This document shows, piece after piece, positions 1 through 64,000 of a DNA stretch of 64,000 nt. Both the position numbers and the translations under genes were made by a program. Location of the stretch: assembly GCA_016177735.1 (NCBI GenBank), contig JACOUS010000025.1, forward strand, positions 1 through 64,000, in the 5' to 3' direction. The DNA comes from Ignavibacteriales bacterium (lineage in GTDB: Bacteria > Bacteroidota > Ignavibacteria > Ignavibacteriales > Melioribacteraceae). Numbering within the stretch: position 1 is the first letter of the stretch; the number at the start of each line of letters is the position of its first letter. The notes below the pieces were generated by a model. That model worked only from the letters and a program-made list of their open reading frames with translations, made no database searches and was not told the origin of the DNA.

Positions 1-2680
<2,680 letters not shown>

Positions 2681-2765
2681 AAAACTTTTTATCACAAGAT
2701 AGATGTTATTATTTTTTTTTGAAGACTCAGTATAAATTAGAAAACTAATTTATTACTCTTTCAAT

Positions 2766-2777
2766 CTGTCAAAGAAC
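2766..2777 (-). promoter_or_regulatory. boxA-like antitermination element before 23S
   Basis: On the minus strand this reads GTTCTTTGACAG, close to the boxA consensus of rRNA operons (TGCTCTTTAACA in E. coli). An identical 12-mer lies in the leader before 16S at 4673-4684. Placement once before each large rRNA is what NusB/S10-dependent rRNA antitermination predicts. The sequence identity is seen directly; the function is inferred. Confidence 0.75.
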
Positions 2778-2787
2778 TTAAAACTTG

Positions 2788-2860
2788 TGGAGCTAATCGG
2801 GATCGAACCGATAACCTCCGCCTTGCAAGGGCGGCGCTCTCCCAATTGAGCTATAGCCCC
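2788..2860 (-). tRNA. tRNA-Ala (anticodon UGC)
   Basis: The minus strand folds as a 73-nt tRNA: acceptor GGGGCTA pairs with TAGCTCC, and the anticodon loop CTTGCAA carries TGC. The T-loop TTCGATC is standard. The CCA end is not encoded. It sits in the 16S-23S spacer after tRNA-Ile, the usual bacterial arrangement. Confidence 0.97.
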
Positions 2861-2913
2861 AAAACTAGATCGTTTTAGGGTCGGTTATCATAAGAAACGC
2901 ACTACCCATTTAG

Positions 2914-2987
<74 letters not shown>

Positions 2988-3030
2988 GTGATGTTATCAC
3001 CGCAGCCTAAGCTGCTCAGAAAAAATAAAA

Positions 3031-3058
3031 AGAGTGAGTGATAAAAATCTTTAATAGT
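3031..3058 (-). other. 3' arm of the 16S processing stem
   Basis: This stretch, 3' of the mature 16S, pairs with the leader segment 4645-4674. The outer 11 bp (AGAGTGAGTGA with TCACTCACTCT) are perfect. A T/A-rich helix follows, then an inner 8-bp helix with one G-U pair. Such stems around 16S are substrates of RNase III. The pairing is seen directly; processing by RNase III is inferred. Confidence 0.7.
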
Positions 3059-3069
3059 ATGATTACTCT

Positions 3070-4609
<1,540 letters not shown>

Positions 4610-4644
4610 AAATTTTTGTAAGCTTATGTAATCACAAAGTTTAA

Positions 4645-4674
4645 CTACTAAAGTATTTTTTAGTCACTCACTCT
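4645..4674 (-). other. 5' arm of the 16S processing stem
   Basis: This leader segment lies between the operon promoter and mature 16S and is complementary to 3031-3058 beyond the 16S 3' end. The outer edge overlaps the boxA-like site by two bases, so antitermination and processing signals are packed into a leader of about 90 nt. Confidence 0.7.
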
Positions 4675-4684
4675 GTCAAAGAAC
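4673..4684 (-). promoter_or_regulatory. boxA-like antitermination element before 16S
   Basis: The minus strand reads GTTCTTTGACAG, identical to 2766-2777 before the 23S gene. It lies about 15-25 nt after the predicted transcription start, the usual place for boxA in an rRNA leader. Confidence 0.75.
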
Positions 4685-4704
4685 TTTTATTGATGCGGAC
4701 ACGA

Positions 4705-4733
4705 AACTTAAACTATTCTTTCTCGTTTGTCAA
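4705..4733 (-). promoter_or_regulatory. rRNA operon promoter
   Basis: On the minus strand TTGACA (4728-4733) and TAAGTT (4705-4710) are separated by exactly 17 bases, a near-consensus housekeeping sigma promoter. It fires toward 16S. The AT-rich tract 4740-4870 upstream could act as an UP element. The rest of 4734-4962 holds no other gene I can support, only the presumed upstream region of the divergent small gene, including a TATAAT at 4842-4847 on the plus strand without a clear -35. Confidence 0.75.
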
Positions 4734-4962
4734 GACTTAATCATCAAAAAAATCTGAGAAATGTTCGTTTATTGTTTGTGTTAGAGCATTTTCTCAAAAA
4801 GAACGAGCACAAAGTTATAGCTTTGTTTTTGAAAATGCAAATATAATAGTAGATTTTTTTACATTTTTTTTACGAACCGAATTATAAACAGTCAATTTTG
4901 AAACCATAATATTTTTTCGATGTAAAATTGATAACAATTTCCAAAGTCGAAAGGGCATGTTT

Positions 4963-5208
4963 ATGAAATATGAGAACCCAAAATATCCAAATCCTATTTC
5001 TGATCTCGTTTCTGATGATGTTTTTGAGTTATTAAACAAGCACGGATTAATCAATGAAAAATCTGTGAGGGATCATGTGATCAGAAAAAGATTTAGCGAT
5101 ATGAAGAATAATAACCTAAATGCTTCGGAAGCTATAGAAATAATTCGTAAAGATTATCCTTACTTACAGTTTGATACTATAAGAAAAATTGTTTACCAGA
5201 TTAAGTAA
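4963..5208 (+). CDS. small protein of unknown function, 81 aa
   Basis: I do not recognise this family. The start at 4963 is chosen over the ATG at 4957 because AAAGGG at 4950-4954 is then correctly spaced. The product is charged and looks wholly helical after a short N-terminal arm. A basic stretch (VIRKRF, about residues 39-44) precedes a second helical region with an ASEAIEIIRKDYP motif and an IRKIVYQI end, a layout compatible with a small DNA- or RNA-binding helix bundle. It is divergent from the rRNA operon and is followed within 11 bases by an independent promoter. An opposing 79-codon frame over the same DNA is rejected. Confidence 0.6.
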   Translation: MKYENPKYPNPISDLVSDDVFELLNKHGLINEKSVRDHVIRKRFSDMKNNNLNASEAIEIIRKDYPYLQFDTIRKIVYQIK

Positions 5209-5218
5209 GTAATTTTTC

Positions 5219-5247
5219 TTGACAAATCATGATTAGTCTTATATATT
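5219..5247 (+). promoter_or_regulatory. strong promoter for candidate small RNA
   Basis: TTGACA (5219-5224) and TATATT (5242-5247) are separated by 17 bases. Transcription would start near 5254. The promoter begins 11 bases after the stop codon of the 81-aa gene and is the best -35/-10 match in the window besides the rRNA promoter. Confidence 0.75.
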
Positions 5248-5253
5248 TTAGTT

Positions 5254-5326
5254 GTATGCTTTCAAAGGTAGTTTACTTTTGATAGCAAAAGTAGCCCAGT
5301 GTCACCCCCCAACACTGGGCTTTTTT
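5254..5326 (+). ncRNA. candidate small RNA or leader attenuator, about 73 nt
   Basis: A near-consensus promoter at 5219-5247 and an intrinsic terminator ending at 5326 delimit a transcript with no convincing reading frame. It folds into two hairpins. The first has an 8-bp stem, TACTTTTG/CAAAAGTA (5274-5293), with an ATAG loop. The second is the terminator, with a 9-bp stem and the loop CACCCCCCA. The run of six unpaired C residues could pair with G-rich ribosome binding sites, as in C-rich-loop regulatory RNAs of other bacteria. Alternatively it is an attenuator in front of the DUF3098-eutN-dprA genes that start at 5350. No known RNA family was recognised. Confidence 0.55.
5294..5326 (+). terminator. 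intrinsic terminator
   Basis: A 9-bp perfect stem, GCCCAGTGT (5294-5302) with ACACTGGGC (5312-5320), is followed directly by six T residues (5321-5326). It would end the transcript starting near 5254 and also read-through from the 81-aa gene. Confidence 0.85.
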
Positions 5327-5349
5327 ACTTAAATTTTTGAAGGGACTTT

Positions 5350-5613
5350 ATGGCTAAATCAAAAAATTTTTCGAGAGAGCAATCAAAATCAAAAACTTCT
5401 CCTTTTAGAGACTACTGGGCAAAGAATAATTACTTCATCATATTAATTGGTTTAGGGCTTCTTGCTATTGGTTATTATTTAATGTCGAGTAATCCATGGG
5501 ATAATCTAACATCATTGACTATATCGCCGATTGTCCTAATTGTTGCATATGTGATAATAATACCATTATCAATATTTATTAGACCAATTACAAAAAAGAA
5601 AATAACCGAGTAA
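5350..5613 (+). CDS. DUF3098 family small membrane protein
   Basis: The 87-aa product has a basic, polar N-terminus (residues 1-25), a first membrane helix (about 28-46) ending in a YYLMSS segment, a short loop, and a second helix (about 58-78). This two-helix layout and the IGLGLLAIGYYLM-type motif match the DUF3098 family of Bacteroidetes/Chlorobi. In that lineage the family often sits near cell-division or membrane-protein genes; its function is not established. GAAGGGA at 5339-5345 is a suitable ribosome site. Its stop codon overlaps the next start by one base (TAATG), so translation of the BMC vertex gene is probably coupled to it. Confidence 0.8.
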   Translation: MAKSKNFSREQSKSKTSPFRDYWAKNNYFIILIGLGLLAIGYYLMSSNPWDNLTSLTISPIVLIVAYVIIIPLSIFIRPITKKKITE

Positions 5614-5891
5614 TGTTTTTAGCTAAAGTTAAGGGTAATGTTGTATCTACCCACAAAGACAAAAATTTAGTTGGACACAAATTATTAATAACACATCCAA
5701 TTAATGTTGAGGGTAATTACATTGGGAACAAAGATGTAATTTCTTTGGACCTAGTTGACTCCGGTATTGGAGATACTGTATTGGTTGTTCAAGAGGGTGA
5801 TGCTGTTCAACAAATGTTGAACAATAATGTTACGCCGGTTAACACAATGATTATTGCTGTTGTAGATAACATCGAAATTTCCAACAAATAA
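5613..5891 (+). CDS. EutN/CcmL family microcompartment vertex protein (BMC-P)
   Basis: This 92-aa protein matches the pentameric vertex proteins of bacterial microcompartments over its full length. It has an N-terminal KVKGNVVSTHKDKNLVGHKL block, the GDTVLVVQEGDA block in the middle, and a C-terminal PVNTMIIAVVDNIE strand. BMC-P pentamers cap the vertices of polyhedral shells such as those for fucose/rhamnose, ethanolamine or propanediol breakdown. No hexameric shell gene is in the window. The neighbours are DUF3098 (1-base overlap) and dprA. Possible cargo lies at 21254-22846 (aldehyde dehydrogenase with a targeting-like tail) and 9945-10607 (class II aldolase). The family call is firm; participation in one shell is inferred. 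Confidence 0.9.
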   Translation: MFLAKVKGNVVSTHKDKNLVGHKLLITHPINVEGNYIGNKDVISLDLVDSGIGDTVLVVQEGDAVQQMLNNNVTPVNTMIIAVVDNIEISNK

Positions 5892-5900
5892 ATAATCGAA

Positions 5901-7025
5901 TTGTCTAACGATAATTTTGAAAAAATTCTTTTCACAAGATTCCTTCTATGCATAGAAGGAATCGGTCCCCAAAGAATCATCTCTATCGCTAACCATATTA
6001 AAACATTAGATGATCTGCTTAGCTGCCCTCAGTCATTCCTAACAAAGATTGAAGGAATCAGTTCAAACTTATCAATAAGAATACTTTCGAGCAGAAATAA
6101 TATAGCTGGGGTAAAAGACGAAACGCAGAATGAACTTTTGCGTCTGCAAAAGATCAACTCACGAATAATTACTTTTTGGGATGATGATTATCCCGAATTG
6201 CTAAAAAAAATTTTTTATCCGCCGGTAATAATTTATACAAACGGAAATTTTTCTGAACCAGATAAATATTCAGTTGCAATTGTTGGAACAAGGCAACCAA
6301 CAACTTACGGCAAAACACAAGCGGAAAAATTCACTTCGGAATTGGTAGAAAAAGATATAACAATTGTCAGCGGGCTTGCACGCGGCATCGATTCAATTGC
6401 GCACGAAACAGCTTTGAAAAAAGGCGGAAGAACAATTGCCGTTCTTGGTTCGGGCTTGAATGTTATTTATCCGCCCGAAAACAAAAAATTATTTGAACAA
6501 ATCAGCGAGGGCGGCGTTGTCATTTCCGAATATTCTCTTGATACAAAACCAGACGCACAAAATTTTCCGAGAAGAAATAGAATTATTTCCGGCTTGTCGC
6601 TCGGTACTTTGATCGTGGAAACAAAAATTAACGGCGGGGCAATGCAAACTGCCGCTTATGCAATCGATCAAAACAGAGAAGTGTTTGCTGTGCCGGGAAA
6701 TCTAAACACAAAACAGAGCGAAGGACCCAATTCATTAATACAAAAAGGCGAAGCAAAATTAGTTACCAACGCTGAAGATATTTTCGATGAATTGAATATA
6801 AAAATTAAACCTCAAGTGGGAAAAACAATACCGAAACCAACTGTTGAATTAAACATCTTCGAAGAAAAACTTCTGACCATTTTAACAAGCGATTCTTCTC
6901 ACATCGATGACATTGCATCAAAATCAGGATTGAGCATTTCCGATTGTCTCGTAAATTTGTTGACACTCGAATTCAAAGGATTGGTTAAACAGCTTCCGGG
7001 AAAAATGTTCACTCTTGCCGGTTAA
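5901..7025 (+). CDS. dprA: DNA-processing protein DprA
   Basis: DprA binds incoming single-stranded DNA during natural transformation and loads RecA. The 374-aa product has an N-terminal helical/HhH-like region (residues 1-75), with LCIEGIGPQRI typical of the family. The Rossmann-like DprA domain follows (about 80-290), with motifs VAIVGTRQPT, SGLARGIDSIAH, GSGLNVIYPPEN and FPRRNRIISGLS. A C-terminal winged-helix (about 310-374) ends the protein. The start codon is TTG at 5901, ten bases after the eutN stop, with no strong ribosome site; I see no better start. Its stop overlaps the convergent rarA stop by 4 bases. It indicates that transformation machinery may exist in this organism. Confidence 0.95.
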   Translation: MSNDNFEKILFTRFLLCIEGIGPQRIISIANHIKTLDDLLSCPQSFLTKIEGISSNLSIRILSSRNNIAGVKDETQNELLRLQKINSRIITFWDDDYPELLKKIFYPPVIIYTNGNFSEPDKYSVAIVGTRQPTTYGKTQAEKFTSELVEKDITIVSGLARGIDSIAHETALKKGGRTIAVLGSGLNVIYPPENKKLFEQISEGGVVISEYSLDTKPDAQNFPRRNRIISGLSLGTLIVETKINGGAMQTAAYAIDQNREVFAVPGNLNTKQSEGPNSLIQKGEAKLVTNAEDIFDELNIKIKPQVGKTIPKPTVELNIFEEKLLTILTSDSSHIDDIASKSGLSISDCLVNLLTLEFKGLVKQLPGKMFTLAG

Positions 7026-8317
7026 TACTTCTTTCTATTCTTCCACAAAAGTTTTAATCTCTCTTTAATAGTTTTCTCGTTGCCGTTATCAGATGGAAAG
7101 TAATATTGTTTTTTCTTTATCTCTTCTGGCAAATAATTTTCTTCGATAAAATTATTATCGTACTGATGAGGATATTTATAATTTCCTCCGTAGCCAATTT
7201 CTTTCATAAGTTTTGTTGGTGCATTTCTCAAATGAAAAGGAACCGGATAGAGTGGTAGGTTCTTTACATCTCTCGCCGCATTGTCTATAGCCATGTAGGA
7301 TGAATTACTTTTGGGTGCAGATGCAAGATACGTTGCACACTGCGCCAAAATTATCCGCGCTTCGGGCATTCCAATTTTATCAACAGCACTGAAAGCTGCT
7401 TCTGCAAGCACTAATGCATTTGGCGCGGCATTGCCGATATCTTCCGAAGCGAGTACAATCATTCTTCGTGCTATAAATAAAGGGTCTTCTCCACCTTCAA
7501 TCATCCGAGTCATCCAGTAAACTGCTGCATCGGGATCCGAACCCCTGATACTTTTTATGAATGCGGAAATAATATTGTAATGTTCTTCACCGGCTTTATC
7601 ATAAACAATGTTTTTTCTCTGGACAATATTTTCTACCAAATTTTTATTGATAACAATTTCCTCTTTATCAATTTCCTGAGTAATTGCCGCTTCCAAAACA
7701 TTGAGCAGTATTCTCGCATCGCCGCCGGAAAGATAAATTAAATACTCCGGTTCCTCGATTTTAATATTTAGCGTCTTCAAAAATTCATCGTTCGTCAGCG
7801 CAAAATTCAGAATGTTTGCGAGATCGTTTCCCGTTAATTCTTCGAGAATAAAAATTCTTAAACGGGAACGAAGCGCCGGAATAATTTCAAACGACGGGTT
7901 TTCTGTTGTTGCGCCGAATAAAATTACTTCTCCTTTTTCAACGGATGAAAGAAGTGCATCTTGTTGAGCTTTGTTGTAGCGGTGTATTTCATCAATGAAC
8001 AGAATTGTTCTTTTATGATAATTCAAATTTTCTTTGGCATGTTCAATCACGCTTCGTAATTCTTTAACACCGGATGAAACTGCATTCACTTGAAAAAATT
8101 CCGAGCTTGTACTTTCCGAAATAATTCTCGCCAATGTTGTTTTACCGGTGCCGGGCGGACCCCACAAAACTACCGAACTGAGCGAATCACTCTCAATCAT
8201 TATCCGCAGAGGTTTTCCTTCACCGATTAAATGTTTTTGCCCCTGAAATTGATCGAGTGTTTTCGGACGAACTCTTTCTGCAAGCGGCGTAAGCGGTATA
8301 TTTATTTCTCTTTTCAA
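7022..8317 (-). CDS. rarA: replication-associated recombination protein RarA (MgsA)
   Basis: This clamp-loader-like AAA+ ATPase acts at stalled replication forks. Walker A is GPPGTGKT (residues 53-60), Walker B is ILFIDEIHR (about 105-113), and sensor 1 is FGATTENPSF. The conserved RarA C-terminal part follows (VYWMTRMIEGGEDPLFIARRM; LPLYPVPFHLRNAPT), ending in a YPHQY block. The length of 431 aa is normal. It is convergent with dprA (4-base overlap) and heads the ftsB-like/ddl side of a minus-strand group in which it is the last gene. Confidence 0.96.
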   Translation of the reverse strand: MKREINIPLTPLAERVRPKTLDQFQGQKHLIGEGKPLRIMIESDSLSSVVLWGPPGTGKTTLARIISESTSSEFFQVNAVSSGVKELRSVIEHAKENLNYHKRTILFIDEIHRYNKAQQDALLSSVEKGEVILFGATTENPSFEIIPALRSRLRIFILEELTGNDLANILNFALTNDEFLKTLNIKIEEPEYLIYLSGGDARILLNVLEAAITQEIDKEEIVINKNLVENIVQRKNIVYDKAGEEHYNIISAFIKSIRGSDPDAAVYWMTRMIEGGEDPLFIARRMIVLASEDIGNAAPNALVLAEAAFSAVDKIGMPEARIILAQCATYLASAPKSNSSYMAIDNAARDVKNLPLYPVPFHLRNAPTKLMKEIGYGGNYKYPHQYDNNFIEENYLPEEIKKKQYYFPSDNGNEKTIKERLKLLWKNRKKY

Positions 8318-8324
8318 TTACGAA

Positions 8325-8606
8325 TTAATTTTCTTCTACTTTAAAAACTTTCTCGTTGGGTTTCAACATATTGTATTTTTCACGCGCTACTTGTTCAATT
8401 TTAAAATCACTCTTTTGCAGCGAATCGATTTCCGTCTGTAGTTGTTTTAATTTTTCTTCCGCTTTGTTGATCTCGTTTTCAAGATTACTAATTTCATTTT
8501 TCAGTTTGGCATATTTCAATATCCCATTCTCATTAAAGACAAGGAATGCGAGTGCAGAAAGTAACAAAGCCAAAAAAAATATTCGTATCAATAATTTATT
8601 TTTCAT
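8325..8606 (-). CDS. FtsB/DivIC-type septum formation initiator
   Basis: The 93-aa bitopic protein has a short cytoplasmic tip and one membrane helix (residues 7-25). A coiled coil with leucine/isoleucine heptads follows (about 33-70), and the family end motif VAREKYNMLKPNEKVFKVEE closes it. This is the FtsB/DivIC family, which joins FtsL and FtsQ in the divisome. It lies 30 bases after ddl and 7 bases before rarA on the same strand, so it is probably co-transcribed with the wall-precursor gene ddl. Confidence 0.85.
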   Translation of the reverse strand: MKNKLLIRIFFLALLLSALAFLVFNENGILKYAKLKNEISNLENEINKAEEKLKQLQTEIDSLQKSDFKIEQVAREKYNMLKPNEKVFKVEEN

Positions 8607-8635
8607 TGTAAAATTTTATGCGCGGCAAATCGTTA

Positions 8636-9637
8636 TCAAATTGTGTATTTAATTAATCGTTCAATCAGCTCTTCGAAAGTAATTCCGGCTGCCTTTGCCA
8701 TTTTAGGAACGAGACTGAGGCTCGTCATTCCGGGAAGTGTGTTGACTTCCAAACAATAAGTTTTATAATCTTTGGTTAATCTGAAATCAACACGTGCATA
8801 ACTTTCACAGCAGACTGAATTAAATGCAAGCAATGCCTGATGCTGTAAATGTTCTGCGACTTTCGGAGGAACCATTGCGGGTACTTCGTACTCACTTTTG
8901 CCGCTCGTATATTTGCTTTCGTAATCGTACAAACCGCTCAAGGGTTTGATTTCAAGAACCGGAAGGACTTGTTGACCGATAATTCCGACAGTCAATTCGC
9001 GTCCGGAAATATATTCTTCAACCAGTGCAACGTTAGAAAATTGAAGAGCAAGCTTCACTGCTTTCTCCACTTCAACATCGCCGCGGCATAATGTTAATCC
9101 AACAGTAGAACCTTGATCGTTTGGTTTAATGATGCACGGGTAACCGAAAAATTTTTTAATCTTTTCTTTAATCAGATGAAAATCATTTTCATTTTTATTA
9201 ACAACAAACCATTTCGGAGTGTTAACATCATAATGCTGAAACATTATTTTTGTCATTCGTTTATCCATTGCAAGTGCGCTTGCAAGAACTTTTGAGCCGG
9301 TATATTTTACGCCGCGCATTTCCAGCAAAGATTGCAGCGTTCCGTCTTCTCCCCATTTTCCGTGGAGCGCAATGAACACTACATCAACATCATCAAACAT
9401 TGTTGAGTTTATTGCTTCAACATAATTTCTGTTTGATATTTCCGTGTACTCTTTCTCTTCAAAAAATTTACTTTCGTCTCCCGGTTGATTCAATCCGTAA
9501 GCCGGGTTTATAACTTTTACTTTATAACCCAAATCCCGCAAAGCCGTTAATACGGATTTTGCAGTAGCTTTCGATACTTCCTTTTCCGGCGAAGTTCCTC
9601 CGAGCAGTAATGCAACTGTAATTTCGCTGTTCAACAT
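8636..9637 (-). CDS. ddl: D-alanine--D-alanine ligase
   Basis: Joins two D-alanines with ATP for peptidoglycan precursor synthesis in the cytoplasm. Visible hallmarks are the N-terminal GGTSPEKEVS loop and FIALHGKWGEDGTLQ (about residues 96-110). The ATP-grasp core contains PCIIKPNDQGSTVGL and LVEEYISGRELTVGI. The C-terminal metal and substrate site has the YARVDFRL and LEVNTLPGMTSLS motifs. The length of 333 aa is normal. It begins a short minus-strand group with the ftsB-like gene and rarA. Upstream lies a structured repeat (9685-9852). Confidence 0.96.
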   Translation of the reverse strand: MLNSEITVALLLGGTSPEKEVSKATAKSVLTALRDLGYKVKVINPAYGLNQPGDESKFFEEKEYTEISNRNYVEAINSTMFDDVDVVFIALHGKWGEDGTLQSLLEMRGVKYTGSKVLASALAMDKRMTKIMFQHYDVNTPKWFVVNKNENDFHLIKEKIKKFFGYPCIIKPNDQGSTVGLTLCRGDVEVEKAVKLALQFSNVALVEEYISGRELTVGIIGQQVLPVLEIKPLSGLYDYESKYTSGKSEYEVPAMVPPKVAEHLQHQALLAFNSVCCESYARVDFRLTKDYKTYCLEVNTLPGMTSLSLVPKMAKAAGITFEELIERLIKYTI

Positions 9638-9684
9638 ATTTTGTTCTCTTTGTATTCCTTTTTATTACCAGCTGAGGTCATGCA

Positions 9685-9852
9685 AATTGCGGCTAAAGCC
9701 GTTTTTATTTCTTTAAATATTCCGCGTGATATCACCGCAAAGCGGGATCCCGTTTGCACGGGAAATCTCGTGGCAATTTTGTTCGAAGTTAGAAACAATT
9801 GCCGCTATCCCGCCTATCAGCGGGCAAGCCCGACCTTCGGCGGGCAAGCTTT
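9685..9852 (+). repeat. structured interspersed repeat, copy A (two modules)
   Basis: This fills most of the 307-base gap 9638-9944. Module 1 (9685-9778) starts AATTGCGGCTAAAGCC. It then has an outer stem (9722-9730 with 9765-9773) enclosing two hairpins, CCGC/GCGG (9735-9745) and CCCGT/ACGGG (9749-9762). Module 2 (9796-9852) is a 57-base segment identical to 26969-27025 and contains CCCGC/GCGGG and GCCCG/CGGGC hairpins. Copies B (26881-27025) and C (39938-40033, opposite strand, module 1 only) share the layout. No reading frame is credible. Confidence 0.85.
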
Positions 9853-9944
9853 AGATAGAGTGGTATTTGTAAACACTCAAACTCACGACTTCAGTCTTCT
9901 TTGCATTATTTCATTTATTAGACAAGCTTTTTTTCGAACACAAA

Positions 9945-10607
9945 TTAAAAATCCATTCTGTTACGTTTATCGGTTTTAATTCCGTAAACTTCTTCGGCGA
10001 TGTCGTACAATTCTTTCAACTTATTTCTCGGCAGAGTTTTTTCCCTTCCCAAAACTCGTGCGGCTATCAATGTGTGTGCAGTGTGTTCAAGTTTATCCAT
10101 TCTGAAATAAGCGCCTTTAATATTTTTTCCGAATGTCACCGCGCCATGATTTTCAAACAACATCGCCCAAGCATAATCAATAAACGGCAGCATCGAATCC
10201 GGTAGTTCATCCGTTGATGGCGTTGCATATCTGCAAAGCGGAACTTTGCCGAGTGCCAATACAACTTCCGGGAATACCGGGTGCGTTAATCCTTCGCCAA
10301 CTGTTGCAAATGCCGTTGCATAAACCGGGTGGCAATGCACAACAGCACTAACATCTTTTCTTTTGTTGTATGCAACGAGATGAATTTTTGCTTCGGTTGA
10401 TACTTTTCCGTTTCCGGCAAGTAATTTTCCGTTGTAATCAATTTCAATAAGATCGTCTTCGGCAATTTCGCCTTTGCATTTGCCGGAAGGAGTTATCAAA
10501 ATTTTTTGGTCATCGAGCCGGACGGATAAATTTCCATCGTAGGCAGAAACAAATCCTTTATCATAAACTTTATGACAAATTTCCGTCAGTTCTTTTCTGA
10601 TCTGCAT
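9945..10607 (-). CDS. class II aldolase, L-fuculose-1-phosphate aldolase type
   Basis: The 220-aa product is a complete class II aldolase/adducin-fold enzyme, a zinc-dependent aldolase that splits sugar 1-phosphates into DHAP and an aldehyde. Key motifs are SAYDGNLSVRL (about 21-31), ITPSGKCKG, the catalytic glutamate in STEAKIH, the zinc histidines VVHCHP (about 89-94), and a third histidine in LFENHGAVTFG. Family members act on fuculose- or rhamnulose-1-phosphate and are signature enzymes of fucose/rhamnose microcompartments. A BMC vertex gene lies at 5613-5891 and a candidate partner dehydrogenase at 21254-22846. No targeting peptide is obvious at either end. The start overlaps the upstream oxidoreductase gene by 22 bases, suggesting co-translation. 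Substrate is inferred. Confidence 0.85.
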   Translation of the reverse strand: MQIRKELTEICHKVYDKGFVSAYDGNLSVRLDDQKILITPSGKCKGEIAEDDLIEIDYNGKLLAGNGKVSTEAKIHLVAYNKRKDVSAVVHCHPVYATAFATVGEGLTHPVFPEVVLALGKVPLCRYATPSTDELPDSMLPFIDYAWAMLFENHGAVTFGKNIKGAYFRMDKLEHTAHTLIAARVLGREKTLPRNKLKELYDIAEEVYGIKTDKRNRMDF

Positions 10608-11611
10608 TGTCTTTCGATTTCTTCAATAATTTTCATATTGATCAAAGCGTCTTCGCCGGTAACAAGCGGCGCTTCGTTTTTGAGAAATGATTTTTGAACT
10701 GCACGAATCATGTAGGTAATTTTGTTTGCTCTTTTGCGGAATGTTTTTCTCGCTTCGCCTTGCAAATCAATTACCAGACTGCTTGAAACATTTTTTTTAC
10801 CGACAAAATTTTCAATACCGATAACGCCTTTGTGACCGAGTATTTCAATTCTATTAAAAGATTTTTTTGCATTGTAGGAAACATTAAAAAATCCGTAGCC
10901 GCTCTTTTCAAATTTTACAATTGCGGAAGCGTAATCTTCAACTTCGCTTTTATAAACGATGTTATCCATAAAAGCTTTCGCTTCCGAAATTTCTCCGCCG
11001 AAATATCTGAGTATATCAATCATGTGCGAGCCGAGATCGCGCAGAACACCGCCGCCGCTTAATTCTTTTTTGAATCTGAAATTATCATTCGGCGCATAAT
11101 CGATATTGAACGAAGCTGAAACAGAAACAATCTTGCCGAGTAAATCTTTCTCAACAAGTTCTTTCGCTTTTATTACAAGCGGATGAAACCGATGGATAAA
11201 ATTTACGATCAACGTTACATTATTTTCTTTGCAGACTCGAACCATCTCTTCGGCTTCGGATGAATTCGTTGCAATCGGTTTTTCGCAAAGGATATGTTTG
11301 CCGGCTCGTGCCGCTTTTATAACTTGAGTGTAATGATCGGAATTTGCACTTGCGATGAAAAGAGCATCAAAATCACTTTTCAAAAATTCATCGTAATCTT
11401 TAAAAGAATTTTGCGCGCCGAATCGTGATGCAATGAACCGCGCTCTGTTCAAATCATGACTATAAACGGAAACAAGTTTACTCCTTTGCACATTTTGCAG
11501 TGCCGGTAAAAATGATTCTTCGGCAAATCTGCCGCATCCGGCAAGTCCCCATTTTAATCTGCGGGGAAGCGATGCGCGAATGTTGATTCCTTTTGGCGCT
11601 GTTAAAATCAT
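10586..11611 (-). CDS. Gfo/Idh/MocA family NAD(P)-dependent oxidoreductase
   Basis: The 341-aa enzyme has an N-terminal Rossmann fold starting KWGLAGCGRFAE (about 20-31). The family motif HILCEKPIATN lies near 107-117, and the C-terminal alpha/beta domain has GGVLRDLGSHMIDILRYFGG (about 190-209). Such enzymes oxidise or reduce sugars, inositols or related compounds; the substrate cannot be read from sequence. It overlaps the aldolase gene by 22 bases and follows metF by two bases, so metF, this gene and the aldolase look like one transcript. A role in deoxy-sugar handling together with the aldolase is plausible but inferred. AGGAA precedes the start. Confidence 0.88.
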   Translation of the reverse strand: MILTAPKGINIRASLPRRLKWGLAGCGRFAEESFLPALQNVQRSKLVSVYSHDLNRARFIASRFGAQNSFKDYDEFLKSDFDALFIASANSDHYTQVIKAARAGKHILCEKPIATNSSEAEEMVRVCKENNVTLIVNFIHRFHPLVIKAKELVEKDLLGKIVSVSASFNIDYAPNDNFRFKKELSGGGVLRDLGSHMIDILRYFGGEISEAKAFMDNIVYKSEVEDYASAIVKFEKSGYGFFNVSYNAKKSFNRIEILGHKGVIGIENFVGKKNVSSSLVIDLQGEARKTFRKRANKITYMIRAVQKSFLKNEAPLVTGEDALINMKIIEEIERQCRSEKN

Positions 11612-11613
11612 TT

Positions 11614-12567
11614 TCAGATTCCTAATTTTTTCATCAACATTTTTAACGGCTTAGAACTTTGCATGATATAAAAATGCAACGCCGGAACTTTCTTGTTCAA
11701 CAAATCTTCAACTTGTTTATATGTCCACTCTACTCCAATTTCAACGGCGTGTTCCGGTTTTGCTTTTTCTATTTCTTCAACAAGTTCTGTTGGAATATCG
11801 ATGTAAAAATTTTTGGGAATGGAATGTGCGTGATTTTTTGATGTGATAATTTTAAGTCCGGGAATTATCGGTGCTGTTATTCCTTCATTCTTGCAATTAT
11901 CAACATAATCGTAATAAACTTTATTATCGAAAAACATTTGTGTTACAATGTATTCTGCGCCGGCGTCAATTTTTTCTTTTGTGTATTTGATATCTGCAGC
12001 AAGATTAGGCGATTCAAAATGTTTCTCCGGGTATCCGCTTGTGCCGATACAAAAGTTCATCGGATAAGCATCGAGCAATCCTTCTTCAAGATATTTACCT
12101 TTGTTGAGATCGTTAATCTGTTTGATCAAATCGATTCCGTACACGTTAACGCTTCTTCCGTACTTCAGCGGTTTTTGGAAAGCACTGTCGTCTCCGCGTA
12201 TTGCAAGCACATTATCGATGCCCAGATAATGAAGCTCGATAAAAAAATCTTCCGTTTCTTCTCTCGTAAAACCTTGACACAGCACGTGCGGCACTGCATC
12301 GATGTTATATTTATTTTGAATCAACGCGCAAATGCCAAGTGTGCCCGGTCTTTTACGTTTGATCCGCATGTTCATATGTCCGTCGCGTGTTTCTTCGTAC
12401 ATCACTTCTGCGGCATGACTTGTAATATCGATGAACGGGGGTTTATATTTTACAACATCATCAAGCACAGTTAAAAGTTGTTTAATATCTCCGCCTCGTT
12501 TTGGCGGAATGATTTCGAAACTAATTAAAGTATCGTTCGCTTTGTATAGGTGTTCGGTTACTTTCAT
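11614..12567 (-). CDS. metF: 5,10-methylenetetrahydrofolate reductase
   Basis: Reduces methylenetetrahydrofolate to methyltetrahydrofolate for methionine synthesis, using FAD in a TIM barrel. The 317-aa product shows the N-terminal ISFEIIPPKRGG motif and DITSHAAE. It continues with IDNVLAIRGDD (about 116-126, FAD/folate site), FCIGTSGYPEKH and YIVTQMFFDNKVYYDYVD. A GGAG site precedes the ATG. The gap to the upstream acylase gene is 52 bases, too small for a SAM or cobalamin riboswitch, and none is visible. Confidence 0.94.
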   Translation of the reverse strand: MKVTEHLYKANDTLISFEIIPPKRGGDIKQLLTVLDDVVKYKPPFIDITSHAAEVMYEETRDGHMNMRIKRKRPGTLGICALIQNKYNIDAVPHVLCQGFTREETEDFFIELHYLGIDNVLAIRGDDSAFQKPLKYGRSVNVYGIDLIKQINDLNKGKYLEEGLLDAYPMNFCIGTSGYPEKHFESPNLAADIKYTKEKIDAGAEYIVTQMFFDNKVYYDYVDNCKNEGITAPIIPGLKIITSKNHAHSIPKNFYIDIPTELVEEIEKAKPEHAVEIGVEWTYKQVEDLLNKKVPALHFYIMQSSKPLKMLMKKLGI

Positions 12568-12619
12568 ATTCTCCGGATATTGTTGTTTGGCAATTTAACA
12601 TTTTGATCAGAAACTTCCA

Positions 12620-15085
12620 TCATTGCCGGTTCGGAATCAACTTCATCATATCAGTTGACCTATTTATGAATTCATTTTCACTCAAAGGAATTTTAATGTA
12701 TTTCCCTTTCAACCAAAATTGGGTCATATCGTTATAATGTTCGCTTGCAAAATTTCCGGATTGACCGGTCGGTAAAATAAATTCGAGATGATAGGGATCG
12801 GCAAAATCAAAAATGTATCTCATCGATGGACCTAAAATGTTGGAATACTTTTTACTTTTGATTATTCCGTTTCCTTTCTTTTCATACAATTCAGGGAAAG
12901 AATATTCCGTGTTGAAAACAGTTGTGCCGTCACCCCCAATTGGATACGGACCGATGTTGATTATTTTATCGAGCAGATTTGATGCGCCCGAAAACATATG
13001 ATTAAAAGTTACGGTATGAATTTCGCCCCACTGCCAGTTTGTAATATCTTTTCCGAATTTACTTTCCAGTTCTGTCAATGCATCTGTGAGACTTTTACGA
13101 ATCATATCGTCTCTGCTTTCAATAGCTGCGGTTTTCTTATCATCAAAGTACGAGAAATTATTTTCCGTCAGCATTTTCGAAATCATTCTATACGGAACAT
13201 TAGCGATGTAAACATATTCTTGCAAAAGTTCTCTGCCGAGTTCATCTTCGAAAATATTTTTGACCAAGTGTTGTAGAAAGTGAGTATAAATTGCCGGCAC
13301 CTGACTTTGAGCATTAAATTCGTAATTCCAGCTTTCAAAAAGCTGCAGCGCTATCCTCAAATTTTTATCGTTGATTTTTGCGTCTCTAAACGAAGACAGA
13401 ATAAACGGAACAATTTTCCTTGCATACGGCGAAACAAAATCATTCTGATATTTTTTATAATCTTCAGTTGAATGCAGCGTTTTTGAATTGAGCAGTTCCG
13501 TAATTCTTTCGATACGAGACGGCGGCTCCCAAATGTTCGAGATGTGGTACTTAAAATTATCAACAGTTTTGTTGTTTGCCGTTGCAATAAAATGCTGTGC
13601 CGGGTTAAAAATTTTCGGCATCTCTTCATACGGAACAAAACCTTTCCAATCATTTGCATCTGTTGTGCCGTCATAAATTAGCGTTGGGCTTGCAGTAGAA
13701 CGGAGCGGAAGTTTTGCGGCACACACGTATCCGATGTTCCCTAGTTTATCCGCATAAATAAAATTTTGCCCGGGGATTGTGAAGTACCTCAATGCGGATT
13801 TAAACTCTTCCCAATTTCTTGCTTTGTTGAATGAGAGTCCGGCAAAAATTTCATCGCTGAATTCGAGTCCCGCCCATCTCATGCTGATATTTGAATTTAC
13901 TTTTCCATCCTTTTTATAAAAAGCATTGTAAAGATGAACATCTGAAATTATTGGACCTCTGTGAGTTTTACGTACTTCAAAAGAAACACTTGCAGAATCT
14001 TTCACAACAATTTTTTCTTTGCGTGTTTCGAGATTGCGCCACCCGCTGTTGAAAAAATATTTTTTACCGCTCGAATCAACTTTCTCAACGTAAAAATCTG
14101 CATCGTCTGCCATTACATTTGTAACAGCCCACGCAATGTTTTGATTTTTTCCGATCACTACTACCGGCACACCCGGTAGTGTAAAACCTTCGGTGTTCCA
14201 ATCACTGCTTCGGATAATAACAAAGTACCATTTGCCCGGTGCAGTAAAAGCAAGATGCGGATCGTTTGCAATTATCGGTTTTCCCGAAGCAGATTTTGTT
14301 CCATCAACAACCCAATTGTTTGAGCCGATGTGTGTTCCTACAAATCCGGTGAACTGGCGGAAACTACGGTCAACATTAATAAAATCTTTTGGCACTTCAG
14401 CGAATGAATTTATTTCTTTTGGAATAATTGTCGGACCGTTCTCTGAAAAATCCGGCATCAACTCGCGTGCTTTTTCTTCTCCTAATTTCTGCACAAGATT
14501 TGCAAATGTAATATCTGTCCACCAGCTAATGTTTAGTTCCCATCCCATCAATTTTGCGATAACCAAACTGTGTTCGGGTTTCCACGGATACGGATCGTAA
14601 CCAAGCACATCAAATTCTATTTGATACTTTCCTTTCGATTTTTCGATGAATGAGTTGACGCCTTTTGAATATGCTTCGAGAATTTTTTTTGTTAACGTGT
14701 TCAACCGTGAATAATTTTCTTTCACATTTTTGTAGATGCCGATTGTTCGAAACATTTTATCGAAAGGAAAAGTTTTGATGCCGAAGACTTCGCTCAGCCT
14801 TCCTTCACCGGCACGGCGTGCAATATCCATCTGAAATAATCGTTCTTGTGCATGAATGTAGCCGAGGGCAAATGCAGCATCTTCATCGTCTTGAGCAATA
14901 ATCATCGGCACGGCAAAAGAATTACGGTAAACTCTTACATCATTTGATAAGCCTTCTACAAATTCATCTTTGTCGTAATCCGGAAGAGTTCTATTCAAAG
15001 TTAAGTATGAAAGCGCCGCGGTAAAGATTAATATTACTGCAAGCGAAACAGATAATCCGATTACTACTTTTTTCCAATTGGGCAT
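12620..15085 (-). CDS. penicillin acylase family Ntn-hydrolase
   Basis: The 821-aa precursor belongs to the penicillin G acylase/acyl-homoserine lactone acylase/cephalosporin acylase family (Pfam penicillin_amidase). It has an N-terminal hydrophobic segment (residues 7-29), so it is exported or anchored. The alpha-chain contains the FALGYIHAQERLFQMD motif (72-87). The autoprocessing junction is at GSNNWVV, with Ser255 as the expected nucleophile of the beta-chain. IANDPHL and IAWAVTNVMADDADF follow. Family members hydrolyse amide bonds of beta-lactams, acyl-homoserine lactones or related compounds. The real substrate is unknown, so quorum quenching, cell-wall recycling and nutrition are all possible. 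Confidence 0.92.
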   Translation of the reverse strand: MPNWKKVVIGLSVSLAVILIFTAALSYLTLNRTLPDYDKDEFVEGLSNDVRVYRNSFAVPMIIAQDDEDAAFALGYIHAQERLFQMDIARRAGEGRLSEVFGIKTFPFDKMFRTIGIYKNVKENYSRLNTLTKKILEAYSKGVNSFIEKSKGKYQIEFDVLGYDPYPWKPEHSLVIAKLMGWELNISWWTDITFANLVQKLGEEKARELMPDFSENGPTIIPKEINSFAEVPKDFINVDRSFRQFTGFVGTHIGSNNWVVDGTKSASGKPIIANDPHLAFTAPGKWYFVIIRSSDWNTEGFTLPGVPVVVIGKNQNIAWAVTNVMADDADFYVEKVDSSGKKYFFNSGWRNLETRKEKIVVKDSASVSFEVRKTHRGPIISDVHLYNAFYKKDGKVNSNISMRWAGLEFSDEIFAGLSFNKARNWEEFKSALRYFTIPGQNFIYADKLGNIGYVCAAKLPLRSTASPTLIYDGTTDANDWKGFVPYEEMPKIFNPAQHFIATANNKTVDNFKYHISNIWEPPSRIERITELLNSKTLHSTEDYKKYQNDFVSPYARKIVPFILSSFRDAKINDKNLRIALQLFESWNYEFNAQSQVPAIYTHFLQHLVKNIFEDELGRELLQEYVYIANVPYRMISKMLTENNFSYFDDKKTAAIESRDDMIRKSLTDALTELESKFGKDITNWQWGEIHTVTFNHMFSGASNLLDKIINIGPYPIGGDGTTVFNTEYSFPELYEKKGNGIIKSKKYSNILGPSMRYIFDFADPYHLEFILPTGQSGNFASEHYNDMTQFWLKGKYIKIPLSENEFINRSTDMMKLIPNRQ

Positions 15086-15191
15086 CGCATGTCCGTCTAA
15101 TTATCGGTTTAAAATTATGAAATAAAATTTGCCGAATAAAAAAATATTTGATAAATAAGACTGTGTGTTAAAAAATTCTTCGAGGGATTTC

Positions 15192-16424
15192 ATGACGGAA
15201 ATAATATTAATTCTTTTGATAGTGTTAACAGTAGCGGCACTTATTCTTTCATTCTCAATTTACAAAAAGATAAGCTCGAACAAGAGCGGTGAAGCCAAAG
15301 AAGAATTCGAGAGGCTCGATAGAACTTTGCGCGATGAATTTTCGCGAAGCAGAGACGAAATAACCAAAACCGGTAAATCCCAGCGCGAAGAATTAAGCGG
15401 TGCAATCAAACTTTTCAGCGAACAGCTTTTCAATCAATTGACGAAACTTATCGATTCGAACGAACAGCGATTTGATAAACTTCAGCAGAGAGTTGAATCT
15501 AATCTAAAAGAAATTACAGATAAGAACGAAAAGAAATTGGAAGAGATGCGCCAAACCGTTGATGAAAAACTTCACAACACTTTGGAAAAAAGATTGGGCG
15601 AATCTTTCAAACTTGTGAGTGAACGGCTTGAACAAGTTTACAAAGGTTTAGGCGATATGCAAGAACTTGCACGCGGAGTAGGCGATTTGAAAAATGTTCT
15701 CACTAATGTTAAAACTCGCGGCACTTGGGGAGAAATCCAGCTTGAGAATTTGATCGATCAAATTCTTACCCGTGAGCAATATGAAAAAAATATTTCGACA
15801 AAAAAAGGAAGCACCGAGAAAGTAGAGATTGCAATTAAATTACCCGGGCGCGACAATTTGAAAAACGAAAACGTCTGGCTCCCAATCGATTCAAAATTTC
15901 CTATCGAAGATTACCAGCGGTTACTCGAAGCACAGGACACCGCAGATGTTAATGCCGTTGCCGAATCAAACAAAGGGATCGAAACACGAATTAAAAACGA
16001 AGCGAAAAAAATTGCAGAAAAATATTTAGACCCGCCAAACACAACCGACTTTGCAATTATGTTTCTGCCAATCGAAGGTTTGTATGCTGAAGTTTTACGC
16101 AAGCCGGGCTTGGCTGAATTGCTCCAAAGAGATTACCGCGTTACGATTGCCGGTCCAACTACCTTAACCGCGTTGTTGAATAGTCTGCAAATGGGTTTCA
16201 GAACGCTTGCAATTGAAAAACGTTCGAGCGAAGTATGGAAAATTCTCGGCGCAGTAAAAACTGAATTTGGAAAGTTCGGCGATATTCTCGAGAAGACACA
16301 AAAGAAACTTCAGGAAGCGAGCAACACAATCGAAGATGCATCGAGACGTTCGCGCGCCATCGAACGCAAATTACAGGATGTTCAAGAATTACCGGCAAGC
16401 GAACAAACCGAAATGATAGAATGA
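15192..16424 (+). CDS. rmuC: DNA recombination protein RmuC
   Basis: The start at 15192 is chosen because GAGGG at 15182-15186 is correctly spaced; an upstream GTG at 15165 would include that site. The 410-aa product has one N-terminal membrane helix (about 4-24) and a long charged coiled coil (about 40-150). The RmuC nuclease-like domain follows, with RGTWGEIQLENLIDQIL, WLPIDSKFPIEDYQRL and FAIMFLPIEGLYAEVL motifs. RmuC is associated with limiting inversions at short repeats, relevant here because the window is rich in short inverted repeats. Three bases separate it from the MFS region, so the two are likely co-transcribed. Confidence 0.94.
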   Translation: MTEIILILLIVLTVAALILSFSIYKKISSNKSGEAKEEFERLDRTLRDEFSRSRDEITKTGKSQREELSGAIKLFSEQLFNQLTKLIDSNEQRFDKLQQRVESNLKEITDKNEKKLEEMRQTVDEKLHNTLEKRLGESFKLVSERLEQVYKGLGDMQELARGVGDLKNVLTNVKTRGTWGEIQLENLIDQILTREQYEKNISTKKGSTEKVEIAIKLPGRDNLKNENVWLPIDSKFPIEDYQRLLEAQDTADVNAVAESNKGIETRIKNEAKKIAEKYLDPPNTTDFAIMFLPIEGLYAEVLRKPGLAELLQRDYRVTIAGPTTLTALLNSLQMGFRTLAIEKRSSEVWKILGAVKTEFGKFGDILEKTQKKLQEASNTIEDASRRSRAIERKLQDVQELPASEQTEMIE

Positions 16425-16445
16425 TCTTTGATAGAGAAAAAAACC

Positions 16446-17666
16446 ATGGCTGAAAAATTTCGTGATCGTTTGATATCATTCCTTGGACTTAATACAAGCA
16501 TTCTTGCAATGATGATTATGGTTGTATTCATCGGTCTCGGTGAAAAAATGGCGGAGCGATTTCTGCCGGTATATATTATTGCAATCGGCGGTTCTATATA
16601 TGCCGTTAGTATTCTTAACGGGCTCGATAATCTTCTAAGCGCATTATATTCTTTGCCGGGCGGTTATTTGAGTGATAGGATCGGATATAAAAAAGCTCTT
16701 ATTGTTTTCACATTAACTGCAATGTTCGGTTACGCAATTGTAATCTTTGTACCTACATGGCAAGCTGTAATCATTGGCGCAATATTTTTTATCTCGTGGA
16801 CTTCAATTTCCCTTCCGGCAATTATGAGCATGGTTTCAAGTATTACAGCCCGGGACAAACGAATAATGGGTGTAACTATTCATTCTTTAACGCGGCGAAT
16901 TCCGATGGCTCTTGGTCCTATTATCGGCGGAATTGTAATAACTTCGTACGGAAATGTTCAAGGAATTAAAATTGCTTTCTCGGCTGCGCTTTTGCTCGGC
17001 TTTTTTGCAATAATATTTATTCATTTTCTTATGAAAGAACCGGTCCGCGAAAAAGAACCGAAAAAATTTAATGCTGCCGATGTAATAAAAAATATAAATC
17101 CCAATTTGCGTACTCTGCTTGTGTCGGATATTCTGATACGTTTTGCAGAACAGATACCGTACCCGTTCGTCGTAATCTGGGTAATGAGTATTAATGGTTT
17201 TAGTGCAGCTCAATTTGGAATTCTTACCGCAATTGAAATGGCTACGGCTATGATTGTTTATCTGCCGGTTGCCTACTTTGCAGATAGGGGGTCAAAAAAA
17301 CCTTACATCGTAATTACTTTTGCTTTCTTTGCCATCTTTCCATTGATTCTATGTTTTGCAAAAAGTTTTGAGCTTTTGATCGCCGCATTTATAATACGCG
17401 GACTAAAAGAATTCGGCGAACCGACACGAAAAGCTTTAATCACAGAATTGGCTCCCGAAGATATGAAAGCCGCTATGTTCGGAGCTTATTATTTTACACG
17501 CGATATATTTGTTTCGATCGCCGCTTTCTCTGCAGCTTTTCTCTGGGTTATTTCTCCTTATGTAAATTTTATTGCTGCGTTTGCTTTCGGACTTATCGGC
17601 ACTATTTATTTTGGACTCTTCGGAAAAAACTTTCATATGCCGCAAACTGGTAAACATGCTAATTAA
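16446..17666 (+). CDS. major facilitator superfamily transporter
   Basis: A polytopic protein of about 406 aa, consistent with twelve membrane helices. MFS motif A appears as GYLSDRIGYKKA after helix 2, with a partial second copy YFADRGSKKP after helix 8. A central cytoplasmic basic loop (KEPVREKEPKKF) separates the two halves. The ATG at 16446 with AGAGAA upstream is preferred, but a TTG at 16428 is possible. It follows rmuC closely. The substrate cannot be deduced; it resembles drug or metabolite exporters of the DHA type. Confidence 0.88.
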   Translation: MAEKFRDRLISFLGLNTSILAMMIMVVFIGLGEKMAERFLPVYIIAIGGSIYAVSILNGLDNLLSALYSLPGGYLSDRIGYKKALIVFTLTAMFGYAIVIFVPTWQAVIIGAIFFISWTSISLPAIMSMVSSITARDKRIMGVTIHSLTRRIPMALGPIIGGIVITSYGNVQGIKIAFSAALLLGFFAIIFIHFLMKEPVREKEPKKFNAADVIKNINPNLRTLLVSDILIRFAEQIPYPFVVIWVMSINGFSAAQFGILTAIEMATAMIVYLPVAYFADRGSKKPYIVITFAFFAIFPLILCFAKSFELLIAAFIIRGLKEFGEPTRKALITELAPEDMKAAMFGAYYFTRDIFVSIAAFSAAFLWVISPYVNFIAAFAFGLIGTIYFGLFGKNFHMPQTGKHAN

Positions 17667-17781
17667 TTTATTCTGATTGCTGCTTCCTTCACCGATAATT
17701 TTCCGCAATTCACCGATTTCCCATTCTTTCATTATTGTACTGCAATTATATTTGTTCAGGGAAAATTAATAGGAGTCTATT

Positions 17782-18477
17782 ATGGCTTGGCAGCAGATGA
17801 GAACGCGTGTTATAATCGGGATATTACTTATTATCGTCGGAGCGTTGTTCCTTCTCAGAAACTTTCACATATTTTATTTACCGCACTACCTGATAACGTG
17901 GGAATATTTCTTTATCCTTTTCGGCTTTCTGCTCTTCGCCCTTTCAAGAAATAAAACTGCCGGAATAATTTTTATTGCAATCGGACTTTTTAATATAGTA
18001 CCGCAATTATCGCCTCTCATTTTTGTGCTCATCGGTTTATACATAATTTTTAGAAGGCGTGACCCGCGGTGTTATTACAAACGACATGAATTCGCCGAAC
18101 GTTTTCATAACACAAACTTTACGGAAACAAAATCAAAAGATTTTATCGATGATGTCGCTGTATTCGGCGGCAGTTCAAAAGTTTATGACTCGGATAATTT
18201 CAAAGGCGGCAGTGTTGTTTCAATTTTCGGCGGCTCTGAAATAAATTTATTGAATTGTAAACTTGCGCCCGGCAAAAATACTATCGATATCACGGCAATC
18301 TTCGGCGGAAGCACAATTATTGTTCCTTCCAACTGGAAAATTGAAATTGATCTTGTTCCTATCTTCGGCGGCTTCGGAGACAAAAGAAGAAAAGATCCGA
18401 ATGCAGTGGTTGATGAAAATAGTGTTCTAATTATAAAGGGGCTCGTCTTTTTCGGCGGCGGAGAAATTAAAAACTAA
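17782..18477 (+). CDS. LiaF-like membrane protein (first of tandem pair)
   Basis: The 231-aa product has an N-terminal block of about four membrane helices (residues 8-90, LiaI/LiaF-TM type). A cytoplasmic C-terminal domain carries five FGG motifs (AVFGGSSKV, SIFGGSEIN, AIFGGSTII, PIFGGFGDK, FFGGGEI), the pattern of the LiaF C-terminal/DUF2154 beta-helix. LiaF proteins restrain a cell-envelope stress kinase. It has a strong ribosome site (AGGAG, 17771-17775) and heads a four-gene plus-strand operon with a paralogue (9 bases downstream), a LytS kinase and a LytTR regulator. A role in sensing membrane or wall damage is inferred from family and context. Confidence 0.85.
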   Translation: MAWQQMRTRVIIGILLIIVGALFLLRNFHIFYLPHYLITWEYFFILFGFLLFALSRNKTAGIIFIAIGLFNIVPQLSPLIFVLIGLYIIFRRRDPRCYYKRHEFAERFHNTNFTETKSKDFIDDVAVFGGSSKVYDSDNFKGGSVVSIFGGSEINLLNCKLAPGKNTIDITAIFGGSTIIVPSNWKIEIDLVPIFGGFGDKRRKDPNAVVDENSVLIIKGLVFFGGGEIKN

Positions 18478-18486
18478 GAGGTTATT

Positions 18487-19224
18487 ATGAGAAGAAATAA
18501 TTCAAGTATTTGGGTCGGACTAATTTTAATTGCTATTGGTGCTTTGCTCGTATTCCACAATTATAATTTTTTCTATTTCGATGTGAGCGATTTTATTTTT
18601 TCATGGCATACACTTTTGCTGATCATCGGAATTATAATTTTATCTAAATCTAAAAACAGCGCAGTAGGAATAATATTTTTAATAATCGGTTTGCTCGGTT
18701 CTGCAAATCATTTCTTCCCGTTCGTATGGGATTTTGCATTCGGCGATCTCTGGCCCATATTCTTGATTTTAATAGGTCTATTTGTTCTTTTACGCAGAAA
18801 AGAAATGCCCGTACATAAAACGGAAACCGAACATGAGCACAAAGATTGTTTTCACGATACACAGCCGACCGGAGTTTATAACGACACGATTGACGAATCG
18901 ATTCTCTTCACTGCGGTTCACAAAGTTGTAACATCTGATAAATTCCGCGGCGGAAAAATCAGTCTGCTCATCGGCGGTGCAAAAATTGACCTGACAAAAT
19001 CCAAACTTGCCGAAGGCGAAAACATTCTTGATATAAATTGCATCTTCGGCGGGTGTACTATTATTGTACCCGGTGAATGGAAAATAATTGCAAACGTTAA
19101 TGCTGTCTTCGGGGGTGTAGATGATAAAAGATACATTAATCCGTCCGTCGTTTCAGACGACGGAAGTATTCTTCTTATCCGCGGCTCTGTCATTTTCGGC
19201 GGCATCGAAATTCGTAATTATTAA
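18487..19224 (+). CDS. LiaF-like membrane protein (second of tandem pair)
   Basis: This 245-aa paralogue of the preceding gene has the same architecture: four N-terminal hydrophobic segments (about 8-100), then a charged linker with HEHK/HDTQ residues. The C-terminal LiaF-like domain has repeated glycine motifs (LLIGGAKI, CIFGGCTII, AVFGGVDDK, VIFGGIEI). One of the FGG repeats of the first copy is replaced by IGG. The pair presumably arose by tandem duplication and may form a heteromeric sensor. GAGG (18478-18482) precedes the start. Confidence 0.85.
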   Translation: MRRNNSSIWVGLILIAIGALLVFHNYNFFYFDVSDFIFSWHTLLLIIGIIILSKSKNSAVGIIFLIIGLLGSANHFFPFVWDFAFGDLWPIFLILIGLFVLLRRKEMPVHKTETEHEHKDCFHDTQPTGVYNDTIDESILFTAVHKVVTSDKFRGGKISLLIGGAKIDLTKSKLAEGENILDINCIFGGCTIIVPGEWKIIANVNAVFGGVDDKRYINPSVVSDDGSILLIRGSVIFGGIEIRNY

Positions 19225-19236
19225 AAAGAGACTGCA

Positions 19237-20286
19237 ATGGTCAATCCGTTTCTAAAAAACAGAAACCTTTTAATTATCTATGCAATTATTTGGTTTTGTG
19301 TATTTGTTATTCATTCTGCCGTTTCCGTTTTTGTTCTTGATTTGTCTTTGTATTCTGCATTGATCGACAGTCTTGTTTTTAATTCTGTTTATTTCTTTTT
19401 GGGAATAAGTTTGTGGTACACAGTCGGTTTTAATTCACTCGAAAATTATTCTTCGTTAAAAATTTTTGTGAATCACACCGCCGCTGCAATCATTACTTCT
19501 GGATTGTGGATTTTTGTATGCTGGTTTATCACAAGCAAAATTTTGGCTAACGAGAAAATTTATCTCGAATATCTTTATCAATCGCTTGTATGGCGATTTG
19601 TAATTGGTGTTCTCTTTTATTCAATCATTGTTTCTATCTATTATGTTTTCATTTATTACACAAACTTCCAGCAGAAATTATTGAAAGAAGCCGAGCTGAA
19701 TACTTTGATTAAAGAAGCCGAATTGAAATCTTTGAAATATCAAATCAATCCGCACTTCATATTCAACAGCCTCAACTCGATAAGTTCGCTTACAATCAGC
19801 AATCCGGCTAAAGCACAGGATATGACGATAAAACTTTCTTCGTTCTTGCGAAGTACATTATCGAAAAACGAAAAACAAAAAAGTAAATTGAGCGAAGAAA
19901 TCAGCAACGCAAAATTATATTTAGAGATTGAGAAGGTCCGCTTCGACGATAAATTTGATTTTATCGAAGAGGTTGAAAAAGAATGCGGCGAGTTGGAAAT
20001 TCCGAGTATGATTCTTCAGCCGCTTTTTGAAAATGCAATAAAACACGGCGTATATGAAAGTCTTGAAAAGGTTGTCATAAAAATGAAATGCAAACCGGAA
20101 AAAGATTTTCTGAAAATCACCGTTGAAAATAATTTTGATCCCGAAGCAGTCTCGCGCAAAGGCGAAGGAATCGGGATAAAAAATATTCAGAACAGACTTA
20201 AACTTATTTACAACCAAGATAATCTTGTGTACGTGGAAAAACTAAACGGAATTTTTAGAGTAAATATTTTTATACCGAGACATTAA
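19237..20286 (+). CDS. LytS/YehU-type sensor histidine kinase
   Basis: The 349-aa kinase has four membrane helices (about 10-145) without a visible extracytoplasmic sensor domain. A short coiled coil (145-165) leads into the His_kinase module: LKYQINPHFIFNSLNS with phospho-acceptor His173. A GHKL ATPase domain follows (LQPLFENAIKHG N-box; GEGIGIKNIQNRL G-box). Kinases lacking a sensory domain often depend on a membrane partner, which fits the two LiaF-like genes upstream. The stop is followed one base later by the regulator start, so kinase and regulator are translationally linked. Confidence 0.93.
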   Translation: MVNPFLKNRNLLIIYAIIWFCVFVIHSAVSVFVLDLSLYSALIDSLVFNSVYFFLGISLWYTVGFNSLENYSSLKIFVNHTAAAIITSGLWIFVCWFITSKILANEKIYLEYLYQSLVWRFVIGVLFYSIIVSIYYVFIYYTNFQQKLLKEAELNTLIKEAELKSLKYQINPHFIFNSLNSISSLTISNPAKAQDMTIKLSSFLRSTLSKNEKQKSKLSEEISNAKLYLEIEKVRFDDKFDFIEEVEKECGELEIPSMILQPLFENAIKHGVYESLEKVVIKMKCKPEKDFLKITVENNFDPEAVSRKGEGIGIKNIQNRLKLIYNQDNLVYVEKLNGIFRVNIFIPRH

Positions 20287-20287
20287 C

Positions 20288-21040
20288 ATGGAAGAGAAAA
20301 TTAAAGTAATAGTAATTGACGACGAAAAACTTGCACGCGACATCGTGAAAAATTATTTACAGAGATACGACAACATCGAAATTATCGGCGAATGCTCGAA
20401 CGGATTTGAAGCGGCAAAACAAATTAACGAGCTGCAGCCCGACATGATTTTTCTCGACATACAAATGCCAAAGATTACCGGCTTCGAACTGCTCGAAATA
20501 ATCGAGAATCCCCCGGTTATTATTTTCACTACTGCGTTCGATCAGTATGCATTGAAAGCATTCGAAGTAAACGCCACAGATTATTTATTGAAACCATTTT
20601 CCGAAGAACGTTTTGCCGAAGCAGTGCAGAAAGCAGTGAAACTTCTTGCCAACAAAAATTTATCACACCAAAAATTGGAACAGCTTTCAAAAGCTCTGGA
20701 AAAGAAAGAAGAATTCCTCGAAAGAGTTGTTGTGAAGAACGGACAAAAAATCTCAATCGTTCCGGTTAACGACATAAAGTACATCGAAGCGCAAGACGAT
20801 TATACTATGCTTTACACCGACAAAGGAAATTTTCTCAAGCAAAAAACAATGAAGTACTTCGAAGAAAATCTTGACCCGATGTTGTTCATCAGAATTCATC
20901 GTTCTTACTTCGTGAAAACAGAGAACATAAAACAGATCGAACTTTTCGAAAAAGATTCATACCGCGTCATACTTCAAAGCGGTGAAAAACTTCAGGTAAG
21001 CAAAAGCGGCTACCAAAAATTGAGAGAGATTATTAAATAA
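20288..21040 (+). CDS. LytTR-family response regulator
   Basis: The 250-aa regulator has a receiver domain (residues 5-120) with acidic pocket DDE at 11-13, phospho-acceptor Asp57 in IFLDIQMP and the conserved lysine in YLLKPF. A LytTR DNA-binding domain follows (about 147-248), with IVPVNDIKYIEAQDDYT and FIRIHRSYFVKTENI motifs. It is the output of the LytS kinase next door. LytTR proteins bind paired 9-bp direct repeats; I did not find a convincing pair upstream of 17782. A hairpin with a T-run follows the gene. Confidence 0.94.
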   Translation: MEEKIKVIVIDDEKLARDIVKNYLQRYDNIEIIGECSNGFEAAKQINELQPDMIFLDIQMPKITGFELLEIIENPPVIIFTTAFDQYALKAFEVNATDYLLKPFSEERFAEAVQKAVKLLANKNLSHQKLEQLSKALEKKEEFLERVVVKNGQKISIVPVNDIKYIEAQDDYTMLYTDKGNFLKQKTMKYFEENLDPMLFIRIHRSYFVKTENIKQIELFEKDSYRVILQSGEKLQVSKSGYQKLREIIK

Positions 21041-21092
21041 GAAACCAATCCATTTCCCTCAACAACTTTTTATTCTTCGTGTCTTTGGGTGG

Positions 21093-21141
21093 GTCTTTGT
21101 GGCATTCATCTTTTTAGCCACTATGGCACAAAGTCTTTTTT
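21093..21141 (+). terminator. probable terminator built from a degenerate repeat
   Basis: GTCTTTGTGGC (21093-21103) pairs with GGCACAAAGTC (21125-21135) at nine of eleven positions and is followed by six T residues. It would end the LiaF-LytS-LytTR operon. The arms belong to the CACAAAGACACGAAG-style degenerate sequence also visible at 21075-21100, so a repeat seems to have been recruited as a terminator. Confidence 0.55.
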
Positions 21142-21198
21142 AACTGGATTCCTAATCACACGTTGTCAAATGAACCCCTCAATATCAAAAATCTAAAA

Positions 21199-21227
21199 TT
21201 GAAGTTTACATTACCTCTCTTTATATT
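21199..21227 (+). promoter_or_regulatory. promoter of the aldehyde dehydrogenase gene
   Basis: TTGAAG (21199-21204) and TATATT (21222-21227) are separated by 17 bases. The predicted start near 21234 gives a leader of about 20 bases containing AGGA (21243-21246) before the ATG at 21254. Confidence 0.6.
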
Positions 21228-21253
21228 TGGTACGGAAAAGTTTAGGAACCGTT

Positions 21254-22846
21254 ATGAACTTTGATAAAGACCTTCAATCAATTCAGGAAGCCCGCACACT
21301 TGCAGCGGCGGCAAAAGAAGCACAACTGGAATTCAAACATTACAATCAAGATCAGGTTGATAAAATTGTAAAAGCAATGGCAGACGCCGGTTACAAGGAA
21401 TCCGAGCGGCTTGCAAAACTTGCACACGAAGAGACCGGCTTCGGTAAAATTCAGGACAAAATTATTAAGAATCAGTTCGGCTCGAGAGATGTTTATGAAT
21501 CAATAAAAAATTTGAAAACAGTCGGCGTAATCGATATTCAAAAAGAAGGCAAGGTTATAAAAATTGCAGAACCGATGGGAGTTGTTGCGGCACTTATTCC
21601 GTCAACTAATCCGACTTCGACTGCAATGTTCAAAGCATTGATATCGGTTAAATGTAGAAACGGAATTGTTGCAAGTCCTCATCCTAAGGCAGCAAACTGT
21701 ACAGCAGAAGCACTGCGGGTAGTCTCGGATGCAGCAGAAAAAGCTGGCGCACCGAAAGGATTGATTCAATGTATGACGATGCCGACTCTCGAAGGCACAG
21801 AAGCTTTGATGAAGGATAAAAATGTTGCAGTAATTCTCGCAACCGGAAGTACACCGATGGTTCGCGCCGCCTACAGTTCCGGCAAACCGGCATACGGAGT
21901 CGGTTCGGGAAATGTTCCGGCGTTTATTGAAAGAACCGCCAACTATCAGAAAGCTGTTGCAGATATTATTTACGGAACGACTTTCGATAACGGAACGCTC
22001 TGTTCTTCCGAACAAGCAATGATTGTTGACAGCCCGTTGAGAGAAAAAGTAATTGACGAAGCAAAAAAAATTGGATGTTATTTTGTTAGTCCGGATGAAA
22101 AGAAAAAATTAGAAAACACGGTTACAAAAGGCGGAAGAATAAATCCGGATATAGTTGGCAAACCGGCTCCGTGGATTGCTAACTACGCCGGCTTTTCAGT
22201 TCCATCCAACACAACAGTTTTGATGGCGGAATGCTCGAAAGTTGGAAGGGACGAACCGCTTTCGATAGAAAAGCTTTCTCCCATCTTGGCATTTTATACA
22301 GTTGACGGATGGCTTGAAGGATGCCACAGATGTATCGAGCTTCTTCAGTTTGGAGGAATCGGTCACACACTTGCAATTCATTCCAACGATAAAGAAGTGA
22401 TAATGAAATTCGCACTTGAAAAACCGGCATTCAGAATTGTAGTAAACACACCGTCATCTGTCGGTGCTGTTGGTTACACAACCGGATTAATGCCTTCGAT
22501 GACTTTGGGTCCCGGCACATGGGGCGGCTCCATCGTTTCAGAAAATGTAACGGCAATGCATTTAATGAATGTGAAGACACTTGCATTTGAAGTTCGTCCG
22601 GTAAATTCAGGAAGCTGTGTAACATCGTTTGATTTGCTGCCAACTATGACGAGCACTGCTTCACAATCTTCCGGAAGTTTTACAAAACAAATTGAAGAAC
22701 GCTTACGCGCAAGAGCAGGCAACCCGGTTGTTAATCCGCTTGGCAGTGTAAGTAAAAAAACTTCTTCTGCATCAGCCGGCACAGCTTATGGAAGCGGAAT
22801 CAGCGAAGATGAGATTCAAAAAATTATAAAAGAGTTTAATAAGTAA
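21254..22846 (+). CDS. acylating-type aldehyde dehydrogenase with microcompartment-targeting-like tail
   Basis: The 530-aa product is a CoA-acylating aldehyde dehydrogenase of the PduP/EutE/AdhE-N type: [18 protein letters not shown] (about 110-127), [16 protein letters not shown], and the catalytic Cys250 in NGTLCSSEQ. The last part is not catalytic. A Ser/Ala/Gly-rich linker (about 495-513) leads into a short amphipathic helix, [16 protein letters not shown], resembling the C-terminal encapsulation peptides of microcompartment cargo. It would convert an aldehyde to an acyl-CoA inside a shell. ATG 21254 is chosen over 21227, which lies in the -10 element. It has its own promoter; no other BMC genes are adjacent. 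The enzyme class is firm; shell targeting is inferred. Confidence 0.9.
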
Positions 22847-23024
22847 AAGAATGATAAACGGAAGATGGTAAATGGAAAATGTAAATAGCGGCGGCTTATT
22901 ATTAACAAATTACATCCAAAATTTCCCATTTTGCGTCTCAATAAAACTTTTTCTGCGTGACAAACATCATTCGTGCAGTGCTTGTTAATTTTTAGTTTAT
23001 AACAGATAAGCACTGTTGAGGGCT

Positions 23025-23201
23025 ATGAAAAACAATAACTTCAATGACTGGACTATTGAGAAGGGTGATTACAAAAGGGACGACACCTCTACGTGGCGGT
23101 ATGTCCGAAAACAGATATTAAGAAAACGAATTAAGTACACATTGATTACAGTTTTTTATTTAACCACAGTGAGCATTATTGCATATCTGCTTTTTTCTTA
23201 A
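23025..23201 (+). CDS. small single-helix membrane protein of unknown function, 58 aa
   Basis: Not recognised. The product has a polar, charged first half (residues 1-30, with [17 protein letters not shown]) and a C-terminal hydrophobic helix (about 38-57), an N-in tail-anchored layout. GAGGG lies just before the ATG with short spacing; a TTG at 23016 is an alternative start. Its stop overlaps the convergent lptB stop by four bases. The upstream gap 22847-23024 holds only degenerate AG-rich sequence. It may be real but rests on composition and start signals alone. Confidence 0.45.
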
Positions 23202-23944
23202 CTGTAACGATCCAGTCTGAATTTTTCACCGAGATACATTTTTCTAACATCCTGGTCTTCCGCAAGATCGTGCGCGGTACCTTCCTTAAATATTTTTCCA
23301 TTGATTAAAATGTAAGCTCTGTCAACAATGCTCAAAGTTTCGTGAACGTTGTGGTCGGTAATCAAAATTCCGATTCCTTTATTTTTGAGATTGGCAACTA
23401 TGTTCATAATATCTTCGACTGCAATCGGATCGACACCGGCAAAAGGTTCATCGAGCAGAATAAATTTTGGGTTGGTTGCAAGTGCGCGCGCAATCTCGGT
23501 TCTTCTTCTTTCACCGCCGCTTAATTGAAAACCTTTGCTCTTCCGCAAATGCGCAATGCCGAGTTCTTCCAATAATTTTTCTTGTCTCTCTTTTTTTTCG
23601 GAATTCGGAATATCGAGCATTTGCAAAATTGCCATGATGTTGTCTTCAACGCTCAGTCTTCTAAAAACAGAAGCTTCTTGCGGCAGGTAACCGATTCCCA
23701 TTTTTGCTCTTTTGTACATCGGCTCATGTGTTATTTCGGAACTATCAATAAAAACTTTTCCATCGTTTGGTTTAATCATTCCGACAATCATATAAAACGT
23801 TGTGGTTTTTCCGGCGCCGTTCGGTCCGAGCAGACCAACTACTTCGCCTTGTTTCACTCCAACAGAAACGTTGTTCACCACAGCACGTTTCTTATATATT
23901 TTTTTCAATCCCTCGCTTCTCAGCATCAGTTCATTTTCAGTCAT
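23198..23944 (-). CDS. lptB: LPS export ABC transporter ATPase LptB
   Basis: The 248-aa ATPase powers extraction of LPS from the inner membrane with LptF/G. Visible motifs: Walker [10 protein letters not shown] (about 39-47), Q-loop [17 protein letters not shown] (typical of LptB), signature [16 protein letters not shown], Walker [14 protein letters not shown], and the switch [11 protein letters not shown]. It is the last gene of a tightly overlapping minus-strand group kdsD-lptC-ostA-lptB; the start overlaps ostA by 8 bases. LptF/G and LptD are not in the window. Confidence 0.97.
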
Positions 23945-25328
23945 CGCTAAACTCTTCCTTTAATGTTTCCACAAGTTTTTGTCTGCCGTAGAGTAAATTT
24001 TCTTTTACCGGTCTATCTTTAATAATTATGAAAGTCGGCAGAGTAAAATCTTTTTCTTTTTCATGAACCAAATTTTCAGGGTGATATTCGCTTATCGGGC
24101 TGCCGTACAATTTAACATCTTTTATTTCATCATCGTTAAAAAATATTTTTGCTTTTTCGGAACTCGATTTCAACAGACCGTTCGGCTGATTCTCTTCGTA
24201 AAGATAATAAATGCTGAGTACGTTACCATCTACATCGGTTCTTTCGAGTCCCTTTTCCCCGAAAAACATTTCGATCTGTTTGCCGGAAATTTGGTCGAAC
24301 CTCAAATCATGTTTTTCGTTCTGCGATATTATCGATGCATTCGAATTTAAGTTCACGTACTTCAATTTATTTTTTTCCGTTTGAATCGTAATTGTATCTG
24401 CAAGCAATTGTGCTTCTTCATTCCATATTACCGGCTGCGATAAATCATTCTCGCGCTTCATTGTATAAATTTCATCACTGAGTTGAAAGAATTCCGAAAA
24501 ATTATTTAAGGAAGCAAAACCGCTGCGTACAATTTTTACGGAATCGGTTGTAACAAGTCTTTTAGTGCTGTCTCCATATGCTTCCATCAATTTCGAAGAA
24601 ACAACAAGCGTATCAAATCCACCGGAGCTTGTAGTATCAATTTTTAACAGCAACGGTTCGCCAAAAATTTTGGAATAGTTCGAGTCGCCGTAATCTTCAA
24701 AAAAATTTCCGAAGATGGCGAGCTTATTTTTTTTGTCGTAAATCCGCACATTATTAAACGCAAAAGTTTTTCTCGTGTCTCTAAAATGCTCGAGGCTGTC
24801 GGCGTAAACCACGTTTGCCGTATCAACAATTTTAACATTGCCTACGGCAATTGCTCTGTCTTCATCGTTGAAGTAAGTAAGTTTATCCGACCACATAGTT
24901 GTAACGGAATCGTAAAGTTTTACATCATAGTAAAAATCAGCTCTCTTCTCATCAAAATGATAATAGCCGACTTTGGAAAACAAATTTACGTGCCCGTCAA
25001 AAAGTGTTACGCCTACTTTCGAAAAAGTTGTTTTCGTATCGCCGTAATAGTAACCGGCATCTGTTTTTATTACAATACTGTCTTGATGAACAATAACCTT
25101 CCCGATAAGTTCAGCTTCGTTTCGCGCAATGTATTGTATTGCTTTGTCGCATGTTATTGTAACATCGTCTTGTGTGATAATCACGTTGCCGTGTACTTCG
25201 CGGATGCTTTCGCCGTTGACCATTTTGCCAACAAGACTATCGCCGATTACGCGCACAAGTCCGTCTTGCTGCTGTGCAGACAATATATTTGCAAATAGAA
25301 TCAGTAATAAAAAACGGAAACGGTTCAT
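23937..25328 (-). CDS. OstA/LptA-like periplasmic LPS transport protein
   Basis: The 463-aa protein begins with a signal peptide ([19 protein letters not shown]). Repeated beta-strand units of the OstA/LptA type follow (for example [22 protein letters not shown], about residues 44-66, and later [18 protein letters not shown]). It is about 2.5 times longer than E. coli LptA, as usual for OstA-like proteins of the Bacteroidetes/Chlorobi group, so it may form a longer beta-taco bridge. ATGA overlaps with lptC (start) and an 8-base overlap with lptB place it firmly in the Lpt pathway. Confidence 0.85.
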
Positions 25329-25867
25329 TTACTTTTCTTATTTGATGCTGTGGCAGAATATGTAACATCAAAGATAACATAATTGTGCAGATGCTGATCG
25401 CTTTCCAAACCGTATCCTTCAATAATTTCTTTTGAGGATTTGATCGAAACAAATTTATCCGTCACAATTTTTTGATCGCTGTTTCTCCACTTCAATTCCG
25501 AGGTTTTCAGCACGGTACCGCTGTCGTTAACGGCAACAACGCTGTCGATGGCGTACATATCTCTCGTTAAATCATCAACTTTACCGCGCAATGAAGTAAG
25601 CACAGATGATGCTTTTTCGTTTTTATCGTAGAAATGAATTTTCACTCCTTCGAGCAGAGTGATATTCTGCCTTTCATATTTTCTCAAATGATCGGAAAAT
25701 AAAACTGCTTTCAGTTCTCCTTCATCGGTAAAAAATATTTTCGATTTCCAGCTTTCGTGCGAAGGCAGTTCGCCTTCGGAAATATTCTTCACCAATTCCG
25801 GTTGAACTTTTTCTTCGGAACATGCAGAAATCAAAATCAAAAGAAGTATGACGATAATTTTTTTCAT
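25325..25867 (-). CDS. lptC: LPS export protein LptC, lipoprotein form
   Basis: The 180-aa product has a lipoprotein-type N-terminus (MKKIIVILLLILISACSEE, lipobox Cys16). An LptC beta-domain follows, with the motifs SKIFFTDEGELKAVLFSDHLRKYE and LEGVKIHFYDKNEKASSVLTSLRGKVD. In E. coli LptC is anchored by a membrane helix; a lipid anchor is the common form in this lineage. It passes LPS from LptB2FG to the OstA-like bridge. ATGA overlaps join it to kdsD upstream and ostA downstream. Confidence 0.88.
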   Translation of the reverse strand: MKKIIVILLLILISACSEEKVQPELVKNISEGELPSHESWKSKIFFTDEGELKAVLFSDHLRKYERQNITLLEGVKIHFYDKNEKASSVLTSLRGKVDDLTRDMYAIDSVVAVNDSGTVLKTSELKWRNSDQKIVTDKFVSIKSSKEIIEGYGLESDQHLHNYVIFDVTYSATASNKKSK

Positions 25868-26841
25868 CGCGATTGCAAACCAATTTTTACCAGATCGTGC
25901 AGATGCACAATTCCTTCCGGCTTGTTTTCTTTATCAACAACAATTAACGCGGTGATGTTGTAATTTTCCATTTGCTGAAGTGCAAACGATGCAAGCAAAT
26001 CTTTTGTAATTGTTTTCGGTTTCTTCGTCATCACATCAGCGGCTGTAAGATTTTTTATATCCAAAGTTCTTTCGAGCAGACGTCTCAAATCACCGTCAGT
26101 AATTATTCCGGTAAGGATTCCGTCATCATTAATAACACAAGTTGTACCGAGTCTCTTCGAAGTAATTACAAGTATAGCGTCTTTGAGCGAAGCATTTTCT
26201 TTTATCACCGGAACATCTTTGCCCGAGATCATTATCTCTTCAATCTTGAGCGATAATCTTTTGCCGAGACTTCCGCCGGGATGCAGCAGTGCAAAATCTT
26301 CTGCAGTGAACCCGCGCATTTCAAGAAGAGTAACCGCAAGCGCATCGCCCATTGCAAGTGCGGCAGTTGTGGATGATGTCGGCGCAAGATCGTGCGGACA
26401 TGCTTCTTCTTTCACGCTGACATTCAAAACTATATCACATTCTTTTGCAAGTTTCGAATTTGTTTCGCCGAGCATGCCGATCAACTTAACATTAATTCTT
26501 TTGAACATCGGTATCAATTGAAAAAGTTCTTCTGTGTGACCGCTTTTGGAAATAATAATTACAATATCATCTTTGCGAACCATTCCGAGATCGCCGTGCA
26601 ATGCATCGGTTGGATGCATATAAATTGCGGCTGTGCCGGTTGAATTTAACGTCGCCACAATTTTCCGCGCAACGATGCCGGACTTCCCCATTCCGGTAAA
26701 CACAACGCGGCCTTTTGATTCGAGAATTGCGTTAACAGCTTTTACAAATTCTTTATCTATGCTGTTAACTAAATTTAATACAGCTTCCCCCTCAATTTTT
26801 ACTGCTTGTTTCCCTTTTGAAATTATTTGTTCGTCCGACAC
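25864..26841 (-). CDS. kdsD: arabinose-5-phosphate isomerase (KpsF/GutQ family)
   Basis: Converts ribulose-5-phosphate to arabinose-5-phosphate, the first step of Kdo synthesis. The 325-aa product has an SIS sugar-isomerase domain (about 30-190), with GRVVFTGMGKSGIVARKI, IIISKSGHTEEL and CPHDLAPTSSTTAALAMGDALA. Two CBS domains occupy about 205-325. The start is GTG with GAGGA upstream. It leads the overlapping group kdsD-lptC-ostA-lptB, and kdsA, kdsC-like and kdsB genes are nearby. Repeat copy B lies directly upstream. Confidence 0.95.
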   Translation of the reverse strand: MSDEQIISKGKQAVKIEGEAVLNLVNSIDKEFVKAVNAILESKGRVVFTGMGKSGIVARKIVATLNSTGTAAIYMHPTDALHGDLGMVRKDDIVIIISKSGHTEELFQLIPMFKRINVKLIGMLGETNSKLAKECDIVLNVSVKEEACPHDLAPTSSTTAALAMGDALAVTLLEMRGFTAEDFALLHPGGSLGKRLSLKIEEIMISGKDVPVIKENASLKDAILVITSKRLGTTCVINDDGILTGIITDGDLRRLLERTLDIKNLTAADVMTKKPKTITKDLLASFALQQMENYNITALIVVDKENKPEGIVHLHDLVKIGLQSR

Positions 26842-26880
26842 TCTATCCTCTCGGTTTGTTAGATTAAGAGTATGTTCATT

Positions 26881-27025
26881 AATTGCGGCTCAATCCGTTT
26901 TTGTATTTATCTAACTCCACGACTTATCACCGCAGAGCGGGATTCCGTTTACACGGGAAAAGTCGTGGCAATTGCCGCTATCCCGCCTATCAGCGGGCAA
27001 GCCCGACCTTCGGCGGGCAAGCTTT
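26881..27025 (+). repeat. structured interspersed repeat, copy B (two modules)
   Basis: Module 1 begins AATTGCGGCT (26881). It has a perfect 9-bp outer stem CCACGACTT (26917-26925) / AAGTCGTGG (26960-26968) around the conserved core with CCGC/GCGG-like and CCGT/ACGG hairpins. Module 2 (26969-27025) is identical over 57 bases to 9796-9852. A short palindrome GGACTTTAGTCC follows at 27056-27067. It fills the gap between kdsD and the unknown gene at 27061. Confidence 0.85.
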
Positions 27026-27060
27026 CGATAGTGGGATATGAGCCAGCTACATCAAGGACT

Positions 27061-27822
27061 TTAGTCCCCATTGTTAAATCTAAAAAAATTCAAGAAAGAT
27101 TTTTTCTTTTTACTTTCTAATTTTGTTTCAAGTTTCGAGCTGTCCATCAAAAATTTTTTCCACTGTCTGTTGTAAAGAAAAAACGCTTCGGCAATCACTT
27201 CATCTGAAAATTCATCCGTGTTTGTAAAAATTCTGTTCGGGTTCAGTGCAATTTTGGGGTCGTGATTTTTAAGTACCCTGATTATATCGCCGTAAAAATT
27301 CGAGACCGGAATTAAATAATTAATTTCATCAGCACAATTGTAAACCCAGATTTTTTTATGATGCGGCGCGATTGCCAGCACAACTTCGTTTTTAATAATC
27401 GCTACTTCGCGGACAACCGAATTATCGTACGGCGCTTTTTGAGCCGGCAGCCATTCCGAATAACTCCAGCATGATTTTTCAATCAAGTTTTCCGGAATTA
27501 CTTCCGAAGATTTTTTGAGATCGATTTCAATTTTGTCTTCGAACTCTTCATGAATTGTTACGTACACATTGAAAGAATCATATATCACTTCACCGGCGGC
27601 AATTACCGGAGAAGAAGAAATGCTCAAATCAATTACATCCCCTTCTTTGCCGAGATAAAAATTGTTATTGCCGAAACGCCCGCTGCCGATAATCAATAAC
27701 TGTTCTATTTTTTTTCTGTATTCGTTGTAGCCTTTTCTTTCGGAAGGAAGCATTTTGAAGAGCCAGTATTTTTCGAGTTCGGAAAGTTCTCTCGGAATTT
27801 TTTTTTGTTCTGCTTCGCTCAT
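27061..27822 (-). CDS. unknown protein in the Kdo gene cluster, 253 aa
   Basis: Not recognised. It is soluble, with no signal peptide or membrane segment. The first third is helical and charged (RELSELEKYWLFKMLPSERKGY at 11-32, then EYRKKIEQL). A middle beta-rich part contains LGKEGDVIDLSISSSPVIAAGEVIY and NVYVTIHEEFEDKIEID. The C-terminus is lysine-rich and ends KKKSFLNFFRFNNGD. The start overlaps the kdsC-like stop by four bases (ATGA), so it is co-translated with Kdo genes. A function in envelope sugar metabolism is only suggested by position. The final codons run into the palindrome at the end of repeat copy B. Confidence 0.75.
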   Translation of the reverse strand: MSEAEQKKIPRELSELEKYWLFKMLPSERKGYNEYRKKIEQLLIIGSGRFGNNNFYLGKEGDVIDLSISSSPVIAAGEVIYDSFNVYVTIHEEFEDKIEIDLKKSSEVIPENLIEKSCWSYSEWLPAQKAPYDNSVVREVAIIKNEVVLAIAPHHKKIWVYNCADEINYLIPVSNFYGDIIRVLKNHDPKIALNPNRIFTNTDEFSDEVIAEAFFLYNRQWKKFLMDSSKLETKLESKKKKSFLNFFRFNNGD

Positions 27823-28298
27823 TGCAATTGAGCCTTGTCGTAAATGTCTAAAATTTCTTTGACTGTTTCGGAAGCGCCGTTTCCTTTCACAATAAAATCA
27901 ACCGATCTTTTCACTTCTCGTTTGGAATTATCCGGCGCGGCAGATAACCCGCATTTTTGCAGAAGCGGTATATCAAGTATTTCATCGCCGATGTAAAAAA
28001 CATTGCCGAAGCCCAAATTTAATTTTTGCAAAAGTTTTTCGGCGGCTTCCGCTTTTGCAAGTGTTGATGAAATCAAAAGACAGTTTTCACATCCGCCTAA
28101 TTCTTCAATCAAATAATCTTTCTTTCTTGCAGTAATAATGCCAAACAAAATATTCCGTTTCTTGAACTCTCCGCAAAGAGAGGAAATTTCTTTTAAAAAT
28201 TTCTGTTCACCGTTACTTTCACTAATTAACAAAACGCCTTCGAGATCAAACAGAAATAATTTTATGTCTTTTATTTTTATTAATACTTCACTTTTCAT
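27819..28298 (-). CDS. KdsC-like HAD phosphatase with altered motif I
   Basis: The product of about 159 aa resembles 3-deoxy-manno-octulosonate 8-phosphate phosphatase. It is short, capless and HAD-type, with IITARKKDYLIEEL in the middle and FYIGDEILDIPLLQKCGLSAAPDNS near the end. Motif I reads FDLEGVLL (Asp18, Glu20) where KdsC has DxDGVxT, so the general-acid Asp is Glu and the Thr is Leu. The nucleophile Asp18 is kept. The position directly after kdsA (overlap of about 10 bases) supports a Kdo role, but the changed motif leaves activity open. ATG 28298 is preferred to the TTG at 28316. Confidence 0.78.
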   Translation of the reverse strand: MKSEVLIKIKDIKLFLFDLEGVLLISESNGEQKFLKEISSLCGEFKKRNILFGIITARKKDYLIEELGGCENCLLISSTLAKAEAAEKLLQKLNLGFGNVFYIGDEILDIPLLQKCGLSAAPDNSKREVKRSVDFIVKGNGASETVKEILDIYDKAQLQ

Positions 28299-29103
28299 TC
28301 TTAACAACAGCGTCAATCTCTTTAATAATTTCGAGAAGGGGTTTCAACTTTGCCAGAGGCAGCTGGCTTGCGGCATCGCTGAGTGCATTATCGGGATCGG
28401 GATGCACTTCGAGAAAGAGCCCGTCGATTCCAACTGCTGCGGCAGATTTTGCGAGCGTTGAAATAAATTTTCTTTCTCCGCCGCTGGTTCCGCCGGCGCT
28501 CGGTATTTGAACTGCGTGCGTTGCATCCATTATTACCGGGTAGCCGAAGCCTTTCATTATTTCGAGTCCGCGCATATCAACAACAAGATTGTGATAACCG
28601 AAAGTTGTTCCGCGTTCGGTTAATAATATTTTTTTATTCCCGGTCGATTCAATTTTTTCTGCAACATGCTGCATATCTTCCGGCGCTACGAACTGACCTT
28701 TTTTAACATTAACCGCTTTGCCGGTTTTCCCGGCGGCAATTAAAAGTTCTGTTTGCCTGCACAAAAAAGCCGGTATCTGCAAAATGTCGGCAGTCGAAGA
28801 AATATTTTCGATCTCGCGCTCGGTGTGAACATCCGTTAAAACCGGCAAACCGAGTTCCGATTTTACTTTTTCAAAAATCTTCAGTGCTTCGTCAAAATCA
28901 ATTCCCGAAAAAGATTTGATGCTTGTTCTGTTTGCTTTTTTGTAGCTCGATTTGAAAATGTACCTGATGCCAAGCTGGTCGGTTATTCGTTTAATTTCTT
29001 CGGCAGTTTGCAGAGTAATCTTTTCATTTTCGATAACACACGGACCGGCAATTAACACAAACGGAAGTCCGCCGCCGATTTTAATATCTTTTACTTCAAT
29101 CAT
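28288..29103 (-). CDS. kdsA: Kdo-8-phosphate synthase
   Basis: Condenses arabinose-5-phosphate with phosphoenolpyruvate. ATG 29103 (MIEVKDIKIGG) is chosen because an upstream extension would run into ruvB; it gives 271 aa, normal for KdsA. Motifs: LIAGPCVIENE (about 18-28), FKSSYKKANRTS, LPVLTDVHTE, LQIPAFLCRQTELL, LTERGTTFGYHNLVVDMR, and FLEVHPDPDNALSD near the end. It follows ruvB by four bases and precedes the kdsC-like gene with overlap. Confidence 0.97.
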   Translation of the reverse strand: MIEVKDIKIGGGLPFVLIAGPCVIENEKITLQTAEEIKRITDQLGIRYIFKSSYKKANRTSIKSFSGIDFDEALKIFEKVKSELGLPVLTDVHTEREIENISSTADILQIPAFLCRQTELLIAAGKTGKAVNVKKGQFVAPEDMQHVAEKIESTGNKKILLTERGTTFGYHNLVVDMRGLEIMKGFGYPVIMDATHAVQIPSAGGTSGGERKFISTLAKSAAAVGIDGLFLEVHPDPDNALSDAASQLPLAKLKPLLEIIKEIDAVVKNEK

Positions 29104-29107
29104 AATT

Positions 29108-30139
29108 TTATTCAAATAATTTTTCTTGATTGTTAATAGTGCCTCTTTTTTTTCCGAACCTCGCGTATGCAAGATCAGTGGTCTCTCTTCCACGCGGTGT
29201 GCGGTTGATAAAACCTTGTTGAATCAAAAACGGTTCGTAAACTTCTTCGATTGTTCCGGCATCTTCGTTCACTGCAACAGAGAGAGTATTCAAACCGACC
29301 GGACCGCCGCTGAATTTTTCAATTATTGTTAGAATAATTTCTTTATCCATTTCGTCAAGACCATATTCGTCAACTTCGAGAGCATTTAATGCTTTGCGCG
29401 CAGTCTCGATATCAATGATTTTTTTATTATCAAAGTCTGCGAAGTCGCGTGTGCGGCGAAGTAAACGGTTTGCAATTCGAGGCGTTCCGCGCGAGCGCTT
29501 TGCAATTTCAGTCGCGGCAGATTCATCTATTTTGATATCGAGAAGTTTTGAAGAACGGTGAATAATTTTATCGATCAAAATGCTGTCGTAATAATCCAAT
29601 CTCGATTTGATTCCGAAACGGTCGCGCAGAGGCGCAGTAAGTAATCCGGCACGCGTAGTCGCGCCAATCAAAGTATAGTGCGGAAGTTTAATCTGTACCG
29701 TGCGCGCATTCGGTCCGCTGTCGATCATGATATCGAGTTTGTAATCTTCCATAGCAGAGTAAAGATATTCTTCCACAACGGGGCTTAGCCGGTGAATTTC
29801 ATCGATGAACAAAACAGATTTTTCTTCGAGGTTGGTAAGAATTCCGGCAAGGTCTCCCGGTTTTTCGAGCACCGGTCCCGATGAGATTTTTATTTTCACA
29901 CCAAGTTCATTTGCAATTATATGCGCCAGAGTAGTTTTGCCTAATCCGGGAGGACCGGTTAACAAAACGTGATCGAGTCCTTCATTTCTTTTTTTTGCCG
30001 CACCGATAAATACTTTCAGGTTCTCTGTAATTTTTGATTGACCGGTAAATTCGCTGAATGTTTGCGGACGCAAAGACAGTTCAACTTTCTTTTCTTCCTC
30101 AATAATAACCGGCAAAAGATTTTCCGAGCGTTTTTTCAC
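29108..30139 (-). CDS. ruvB: Holliday junction branch-migration ATPase RuvB
   Basis: The hexameric motor works with RuvA at Holliday junctions. The 343-aa protein has Walker A GPPGLGKT (62-69), Walker [12 protein letters not shown], and sensor 1 [40 protein letters not shown] and the C-terminal winged helix ([19 protein letters not shown]) complete it. It begins the group ruvB-kdsA-kdsC-like-unknown on the minus strand, 11 bases after a membrane acyltransferase gene. Confidence 0.97.
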
Positions 30140-30150
30140 TTGTTCTCCGA

Positions 30151-31254
30151 TTAAGCTTCGGCAGCGGCTAATTTATTTTTTCTATTCGATTTAATTTTTT
30201 CTATCGCAAGAACCATCAATGCCATTAACACTACTATTATAATTGCTGAAACGATTGAACTAAAAACATCCATCCTTCTTGAGAAAATCAAATTCAATCC
30301 GGGCACCCACGCACTTCCGTAAAGAATAATCACGTGCACTGAATATACAAGCAATGTGTGCCTTCCAACTTGCTTAACAAACTCAGGAATGTTTTTTAAT
30401 TTTGACGCAACGAAAGACATAAAACTATTCAGCAAAATAATTCCGCCGAGCCGTAATGTAATAACGTAAAAGTTGTCTGTCCAAAATTCTTCTTTGCCGT
30501 AAAAAATATCTTCCGCCGCTTCAATTATCTGCGAGAGAATTAAAATACCGGCGCCGATGTAAAACAATCTCAAACTAAATTTTGTTGAAGTAAAAGAATC
30601 CGGATTGTGTGCAAGATAACTGCCGAGAATTCCTCCGCAAATTACATAACCAGCCCATGGAAAGAATGGGAAATACGAACCGGTGCCGTGATACAAATAT
30701 CCGGCAAAAGGAATCGGCAAATAATTTGCCCAGTTGATTGTTTCGGTAAAATTGAACATGCCGAAAAAGAAGAGTGCACCGATAGAAAAAATTGTAAAGT
30801 CACCTATCTTCAATTTTTCGGAAATGTACGACAAACCCAAAATGAAGAGAAGTCCAAAACCGATTAGATGAAGCGCATCAACTGTAAAGAATCCCATCCA
30901 TTGTTCTCTTGTAACCACGCTGAAATCTAATACTGAAAATGTCGGGTAACGAAGCAAATATCCAATCACGACCAAAGTTAAAAATCTTAAAAAACCTTTT
31001 TGAACTCTGGGATTTTGGAAGAACGGCTCTTTGACCGAGCGAAGTAAATATGTGAATGCAACTCCGGAAGTAAACATAAAAATAGGCGCTGTGAATCCGC
31101 GTATCGTAAACCAAATGCTGAAGAGTGTCGAATCAAAAGTTCTGTACTGATCGGAAAGAAATGTATCTATTGTATGACCTTCAACCATCATCAGCACAGC
31201 AAGCGCGCGCATCATATCGAGGAAAATAATTCTATTACGTTTTGTCTCAGCCAT
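30151..31254 (-). CDS. membrane protein of the heparan-alpha-glucosaminide acetyltransferase type
   Basis: The 367-aa polytopic protein has roughly ten hydrophobic segments. Its N-terminus, [23 protein letters not shown] (residues 8-30), matches the HGSNAT/YeiB-like acyltransferase motif, in which the histidine (His26) is the presumed catalytic residue. [12 protein letters not shown] and [16 protein letters not shown] are further typical segments. Such proteins acetylate cell-surface sugars from the cytoplasmic acetyl-CoA pool or do related acyl transfer; the substrate is unknown. The start lies 71 bases from a terminator that closes the B12-protein gene, and ruvB follows within 11 bases. Confidence 0.8.
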
Positions 31255-31324
31255 CTAAACTTTCATAAGATTGTGATTAAAAATAAATAAAGAATCCGTT
31301 TTAATGAAACTCACCGTTAGCCAT

Positions 31325-31350
31325 AAAAAACCCCCGTCAACCGGGGGTTT
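31325..31350 (-). terminator. intrinsic terminator of the B12-binding protein gene
   Basis: AAACCCCC (31328-31335) pairs with GGGGGTTT (31343-31350) around a short loop. On the minus strand the hairpin is followed by a run of T residues, so it ends transcription of the gene at 31366-31776. There is no T-run on the plus strand after it. Confidence 0.85.
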
Positions 31351-31365
31351 GCAGTGAAATGCAAA

Positions 31366-31776
31366 CTAATTCTTCGGGTGATTTTCCACCCATTCTTTTA
31401 AAAACCGAATAATTTCTGTAGTTGGAGTGCCGGGAGTAAATAGTTCGCCCACGCCAAGTTCCTTTAATTTCCTTAAATCTTCTTCTGGAATTATTCCGCC
31501 GCCAAAGAGAAGAATATCATTCACACTTTTGTTTTGCATCAGGTTCAAAATCCGTGGAAAGATAGTCATGTGTGCACCGGATAAAATACTGATCCCGATA
31601 GCGTCCACATCTTCCTGAATAGCCGCTTCAACAATCATCTCCGGCGTTTGACGAAGCCCGGTGTAAATTACTTCCATCCCGGCATCGCGCAATGCCGCCG
31701 CAACAACTTTAGCTCCTCTATCGTGCCCGTCTAACCCGGCTTTTGCAACAAGTACGCGGATTTTTCGTTCCATCAT
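31366..31776 (-). CDS. stand-alone cobalamin-binding protein, methylmalonyl-CoA mutase small-domain type
   Basis: The 136-aa protein is a single B12-binding domain: [17 protein letters not shown] with the D-x-H-x-x-G motif (Asp16, His18 as the lower axial ligand, Gly21), then [10 protein letters not shown] and [10 protein letters not shown]. It equals the C-terminal cobalamin domain of methylmalonyl-CoA mutase, found as a separate small subunit in some bacteria and archaea. The catalytic TIM-barrel subunit is not in the window. It has its own promoter (31816-31843), an AAGGAG site and an intrinsic terminator, so it is a monocistronic unit. Isobutyryl-CoA or related mutases are alternatives. 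Confidence 0.93.
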
Positions 31777-31815
31777 TTTCTCCTTGTAAGTGCATACTTA
31801 AATTTTTCTAATACA

Positions 31816-31843
31816 AAAATACTGCGATTGCGTGAAATGACAA
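31816..31843 (-). promoter_or_regulatory. promoter of the B12-binding protein gene, between inverted octamers
   Basis: On the minus strand TTGTCA (31838-31843) and TATTTT (31816-31821) are separated by 16 bases. GCATACTT and AAGTATGC (plus-strand positions about 31843-31850 and 31795-31802) form an inverted repeat around it, a possible operator. The regulator is unknown. Confidence 0.5.
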
Positions 31844-31867
31844 AGTATGCGGCACAGCTAAATTTTT

Positions 31868-32644
31868 CTATTTGCGGGTCTGTCTATCCGGTGATTTAAC
31901 AAATCTCTCGTAATATCGGCGTGCAATTTCAAGATCTTTTGGAGTATCTACCGACAGACTATCGTTCTCGGTAACTACTATTTTCATTTTAAATCCGTGT
32001 TCAAGGAAGCGGAGCTGTTCCAATTTTTCTATCTGCTCAAGATCGGTAGGTTTGAGTGAAGTAAATTTCATCAAGGCTTCTTTTCTGTAAACATAGAGCC
32101 CGATGTGCTTGTAAATTTCCGCTGCTTCAACTCGTTGAAGATTTGTGCGCGCTTCGCGTACAAAAGGAATCGGCGAACGGGAGAAATACATTGCAAAGTT
32201 GTTGTAATCAAAAACTACTTTTACAACGGAAGGCGATTTCATTTCTTCAACACTTGTAATTCTTTTGGCAAGAGTTGATACGCTCACTTTTCTATCGAAC
32301 AACAACGGCTCGATAGCTTCATCAATCATTTTCCCTTTTATGAAAGGTTCATCGCCTTGAATGTTTACGATAATTGCCGCATCGGAAATCTGTTCGGTTA
32401 CAATCGCAATTCGATCCGAACCGCTCGCAACGTTTTGCGGAGTCATATAAACTTCAGCGCCAAAATCTTTTGCGACCTTAAATAATTTTTCATCGTCAAC
32501 GGCAATAACAACTTTATCAAGCAATTTGGATTTTTTAGCGCTCTGCCAAGTATGCTGAAACATCGGTTTGCCGCCGATATCTGCAAGCGGTTTACCCATT
32601 AATCTTGTTGAAGCAAATCGGGCGGGAATTATTCCTACAATCAT
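31868..32644 (-). CDS. kdsB: CMP-Kdo synthetase
   Basis: Activates Kdo with CTP for lipid A glycosylation. The 258-aa enzyme shows IIPARFASTRLMGKPLADIGGKP at the N-terminus. QNVASGSDRIAIVTEQ, VNIQGDEPFIKGKMID and YKHIGLYVYRKEALMKF follow, then the closing EQLEQLRFLEHG and SVDTPKDLEIAR. It completes the Kdo pathway genes kdsD, kdsA, kdsC-like and kdsB in this window. It lies 13 bases after gatC on the same strand. Confidence 0.97.
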   Translation of the reverse strand: MIVGIIPARFASTRLMGKPLADIGGKPMFQHTWQSAKKSKLLDKVVIAVDDEKLFKVAKDFGAEVYMTPQNVASGSDRIAIVTEQISDAAIIVNIQGDEPFIKGKMIDEAIEPLLFDRKVSVSTLAKRITSVEEMKSPSVVKVVFDYNNFAMYFSRSPIPFVREARTNLQRVEAAEIYKHIGLYVYRKEALMKFTSLKPTDLEQIEKLEQLRFLEHGFKMKIVVTENDSLSVDTPKDLEIARRYYERFVKSPDRQTRK

Positions 32645-32657
32645 TTATTAATCGGGA

Positions 32658-32948
32658 TTATTGATTAATCACTTTCGGCACTTTGAAAAATTCATCGCTG
32701 CTTTCGGGTGCATTTTTCAAAGCTTGTTCTCGCGGTATCGAAGGCTTCTTTTCATCTTTGCGGAATACATTTGCATTTTCTACCGGATGTGAAAGCGGCT
32801 CTACGTTTTTCGTATCGGGCTCTTTCAACTTTTCTACATATTCAAGAATTTCGTTCATATCGTGTATTAAGTTTTCCAATTCCTTTTCGGAAAATTTCAG
32901 TCTTGCAAGATTGGCGATGTATTCAACATCTTTTTTGGAAACAGACAT
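32658..32948 (-). CDS. gatC: aspartyl/glutamyl-tRNA amidotransferase subunit C
   Basis: The 96-aa subunit stabilises GatAB, which converts misacylated Glu-tRNA-Gln or Asp-tRNA-Asn to the correct forms. Motifs: YIANLARLKFSEKELENLIHDMNEILEYVEKL (about 10-41), then VEPLSHPVE and the C-terminal AP..SDEFFKVPKVI end. GAGGA precedes the ATG. gatB is 25 kb away on the other strand (57676-59121), and gatA is not in the window, so the complex is encoded at split loci. Confidence 0.93.
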   Translation of the reverse strand: MSVSKKDVEYIANLARLKFSEKELENLIHDMNEILEYVEKLKEPDTKNVEPLSHPVENANVFRKDEKKPSIPREQALKNAPESSDEFFKVPKVINQ

Positions 32949-32962
32949 AAAAAATCCTCTAA

Positions 32963-34231
32963 TTAATTTGAAGTAAAACCGCCGCTGTTAAATCCGCCGG
33001 AAATATACGACTGTTCGCCGGTATATAAATTATTTTTTATTCTCACAGCCAGTGTATGATTAAAGTTTCCGCGTTTGGGACTTTTATACACTAACTTGTA
33101 AAAACTGTTGGCGTAATTTATAATTTGCACACGTATCAGGTCAAATTGTTGATTCAGTTGATCAGCCGAGTCAATTGAATAATAACCGGCAGTACCGATT
33201 GCGCTTAAAATATCCGGTTGTATTTCCGTTCCAAGACCGATTGTGTAAACATTTTTTTTGTCAACTGCGCTCAAAGCATCTGCGAGTGATGTGGAGCCTT
33301 GTGTTTCTTTCCCATCCGTAAAAATTATCATCGCCCCTTGAATAATTTGATTCATCGAATAACTATCTTCCCACCTTTCAGCACCTTTGATAACAGAGCT
33401 GTACAAACTTGTTGTCGGATTTCCAGTTTGATATCTTTTCAATGCTGAGGTTAGACTATCGATACTGTTCGTAAAATCTGCGAGCAGTTCGGTTTCTTCT
33501 GAGAACTGATAGATTGCAACTTCCTGATTTGCAGAAATATTTTTCACAAACGTTTCAGCCGCACTTCTAATTTGATCAATATTATCTTTCAAGCTTGTGC
33601 TGTTATCGAGCAAGAGTACGGTTTTAAATTTGTATGCGGCTTCATCACCTTTTTGCATCTGCAATTCTGATTCGGAAGCAGAAACCAATGCGCCGTCTTC
33701 ATAAACTTCGAAATCATTTGCGGTTAAATTTGTAATCCCGTTGTTCAAAAGATCGGAAACGCTGAACATAACATTCACGTAACTCGGCAGACTCGTTTCA
33801 ATCTTGTGCAAATGAAGTGCGAAACCCGAAGCCGGTTGAGGCGGAGCCAACATCGTCGTAAAATTCCAAACCGGGCTTTCGGCTTTTGTGCCGTCATCAA
33901 ATTTTGAGACAACACGCCAAAAATATTTTGTGTCGTAAACAAGATTTTGAACAACAACTTTATTTGTAGTTGTATCTGCTGCAATTAAATTTTGCGGAGG
34001 ATTCACAACATCAAAATAAAGATCGAATTTGTTAACGTTCTCCGCCGTCCATTCAAGCGTAACGATTAATGATTGATCGATTGAATTGCTGCCGGGTTTC
34101 GGGGAATGAGGAATTGTTTTCTCCGTCGGAGTGCCGCCATCGGGTTGAGTAACATTGGGTTCATCAAATGTGCAGCTTGCAATAATCAAAACGGGAATTA
34201 CAAGTGTAAAGATTTTTTGTAACCGGAACAT
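32963..34231 (-). CDS. lipoprotein with fibronectin-like and von Willebrand A domains
   Basis: The 422-aa product has a lipoprotein signal (residues 1-20, lipobox IIASC). A proline/threonine-rich linker leads to a beta-sandwich region resembling fibronectin III (about 45-130, YDTKYFWRVVSKFDDGTKAESPVW). A VWA domain (about 205-390) follows with MIDAS motif DNSTS, a conserved Thr in GNPTTSLYSSV, and MIIFTDGKETQG. It is probably a surface or periplasmic binding protein. Unlike the Bat VWA proteins it lacks flanking membrane helices. The partner is unknown. Confidence 0.82.
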   Translation of the reverse strand: MFRLQKIFTLVIPVLIIASCTFDEPNVTQPDGGTPTEKTIPHSPKPGSNSIDQSLIVTLEWTAENVNKFDLYFDVVNPPQNLIAADTTTNKVVVQNLVYDTKYFWRVVSKFDDGTKAESPVWNFTTMLAPPQPASGFALHLHKIETSLPSYVNVMFSVSDLLNNGITNLTANDFEVYEDGALVSASESELQMQKGDEAAYKFKTVLLLDNSTSLKDNIDQIRSAAETFVKNISANQEVAIYQFSEETELLADFTNSIDSLTSALKRYQTGNPTTSLYSSVIKGAERWEDSYSMNQIIQGAMIIFTDGKETQGSTSLADALSAVDKKNVYTIGLGTEIQPDILSAIGTAGYYSIDSADQLNQQFDLIRVQIINYANSFYKLVYKSPKRGNFNHTLAVRIKNNLYTGEQSYISGGFNSGGFTSN

Positions 34232-34291
34232 TAAAAACTGCAGCCCTCAATCTTTTGTACAAAGATATAAAGAATAAATTATTAATGTTAA

Positions 34292-35386
34292 CTACCGGGT
34301 TTTCTCCAGAGCAGAAATTCTTTTTTGAATCGAAGGATGGCTGTAGAAGAACCATTCAATGAGCGGATGCGGCTCGCGGTCGCCGAGATTCTGATCCGTG
34401 AGTTTGTTCAGCGTTGATATGAATGCTTCCTTTTTATTTGTGGAAGCTGCGGCATATTCGTCCGCTTCGTATTCAAACTTACGCGAAATAATGTTAGTGA
34501 TAGGATTCAAAATCAATCCGATTAGACTGCCCCACAAAACAAGCAAAGGCAGTGCGGAGATTTGTACAATTTCTTTGAAGCCAAACCAGCCGATTGACAA
34601 CGAGTAAAGTTTCGCAATCAAAAAGAAAGTTAAAAAGCTGAACAGCGTTCCGGTAAAAATATTTTTGACGATGTGTTTGTTTTTGTAATGACCGAGTTCG
34701 TGTGCAATAACCGTTTCAATTTCATCGTGCGAGTAACCATTAACAAGTGTGTCGCCGAGAAGAATCCGCTTCGATTTACCAAGCCCGGTGAACGCTGCAT
34801 TCGCCTTCTTCGTATTCTTGCTCATATCGAACTTAAAAATGTTTTCTACTTTCAAGCCGGCATCTTTGCTCAGTTCAATTATTCTGCTTTTCAACTCATC
34901 ATCTTCAACCGGAGTAACTTTGTAAAAGAGCGGTATGATAAAAATCGGGACTATCCTTGCGAGCAGAACTGAAATGATAAACATGATTACACCGAACGGA
35001 AGCCACCAGCCTTCGCCGAAAAAATTCAGCACAAAATAAAACAACAATAAAATCGGCAAACCGATTGCAGTACCAACCAAAGTCTCTTTAATATTTTCCC
35101 AAATCCATTTCCAAAATGTTTGATTCGATAAATTGTATTTGTGCTCGAGATAAAATTCTGCGAAGTAACTAACCGGGAAGAAGAGAACCGACGAGACGGC
35201 GCCGATAACAAAAACATTAGCGGTCAAAACTATGTAACCATTACTGAAAAAATTTCTTGTGAAATTTTCCAACTTCAGGCTGTAACCGAGAAGAACAAAC
35301 AACAGTAAAAGGATGAAAGAGACTACTCCTTTTGTAATTCCTACTGCGAGTTTTATGTTGTTATATTTTTTAGCTTCCGTTTGCAT
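34292..35386 (-). CDS. M48 family membrane metalloprotease, Ste24-like
   Basis: The 364-aa protein has several N-terminal membrane helices (about 12-35, 50-75, 103-123, 128-155). A zinc protease domain follows with HELGH at 229-233, and a third ligand glutamate in YEADEYAA. Two further helices lie around 240-290. The order of helices and the ANAAFTGLGKSKRILLGDTL block match CaaX-protease/Ste24 and HtpX relatives, which cleave misfolded or membrane proteins. It is probably a membrane quality-control protease. The C-terminus ends with PHPLIEWFFYSHPSIQKRI, as in Ste24. Confidence 0.9.
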   Translation of the reverse strand: MQTEAKKYNNIKLAVGITKGVVSFILLLLFVLLGYSLKLENFTRNFFSNGYIVLTANVFVIGAVSSVLFFPVSYFAEFYLEHKYNLSNQTFWKWIWENIKETLVGTAIGLPILLLFYFVLNFFGEGWWLPFGVIMFIISVLLARIVPIFIIPLFYKVTPVEDDELKSRIIELSKDAGLKVENIFKFDMSKNTKKANAAFTGLGKSKRILLGDTLVNGYSHDEIETVIAHELGHYKNKHIVKNIFTGTLFSFLTFFLIAKLYSLSIGWFGFKEIVQISALPLLVLWGSLIGLILNPITNIISRKFEYEADEYAAASTNKKEAFISTLNKLTDQNLGDREPHPLIEWFFYSHPSIQKRISALEKTR

Positions 35387-35402
35387 ATACTTAATTTATT
35401 TT

Positions 35403-35448
35403 CTTGCTCGTGCTCTTCTTTTCGATCAAGGATAAGATAATGAGCAAG
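35403..35448. repeat. short inverted repeat of the CTTGCTC type
   Basis: CTTGCTC (35403-35409) and GAGCAAG (35442-35448) form an exact 7-bp inverted pair in the gap between the protease gene and batE. The intervening sequence is a degenerate variant of the same unit (GTGCTCTTCTT, GATCAAGGAT). A similar pair occurs at 60165-60192. Confidence 0.45.
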
Positions 35449-35459
35449 GGTAAAAGAAA

Positions 35460-36242
35460 TTAGATTTGTCCGAAAGAATTTTTGAATACCCAGCCAACTT
35501 TGCCGTCCACAAGACGAATCTTTGCCCAGCTGTTAACATGATCTTCAATTGCAAATTTTATTCCTTCGTGAATGACAAATGCATCACTGCTTTTTTCATC
35601 CGGCGAAACTTTAACAGAATAGATCGAATCCAAAAGTATTCCGTAATCGGTTGATGCCTGATGCTCGTAGCGGGCAATCATTATTACAAATGTAATTATC
35701 ATTACCGCAAGCGAAACCGATCCGGTCATAAAAGAAATTCTCTGGATGTTAAAATTCCGGGAGAGGAGATAAAATCCGATGCTCGCCAAAAACAAACAGT
35801 AAACAATAATTGCAATTACCGACCAGCCGGTTACTGAAAATGTTGTTACCAAAAGATCCCACCATTGCACAATAAATAATTTTGGAAGTTCGGTAATTTT
35901 ATCCGCCGTTCGTGCGTAGGAAATTTTTAGATTGTACGATAAATCTTCGTCGCCGGGCGAAAGTTTTAATCCTCTCTCATAATTCAAAATAGAATGACCG
36001 AGTCTATCGAGTTTGAAATACGCATTCCCCAAATTGTAGTAGAGTGCCGGACTTTCAAATCCTTGCGATAAAATTTTACGATACGATTCAACCGCAAGTT
36101 CGTAGTTTCCATCCTGATAAAATTTGTTCCCTTGATTCATCAACTCATCGGGCGTTTGTGCCGATAAATTCAACGTTGATAAAACAAAAATTAATACCGC
36201 AATAATTTTCTTCATGTTGTAATTCACAAAAGTAAGTTTCAT
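35460..36242 (-). CDS. batE: Bat operon protein BatE (TPR and SH3-like)
   Basis: The 260-aa product has a signal peptide and two TPR units (about 28-100, NQGNKFYQDGNYELAVESYRK-type). Two membrane helices follow (about 135-160 and 170-192), then a C-terminal SH3-like domain (about 205-260) ending WAKIRLVDGKVGWVFKNSF. This is the BatE layout. The Bat (Bacteroides aerotolerance) proteins form a membrane complex linked to stress tolerance; the mechanism is unresolved. The start at 36242 overlaps batD by four bases, though the internal Met at codon 10 gives a more typical signal peptide. It is the last gene of the operon. Confidence 0.88.
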   Translation of the reverse strand: MKLTFVNYNMKKIIAVLIFVLSTLNLSAQTPDELMNQGNKFYQDGNYELAVESYRKILSQGFESPALYYNLGNAYFKLDRLGHSILNYERGLKLSPGDEDLSYNLKISYARTADKITELPKLFIVQWWDLLVTTFSVTGWSVIAIIVYCLFLASIGFYLLSRNFNIQRISFMTGSVSLAVMIITFVIMIARYEHQASTDYGILLDSIYSVKVSPDEKSSDAFVIHEGIKFAIEDHVNSWAKIRLVDGKVGWVFKNSFGQI

Positions 36243-38074
36243 CGTTTCTTCTCCACTGCAGAATCAACATCAACAATTACTTTGACTGCTTCGTTATAAA
36301 TTTCATTTGCAGAAGCCGATGTTTCCGCTTGCGGTGCGAAGCGGACAAACTCACACTTTTCCGAAATTGCTTTCGCACGTTCAACTAAATCCGTATTCAC
36401 ATTTTTTTGATTCAACTTTTCCAAAGCCATTTCCAAAGTGAACTCGGATTTTTGAATTGTGAATTTATCTTCCAAATACCCGTACAATGCAAGCGAAAGT
36501 TCGGAATAAAACTCCGCAAGTTTATTTTCATCGAGTGCACGTTTGGCAAGTTTCAATCTTTGCCGCGCCGCTTTTTCAGCTTTCTGATATTTCATCAACT
36601 GAATGTTTCCGTAAAGTTTATCCTGACGTTTGCGGACACCTATTGCAGTGAATAATGCCGCCAGCGGCAGAATAAGTGAAATCCAGAACCACGGTTTTAT
36701 CAACGAAATTTCTTGTCTTCGTTCGAGATCAAAATCCGAAGTTTTAATGTAGCGGATATCTTCGTTCAAAAGTTTTACATCTTCTTTTGCATAACTCCCG
36801 GCAGTAGGTTCATACTGCCCGGTCCCTTTTGTTACGGAAATTTTAAATGTTTGTGTAGATGCCGTTACATATTTTTTTGTTGAAGGATTGAAATAAGAAA
36901 ATTGAATCGGCGGAATTTCTTTATCGCCGGGCGTACGCGGAACAATTAAATACTCTGCAATTTTTTGTCCCGATATTACCGAACCTTTGTTAACGTTATC
37001 ATAAATTTTCGGATCATATTTTTCGAAACCGCTTGGCAATTGCGGTTCCGGTACTTTCAAAAGTTTTATGTTGCCCGAACCGGAAACGGTTAAACGCAGA
37101 GTGATGCTTTCATTTGTTGAAACCCGATTCTTATCAACCTCTGCTTTGAGATTATAATTGCCGACCGCACCGTTAAAAGAAGCCGGTACACCCGAAGACG
37201 GCAAAGGTTCAACTTCAACTTTTAGTGTGTTGGACTTTGCGAGATACTCAACAGTTTCGCTTCTTCCGAAAAATGAATCGTTGAAAAAGTCATCGAACAC
37301 ATCATTGCCCGTTCTGCGTTTTTTAACAATCACCGGAATATTTAATTCAAATGGTGTTACACTGAGTGTTCCGGGTTTTGTCGGAAAGAGTGCAACACGT
37401 TTTATCACGGCAACGCGGTAGCGTTCCCCTTTGTACATTCCAACATCGAACGAGATTGTCTGTTGTTGATCAGTTTCTTCAGCCCAAAAACCCTGATACT
37501 GCGGAAGTTTTGTAATCTGCGGCGAAGAGATATTCAGTTTTGTGTAAAGTTTGTACGTAACCGTAATTTGTTCGCCGAGCAATGCACGCGATTTATTTGC
37601 TTCGGCAGTTATGAAAACATTTTTCGCAAGTTCTTCCGAACTGTATCCGCCGGTACTTTCTCTCTGCTGCTGGGGTGTTCCTTTTTCTACTCTAATTTTC
37701 AGCGGCTGTGTTGAATATGTTTTCCCGGAATGAGTAACCGAAGCCGTACCGATTGTGAACTCGCCGATATTTGCCGGTTGTAAAATGTATGAGAAAGTTA
37801 ACGAGCCGGAAACTTTGCCGTTGATTATTTGCATACTCGAAGATTGATTCGGTCCGCTCAAAACTTTGAAACTGTTCATTGCCGGAGGACGAAAATTTTG
37901 CACGGCGTTTATTTCGGCGCCGGTAAACGTAAAATAAATTTGAAAGCGGTCGTACTGCCCCACAGTTGTGCGGTCAACGGTTGCGGTAAATTCTTGCGCA
38001 AAAGAATTGGAGATAATACCGCTCGCGAGCAGTAATATTATAACGAGAATTTTTTTGAAATCTTTAACAGCCAT
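36239..38074 (-). CDS. batD: Bat operon protein BatD
   Basis: A protein of about 611 aa with a signal peptide (MAVKDFKKILVIILLLASG...SFAQ). A long periplasmic region of repeated Ig-like beta domains follows (EFTATVDRTTVGQYDRFQIYFTF; AEVDKNRVSTNESITLRLTVSGSGNIKLLKVPEP). One membrane helix (about 465-485) precedes a cytoplasmic helical tail. The start at 38074 is chosen for the signal peptide; an upstream ATG at 38113 adds a polar stretch derived from the AG-rich repeat in the gap. It is linked by ATGA overlap to batE. Confidence 0.9.
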   Translation of the reverse strand: MAVKDFKKILVIILLLASGIISNSFAQEFTATVDRTTVGQYDRFQIYFTFTGAEINAVQNFRPPAMNSFKVLSGPNQSSSMQIINGKVSGSLTFSYILQPANIGEFTIGTASVTHSGKTYSTQPLKIRVEKGTPQQQRESTGGYSSEELAKNVFITAEANKSRALLGEQITVTYKLYTKLNISSPQITKLPQYQGFWAEETDQQQTISFDVGMYKGERYRVAVIKRVALFPTKPGTLSVTPFELNIPVIVKKRRTGNDVFDDFFNDSFFGRSETVEYLAKSNTLKVEVEPLPSSGVPASFNGAVGNYNLKAEVDKNRVSTNESITLRLTVSGSGNIKLLKVPEPQLPSGFEKYDPKIYDNVNKGSVISGQKIAEYLIVPRTPGDKEIPPIQFSYFNPSTKKYVTASTQTFKISVTKGTGQYEPTAGSYAKEDVKLLNEDIRYIKTSDFDLERRQEISLIKPWFWISLILPLAALFTAIGVRKRQDKLYGNIQLMKYQKAEKAARQRLKLAKRALDENKLAEFYSELSLALYGYLEDKFTIQKSEFTLEMALEKLNQKNVNTDLVERAKAISEKCEFVRFAPQAETSASANEIYNEAVKVIVDVDSAVEKKR

Positions 38075-38158
38075 ATTTGTAATTCTATTAGTTTTCAATT
38101 CTCCACTCTTCATTTTTTCATTCTGCTTTCTTCATTCAGCATTCTGCGTTCAAAATTT
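38075..38158 (-). repeat. degenerate AG-rich short-unit repeat between batC and batD
   Basis: On the minus strand the gap is built of near-copies of a GAATGAAGAA/GCAGAATGAA unit and contains GAAGAGTGGAGA (38100-38111). The same 12-mer occurs inside the rlmI-like gene (45337-45348). No terminator is visible, so batC and batD may still be co-transcribed. Confidence 0.55.
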
Positions 38159-38851
38159 TCACCAATCTTTTTCAACAACTACCGGTTTTCCTTTTACCTT
38201 GCGGAGTTTCTTCTGCATATCCTGTTCATTGTTTTTCATAGCTTCCAAAATTCTTTGAGCATCTTCTTTTGATATCTGATTTTTCTGCTGCTGTTGTTGT
38301 TGATTTTGCTTGTTCTGATCTTTGTTTTGTTGATCCTGATTACTCTGCTGGTTTTGATTCTGCTGCTGATCTTTATTTTGATCTTGCTTGTCCTGATCCT
38401 GATTTTGTTTCTGCTGATTTTGCTTCAGCATGTTCAACGCATACGAAAGATTGTACTTCGTTTCCAGATCATCCGGGTTCAGCTTCAATGCATTTTTGTA
38501 CGCGCCGATGCTTTCCTGATATTTCTTCGACTTCAACAAAGAATTGCCGATGTTGTGATAAACTTTCGATTGATCGGTTTTATCGTCCGAAAACTGCAAA
38601 GAATTTTTGAATGATTGGATTGCTTCGTCGTATCTGCCTTGTTTGTAATAAGCATCGCCCAAATTGAAGTGACCTTCAAACATCCCGTTATCTTTTTCCA
38701 AACTTTTTTTGAAGTTCACTTCCGCATCGGAATACTTTCCGTTTTTATATTGATCAACACCGTCGTTTACCAATCCTCTTTTGCTTTGTGCAGCGGCGGC
38801 AGAATAAAAGATCACTGCAGCCGTGAGGGCTATTTTAAAATTCATTTTCAT
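38159..38851 (-). CDS. batC: Bat operon protein BatC (TPR with Gln/Asn-rich tail)
   Basis: The 230-aa product has a signal peptide (residues 1-21) and three TPR units (about 25-140, DAEVNFKKSLEKDNGMFEGHF and YNLGNAYYKQGRYDEA-like). A tract of about 55 residues made almost only of Gln, Asn, Asp and Lys follows (about 145-195). It closes with a short charged helix (ISKEDAQRILEAMKNNEQDMQKKLRK). This matches BatC, whose low-complexity region is variable between species. Repeat-number change in the CAG/CTG-like tract is possible. ATGA overlaps batB. Confidence 0.88.
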   Translation of the reverse strand: MKMNFKIALTAAVIFYSAAAAQSKRGLVNDGVDQYKNGKYSDAEVNFKKSLEKDNGMFEGHFNLGDAYYKQGRYDEAIQSFKNSLQFSDDKTDQSKVYHNIGNSLLKSKKYQESIGAYKNALKLNPDDLETKYNLSYALNMLKQNQQKQNQDQDKQDQNKDQQQNQNQQSNQDQQNKDQNKQNQQQQQQKNQISKEDAQRILEAMKNNEQDMQKKLRKVKGKPVVVEKDW

Positions 38852-39891
38852 TGTTCAACTTTCCTCAAATTTTCAAATCTCATAAACCATTTTGATCTAT
38901 TCGAAGAAATAAAAAATTCTGCGGCAAGCAGTAGAATTGCCGGAAGCAAGAAATAATAAAACCGGTCTTCGTATTCAGTAATTCTTTTCGAACCGTACTC
39001 GGATTGTTCAATCTTTGCGAGATCGTTGTAAATGCTTTCAAGTTCGTCTTCCGTGTTAGTTCCTCTGTAATATTTGCCGTTTCCTTTTTCTGCAATTGTT
39101 TTCAAAATGTTTTCATAGAGTTTCGTTAAAACAATATTTCCTTGATTATCTTTTTTGAATCCGGCTTGTCTTCCCGATGCATCATAAATTGGAATGGGTA
39201 CACCGGCCGGCGAACCAAAACCGATTGCATAAACAGCAACATCTTTCGAGTTTGCTTCTTCCAGCGCTCTATCGATATCTCCTTCGTGATCTTCGCCGTC
39301 GGTGATAACAACAATTGCTTTTTGTGTTGCATCATCTTCGCGGAAAGATTTTAAAGCGAGATCGAGAGCGGGACCAATTGCAGTGCCAGCTTGCGGAACC
39401 GAGTTTACATCAACAGCAGACAAAAATAAATTCGCGGCGGAATAATCCGAAGTTAGCGGAAATTGAACGTACGCTTGTCCGGCAAAAACTATTAATCCGA
39501 TCCGGTCGCCGCTGAGCCGTTGAATAAGTTTCGAGATTTCGTACTTGGCTTTTTCTAATCTGCTCGGTTTGATATCTTCCGCAAGCATACTTTTGGAAAC
39601 ATCGAGTAAAATGTAAACATCAATTCCGATTTGTTTTACTTCTTCTATCTTCGTACCTACTTGCGGATTTGCAAGTGCAATAAACAAAAAAACAATTGCC
39701 AAAAGATAGACCCCAAATTTGAACGGCTGTTTCAATTTGCTCTTTAACGGAATCAAAACATCGTGAAGTTTTGTGCCGGCAAATTTTTCCAACAATTTAT
39801 TTTGTTGTTTGTGGAGATACCAGTAAAGAAGAATTAACAGCGGCACAAGCCACAGTGCGTAAAGAAATTCTATGTTGGCAAAACGTATCAT
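38848..39891 (-). CDS. batB: Bat operon protein BatB (VWA domain)
   Basis: The 347-aa membrane protein has two N-terminal helices (about 8-25 and 58-75). A VWA domain (about 88-300) follows with an intact MIDAS motif DVSKS, the conserved Thr in AGTAIGPAL, and VVITDGEDHEGD. A C-terminal membrane helix lies at about 310-330. It is intact, in contrast to batA next door. Repeat copy C separates it from batA. It overlaps batC by four bases. Confidence 0.92.
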   Translation of the reverse strand: MIRFANIEFLYALWLVPLLILLYWYLHKQQNKLLEKFAGTKLHDVLIPLKSKLKQPFKFGVYLLAIVFLFIALANPQVGTKIEEVKQIGIDVYILLDVSKSMLAEDIKPSRLEKAKYEISKLIQRLSGDRIGLIVFAGQAYVQFPLTSDYSAANLFLSAVDVNSVPQAGTAIGPALDLALKSFREDDATQKAIVVITDGEDHEGDIDRALEEANSKDVAVYAIGFGSPAGVPIPIYDASGRQAGFKKDNQGNIVLTKLYENILKTIAEKGNGKYYRGTNTEDELESIYNDLAKIEQSEYGSKRITEYEDRFYYFLLPAILLLAAEFFISSNRSKWFMRFENLRKVEQ

Positions 39892-39937
39892 TTTTCCAAA
39901 ATGTTAGTTGCAAATTGTTTGTTGTTAGTTCTTCATA

Positions 39938-40033
39938 CAATTGCCCCGACATTTGCCGTGTAAACGGAATCCCGCTTTGCGGTGAAATGTCCGGGTATAA
40001 AAGCAAAAGCACTCTTTGGCTTTAGCCGCAATT
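39938..40033 (-). repeat. structured interspersed repeat, copy C (module 1 only)
   Basis: Read on the minus strand it starts AATTGCGGCTAAAGCC (40033-40018) and ends CAATTG (39938). The outer arms (39944-39954 and 39985-39995, ten of eleven pairs) enclose the same core as copies A and B, with hairpins CCGC/GCGG and CCGT/ACGG. The arms differ in sequence from those of copies A and B. It lies inside the Bat operon between batA and batB. Confidence 0.8.
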
Positions 40034-40100
40034 GTGTTTTCAATTTGTGACTATCCGAAGGATTCCTACGGAAGAGTCGAAAATTATTTCCTCTTTGATT

Positions 40101-40122
40101 CCACGACCTAAAGGCGGCAATT
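40101..40122. repeat. partial copy of the interspersed repeat
   Basis: CCACGACCT, three bases, then GGCGGCAATT recalls the outer arm and end of module 1, without the core. A similar stub is at 43020-43044. It lies just downstream of the broken batA. Confidence 0.4.
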
Positions 40123-40141
40123 AAAATATCAACTCAATTAC

Positions 40142-41096
40142 TTACGGCAATTTCTTTAAATAAAATTTCGAGAGACTGAATTCACCAAGCAGCAAAAAGA
40201 ATCCTATAAGTGCCCAATTGAAATAGAGTTCTTTTGCATGTCTGAACGATGTAACTTCAACTCTCGTTTTTTCCATTTTGTCGATTTCGTTATAAATATC
40301 AGCAAGCTTTCTATTGCTTGTAGCGCGGAAATACTTTCCGCCGGTTGTGCCCGAAATTTGTTTCAACAATGCTTCGTCAATTTCAACCGGAACCATTTGA
40401 TATCTTTTTCCGAACGGAGTTTGAAACGGATACGGCGCTTCGCCGATTGTTCCAACACCAACTGTGTAAATTCTGATTCCAAACTTTTGTGCAATCTGCG
40501 CCGCTGTTAACGGATCGATCTGCCCGGCATTGTTCACGCCGTCTGTCAAAAGAATCATCACTTTACTTTTTGCTTTGCTGTCTTTTAATCTGTTAACACC
40601 GTTTGCAATTGCATTGCCGATTGCTGTTCCGTCCTCAATCATAATCAATTGTTAACGGGCATTGAGTAAAACTTTCGCCGGAAAAAATCACAAGCCCGAT
40701 TTTATCGGTTGTTCTTCCTTTGATAAAATCATCAATCACATTTTTGGCGGCTTCAAGCCGGTTCGGTTTAAAATCTTCTGCGAGCATACTTCCCGAAATA
40801 TCGAGAACCATTGCGATATCGATTCCTTCCGTGTAAATATTTTCTCCGCTCGAAAAAGTCTGCGGACGCGCGAAAGCAACAATTAAAAGTGCAAGCGCGA
40901 GCAATCTCAAAATTGCCGGAAGATGAACAAGTTTTTCTTTCAAACTTTTGGGCACGGCACCAAAAAGATGAAAAGAAGAATACATAACATTTGGAGTTGT
41001 GCGATCTTTTTTCTTCCAGTACCAATAAGCGGCGCCGGGCAGCAGCAGCAATAAATACAAAACCCACGGATATGCAAAACTAATATCACTGAACAT
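40142..41096 (-). pseudogene. batA: batA (VWA domain), interrupted by a frameshifting deletion
   Basis: Two frames together make a BatA: 40635-41096 (153 aa: two membrane helices, MIDAS DISGS, up to CPLTIDYD) and 40142-40648 (168 aa: IEDGTAIGNAIANGVNRLKDS, ILLTDGVNNAGQ and a C-terminal membrane helix). They are offset by one frame, and the segment of about 13 residues that normally joins TIDY to MIEDG is missing. The lost length is about 41 bases, judging from other BatA proteins. The junction (about 40636-40646) is ATTATGATTGAGG, where a short ATGAT-type repeat could have mediated deletion. Either batA is inactive, the two parts are made separately, or this is a sequence error. All other Bat genes are intact. 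Confidence 0.85.
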
Positions 41097-42090
41097 TTAC
41101 AACCTCAGGAGTTACTGCCGGTTGCGGCTTCGGAATTGTTTCGTCCACAATCCGGTAAGCTTGCGCCATCATTTCATCGTTTACTTTCGGCATCGGTTCG
41201 AACTTCGCAAATTTTACGAGATCGGCATTCGAGAAAAAATTCTCCGCGGTCGATACAATATTTTTTGCTTCTTCAACGCAGCTCAACGCGGCAAGAATTT
41301 CGGACGAAGTCATTTCGAGCGCTTTGAAATTAAATCTCGCTTCAAAATATTTACGAACAATCTCCGTGATTTCGGAATGATATTCTTTCACAAGTCCGTT
41401 CTGCCAAAATTTTTTCGCGTCAAGTGTGCGCAGTTCAGTCAATGCAATTTCGTGCGGAGGAATAACAACTTCCGGCACTTCGATTATTTTTCCTTCTTTT
41501 TTCTTCTTGTAATATTTGTACAAATAATAACCGCCGGCTGCTAATCCCGAAACAACAATCAAAACAATTATTATTAAGAGCCAATCAAGAGGAAGTTTTA
41601 GCGGTTCTTTTACATCGCGGATATCTTGCTGCGTGTTAACTTGCAAAGTGTGTACAGTGATTGTAACCGGCAGTGTTGCAATGTAGTTTTTTACACTGCT
41701 GCTGCCTTCGGAATAACCAATCTTCAAAGAAGGAATCGTAACTTTTCCCGAATCGTATTTCGAGAAAATAAATTTGTAACGCTCAATAATCTTTCCATCA
41801 ACATCTTTCTTTTCGAAAGGCAATTCTTTTATGAACTCAAGAACTTTGATGCTGTCTTTTACCGATGGAACGTGCGCAGTAATATAATTCCCGTGTTTGA
41901 TTTCAAGTTCGTAAGTAATGTAATCGCCAACTCTGTACGAAGCAGTATCGGTTATTGCGCTGACAGAAATACTCTGAGCTTCTACTTTCGAAACAATAAA
42001 GAAGAGAGCGATTAACAAAAATTTTTGCGTTACTTGAAAAAATTTTGTGCAAAATAATCTTCTCAAAAAATGTACAGCATTTATTACCAT
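41086..42090 (-). CDS. Bat operon membrane protein of unknown role
   Basis: The 334-aa product has an N-terminal signal segment (about 20-39). A periplasmic beta-domain follows (about 40-160, SVSAITDTASYRVGDYITYELEIKHG, similar in style to BatD Ig domains). One membrane helix (about 170-192) precedes a cytoplasmic helical domain with EYHSEITEIVRKYFEARFNFKALEMTSSEIL (about 240-270), typical of DUF4381-like proteins found between DUF58 and batA. It overlaps the DUF58 gene by 7 bases and batA by 11. It probably belongs to the MoxR/Bat complex; the precise function is unknown. Confidence 0.8.
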   Translation of the reverse strand: MVINAVHFLRRLFCTKFFQVTQKFLLIALFFIVSKVEAQSISVSAITDTASYRVGDYITYELEIKHGNYITAHVPSVKDSIKVLEFIKELPFEKKDVDGKIIERYKFIFSKYDSGKVTIPSLKIGYSEGSSSVKNYIATLPVTITVHTLQVNTQQDIRDVKEPLKLPLDWLLIIIVLIVVSGLAAGGYYLYKYYKKKKEGKIIEVPEVVIPPHEIALTELRTLDAKKFWQNGLVKEYHSEITEIVRKYFEARFNFKALEMTSSEILAALSCVEEAKNIVSTAENFFSNADLVKFAKFEPMPKVNDEMMAQAYRIVDETIPKPQPAVTPEVVNVQ

Positions 42091-42959
42091 CTGCGTTCTC
42101 TCATCTTAAAGAAATCAACAAGAGGTTTAACGTACGAGCCGCCGGTTTCGATCTCGACGGAATCGAGTCTGCTTGAAACAAAAATTGATTTACGGTACTG
42201 ATTGAATTTCAGCTGTGCATCTCTAAAGTTAATCTGGAAATTCTTACTCTCCGTATCAACGTAACGAACTTCGCCGGTTTCTGCATCACGGAATTTTATC
42301 AATCCGGCTTTTATAATTTCTTTCTCGCGCTGATCGCTCAAAACTATTCCGATTAAATCATGTTTCTTTCCAACGATACGCAAAATTTTTTCGTAGCCGG
42401 TATCAAAAAAATCCGAGATCACAAATACAATTGCTCTCTTTTTAATCGTGTGATTAAAATACTCAAGCGCAGCACGCAGATTTGTTTTGTTATTTTGCGG
42501 CTCGAACGAAAGAACTTCGCGTACAATTCTTAACGAATGGCTCTTTCCCTTTTTGGGAGGAATAAATTTTTCTATTTGATCGGTGAAAAGTATAAGTCCA
42601 ACTTTATCGTTGTTCTTCAAAGCGGAGAAAGCAAGAATGGCACTCAACTCTGCAGCAATCTGCTGTTTGGTTTTATCAACACTTCCAAAAACGAGCGATC
42701 CGCTCATATCAACAAGAAGCATCACGGTAAGTTCGCGCTCTTCTTCAAATATTTTTACGAATGGATGCCCAAACCGCGCGCTCACATTCCAATCGATACT
42801 GCGGATGTCATCGCCGATTTGATATTCGCGCACTTCGGAAAATTCCATTCCGCGTCCTTTGAACACAGAATGATATTCACCGCTGAATACTTCGTTGACA
42901 ACTCCGCGTGTGCGAATTTCAATTTGTTTTACTTGTTTTAAAAGTTCTTTTGTCAGCAT
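42084..42959 (-). CDS. DUF58 domain protein of the MoxR/Bat cluster
   Basis: The 291-aa soluble protein has the DUF58 signature near the N-terminus (GRGMEFSEVREYQIGDDIRSIDWNVSAR, about 36-63). A VWA-like fold follows with VMLLVDMSGSL (about 80-90). DUF58 proteins sit between MoxR and the membrane VWA proteins and are thought to be partners or substrates of the ATPase. The order moxR, DUF58, DUF4381-like, batA, batB, batC, batD, batE is the standard one. Confidence 0.92.
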   Translation of the reverse strand: MLTKELLKQVKQIEIRTRGVVNEVFSGEYHSVFKGRGMEFSEVREYQIGDDIRSIDWNVSARFGHPFVKIFEEERELTVMLLVDMSGSLVFGSVDKTKQQIAAELSAILAFSALKNNDKVGLILFTDQIEKFIPPKKGKSHSLRIVREVLSFEPQNNKTNLRAALEYFNHTIKKRAIVFVISDFFDTGYEKILRIVGKKHDLIGIVLSDQREKEIIKAGLIKFRDAETGEVRYVDTESKNFQINFRDAQLKFNQYRKSIFVSSRLDSVEIETGGSYVKPLVDFFKMRERRW

Positions 42960-43019
42960 ATTTTTTCATTTTGGAGAACGCGTACTTTGGCTGCACAAAA
43001 TTATTATTAGTGTGTTTTT

Positions 43020-43044
43020 AATTGCCACGACCTTCAGGTCGCGG
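43020..43044. repeat. partial copy of the interspersed repeat
   Basis: AATTGCCACGACC, then TTCA, then GGTCGCGG forms a CGACC/GGTCG hairpin with the AATTGCC edge seen in copies A to C. It sits in the gap 42960-43110 between DUF58 and moxR, where I see no gene. Confidence 0.45.
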
Positions 43045-43110
43045 ACTGAATTAAAAGCTGCCTCTCCTACCTTCAGTTTGTTGGCTGTATCTGTTGCAGT
43101 CAGTTTACTA

Positions 43111-44103
43111 TTACGGCACTTCTATTTTGTTTAATATTTTTGAAATAATTGTTTCCGAAGTAATATCCTCTGCTTCGGCTTCGTATGTTACGGCAATTCT
43201 GTGTCTGAGAATATCCATACAAATTGAGCGGACATCTTCGGGAATTACGTAACCTCTTCTTCGTACAAATGCCATTGCACGCGCACCGAGCGCAAGATTA
43301 ATTGATGCGCGCGGCGAAGCACCGTAACTGATCAAATCCGTCAATTCATCCAAACCGTAATCTTTCGGGCTGCGTGTTGCAAAAACTATATCAAGAATAT
43401 ATTTCTCAATTTTTTCGTCAACATAAATTTCGCCGACTAACTTTCTTGCTTTCAAAATATCTTCGGGAGAAATAACCGCGTTAATTTTCGGTGCATCGAG
43501 TGCAGAATTCAATTTCATAATTTTCAATTCTTCATCGCGTGTCGGATAAGTTATTTTCACCTTCAGCATAAAACGGTCAACTTGCGCTTCGGGCAAAGGA
43601 TAAGTTCCTTCTTGCTCAATCGGGTTTTGTGTGGCGAGAACGAGAAAAGGTTCTTCGAGCCGGAATGTTGTGTCGCTGATAGTAACTTGTCTTTCTTGCA
43701 TCGCTTCGAGCAGAGCACTCTGCACTTTTGCGGGTGCGCGGTTGATTTCATCAGCAAGAATAAAATTTGCGAAGAGAGGACCTTTCTTTATTGTAAAGTT
43801 GCTTTCTTTCTGGTTGTAAATTAATGTGCCGATCAAATCTGCCGGAAGTAAATCCGGTGTAAATTGTATGCGTTGAAATTTTGATTTCATGGAAGCAGCA
43901 AGAGTTTTGATTGCCAGTGTCTTTGCGAGACCCGGAACACCTTCAAGCAGAACGTGCCCGTTGCCAAGCATACCGATTACAAGTCTTTCAAGCATCTGCT
44001 TTTGACCGACGATTACTTTGCCGATCTCAGTAAAAAGTATGTCAATGAACTCACTCTCACGCCGGATTTTTTCATTAAGTGCTGTAATGTCCAATTTGGT
44101 CAC
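43111..44103 (-). CDS. moxR: MoxR-family AAA+ ATPase
   Basis: The 330-aa ATPase has Walker A GVPGLAKT (55-62), Walker B FILADEINRAPAKVQ, sensor 1 FLVLATQNPIEQEGTYPLPEAQ, and sensor 2 YGASPRASINL. MoxR proteins act as chaperones that insert metals or fold VWA proteins. It heads the Bat operon. The frame opens with GTG at 44103, but AGAGGTG lies so close that TTG at 44094 is an equally good start. Confidence 0.95.
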   Translation of the reverse strand: MTKLDITALNEKIRRESEFIDILFTEIGKVIVGQKQMLERLVIGMLGNGHVLLEGVPGLAKTLAIKTLAASMKSKFQRIQFTPDLLPADLIGTLIYNQKESNFTIKKGPLFANFILADEINRAPAKVQSALLEAMQERQVTISDTTFRLEEPFLVLATQNPIEQEGTYPLPEAQVDRFMLKVKITYPTRDEELKIMKLNSALDAPKINAVISPEDILKARKLVGEIYVDEKIEKYILDIVFATRSPKDYGLDELTDLISYGASPRASINLALGARAMAFVRRRGYVIPEDVRSICMDILRHRIAVTYEAEAEDITSETIISKILNKIEVP

Positions 44104-44248
44104 CTCTATATTTTGAAAACTGCTTGTTTCTACAAGCGTGATTTAATTTATGTTTCTAAATAATTGTTAATTTTTCTAAAAATTTCTCTCGCTGAGCGGT
44201 AAATATAAGAATTTTGGAATTGACCTCTCCACCAAGCAAAACAAGGTA

Positions 44249-45439
44249 TTATAAAATTCTGAGTGCGGCGAACTTTAAATAAACTGTTTCTTCCATTACC
44301 GGAAGCGAGGGGTGATCAAGCGAAGCATTATTAAAATAAAACATCTGAACTTTTTTACCGGCTTTAATTGCCGCACGATGAAGAACTTCTAAAAATATTT
44401 CTTCTTTGAGATGATGCGAACACGAGGCGGTAAATAAAAATCCGCCGTTTGCAGTAACTTCCAAAGCGAGCCGGTTCAATTTCTCGTAGCCTTTCATTGC
44501 TACGGGCAGACTTTTTTTATTTTTCGCGAATGCCGGCGGATCTATTATCACCACATCATATTTTTGTTTTTGGGCGATGCATTTTTCTAAATAGTCAAAC
44601 ACATCCGAATCAATAAATTCGGCATTGCAGTTAAAGCTGTTCAATTCAAAATTTGTTTTTGCGTTTTCAATTTCGTGTTTTGATGAATCAACAAACGTTA
44701 CCGATTTTGCACCGTTGTACGCGGCATGTAATCCAAATCCGCCGGAGTTGCAGAAACAATCCAGTACCGATTTATCTTTGCACAACTTTCCGGCAAAATC
44801 TCTGTTGTCGCATTGATCAAAATAAAAACCGGTTTTGTGCGATGATACAAAATTGATTTTGTAGTTCACAAAACCATCGGAAATAATTTCTTCGCCTACT
44901 TCACCGAGATAAATTTTGTCTTCTACCGGCAGTCCCTCAAGCTTGCGGAAATATTCTTCGTTCTTCGTAAAAATATTTTTTGCGGAAAATTTCTCTTTCA
45001 AAATTGTAATTATGGCTTCAATATTTTTTTCCATTCCGTATGAATAGACTTGAAGAACAAATGTATTGTCGTATTTGTCAATGATTAGACCGGGCAGAAA
45101 ATCGCTTTCGCTGAAAACCATTCTGAAAGAATTTCGCTTCGTATAAATTGTTTTCCGGAAATTATAAGCGGCAGTAAGTCTTTCTTCCAACAATTTCGAA
45201 AGATCAAATTCTTTCTCGTTCGTTAAAATTCTTACTGCAATCAATGAGTTCGCATTGTAAAATCCGGAAGCAAAAAAATTATTCCTCGAATCATAAACTT
45301 CTACAACATCTCCGTTCTGAACTCTACACTCATCACTCTCCACTCTTCGTTCGTCACTCTCAACTTCATTGCTAAAGACCCACAAGTGCCCTTGTTTAAT
45401 CCGGTGTTCTTCGTTTTTTTTTAATGAAATTTTTTGCAT
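44249..45439 (-). CDS. rlmI: RlmI-like 23S rRNA cytosine methyltransferase with an in-frame repeat insertion
   Basis: The 396-aa enzyme has an N-terminal PUA-like domain (HRIKQGHLWVFSNEV) and an AdoMet domain with VLDCFCNSGGFGLHAAYNGA, TFVDSS and VVIIDPPAFAKNKKS. The ending TASCSHHLKEEIFLEVL is typical. RlmI methylates C1962 of 23S rRNA in E. coli. Oddly, after VFSNEV comes a tandem seven-residue duplication ESDERRV-ESDECRV where relatives have a plain loop. Its DNA (about 45315-45360) resembles the AG-rich intergenic repeats and shares a 12-mer with 38100-38111. The start at 45439 is chosen by homology; the longer frame is leader sequence. Confidence 0.88.
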   Translation of the reverse strand: MQKISLKKNEEHRIKQGHLWVFSNEVESDERRVESDECRVQNGDVVEVYDSRNNFFASGFYNANSLIAVRILTNEKEFDLSKLLEERLTAAYNFRKTIYTKRNSFRMVFSESDFLPGLIIDKYDNTFVLQVYSYGMEKNIEAIITILKEKFSAKNIFTKNEEYFRKLEGLPVEDKIYLGEVGEEIISDGFVNYKINFVSSHKTGFYFDQCDNRDFAGKLCKDKSVLDCFCNSGGFGLHAAYNGAKSVTFVDSSKHEIENAKTNFELNSFNCNAEFIDSDVFDYLEKCIAQKQKYDVVIIDPPAFAKNKKSLPVAMKGYEKLNRLALEVTANGGFLFTASCSHHLKEEIFLEVLHRAAIKAGKKVQMFYFNNASLDHPSLPVMEETVYLKFAALRIL

Positions 45440-45645
45440 TATCCGCTCAGAAAAATTGATTTGATGTGTTAATATAAATGAATTACGGCACTTTGCCTCA
45501 GAATGATAAATCAAGACTTCGTGTGCTAAATTTTAAAAAATTGCACTTGCATCATTTAAATTAATTACACAACTTACCACCCCGCATACCGAAAAACATT
45601 TTTTCCTATTCACTTACCTTATTCTCAAACGAAAAAATTTTCACC

Positions 45646-45659
45646 TTATATAGTAGGAT
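45646..45659 (+). repeat. left arm of a 14-bp inverted repeat around the orphan gene
   Basis: TTATATAGTAGGAT is the exact reverse complement of 46154-46167. It lies 29 bases before the orphan start codon and contains TATAGT, a possible -10 element without a clear -35. Confidence 0.75.
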
Positions 45660-45688
45660 ATTCATCATAATAAAAAAGGAGGGCAGTT

Positions 45689-46138
45689 ATGATACTGAGT
45701 TATCTCGGACGCGTAAATATTGCAGTCAATCTCGTTAAACAACAATACCCGTCATCAAAATTATATGAAGTTGACGGCTTAGCCACAAAAGGAGCAACAA
45801 CAGATTGGAAAGATGTTGACTCTTTGAAAGCAGTATTCACGGCGGGCAATAACGACACGGCGATTGTAAAATCAACCGGCTGGGGCGAATGGGGCAAAGT
45901 TGATTATGTGCATGAGCCTTGGCTCGAAGATGTTGTTGTGCCCTGGCCCGTAGATCTTGAGTTAAGCGATGCTGTAGATTTGATGAGAAAAGCCGGTTAC
46001 ACATTGCCGTTTGGCGCTGTAACTTTGCGTTGGCCATTGTATCCCGGCGTAAAAGAACCGTATTATATTTTCACTTTGACAAACGGCACCCACGTGTTTG
46101 TCGGCTGTTATGATAAAAGTGTGTCGGTACATAATTAA
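45689..46138 (+). CDS. orphan protein of unknown function, 149 aa
   Basis: Not recognised. The product is soluble, acidic to neutral, rich in Trp and Pro, with no signal peptide or metal motif. Notable stretches are TDWKDVDSLKAVFTAGNNDTAIVKSTGWGEW-like beta segments (about 36-68), VVVPWPVDLELSDAVDLMRKAGY (about 82-104, a helix after a proline turn) and FGAVTLRWPLYPGVKEPYYIFTL. A PepSY-like or small ligand-binding fold is imaginable but not supported. It has the strongest ribosome site in the window (AAAGGAGGG, 45675-45683), suggesting high expression. Exact 14-bp inverted repeats flank the gene and a GC-rich hairpin follows. Confidence 0.8.
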   Translation: MILSYLGRVNIAVNLVKQQYPSSKLYEVDGLATKGATTDWKDVDSLKAVFTAGNNDTAIVKSTGWGEWGKVDYVHEPWLEDVVVPWPVDLELSDAVDLMRKAGYTLPFGAVTLRWPLYPGVKEPYYIFTLTNGTHVFVGCYDKSVSVHN

Positions 46139-46153
46139 AAGCAAATAAAATTA

Positions 46154-46167
46154 ATCCTACTATATAA
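46154..46167 (-). repeat. right arm of the 14-bp inverted repeat
   Basis: ATCCTACTATATAA is the exact reverse complement of 45646-45659 and lies 16 bases after the orphan stop codon. Confidence 0.75.
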
Positions 46168-46184
46168 ATCAGCAGTCAGCCTGA

Positions 46185-46203
46185 GCGGGGCGAAATGCCC
46201 CGC
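46185..46203. other. stable GC-rich hairpin without T-run
   Basis: GCGGGGC, GAAAT loop, GCCCCGC: a perfect 7-bp GC-only stem. It has no T-run on either strand, so it is not a standard terminator. It could protect the 3' end of the orphan mRNA. The rest of 46204-46344 shows nothing else. Confidence 0.5.
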
Positions 46204-46344
46204 CGGTTGAATTTCCGAACCCTCAAATAACAATCCGCAAAAAATTTTTAGATTATTTCCAACACCATTTCGTTTGTTAATAATGATCAGAAATTTTATC
46301 AGCGGGATTATTCATAAATTTCCGTTCGAAAAAAAGAGGAACTG

Positions 46345-47784
46345 TTGAACAATCCATTAGAAGTTTTGAATAAATATTTTGGTTATGATTCGTTCAGAGG
46401 CGAGCAAGAAAAAATTATTAACCGCTTAATTAACGAACACGGTCACTCGCTTGTTTTGATGCCAACCGGCGGCGGAAAATCTTTGTGTTACCAAATTCCG
46501 GCGCTCATGCTTGACGGTGGCACAATCGTGATTAGTCCGTTAATTGCGTTAATGCAAGATCAGGTCGATGCGCTTAAAAGAAAAAAAATCAGCGCAGAGT
46601 TTATCAATTCAACTGTAACGCCAACTCAGCGTAAAGAACGTCTGCAAAAATTTGTTAACGGCACAATCAAACTTTTGTACGTAACACCCGAACGATTCAG
46701 AAAACAAGAATTTGTTGAAGCAATGAAAACTGCAAAAGTTTCTCTGCTTGCCGTTGACGAAGCACACTGCATTTCCGAATGGGGTCACGATTTCCGTCCC
46801 GATTATTCCCGCATCGCAGAATTTAGAGAACTGCTGAACAATCCGCTCACAATCGCACTCACTGCAACTGCAACAAAAGAAGTTCAGCGAGATATCATTT
46901 CAAAACTTGGACTAACGCGAAACGAAATAAAAATTTTTCACGAAGGAATTAGAAGACCGAATCTGCGGCTGGAAACGACAGACATTTACGATGAGAAAGA
47001 AACTCTCGAAGCTATTTACAAAGTGCTGAATAAATACGACGGCGCCGGCATTATATATTTTGCACTCATAAAAAAATTGGAATACTATTCACAAATTCTC
47101 GGCGATAAAGGTTACAAACATGGAATCTACCACGGCAAACTCGAGCCGCAAAAAAGAAAACAAACGCAAAGAGATTTTCTTTCCGGCAAACAAAATTTAA
47201 TTCTCGCTACAAACGCATTCGGGATGGGAATCGATAAACCCGATATTCGTTTTGTGATTCATGCCGAAGTTCCTTCTTCTATCGAATCGTATTATCAGGA
47301 AATCGGAAGAGCCGGCAGAGACGGCAAAGATTCTTTATGTATGCTTCTTTATAATCAGCAAGATTTGTACACACAGATGGAATTTATAAAGTGGGCAAAC
47401 CCGGATGCAAATTATTATTCACGCATGTACGATCTTTTAAGAAATAATATTGTTATCGCAAACTCCGAAGGTGTTGATTATCTGCGAGAGCAGATGAGCT
47501 TCAAAGACAAAAATGATTTCCGTGTTGAAACGGTTCTTGCAATGCTCGACCGCTACGGAGTAACAGAAGGATCCATCGAAACAAAAGATCTAAATGTTGT
47601 TGCACAGCTTCCCGATGAACTTCATGACGAAACTTATTTGAAAGAAAAATTATTGAACGACAACAAGAAGCTTCTTTCAGTGGTAAATTATTTTAAAACG
47701 ATTGAGTGCAGAAGAGCATTCATATCGGAATACTTCGGCTTCCCCGGCGAAGAACCGTGCGGCAATTGTGATGTTTGCAATTAA
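46345..47784 (+). CDS. RecQ-family ATP-dependent DNA helicase, short form
   Basis: The 479-aa helicase has Walker A MPTGGGKSLCYQIPA (about 39-53), DEAHCISEWGHDFRP, TATATKEVQRDI, and IYYFALIKK-type motif IV (here IIYFALIKKLEYY). ATNAFGMGIDKPDIRFVIH and QEIGRAGRDG follow. The protein ends at the zinc-binding part (CRR...EEPCGNCDVCN), so it lacks the HRDC domain and most of the winged helix of E. coli RecQ. The start is TTG at 46345 with AAGAGGA upstream. Short RecQ forms are usual in this lineage; unwinding of recombination intermediates is the expected role. Confidence 0.93.
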   Translation: MNNPLEVLNKYFGYDSFRGEQEKIINRLINEHGHSLVLMPTGGGKSLCYQIPALMLDGGTIVISPLIALMQDQVDALKRKKISAEFINSTVTPTQRKERLQKFVNGTIKLLYVTPERFRKQEFVEAMKTAKVSLLAVDEAHCISEWGHDFRPDYSRIAEFRELLNNPLTIALTATATKEVQRDIISKLGLTRNEIKIFHEGIRRPNLRLETTDIYDEKETLEAIYKVLNKYDGAGIIYFALIKKLEYYSQILGDKGYKHGIYHGKLEPQKRKQTQRDFLSGKQNLILATNAFGMGIDKPDIRFVIHAEVPSSIESYYQEIGRAGRDGKDSLCMLLYNQQDLYTQMEFIKWANPDANYYSRMYDLLRNNIVIANSEGVDYLREQMSFKDKNDFRVETVLAMLDRYGVTEGSIETKDLNVVAQLPDELHDETYLKEKLLNDNKKLLSVVNYFKTIECRRAFISEYFGFPGEEPCGNCDVCN

Positions 47785-47891
47785 TTCATAAAAAACGCAA
47801 GCTTCTTTTATAGAAAAATTTTAAAAGCAGATGAAGCAACCCATTTTGTTTATATTTTGCGCCAAAATATTTCACCTTAAGAAGGAATAAA

Positions 47892-48593
47892 ATGTTCAAC
47901 AAATTTTTAATTGCTTTGATAGCAGCGGGCTTTCTTTTTTCAGCGTGCCAGAAAAAGGAAGAGCAGAATGACACAACCACAAATAGATCTGCCGGCAACG
48001 CGCACAAAGTAACTGTTGAAGAAATTATCAACGTATCGGAATACACTTATCTAAAAGTAAAAGAAGCGGATAAAGAATTTTGGATGGCTGTTCCAAAAGC
48101 GGAATTTTCTGTCGGCGAAATTCTTTTTTACGAAAGTTCGATGGAGATGAAAAATTTTGAGAGCAAAGAACTGAACCGCACTTTCGAATCAATTTTGTTT
48201 GTGGATAAAATCGATAAACAACTCGGCACGGGTTCGTTAAATCAACCGCAAAAGCCGGTATTAACAAAAGAAAATATTTCAGTTGCTCCGGCAGAAGACG
48301 GAATTACAATTGCACAGCTTTATTCCAAAGCCGGTTCGTACTCGGGAAAAGTTGTAAGAATTAAAGGCAAGGTTACCAAATTCAATTCCGGAATTATGAA
48401 AAAGAATTGGGTGCATATTCAAGACGGTACTAGCACCGGGAAAAATTTTGATCTCACAATTACTACAAACGACTTCGTTCAAACCGGAGAAACGGTAATT
48501 TTTGAAGGCAAAATTATTTTGAATAAAGATTTCGGTTACGGATATTCTTACAAAGTTTTGATGGAAGACGCAAAGGTGTTAAAAAATTTTTAA
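47892..48593 (+). CDS. lipoprotein with OB-fold-like C-terminal domain
   Basis: The 233-aa product has a lipoprotein signal (lipobox FSAC, Cys19) and a Thr/Asn-rich linker. An N-terminal half (about 40-110) reads KVTVEEIINVSEYTYLKVKEADKEFWMAVPKAEF. The C-terminal half (about 135-233) resembles nucleic-acid-type OB folds seen in secreted proteins: YSGKVVRIKGKVTKFNSGIMKKNWVHIQDG. The two halves look related (both contain a Y/W-rich VxxA-like strand pattern), suggesting a tandem. The role is unknown; it would sit on a membrane facing the periplasm. AGAAGGA precedes the ATG. Confidence 0.8.
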   Translation: MFNKFLIALIAAGFLFSACQKKEEQNDTTTNRSAGNAHKVTVEEIINVSEYTYLKVKEADKEFWMAVPKAEFSVGEILFYESSMEMKNFESKELNRTFESILFVDKIDKQLGTGSLNQPQKPVLTKENISVAPAEDGITIAQLYSKAGSYSGKVVRIKGKVTKFNSGIMKKNWVHIQDGTSTGKNFDLTITTNDFVQTGETVIFEGKIILNKDFGYGYSYKVLMEDAKVLKNF

Positions 48594-48647
48594 CGAGTTT
48601 TACTAATACAATAAAACATCCGGAGACAATACAAACATCACTAAAAA

Positions 48648-49229
48648 ATGAATCAGACATTCACAGAAAATAAAACTTTCGACAGAGCCGACTTGAGTAA
48701 AACCTCATTTGAAAAAGGCGAGTATGAAAATTGCAAGTTCCATAATTGCGATTTTTCCAACGGCAATTTTTCCGGCACTACATTTATTGACTGCGAATTT
48801 ATCAATTGCAATTTGAGTTTGGTTAAACTAATCAAGACAACTTTCCGCGACACCAAATTCATTGACTGCAAAATGCTGGGACTTTTGTTTGACAACTGCA
48901 ATGAATTTGGGCTTTCATTCAGCTTCGATAAATGCATCATTAATCACTCTTCTTTCTACCGGACAAAAATCAGGAAAACAATTTTCAAAGATTCACAGCT
49001 GCATGGAACGGATTTTACAGAATGCGATTTGACAAACTCTGTTTTTGAACACTGCGATTTGGCAAACGCAAAATTTGTAAATACAATAATCGAGAAAACA
49101 GATTTCCGAACCTCCTACAATTATTCGATTGATTTAGAAATCAACCGGATTAAAAAAACAAAATTTTCTTTGAGCGAAATTGCGGGACTGCTCGACAAAT
49201 ACGATATAGAAATTGACAGAACAAATTAA
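48648..49229 (+). CDS. pentapeptide repeat protein, McbG/Qnr-like
   Basis: The 193-aa protein is a right-handed quadrilateral beta-helix of pentapeptide units with Phe, Leu or Ile at the centre (NCKFHNCDFSNGNFSGTTF; ECDLTNSVFEHCDLANAKF). The C-terminal cap (about 150-190, YNYSIDLEINRIKKTKFSLSEIAGLLDKYDIEI) is that of McbG and Qnr, which mimic B-form DNA and protect DNA gyrase. The gene is followed one base later by a GyrI-like gene, so both products may act on gyrase or toxic ligands. A housekeeping role without drug resistance is possible. Confidence 0.88.
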   Translation: MNQTFTENKTFDRADLSKTSFEKGEYENCKFHNCDFSNGNFSGTTFIDCEFINCNLSLVKLIKTTFRDTKFIDCKMLGLLFDNCNEFGLSFSFDKCIINHSSFYRTKIRKTIFKDSQLHGTDFTECDLTNSVFEHCDLANAKFVNTIIEKTDFRTSYNYSIDLEINRIKKTKFSLSEIAGLLDKYDIEIDRTN

Positions 49230-49230
49230 T

Positions 49231-49728
49231 ATGCTGCCGAGAATAGAAACATTATCAGAAAAGAAATTAGTTGGCATGAAAAAACAAATGGCGTTCGCAA
49301 ATAACAAAACGATAGAATTGTGGAAAATTTTTATGCCGAGACTAAATGAAATTCGGAATAGTATTCGAACAAAATTGTTTTCAGCAGAAGTTTACGGCAC
49401 GCCTCTCTTTTTCCAAAATTTTAATCCATCGTCTGAATTTGAAAAGTGGGCGGCAGTTGAAGTTACTGAACTTGGCATTGTTCCCGATGAAATGGAAACG
49501 TTGATATTGCCTGCCGGTATTTATGCTGTTTTTATTCATAAAGGACCGGCAAGCGAAGGACAAAAAACTTACGAACATATTTTCAACAATTGGCTGCCGA
49601 ATTCTGATTTCACATTAGACAACAGACCACATTTTGCATTAATGGGAGAAAAGTATAAGAATGATGATCCAAATTCGGAAGAAGAAATTTGGATACCGGT
49701 TAAAACAAAAGATGGTTACCATAGTTAA
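49231..49728 (+). CDS. GyrI-like small-molecule-binding domain protein
   Basis: The product of about 165 aa matches the GyrI-like/AraC effector-binding fold: RIETLSEKKLVGMKKQM (about 3-19), then WKIFMPRLNEI and YGTPLFFQNFNPSSEFEKWAAVEVTE. LPAGIYAVFIHKGPASEGQKTYEHIFNNWLP and EEEIWIPVK follow. GyrI (SbmC) of E. coli counteracts gyrase poisons; stand-alone members bind small hydrophobic compounds. ATG 49231, one base after the pentapeptide stop, is preferred to the overlapping TTG at 49213. No DNA-binding domain is fused. Confidence 0.85.
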   Translation: MLPRIETLSEKKLVGMKKQMAFANNKTIELWKIFMPRLNEIRNSIRTKLFSAEVYGTPLFFQNFNPSSEFEKWAAVEVTELGIVPDEMETLILPAGIYAVFIHKGPASEGQKTYEHIFNNWLPNSDFTLDNRPHFALMGEKYKNDDPNSEEEIWIPVKTKDGYHS

Positions 49729-49757
49729 TCTTTTATCAGCACAAAAATTTCCGAGTA

Positions 49758-51143
49758 TTATTTCATTCCCTTCTTTGTCAATTCAACACGATTCAAGCCG
49801 TTGAGTGCTGCAACGCGGTATGCTTCTGCCATCGTTGGATAATTGAACGTTGTGTGAATGAAATACAACAAACTATTCCCTTCTCCTTTCTGCGACATGA
49901 TTGCTTGCCCGATATGAATAATCTCCGAAGCACCGTAACCAAAACAATGTATGCCGAGTATCTCAAGTGTATCGCGGTGAAAAAGAATTTTTAACATTCC
50001 AACTCTGTGACCCGTTATTTGTGCGCGAGCAAGATGTTTGAAAAATGAATGACCAACTTCGTATGGAATTTTTTGTTCGGTTAATTCCCTCTCGTTCAAA
50101 CCGACAGAACTGATTTCGGGAATAGTGTAAATGCCGGTTGGAATATCTTTAACTTTGAGTGTGGTTTTTTCTCCGAACAATAAATTGCGTGCGGCAAATC
50201 TTCCTTGATCGTACGCCGCACTTGCAAGCGAAGGATAACCGATTGCATCACCAACAGCATAAATGTGCGGAAGTTTTGTTTGATAAAATTGATCAACCGG
50301 AATTGAACCTCTTTCATTTGGAATAATGCCGAGTTCTTCGAATCCCATATTCTGCGAGTTACCCGTTCTTCCTTGTGCCCACAAAAGGTAATCGCTTCTA
50401 ATTTGCTTGTTCGACTTCAAATAGATTGTTACACCGTCATCATCGGGTACAACTTTTTCATATTCTTCGTTGTGGCGGATTAACACTCCGTTCTCGCGCA
50501 AATGATATGCAAGCGCATCAATAATTTCATCATCAAGAAAAGAGAGAAGTTGATGACGTGTGTTAATCAAATTTACTTTGATGCTGAGTCCGCGGAAGAT
50601 AGATGCGTACTCGCAGCCGATTACACCGGCTCCGTAAATTGTTATTGTGCGCGGATTGTCTTTGATCTTCAAAAGTTTATCGCTGTCAATTATCCGCGGA
50701 TGTGTAAAATCAATATCTGCCGGATGATACGGACGCGAACCAACAGCAATTATGAATGCATCGGCTTCGTAAACTTTTTTTAAGCCGTTAGGTTCGGTTA
50801 TTTCTACTTTGTGTTGATCGAGAAATTTTGCCCGCCCAATTATCAGTTCAACTTGATTTCTTTTGTAAAAACTTTCGCGCAGTTCAACTTGACTGAGAAT
50901 AACGGATTCGGTTTGCCTTAGCAATGTTTGATAATCTGCATTGTGCAATTTACAGCCGTCCATTAAAATTTGGCTTGCATGCCGCAATGCTTTGCTTGGA
51001 ATTGTACCTTTATGTGTGTTTGCACCACCCACAAGCGAGAACTCATCGCACACGGCAACTTTCTTTCCAGCTTTTGCACAAGCCATTGCCGCGCCTTCTC
51101 CGCCGGGTCCGCTGCCAATTATTATTATATCAAATTTTTTCAT
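49758..51143 (-). CDS. sthA: soluble pyridine nucleotide transhydrogenase
   Basis: The FAD-dependent enzyme interconverts NADPH and NADH. The 461-aa protein has the N-terminal FAD motif [20 protein letters not shown] (about 7-26). [14 protein letters not shown] replaces the redox-active Cys pair of lipoamide dehydrogenases, which separates SthA from them. A second Rossmann motif [14 protein letters not shown] and [15 protein letters not shown] follow, and the C-terminal interface contains [20 protein letters not shown]. Length and motifs are standard. It is convergent with the GyrI-like gene. Confidence 0.94.
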
Positions 51144-51284
51144 TCGTCAAGATTTATTTTGTTTGCTGCGCAAAGTTATACAACATTGTTCTAAACACAA
51201 AGCCGGGAATTTGTAACCCGTCCCTAAATTCCCTCACTTGTAAATTATGCTCAGCCATTTCGTTATGAAAATTAAAAGCGTAGA

Positions 51285-51320
51285 GTTCCCCTCCCTGGAG
51301 GGGACGAAGGGGTGGGTTGT
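51285..51320 (+). repeat. palindromic repeat left of the DUF559 gene
   Basis: A 36-base unit with hairpin CCCCTCC-CT-GGAGGGG followed by ACGAAGGGGTGGGTT. It is identical to 51803-51838 and similar in inverted orientation to 51724-51755. Homology extends to the left (ATTAAAAGCG). The remainder of 51144-51350 shows no gene. Confidence 0.9.
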
Positions 51321-51350
51321 TTTAGTTTTTTGTGTTAACTATCTTGAACC

Positions 51351-51719
51351 ATGAACAGAAGAAAGATCATTCCATACAAACCATATCTCAAAGAACTTGC
51401 ACGCAAACTTAGAAACAGCAGCACCAAAACAGAAATACTCCTTTGGCATGAACTTAAGAATAAAAAAATGAAGGGTTTTGACTTCGATAGACAAAGACCG
51501 ATTGATGATTACATCGTTGATTTCTACTGCAAAGATTTAATGCTCGCAATAGAAGTTGACGGGGAAAGTCATATCGGTGAAGAAGAATTTGATAAAAGAA
51601 GGCAAGAGAGATTAGAAAATCTCGGAGTTCGTTTCTTGCGTTTTAATTCGATGGATGTTTTTTATAATCTTGATAGAGTTGTAAAAGAAATTGAAAGATG
51701 GATCGATAACAATGCATAA
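51351..51719 (+). CDS. DUF559 (Vsr-like) endonuclease domain protein
   Basis: The 122-aa protein is a complete DUF559 domain of the Vsr-like PD-(D/E)XK-related fold: TEILLWHEL with Glu28, FDRQRPIDDYIVDFYC with Asp57, and IEVDGESH with Glu68, Asp70 and His74. RFLRFNSMDVFYNLDRVVKEIE follows. The acidic/His set suggests an active nuclease. The protein has no other domain. It sits 30 bases inside a left palindromic repeat and 4 bases before an inverted right copy; a third copy follows at 51803. The element could be mobile or mobilised; this is inference. Confidence 0.9.
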   Translation: MNRRKIIPYKPYLKELARKLRNSSTKTEILLWHELKNKKMKGFDFDRQRPIDDYIVDFYCKDLMLAIEVDGESHIGEEEFDKRRQERLENLGVRFLRFNSMDVFYNLDRVVKEIERWIDNNA

Positions 51720-51723
51720 TCTT

Positions 51724-51755
51724 ACCCACCCCTAAATCCCCTCCGGCGAGGGGAC
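51724..51755 (-). repeat. palindromic repeat right of the DUF559 gene, inverted
   Basis: The minus strand reads GTCCCCTCGCCGGAGGGG, then ATTTAGGGGTGGGT, a diverged inverted version of 51285-51320 with a 6-bp hairpin. With the left copy it brackets the nuclease gene like terminal inverted repeats. Confidence 0.85.
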
Positions 51756-51802
51756 TTTTTAAATGCAAATTCCTCATATAGAGAAAAATTAAAAAGCGAG
51801 TT

Positions 51803-51838
51803 GTTCCCCTCCCTGGAGGGGACGAAGGGGTGGGTTGT
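51803..51838 (+). repeat. palindromic repeat, third copy
   Basis: Identical over 36 bases to 51285-51320 and in the same orientation, with similar AT-rich sequence and AAGCG to its left. The following stretch to 51980 shows no gene. Confidence 0.9.
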
Positions 51839-51980
51839 ACAACATTGAATATATCCCAATATTCTCCGGAATAATTTTAATCATAAGGGGTGTAGTTAGC
51901 TTTTAAAAATTTTAGAACTACACTCTGCTTGCAAAACAATATGATTTATATATTTTTCATTTTCTAAACTATAGCCGGCT

Positions 51981-52175
51981 ATGACAAATATTATACTAAT
52001 TTTCATCGGACTTCTCCTCATAATTTTTCACGAACAACTCTTCCATCTCTATTTGTACTACAACAAAAGAAACAAGAACAAAAAAATTATTTTGGGAGAT
52101 GATTGGAAATACATTCCGGTGTCCGGCGGAATCATTCTAATTCTGAGAAGTATTTTTCTTTTGCTCATCAAATAG
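51981..52175 (+). CDS. small two-helix membrane protein of unknown function, 64 aa
   Basis: Not recognised. Two hydrophobic segments (about residues 3-27 and 47-63) flank a basic loop (NKRNKNKKIILGDDW). There is no convincing ribosome site. Hydrophobic pattern and codon use are compatible with a real small membrane protein, but the evidence is weak. Confidence 0.35.
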   Translation: MTNIILIFIGLLLIIFHEQLFHLYLYYNKRNKNKKIILGDDWKYIPVSGGIILILRSIFLLLIK

Positions 52176-52265
52176 ATTTTTTCCTTCGCACAAACTTCTA
52201 TTTTTTTAATGGAAGATTAGTAGTAAGTTTGCACCACTTTCAACCAACAACTAACAAAAGAAACC

Positions 52266-53948
52266 ATGTCCAACGAACCAAATAAAGTAATCTATTCAAT
52301 GATTGGAGTAAGCAAATACTACAATCAAAAAGCAGTATTAAAAGATATTTACCTTTCATATTTCTACGGTGCGAAAATCGGCGTGCTTGGTTTAAACGGC
52401 GCCGGAAAAAGTTCTCTGCTCAGAATTCTTGCCGGAACGGATAAAGATTTTAACGGCGAGACTGCAATCTCACCCGGATTCACAGTCGGCATGTTGGAAC
52501 AAGAACCAAAACTCGACAACACAAAAACAGTGAAAGAAATTGTGCAAGAAGGAGTTCATGAAATTGTTGATCTTCTGCGCGAGTACGATGAAATAAATGC
52601 AAAGTTTGCAGAGCCGATGAGTGACGACGAAATGAATGATTTGATCGAGCGGCAAGGAAAAGTTCAGGATAAACTTGATGCCGTAGGCGCGTGGGATATC
52701 GATTCCAAACTTGAAATGGCAATGGATGTACTCAACTGTCCGCCGGCAGATACTCCGGTAAATGTTTTATCGGGCGGCGAACGGAGACGCGTTGCGCTTT
52801 GCAGATTATTGCTTAAGCAACCAGACATTCTTCTTCTCGATGAACCAACAAACCACCTCGATGCCGAAACTGTTTTGTGGCTCGAAGCCGAATTGAACCG
52901 TTACGCCGGAACAGTAATTGCAGTAACACACGATAGATATTTTCTTGATAACGCTGCCGGATGGATTTTAGAACTCGACCGCGGAGAAGGAATTCCATGG
53001 AAAGGAAATTATTCATCGTGGCTCGAACAAAAACAGCAAAGACTTCAACTCGAAGAGAAGAAAGAAACCGAGCGGCAGAAAACTTTGCAGCGCGAACTCG
53101 AATGGGTTCGGATGGCACCGCGTGCAAGACATGCAAAATCGAAAGCGCGTATCAGTGCTTACGAACAAATGTTAAACGAAGAAAGCGAAAAGCGGCAGAA
53201 AGATGTTGAGATTTATATTCCGTCCGGTCCGCGTTTGGGCAATGTTGTTATCGAAGCTGAAAATGTTTCCAAAGGTTACAGCGAAAAACTTTTATTCGAG
53301 AATTTGAGTTTCAAACTTCCTCCCGGCGGAATTGTTGGAGTAATCGGTCCTAACGGCGCCGGTAAAACTACTTTGTTTAAAATGATTGTAGGACAAGAAA
53401 AAGCCGATGCCGGAAGTTTCAGAATCGGCGATACAGCTAAACTTGCATACGTTGATCAAAGCCGCGATGTACTTGATCCGGAAAAAACAGTTTGGGAAAT
53501 GATCAGCAGCGGCGATGAATTGATAAAAATGGGAAACAGAGAAATTAATTCGCGTGCGTATGTGGGACAATTTAATTTCACCGGTGCAGATCAACAGAAA
53601 AAAGTTGGAATGCTTTCCGGCGGCGAACGGAACAGAGTTCATCTCGCAATTGCATTAAAGCAAGGCGCAAATGTTATTCTTCTCGATGAACCGACAAACG
53701 ATCTCGATGTAAATACAATGCGCGCGCTCGAAGAAGGTCTGCTTAATTTTGCCGGATGTGCAGTTGTAATCAGTCACGATAGATGGTTCCTCGATAGAAT
53801 CTGCACACACATTCTCGCTTTCGAAGGCGACAGCAAAGTTGTTTGGTTCGAAGGAAATTTTTCAGACTATCAGGAAAACCGCCGCGAACGTCTTGGTAAA
53901 GATGCAGACATTCCGCACAGAGTTAAGTACAAAAAACTGACAAGATAG
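52266..53948 (+). CDS. ettA: energy-dependent translational throttle EttA (ABC-F)
   Basis: The ribosome-associated twin ATPase gates the first peptide bond in response to ATP/ADP. The 560-aa protein has a first ABC domain ([38 protein letters not shown]) and an arm insertion of about 40 residues after it. The linker is charged (EWVRMAPRARHAKSKARI, the PtIM signature). The second ABC domain has [24 protein letters not shown] and LLDEPTNDLD. The length agrees with EttA and not with antibiotic-resistance ABC-F proteins. Confidence 0.95.
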   Translation: MSNEPNKVIYSMIGVSKYYNQKAVLKDIYLSYFYGAKIGVLGLNGAGKSSLLRILAGTDKDFNGETAISPGFTVGMLEQEPKLDNTKTVKEIVQEGVHEIVDLLREYDEINAKFAEPMSDDEMNDLIERQGKVQDKLDAVGAWDIDSKLEMAMDVLNCPPADTPVNVLSGGERRRVALCRLLLKQPDILLLDEPTNHLDAETVLWLEAELNRYAGTVIAVTHDRYFLDNAAGWILELDRGEGIPWKGNYSSWLEQKQQRLQLEEKKETERQKTLQRELEWVRMAPRARHAKSKARISAYEQMLNEESEKRQKDVEIYIPSGPRLGNVVIEAENVSKGYSEKLLFENLSFKLPPGGIVGVIGPNGAGKTTLFKMIVGQEKADAGSFRIGDTAKLAYVDQSRDVLDPEKTVWEMISSGDELIKMGNREINSRAYVGQFNFTGADQQKKVGMLSGGERNRVHLAIALKQGANVILLDEPTNDLDVNTMRALEEGLLNFAGCAVVISHDRWFLDRICTHILAFEGDSKVVWFEGNFSDYQENRRERLGKDADIPHRVKYKKLTR

Positions 53949-53954
53949 TGGTAG

Positions 53955-54025
53955 AGTGACAAAGTACCTAAGCTCCAAAGCGACATAGTATTTTAAAAAC
54001 TTTGTTGCTTTGTTACTTTGTCACT
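53955..54025. terminator. 12-bp inverted repeat between convergent genes, possible two-way terminator
   Basis: AGTGACAAAGTA (53955-53966) and TACTTTGTCACT (54014-54025) are exact complements. The inner sequence is a degenerate variant of the same AACAAAG unit. It fills the gap between the ettA and DUF302 stop codons. The T content is high but there is no long T-run. Confidence 0.45.
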
Positions 54026-54028
54026 TCC

Positions 54029-54415
54029 TTAAAGTTTCTGCAAAACCTTTTCCAATTTAGAAGTCACTTCCCCCGCTACTGCGCCAAGAGATTCGTTGCG
54101 AACGGCTTGCATCGATTCCATCGGATTAACAACACTCACTTGCACTTTACCGTTTTCTTTTTCCTGAACGACAACATTACACGGCATCAACACACCAATA
54201 TTCTCTTCCATCTGTAAAGCTTTGTATGAAAACGGCGGATTGCACGCGCCGAGTATTTTATACTTTCTGAAATCAACATCAAGTTTTTTTTTCAATGTTT
54301 CTTTCACATCTATTTCGGTTAGAACTCCGAAACCTTCTTTCTTTAATTCGTCCGTAACTTTAAGAATTGCTTCATCAAAAGAATAATCAACAATTTTTGA
54401 ATTGTAGTATGCCAT
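54029..54415 (-). CDS. DUF302 domain protein
   Basis: The 128-aa soluble protein matches DUF302. It starts with a YSFDEAILKVTDELKKEGFGVLTEIDVKETLKKKL helix-strand unit (about 11-46), followed by YKILGACNPPFSYKALQMEENIGVLMPCNVVV (about 52-83). The CNP and PCNV cysteines are typical of the family. The function of DUF302 is not established; an oxidoreductase-linked or metal role has been proposed. It is convergent with ettA. Confidence 0.92.
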   Translation of the reverse strand: MAYYNSKIVDYSFDEAILKVTDELKKEGFGVLTEIDVKETLKKKLDVDFRKYKILGACNPPFSYKALQMEENIGVLMPCNVVVQEKENGKVQVSVVNPMESMQAVRNESLGAVAGEVTSKLEKVLQKL

Positions 54416-54470
54416 GACTTCTCAATTTTTGGTTGATATGATGCTGCTAAACCAAAGTGGGTTCAAGGAA

Positions 54471-54534
54471 GTAGCGCAGATTTCCAATCTGCGCTTAAAA
54501 AGATTCTTATGAACAGATTAGAAATCTGTTCTAC
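54471..54534 (+). repeat. REPIN-like inverted pair, left of the RAYT gene
   Basis: GTAG (54471-54474) directly precedes a perfect hairpin CGCAGATT/AATCTGCG (extended stem 54473-54495). After an 15-base AT-rich spacer a second hairpin GAACAGATT/AATCTGTTC (54511-54531) ends in CTAC, the complement of GTAG. Two GTAG-hairpin units facing each other are the classic REP pair bound by RAYT transposases. Confidence 0.9.
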
Positions 54535-54574
54535 TTTTCGAAATCATTTGTTATCTTGCTTCAAAAGAGGGATT

Positions 54575-55189
54575 ATGATAGAAGCACATTATCATAGAAG
54601 AAACCTTCCGCATATTTACATACCTGAAAGAAGTTATTTTATCACTTTCCGATTAAAAGGCTCACTCCTGATGAGAAAGTTATACGAACTACGAAATATC
54701 CTCGAAGCAAAACACAAAGCTCAAAGCAAAGCAGAAGTTTATGAGGTCAACAAAAAATTCTTCGCCGAATATGACAAATCATTAGATACGGCAAACAAAG
54801 GTCCCAAATTTTTGTACGTCGATAAAATTACCGATATCATCATCGGTTCATTCAAGTATTACGACCGGAAAGATTATTCTTTAGTTTGTGTTTGTATAAT
54901 GCCAAACCACGTTCATGTTTTGTTTACATTATTGGAAAAAAGCAGATCGTTGGATAAGATAATGCAATCCGTAAAAAGATATTCAGCTTTACAAATTAAC
55001 CGCCAGTTAAATAGAAGCGGTACTGTTTGGCAGCCGGAAAGTTATGACCATGTTATTAGAGATGAGGATGAATACTTTAATATTATCCGCTACATACTGG
55101 ACAACCCGATAAAAGCTGGCTTAATAGATAACTGGTTTGAATGGAAAGGAACCTTTATTAGTGATTATTTAAAAGAAATGTTGGAATAA
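54575..55189 (+). CDS. REP-associated tyrosine transposase (RAYT, Y1/IS200-like)
   Basis: The 204-aa protein is a Y1 HUH-type enzyme: PERSYFITFRLKGS near the N-terminus (17-30), metal-binding His112-Val-His114 in IMPNHVHVLF, SVKRYSALQINR, and VWQPESYDHVIRDEDEY. The YILDNPIKAGLI block (173-184) is characteristic of RAYTs. RAYTs cut and join REP hairpins and are thought to spread them. ATG 54575 with AGAGGG upstream is chosen; a longer frame from 54509 would read through the left REP pair. REP-like pairs flank both sides. Confidence 0.95.
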   Translation: MIEAHYHRRNLPHIYIPERSYFITFRLKGSLLMRKLYELRNILEAKHKAQSKAEVYEVNKKFFAEYDKSLDTANKGPKFLYVDKITDIIIGSFKYYDRKDYSLVCVCIMPNHVHVLFTLLEKSRSLDKIMQSVKRYSALQINRQLNRSGTVWQPESYDHVIRDEDEYFNIIRYILDNPIKAGLIDNWFEWKGTFISDYLKEMLE

Positions 55190-55195
55190 TAAACT

Positions 55196-55263
55196 GTAGC
55201 GTGCAGCGCAGATTTCTAATCTGCGCTTAAAAAATTTATGAATAGATTAAAAATCTGTTCTAC
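55196..55263 (+). repeat. REPIN-like inverted pair, right of the RAYT gene
   Basis: The same two-hairpin unit as 54471-54534 in the same orientation: AGCGCAGATT/AATCTGCGCT (55205-55227), spacer, GAATAGATT/AATCTGTTC (55241-55261) and CTAC at the end. On the left GTAG (55196-55199) is set off by eight bases, with GCAG at the hairpin base. Confidence 0.88.
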
Positions 55264-55268
55264 ACCTT

Positions 55269-56720
55269 TTACAAGAAGAAAAGCCACATAAAAAATGTGA
55301 CAACCACTATGCCGATGAAATTTATTGCCAGTCCCGTTTTTGCCATATCAATTACACGAAGACGTTCGCTGCTAAAAACAATTGCATTCGGCGGTGTTGC
55401 AACCGGAAGCATAAATGCAAACGATGCTGAGATTGCTGCCGGTATCATCACTAACAACGGATCGATTTGCAGATTCACAGATAACGACGCTAGTATCGGC
55501 AAAAGAATCTGTGCCGTCGCAGTGTTCGAAGTCAATTCTGTTAGAAATGTAAGCACAAAACAAACCGAAGCAACAATAAAAATTATATTCACACCTCTCA
55601 AAGATTCAAATTGTTTCCCGATCAATTCCGAGAGACCGCTTGAAACAAATCCCTCAGCCAAAGCAAATCCACCGCCAAAGAGCAAAATAATTTCCCACGG
55701 AATTTTTCTGATTGCCGTGTGATCGAGTATGTAACCGCTCGTTTTATCTTTTGACGGTATTACAAACAACAAGAAAGACATCGTCATTGCAACAGTGCCG
55801 TCATCAATATAATCCTTTAGCGGAAAGATTGAAGACCAGCCCGGTATTTTGAGAATGCCTAGATCGAGTTCAACGCGGAATATCCATAGAAAGGATGTTG
55901 CGATAAAAATCATTGCAACCGCCTTCTCTTCAAAAGTCATCTTGCCGAGTTTCGCCTTTTCGGCATTGATAATTTCTTTATCTACAAAAAAATCTTTGTC
56001 GGAGCGGTAAAAAATTTTAGTTAACAGAAACCAAACGAATATTAACATGGCAATCGAAATCGGAACGGCAAATTTCATCCACTCACCAAAAAGAATTTCC
56101 GGTCGTTCCGGAAAATTGATTTTATAAATTCTCTGAAACACAAGATTTGGTGGTGTTCCAATTAACGTTGCTACACCACCGATTGAACATGCGTAAGCAA
56201 TACCAAGCATCAAAGCAATTGAAAATCGTTTTGTGTTCTCTTTTCCAATTTCATTTTCAAGTTTCGAAATAATTGCCAAGCCAATCGGCAGAATCATTAC
56301 AGCAGTCGCTGTGTTTGATATCCACATCGATATAAATGCGGCAGCAATCATAAATCCCAAAATAATTTTGGAAGGTTTACTGCCGACAAAGCCGATAACA
56401 TTTAGCGCGATCCGTTTGTGCAGATTCCACTTTTCCATTGCAATTGCAATTATGAATCCGCCCATAAAAAGAAAAATTGTAGAATTGATGTACGCTTCGG
56501 AAGTTGTTTTTGCTGTAAGTGCACCGCTCAACGGAAATAAAACAAGCGGAATGATTGACGTAACTGAAAGTGGAATAGCTTCGGTAATCCACCAGATCGA
56601 CATAAGAATTGCGACAGCGGCAATCTTTTCAGCATTCAGGTATTCGGGACCAAAATCAGCAATCATCGTAAATAAAATTGCTGCCGCAACTCCAAGTGCT
56701 AATGAGATTTTTTGTTTCAA
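55269..56720 (-). CDS. DASS/SLC13 family sodium-coupled anion transporter
   Basis: The 483-aa polytopic protein has both DASS hairpin signatures, SNTATAVMILP (about 134-144) and SNTATAQILLP (about 396-406), the sodium and carboxylate sites of the family. Further motifs are WWITEAIPLSVTSIIPLVLFPLSG and GGVATLIGTPPNLVFQ. The likely substrates are di- or tricarboxylates such as succinate or citrate; sulfate is less likely. It is 10 bases after bshB1 on the same strand, so the two are probably co-transcribed without an obvious metabolic link. The RAYT right repeat lies just beyond its stop. Confidence 0.93.
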   Translation of the reverse strand: MKQKISLALGVAAAILFTMIADFGPEYLNAEKIAAVAILMSIWWITEAIPLSVTSIIPLVLFPLSGALTAKTTSEAYINSTIFLFMGGFIIAIAMEKWNLHKRIALNVIGFVGSKPSKIILGFMIAAAFISMWISNTATAVMILPIGLAIISKLENEIGKENTKRFSIALMLGIAYACSIGGVATLIGTPPNLVFQRIYKINFPERPEILFGEWMKFAVPISIAMLIFVWFLLTKIFYRSDKDFFVDKEIINAEKAKLGKMTFEEKAVAMIFIATSFLWIFRVELDLGILKIPGWSSIFPLKDYIDDGTVAMTMSFLLFVIPSKDKTSGYILDHTAIRKIPWEIILLFGGGFALAEGFVSSGLSELIGKQFESLRGVNIIFIVASVCFVLTFLTELTSNTATAQILLPILASLSVNLQIDPLLVMIPAAISASFAFMLPVATPPNAIVFSSERLRVIDMAKTGLAINFIGIVVVTFFMWLFFL

Positions 56721-56730
56721 TAGGATTTCT

Positions 56731-57447
56731 TTATTTAATAAAAGAAACTATATCCAACTCAATTTCTTCTTCGCTGAAGAACGGCTCACCGTAATCTTTC
56801 CCGATTTTAAATCCGAAAACTTGTGCACGTGCTTCGAGGTATTTCAAAAAAATCGGTTTGCTGATAAATGTTTCCGGCTCGGTGTTTTCCGGATTGTGGA
56901 ATTGTGTTTCGTAAGCACGGACTGCTTTCATCTTTGTTTCAAATGTCTCGCTGATATCAACAACGAACGATGGTTTGAATTCGTAAGTCTGCATGTAATA
57001 AAATAATTTTTGCGGACGGTACGGAATCTGAATTTTATTATTCTCTTCCGTAACAATTTTGGGAAGACCCGAAAAGAACATCGCTTCTTTGACCAATTGA
57101 CTCGCACCGATATGATCGGGATGACGGTCGTTAAAGTACGGTGCAAAAATTATTTTGGGCTGATATTTCCTGATACATAAAATTATTTTTTTTAGATAAT
57201 CTTCATTGAATTTTATACTGCCGTCACGCAAACCGAGATTTTCGCGGTGATGAACTTTCAATATTGCCGAAGCTTTATTTGCTTCATCTCTTCTCGTTTC
57301 GGCTGAGCCGCGAGTCCCCAATTCTCCTTTCGTTAAATCTATGATTCCTACTTTAAAACCGTTGTTGGAAAGTTTTGCAATGGTACCGCCCATCGAAAGT
57401 TCAGCGTCATCGGGATGAGCGGCAAAGACAAGAACATCGAGATTCAT
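56731..57447 (-). CDS. bshB1: bacillithiol biosynthesis deacetylase BshB1
   Basis: The zinc-dependent PIG-L-type enzyme removes acetate from GlcNAc-malate in bacillithiol synthesis. The 238-aa product shows VFAAHPDDAELSMGGTIAKL (about 7-26), DLTKGELGTRGSAETRRDEA, and the BshB1 block NLGLRDGSIKFNE. FAPYFNDRHPDHIGASQLVKEA (about 107-128) supplies zinc ligands. It implies that this organism uses bacillithiol, as known for Bacteroidetes/Chlorobi relatives. AGAGGG precedes the ATG. Confidence 0.95.
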   Translation of the reverse strand: MNLDVLVFAAHPDDAELSMGGTIAKLSNNGFKVGIIDLTKGELGTRGSAETRRDEANKASAILKVHHRENLGLRDGSIKFNEDYLKKIILCIRKYQPKIIFAPYFNDRHPDHIGASQLVKEAMFFSGLPKIVTEENNKIQIPYRPQKLFYYMQTYEFKPSFVVDISETFETKMKAVRAYETQFHNPENTEPETFISKPIFLKYLEARAQVFGFKIGKDYGEPFFSEEEIELDIVSFIK

Positions 57448-57619
57448 TCAACCCTCTGTAATTTTGATTTAGGATTACATCACAATATGTCTAATAATTT
57501 TCAGAAAGTAAAATGTACTCACTTTCAAAAAAGATTATTGTCCTAAACTTTTTCTGCATGAATAAAAAATTTCAAGGCAGTTTCTTTTTAACAACTTAAT
57601 TAAAACAAATCGGAAAAGT

Positions 57620-57649
57620 TTGGGACAGATACGAAAAAATAATTTATAT
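57620..57649 (+). promoter_or_regulatory. possible promoter of gatB
   Basis: TTGGGA (57620-57625) and TTTATA/TTATAT (57643-57649) are spaced 17-18 bases, with a predicted start near 57655 and a leader of about 20 bases. No strong ribosome site precedes the ATG at 57676. Confidence 0.4.
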
Positions 57650-57675
57650 TCGCAAAACTCATTTACAGAAATGTT

Positions 57676-59121
57676 ATGGATACGAAATACGAAGCAGTGA
57701 TAGGACTTGAAGTCCACGCACAATTATCAACCGATACAAAAATATTCTGCGGTTGTTCAACAAAATTCGGGGCGCCGCCGAATACAAATGTATGCCCGGT
57801 CTGTCTCGGTCATCCGGGAGTACTGCCGGTACTGAATAAAAAAGTTGTTGAATACACCGTGTTGATGGGACTTGCAACAGACTGCACGATTAAAGAGAGA
57901 TCAATCTTTGCACGGAAAAATTATTTTTATCCCGATCTGCCGAAAGGTTATCAAACTTCGCAATATGAAGAACCGATCTGCGAACACGGAAAAGTTACAA
58001 TTGAATTTAAGGACGGCTCCAAAAAAGAGATCGGCGTAACAAGAATACACATGGAAGAAGATGCCGGCAAATCGATTCATGATTACGGAGATACGACATT
58101 GATTGATGCGAACCGCTGCGGCACTCCGCTGATGGAAATTGTCAGTGAACCGGATATGCGTTCGGCGGAAGAAGCATATCTCTACTTAACAAAGCTGAAA
58201 CAAATTTTAACATATCTCGAAATCTGCGACGGCAACATGGAAGAAGGTTCGCTCCGCTGTGATGCAAACGTTTCGATTCGTTTGAAAGGTGAAACGAAAC
58301 TCGGAACAAAAGCCGAAGTAAAAAACATGAACTCCTTCCGCAATGTTGAAAGAGCTATCACACGTGAGATTGAAAGACAAACTGAATTACTGGAAGACGG
58401 AAAACAAATTATTCAGCAGACACTGCTTTGGAATTCCGATTTGAATGATGTTTTCCCGATGCGAAGCAAAGAAGAAGCACACGATTACCGATATTTCCCC
58501 GATCCCGATTTGATGCCGGTTGTTGTTGATGTACAATGGAAAAACAAAATTGCCGGAAGTCTGCCGGAACTTCCCGTTGCACGAAGGGACAGATTCATTG
58601 CTGATTACAATCTACCTTTGTACGATGCTGAAGTTTTAACATCATCGAAAGAACTTGCAGATTATTACGAGAAAATTCTTTCGGTAACAAACGATTATAA
58701 ATCTGCAAGCAACTGGGTAATGACCGAAGTGCTCAAAGTGATGAACGATGAAAAAATTTCTATTACCGATTTCCCGGTTGCGCCTGAAAATCTCGGCAAA
58801 TTGATTAAGCTGATTAACGATAAAACTATCAGCGGAAAAATTGCGAAAGATATTTTCCCCGAAATGTTAAAAACAAATAAAGACCCGGATGAAATTGTAA
58901 AGGAGAAAAATCTTGTTCAGATAAGCGATACATCTGAAATTGAGAGCGCTGTTGAAAAAATTATTGCCGCTAACCAGAAAGATGTTCATGAATATTTATC
59001 CGGCAAAGAAAAAGTACTCGGGTTTTTAGTCGGACAAATAATGAAAGAAACTAAAGGGAAAGCCAATCCGCAGATTGTTAACGAACTGCTGAAAAAGAAA
59101 TTGAGCGAGCAAAAAAACTGA
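57676..59121 (+). CDS. gatB: aspartyl/glutamyl-tRNA amidotransferase subunit B
   Basis: Activates the carboxylate of misacylated Glu-tRNA-Gln/Asp-tRNA-Asn with ATP. The 481-aa protein has [13 protein letters not shown], and zinc-site cysteines in [20 protein letters not shown] (about 29-48). [25 protein letters not shown] and [19 protein letters not shown] follow, and the C-terminal YqeY-like helical domain ends the protein. gatC is far away on the other strand (32658-32948). Confidence 0.97.
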
Positions 59122-59209
59122 TTACTCAATTTTAAGAGCCGGTTTTATCCGCGCTAATCATCGGCATAGCGGGTTAAGCTGAGCCATCCGAGTTCTATCA
59201 GATCGTAGT

Positions 59210-60094
59210 TTACGTTCGGGAGTTGATAATCTCCCGAATCATTTCTCTCAAATTCTTCGGTACAACACCAAAAGATTTCAACTTCTCGTTGTTCAAAGAA
59301 ACATCTGCAACTTTGTAAACCAATCTGGCTTCTTCCATTGTAAGCGGAGTCAAAAGATTTTTGTCAAAGCCCGCTTCTTCACAAAGTATTTCACCGAGTT
59401 CATAACGGGAAACTCTTTCGCTGCCTGAAAAATTTATCACTTCATTCCGAATATCTTTCTCAATCAATTCGCCAATCATTCTTGCCGATTCGTGCAAAGC
59501 AAGGGGCGTTCTGAATTGATCGGTATATAATTTCACCGGCAATTTACTTTTCAAGTTGTTGTACATTTTTTGAAAATTGTTCGTCGTGTTGTTCAATCCC
59601 AAACCGATTTGTAGTGCAACGCGCAGCATTAAATAGTTATCAAAAGTTTCTTTGATTTTCACCTCTCCCATTAATTTAGTTTCGGCATAAAGAGAAACCG
59701 GGATAAGCTTTGCATCTTCTTTTAGCATCGAGCCGCGGTAACCGGCATAAACCAAATCAGTCGATGTGTAGATCATCTTCGCTTTGTACTTTTCACAAAG
59801 TTCCGCCAAATGTTGGGAAGCATTTACATTAATTTCATAAACTTTATCGGCGGGCAGTTCGTCCGCTCTTTCGGGATTTGAAACTGCGGCAGTGTGAATT
59901 ACAACATCCGGCTGAAAATCTTGAAATACTTTTTCGAGTTTTGGATAATCCGTAATTGAAAGTTTGATTGAATTGAAATCAGCACTGTTACCGGCATTTT
60001 TATTGTGTTGGGTGAGTATCTCAAATTTTTTACTCAGTTCAATATTCAAATATTGCCCGAGCATTCCGCTTCCGCCGGTGATAAAAATTTTCAT
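59210..60094 (-). CDS. RmlD-like NAD(P)-dependent sugar nucleotide reductase
   Basis: The 294-aa short-chain dehydrogenase of the extended type has Rossmann motif FITGGSGMLGQYL (about 4-16), VVIHTAAVSNPERAD, the active-site YTSTDLVYAGYRG and YAETK (Tyr and Lys of the catalytic pair). It resembles dTDP-4-dehydrorhamnose reductase but lacks other rml genes nearby, so the exact substrate is open. It is divergent from nfo, sharing the intergenic region with the GAACAAG repeat. Confidence 0.85.
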   Translation of the reverse strand: MKIFITGGSGMLGQYLNIELSKKFEILTQHNKNAGNSADFNSIKLSITDYPKLEKVFQDFQPDVVIHTAAVSNPERADELPADKVYEINVNASQHLAELCEKYKAKMIYTSTDLVYAGYRGSMLKEDAKLIPVSLYAETKLMGEVKIKETFDNYLMLRVALQIGLGLNNTTNNFQKMYNNLKSKLPVKLYTDQFRTPLALHESARMIGELIEKDIRNEVINFSGSERVSRYELGEILCEEAGFDKNLLTPLTMEEARLVYKVADVSLNNEKLKSFGVVPKNLREMIREIINSRT

Positions 60095-60164
60095 TTCGCT
60101 TCTATTATTGTTTGCAAATAATTTTTATTTTGTTTCCCATCTTACTCTTTGTTTTGATCATGCC

Positions 60165-60192
60165 CTTGTTCCGGAATAAAATTATGAACAAG
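60165..60192. repeat. short inverted repeat CTTGTTC/GAACAAG
   Basis: An exact 7-bp inverted pair (60165-60171, 60186-60192) with 14 bases between, followed by a near-copy (AAGAGCAAGAA). It lies between the divergent RmlD-like and nfo genes and is related in style to 35403-35448. It might be an operator or a degenerate repeat. Confidence 0.4.
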
Positions 60193-60250
60193 ATTAAGAG
60201 CAAGAATTTAGAATGCATACAGAAAAAAACTCTCGAAAGGAGTTGAATCA

Positions 60251-61105
60251 ATGAAACATTTAATTGGTGCACATACATTTGTTAACGGCGGCCCGGCTTC
60301 TGCAATTGATGCCGCAGAAAAACTCGGATTCACCGCAATTCAAATCTTCACAAAAAATAACAATCAATATTTTGCGCGCGATCTCACTGAAAAAGAGATT
60401 AACGATTTCCGCGACAAACTTAGCAAATCAAATATCAAATTTGTAGTCTCGCACGACTCATACTTGATAAATCTCTGCGCAAAAGATCCGCAAGGTTTGG
60501 AAAAGTCGCGAGCCGCATTCATTAAAGAACTAGAACGGTGCGAACAACTCGGCATTCCGCATCTCAATTTTCATCCGGGCGCACACACCGGGCAAGGAGA
60601 AGAAGAAGGAATTAAAATAATTGCAGAGTCGCTCAACTACGCTCACGAACAAACAAAAGGTTACAAAACCAAAAGTATGCTCGAAGCTACTGCCGGACAA
60701 GGTTCCGCACTCGGTTACCGGTTCGAACAATTAAGAAAAATTATTGATCTTGTTGATGAACCCGACCGCATGAGTGTCTGCATCGATACATGTCATATTT
60801 TTGCCGCCGGCTACAACATCCGCGACTCGAAAGAATATAAAAAAGTTATCAAGGAATTTGACGACATAATCGGCTTGGATCGTTTGCAGTGCATTCACAT
60901 GAACGACAGCAAAAAAGACCTCGGCTCGCGAGTTGACCGGCATGATCACATCGGTAAAGGTTTTATCGGGCTGGAAGGTTTTACAAATATTATGAACGAT
61001 AAAAAAATTGAAAGGGTACCGAAAGTTTTAGAAACTCCGAAAGAAAAAGATCAGCAAGAAGATGTTGAGAATATTAAAGTACTGCTGGGGCTGGTGAAGA
61101 AGTGA
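60251..61105 (+). CDS. nfo: endonuclease IV (AP endonuclease)
   Basis: Repairs abasic sites and 3' blocks with a tri-zinc site in a TIM barrel. The 284-aa protein has HTFVNGGPASAIDAAEKLG at the N-terminus, IPHLNFHPGAHTGQGEEEG (about 99-117), SVCIDTCHIFAAGYNIRD, CIHMNDSKKDLGSRVDRHDHIGKGFI and the final LETPKEKDQQED. AAAGGAG is well placed. It is convergent with the res gene, 2 bases apart. Confidence 0.96.
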   Translation: MKHLIGAHTFVNGGPASAIDAAEKLGFTAIQIFTKNNNQYFARDLTEKEINDFRDKLSKSNIKFVVSHDSYLINLCAKDPQGLEKSRAAFIKELERCEQLGIPHLNFHPGAHTGQGEEEGIKIIAESLNYAHEQTKGYKTKSMLEATAGQGSALGYRFEQLRKIIDLVDEPDRMSVCIDTCHIFAAGYNIRDSKEYKKVIKEFDDIIGLDRLQCIHMNDSKKDLGSRVDRHDHIGKGFIGLEGFTNIMNDKKIERVPKVLETPKEKDQQEDVENIKVLLGLVKK

Positions 61106-61107
61106 AC

Positions 61108-63732
61108 CTAATATTTTACTGGGTCTTGACTCAATGCCTTGTACAATGATTTCCAGTCTTTCCCTTTTAACATTTTGAAACGACACTTATCATTGCTTAC
61201 GCCTGCATAGAAATCACCGAGTTGTCTTTTCTCTTGGGAATCTGGGGTATCGTAAAGATTTTCCCCTTTGTATTCTATCAAAACAATTGTGCCGTCTTTC
61301 AACTTCACTATAAAATCGGGATAGAATTTATCTGTTGGAGTTTGAAGCCAGAATGAATGAAACTCTTGCCGTTCTAAATTTCTTATCCAATAATCTACAT
61401 TCGGGTGAACATCAATATTAAATGCGCATTCTGCTTCTTCATTATTCATATCACCAATACGTGGATAAAAATGATTTGAGAATTTGAAAGGACCGGTGTA
61501 ATCATTATTTGGGAAATAGGAATCGGAAAATTCAAAATCTAGTCCGACAGAAAATTTACTTAACTGTTCTTTGACAATTCCGGGTTGTGAAAACAGATAA
61601 GTTTGAAATCCATGTTTTTTACCCTCAGCAAAATGGAATTTTATTCTTGCGCGAAACGCATCTCTTAATCTGAAACGAATGAAAACCAATTGCTCAATTG
61701 AAAGATGGCGCGAGGTTATTAAATTTTCCAAACAGTTAGTTATAAAAACAATAATTTGAGAATAAGAAATGGATTGATGCCTACATTCCTTGACAAGCCA
61801 CTGAATTAAGCCGTCTTTATCCATAGTGCTGGATACGATTATACTGGTGAGTTCTTCTTGAATGGTTTGAGCATCGTAACTGTAAACATTTCCTTGAGAA
61901 TCTACATCTATCAAACCTTTTTGTCCGGCGTCAACTTTGATTGGTAATTCAGAATCTGAAATGTTGGAATCGCACTTAGCCAAGTTCCAATCCGGGAGAA
62001 GCAACACTTCATCATCAAAAGGTCTCCACTCGCCATCAAACTCAATTAGAAGCTGAGGAACGGAAAACTTTTTACCTTGTTTGAACGGTGATTGCACCGA
62101 GTGAGAATATGACTTTAGTTCTTGAAAAGTTTTTTCGATTACTTCTTTATCACTTTCAGATTTAGCATTTGATTTTATTTCTTCCTTTTCCGATTCGGTT
62201 ATTGTTTCTTTAAGAATTATTGTCTTTTCATTTTTATCGAAAACGATTTTATTTTTTAATTCAGAAGAAAGTTTTGAATCATCAAATGATGAAGACAATA
62301 GAATCTTTGCATTGCCAAACAAAGGAGCGAAGCTTAATTGCTTTTGGCTTATCTCTATCAATTCCGAAGCTTCAACAGAAGTAAATCCGGATTCTACAAG
62401 TGAGTCCTTTAGATTTTTTGCAGTGTTATAAAAACTATCTGAAGAAACAAAAGCATAAGCGCGGTTGAGTTCTTCTCTCTCTTTACGTTGGACTTTTGGC
62501 ATTCTTAAAACACGACCGAGCAACTGCTCAACATCTTTGCTTGAATTTACTTTTGCCACTGAACAAAAGATATAAGCAAAAGGACAATCCCAACCTTCTT
62601 TAAGTGCTTGCTTAGTTATTATGAAACGAATCGGCTCTGTTTTGGAAAGAAGATCCTTGTTTTCAATTCCTCTTTCAGTGCCAGTTGCAACGGCAACTTG
62701 TTCCGGTGGAATTTGCATAGTGTTAAGAAGAAACTTTTTGACTTCATCCACATTAATTGTGCTTTCTGCTTGTCTATCCGGCTGAGCTTGAATTAAAACT
62801 ATAGGACGAATGTATTCACCGGAATTCTTTTCTTCCTCTTTTGTAATCAGTTCTAATTCTTGTTGTTTCTTTATAGCGGAGGAAATAGTTTTTTGCCAAT
62901 CTGGAATTGCTAAAAGTTCGATCGGCATTTTGATCATGTCTTCATTTTTTAATTCGGCAGCAGAAACAGAATAAAGAACATTACTTCGATCACTTCCTTT
63001 TGTTTTTGGTGTTGCCGTGAATTCAACTATGCAAGAGGGATTTAATCTTTTAAGGACTTCAAATGTTAGTTCAGTTCTTGCGTTATGAGCTTCATCGATA
63101 ATAAATATTGGATGGTTCAGATAAACAACATTTGCAAAAGATGGAATAACAAGATTGGACTCTTTGAATTTTTCGAGTTTCTCTTTTTGTTCCGGTTTCA
63201 GGTTTTCGAAGTGAGAAGAAAGACTCCCGTTTTCTTCATAAACTTTTCTGCCTTCTGTTCTATCAACCCGCCATGATGCAAAAGTTGAAATGATAACCGT
63301 TGTGTTTGATTGAAGTGAACCTTTTGAAATGCTGCGGGCATCTTCCACCTTAAGAATCTCAACATTGCCGTTAAAATATTCATTCAATACTTGGCGGTAA
63401 GGATGATTATTATCTTGAAGACAGTTATAAGTCTGCTCTAAAATTGCGTTACTCGGTACAAGCCAAATTACAAGAGAAAAATCTCTTGCCAATAATTCTT
63501 TACTGGCGATAGGTATAGAATGAGAAGCTAAAATTGTTTTTCCACCACCGGTAGGTAAGCGCAAACACACATAAGGAATATTTGCAAAACCGGCATCGTT
63601 ATAAATACCTTCTTGCTTAAATTCTTCCAAAGTAGTTTCAGCGTAGGCGCGTTTAACATCTTTGTAAATTGCACAGCGGTGCAAATAATTTGATAAAACA
63701 TCGAGCGTTTTCTGTTGGTAGATTTTCAGCAT
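61108..63732 (-). CDS. type III restriction enzyme Res-like helicase-nuclease
   Basis: The 874-aa protein has an SF2 helicase core: LPTGGGKT (59-66), IIDEAHNARTE, VEFTATPKTKGS, ITKQALKEGWDCPFAYIF and QLLGRVLRMPKVQ. A C-terminal PD-(D/E)XK nuclease follows with Pro805-Asp806, Glu820 and Lys822 in FYPDFIV...VLIEYKGE. This layout is that of type III restriction subunits and related DEAD/DEAH restriction proteins. AGAGGG precedes the ATG. The modification subunit is not in the window; it would lie beyond 64000 on the same strand. A Mod-less defence helicase is the alternative. Confidence 0.9.
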   Translation of the reverse strand: MLKIYQQKTLDVLSNYLHRCAIYKDVKRAYAETTLEEFKQEGIYNDAGFANIPYVCLRLPTGGGKTILASHSIPIASKELLARDFSLVIWLVPSNAILEQTYNCLQDNNHPYRQVLNEYFNGNVEILKVEDARSISKGSLQSNTTVIISTFASWRVDRTEGRKVYEENGSLSSHFENLKPEQKEKLEKFKESNLVIPSFANVVYLNHPIFIIDEAHNARTELTFEVLKRLNPSCIVEFTATPKTKGSDRSNVLYSVSAAELKNEDMIKMPIELLAIPDWQKTISSAIKKQQELELITKEEEKNSGEYIRPIVLIQAQPDRQAESTINVDEVKKFLLNTMQIPPEQVAVATGTERGIENKDLLSKTEPIRFIITKQALKEGWDCPFAYIFCSVAKVNSSKDVEQLLGRVLRMPKVQRKEREELNRAYAFVSSDSFYNTAKNLKDSLVESGFTSVEASELIEISQKQLSFAPLFGNAKILLSSSFDDSKLSSELKNKIVFDKNEKTIILKETITESEKEEIKSNAKSESDKEVIEKTFQELKSYSHSVQSPFKQGKKFSVPQLLIEFDGEWRPFDDEVLLLPDWNLAKCDSNISDSELPIKVDAGQKGLIDVDSQGNVYSYDAQTIQEELTSIIVSSTMDKDGLIQWLVKECRHQSISYSQIIVFITNCLENLITSRHLSIEQLVFIRFRLRDAFRARIKFHFAEGKKHGFQTYLFSQPGIVKEQLSKFSVGLDFEFSDSYFPNNDYTGPFKFSNHFYPRIGDMNNEEAECAFNIDVHPNVDYWIRNLERQEFHSFWLQTPTDKFYPDFIVKLKDGTIVLIEYKGENLYDTPDSQEKRQLGDFYAGVSNDKCRFKMLKGKDWKSLYKALSQDPVKY

Positions 63733-63760
63733 ATAAATTTCTTCCCTCTGTAAATCCCTT

Positions 63761-64000
63761 TCATTTTTTCTTTTTATTTTTTGGTGAAGCAGAAAGAGAT
63801 TTTACTTCTTTTTCAAGTTCTTTAAGTTGTTTTATATCCGCATCAGCTTCAATTTGCTTATACTTTTCGAATTCCGTAGAAGCTATTTCTTCGGCTTTTT
63901 GCTTACTAATCTTACCCGGACTTTCGAGAATCTCACGTTCGTTAATAATTAAGATGTCGTTCAGTTTTTTAATCCAGTCTTTCATATACATAACTTTTCG
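63761..64000 (-). CDS. C-terminal part of a RhuM-family protein, cut by window end
   Basis: The frame is open to the last base of the window, so the methionine at 63991 is probably internal. The visible 79 residues (MKDWIKKLNDILIINEREIL, then GKISKQKAEEIASTEFEKYKQIE) match the C-terminal end of 'virulence RhuM' proteins. These have an N-terminal KilA-N/Fic-like part and are often found between hsd or mod and res genes. The lysine-rich ending KNKKKK is variable. It is 28 bases before the res start and likely in the same operon. Confidence 0.72.
   Translation of the reverse strand, partial: RKVMYMKDWIKKLNDILIINEREILESPGKISKQKAEEIASTEFEKYKQIEADADIKQLKELEKEVKSLSASPKNKKKK

Follow-up and report, generated by a model that had tools for sequence, protein, structure and literature searches.

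A small nuclease gene that lies between GC-rich palindromes raises the question of whether the gene and its repeats form a unit that is able to spread, as was proposed in an earlier note on the stretch of DNA analysed here (the window, which has 64,000 nucleotides and belongs to a genome, G000, of 44 contigs and 3.87 Mb). On balance, the window unit is probably a small mobile element, composed of a homing-type DUF559 nuclease gene and matched tailed palindromes. The layout that had been compared with that of the REP-RAYT elements, although built around an unrelated nuclease fold, survives the checks on copy number and on the flanks of other DUF559 genes.

The gene is found between an oxidoreductase gene and ettA (Table 1), and it is accompanied by three tailed hairpins, at 51287-51317 (+), 51724-51754 (-, with one mismatch) and 51805-51835 (+), where the count expected from shuffles of the 64-kb window is 0. 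The three repeats are located where the earlier note had placed them, including the diverged inverted right copy, and the 36-nt right halves of the two units are identical. The right half of the left unit, together with its spacer, matches 51786-51838 with 89% identity over 53 nt, which indicates that the spacer was duplicated in part as well. In addition, the decayed left half of this unit shares 16/20 positions with the left half of the right unit (3/2000 shuffles), and, given that this remnant is detectable, the gene sits between two complete direct copies of the unit. The bracketing of the gene by repeats is thus upheld, and what had been taken for a single repeat on the left is part of a full unit that has decayed.

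The spacer of the right unit has approximately 50 nt, and this unit, as single-stranded DNA, folds at -30.9 kcal/mol (z -6.1). A direct repeat of 10 bp, TACAACATTG, which was picked after being seen and is equalled in length in 18/4000 random trials, may possibly represent a target duplication. No signal of target duplication was found directly at the tails of the 21 complete units examined, nor any excess of direct repeats such as TACAACATTG at 21 other units.

Table 1. Positions of the genes and repeats at the locus, in window coordinates.
Feature	Position	Strand	Remarks
Pyridine nucleotide oxidoreductase gene	49758-51143	-	
10-bp direct repeat TACAACATTG, left copy	51179-51188	+	outside the unit
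Left repeat unit	51217-51320	+	decayed left half (~51217-51237), spacer, intact right half
Intact right half of left unit	51285-51320	+	with GGGGTGGG tail
DUF559 nuclease gene, 122 aa	51351-51719	+	active-site residues intact; Pfam, invariant residues, model pLDDT 89
Right repeat unit	51724-51838	.	ACCCACCCC tail, hairpin, spacer, hairpin, GGGGTGGGT tail
Left half of right unit	51724-51754	-	
Right half of right unit	51803-51838	+	
Right-unit hairpin, then CTTTTT	51737-51754	+	terminator-like for the nuclease gene
10-bp direct repeat TACAACATTG, right copy	51838-51847	+	
ettA	52266-53948	+	
RAYT gene (REP-associated tyrosine transposase)	54509-55189		with repeats, 54480-55270

The product of the gene belongs to DUF559 (PF04480; Pfam 9.5e-31, 106.3 bits against a cut-off of 20.6), and the Vsr-like nuclease residues pointed out in the earlier note (E28, D57, E68, D70 and H74) are all invariant in 16 homologues. 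The solved folds nearest to its AlphaFold model (pLDDT 89) are those of 3hrl, a DUF559 structure (Z 15.2), and then of I-Bth0305I (3r3p; Z 12.6, rmsd 2.0 over 93 residues), and the fold of Vsr (1cw0) is also matched (Z 9.8). The protein matches a homing-endonuclease profile (E 1.9e-4) and has no separate DNA-binding domain. The intact active site is under purifying selection, given that the DUF559 orthologues of two genomes (G032 and G329) differ with a dN of 0.055 and a dS of 0.85. Membership of an anti-phage system was considered and rejected, as the PADLOC matches are weak, and so was viral spread, as viral contigs yielded no relative with the query used and there are three distant phage matches.

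The pairing of the nuclease with palindromes was followed in DUF559 loci taken from named genomes, from the genus and family of the source genome, and from a set of 296 Bacteroidota genomes. GC-rich hairpins were found to the left and to the right of 44/76 DUF559 loci, but only of 3/282 controls, which were windows shifted within the same loci (p 6e-32), and approximately 12% of the tested loci have a GC hairpin on neither flank. Outside Bacteroidota, where 13 loci and E. coli were sampled, hairpins were found on both sides in 6/12 loci of Calditrichota, Binatota, Pseudomonadota and Bacillota, and on at least one side in 11/12. The sequence of the palindrome varies by lineage, and most of the palindromes have one layout in common, i.e., a C-rich tail, a hairpin, a spacer, a second hairpin and a G-rich tail. 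That DUF559 genes elsewhere usually lie beside such palindromes, as the earlier proposal predicts, is therefore confirmed, with some exceptions, such as the second DUF559 gene of the source genome (L002, 1501-1821, contig C30), which has no GC palindromes around it.

The proposal also expects the repeats to follow the gene from genome to genome, and they do so, being far commoner where DUF559 is present. The palindrome class, searched for as an exact generic pattern, was found in 79/170 Bacteroidota genomes with DUF559 and in 9/126 without it (odds ratio 11, p 1.5e-14, a value that overstates the evidence, given the relatedness of the genomes and the counting of matches at DUF559 genes themselves as copies). 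The reversed pattern, used as a control, gave two matches in total, and, at the family level, repeats are present in 24/40 genomes with DUF559 and in 2/17 without it. The paired inverted repeats are also dispersed, with solo sister-type units in the source genome and a maximum of 85 half-units elsewhere. For example, one genome (G167) has 85 such copies and 5 DUF559 genes, so its copies are mostly solo. Several repeats and no DUF559 were found in three genomes (G083, G252 and G217), which indicates that the repeats can outlive the nuclease or lack one in the same genome; the first of these, a Bacteroidota genome of 2.5 Mb, has 20 copies of the palindrome pattern and no DUF559 match.

At non-orthologous loci, moreover, the more similar two DUF559 proteins are, the more similar the repeats beside them tend to be, in a test run with the coding sequence trimmed, as conserved coding sequence beside the domain might otherwise be picked up. 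Among pairs of loci from different genomes, a strong flank match was found in 2% at 35-45% protein identity, in 32% at 55-70%, and in 82% above 70%. Within genomes, flank matches were found in 0/38 pairs at 35-55% identity, 2/7 at 55-70% and 3/3 above 70%, with one exception among the 9 pairs below 35%. The best flank match in another multi-copy genome picks the most similar protein in 97/164 cases, against 46.7+-9.9 correct when the flank labels were permuted within genomes (0/300 permutations). Given this, nuclease and palindrome types tend to travel in matched pairs.

As regards the source genome, a search for the 36-base unit in its remainder had been suggested in the earlier note. The exact window unit has no other copy across the 3.87 Mb, and five half-units of a sister type, with a GGGGTGTGT tail, are found at four other sites, away from recognised DUF559 genes. 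At one site (L210, 779-1128, contig C3), half-units of the GGGGTGTGT type, one left and one right, are separated by approximately 330 bp in which no gene was recognised; this is possibly a unit whose nuclease gene was lost. Of the empty sites that the earlier note had suggested looking for, a possible case at the window position is provided by one genome (G331), in which the interval between the same two flanking genes is empty and has approximately 134 bp; clearer cases are provided by the MetH and LeuRS loops of relatives, described below. In a sister genome (G001, contig C99, L200), a long unrelated ORF lies between the oxidoreductase gene and ettA, so this interval may be a hotspot of insertion. 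Near ettA, two genomes of other genera (G173 and G032) also have close relatives of the window gene, with the unit on the 3' side only, which suggests that the window copy may be an old resident and not a recent arrival.

The window copy itself is intergenic, and units with DUF559 genes were also found in frame inside host genes, which we take, from their sequence motifs, to be MetH, LeuRS, HsdR and several restriction or methylase genes. The inserts are located between the cap helices and the B12 domain in MetH, in the CP1 loop in LeuRS, and near the Walker A motif in HsdR. In MetH, the empty state is a 25-aa linker, present in most genomes of the family, while the occupied state has 166-193 aa in four genomes (G001, G032, G071 and G323) and in one from another family (G233), and a decayed state of 38 aa, with an apparent remnant of the right half (LPFGEYKGGA), is kept in another (G079). 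In the same way, the LeuRS loop is short in most relatives examined, is occupied by a unit in four genomes (G104, G370, G384 and G054), and holds a degenerate DUF559 (VEFEGKEDE), without palindromes, in a fifth (G337).

The five nucleases borne by MetH form one clade (100/98), as do the five borne by HsdR (100/99), and yet the MetH flanks follow the species, the nearest match to those of G032 being the empty MetH of the same genus; gain and loss of this sort at one site are known from homing genes. No co-conversion tract around MetH is visible at this divergence. The usual layout is unit, gene, unit for the free-standing genes, and half, gene, half inside host genes. The order of the halves also differs, being mostly right half, gene, left half in the former and left half, gene, right half in the latter (p 5e-4, where the nearest half could be oriented and with an in-gene set partly of shared descent). 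In three other genomes (L137, G417; L144, G340; L154, G379), the LeuRS loop holds in-frame palindromic inserts of other kinds, whose peptides include MLKLVQHD and ERHSELNSES, and this loop thus looks tolerant to several repeat families.

The known systems that most resemble these units are the REP, BIME and REPIN repeats and their RAYTs (PMC3116915, PMC2817692, PMC3733652). As in these, short palindromes are arranged head to head, many copies are solo, one type of gene is flanked by its cognate repeats, and both kinds can occur within genes. The enzyme, however, is a PD-(D/E)XK nuclease here and an HUH tyrosine transposase there, and the tag of REP palindromes, GTAG or CGTC at one end (PMC3733652), is absent from the DUF559 units, which end in ACCCACCCC and GGGGTGGGT. 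RAYT loci of the same family, moreover, carry other palindromes.

The EDxHD homing endonucleases resemble the window nuclease in both fold and profile, I-Bth0305I (3r3p) being the closest fold after the DUF559 structure, and homing genes also have empty, occupied and decayed alleles at one site, as in MetH and LeuRS. Known enzymes of this kind are found in introns, in inteins, or free-standing at one site, whereas the DUF559 gene is accompanied by palindromes scattered over many sites, and its product has no separate DNA-binding domain. MITEs and insertion sequences also combine a form that bears a gene with non-coding copies that have inverted ends, but the units have no transposase and, at 21 complete units, no consistent target duplication. 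The Rickettsia palindromic elements (RPEs), as outlined in PMC10969869 after Ogata et al. 2000, have approximately 150 bp and encode a short peptide and no enzyme; they also lie in frame in unrelated protein genes, tolerated in loops, whereas many in-gene DUF559 units encode a full nuclease, something the RPEs of that outline lack. The window nuclease is itself a member of the Vsr-like group of DUF559, YcjD and VsrA, in which ycjD also has a palindrome downstream. By analogy, the DUF559 unit would work like a REP-RAYT pair and like a homing gene, although its enzyme is the defining enzyme of neither the REP-RAYT systems nor a transposon. Among open-access papers, none was found that links this nuclease family to repeats or mobility, or that describes the pairing of DUF559 with palindromes, and the novelty is provisional, given that the literature covered was open-access only.

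The absence of a target-duplication signal, the genomes with repeats and no DUF559, and the bare second DUF559 gene of the source genome count against a mobile element, and other accounts must be weighed. The nuclease might act on the palindromes without spreading them, as a Vsr-like enzyme of repair or restriction, specific for structures or mismatches, that would trim or police repeats able to form cruciforms and would stay linked to them by selection. This account, which draws on the Vsr fold and active site, on the grouping of YcjD with Vsr (PMC1189080), and on a Caulobacter DUF559 protein that acts with a methyltransferase and is reported to cause a DNA-damage response where cells have no methyltransferase (PMC12907096), would also fit the co-variation of enzyme and repeat, which recognition without spreading could produce. 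It is nevertheless unlikely, given that the repeats are commoner, not rarer, where the nuclease is present, and that the gene itself lies within units in the loops of MetH, LeuRS and HsdR, for which close relatives have empty alleles.

Quite unlikely, too, is an account in which the palindromes are moved by another enzyme, such as a transposase, or by general recombination, the DUF559 gene being a passenger between two copies. A gene between two direct units could arise through recombination alone, some genomes have many repeats and no DUF559, and RAYTs are common, being present in 47/57 genomes of the family. A passenger, however, would hardly co-vary with the repeat sequence within genomes, and the RAYT as the mover was ruled out by a flank control, as DUF559-type palindromes were found at 0/30 RAYT loci of the family against 25/35 DUF559 loci. 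The window RAYT has palindromes of its own, GCGCAGATT..AATCTGCGC; the paired palindromes GCGCAGATTT..AATCTGCGC and GAACAGATTAGAAATCTGTTC, found on both of its sides, are unrelated in sequence to the DUF559 repeats. Finally, the hairpins could have an ordinary role in a resident host gene, as terminators or as stabilisers of its mRNA, and be alike through shared base composition, and the hairpin followed by CTTTTT may indeed have a terminator role beside its role as a repeat (two terminator-like sites were found in the region, against 1.0 expected from shuffles). This account is highly improbable, as just one hairpin of the unit is terminator-like, the units lie on both sides of the gene, inside reading frames and solo elsewhere, with long matching tails, and chance is excluded by the shifted controls and the within-genome permutation.

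If the unit is a mobile element, as favoured here, the nuclease would most likely recognise its cognate palindrome, either as a duplex or as an extruded hairpin, and would nick or cut at the palindrome or at a target. Host repair or recombination might then copy the palindrome, with or without the gene, to a new site, the gene-less copies becoming the scattered solo repeats, while units that land in frame in the surface loops of host proteins would survive and decay later. The recurrence of DUF559-palindrome pairs in several phyla, at many sites unrelated to one another and even in frame within essential genes, suggests an overlooked mobile element similar to homing endonucleases. More tentatively, although it could well prove right, DUF559 nucleases may drive a widespread and unrecognised class of mobile elements, from Ignavibacteria to Clostridia and E. 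coli, in which a homing-type nuclease of approximately 120 aa and its cognate palindromes combine REPIN-like solo spread with RPE-like in-frame invasion of essential genes.

If this is true, a large set of palindromic repeats without a known mover would gain a candidate enzyme, the entry of palindromes in frame into protein genes, a question open since the Rickettsia elements, would have a testable answer, and a common "domain of unknown function" would have a role. Builders of genome-engineering tools would likewise be interested in so small a nuclease with one specific palindrome as its match, and ycjD of E. coli, with its repeats, would provide a ready model for the laboratory.

In E. coli K-12, ycjD is a DUF559 gene with a palindrome just downstream, and the same 41-nt core recurs between pstB and pstA, between zntA and tusA and, in a subset of strains, between ypfG and tkt. 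The K-12 allele of pstB-pstA is longer than the empty one of other strains by exactly 92 bp, a clean indel with the 8-bp repeat AACCGTGT at both junctions, which may have arisen either by insertion, with 8 bp duplicated, or by deletion between the repeats; the 92 bp are present in approximately 10/24 evenly sampled records. The sapF-fabI interval was rejected as an empty site, as it is not clean and has an efflux operon in other strains (PMC12817139). The ypfG-tkt site (L089, L277-L284) is occupied in some E. coli strains by the ycjD-type palindrome and, in other strains sampled, by a classical REP/BIME.
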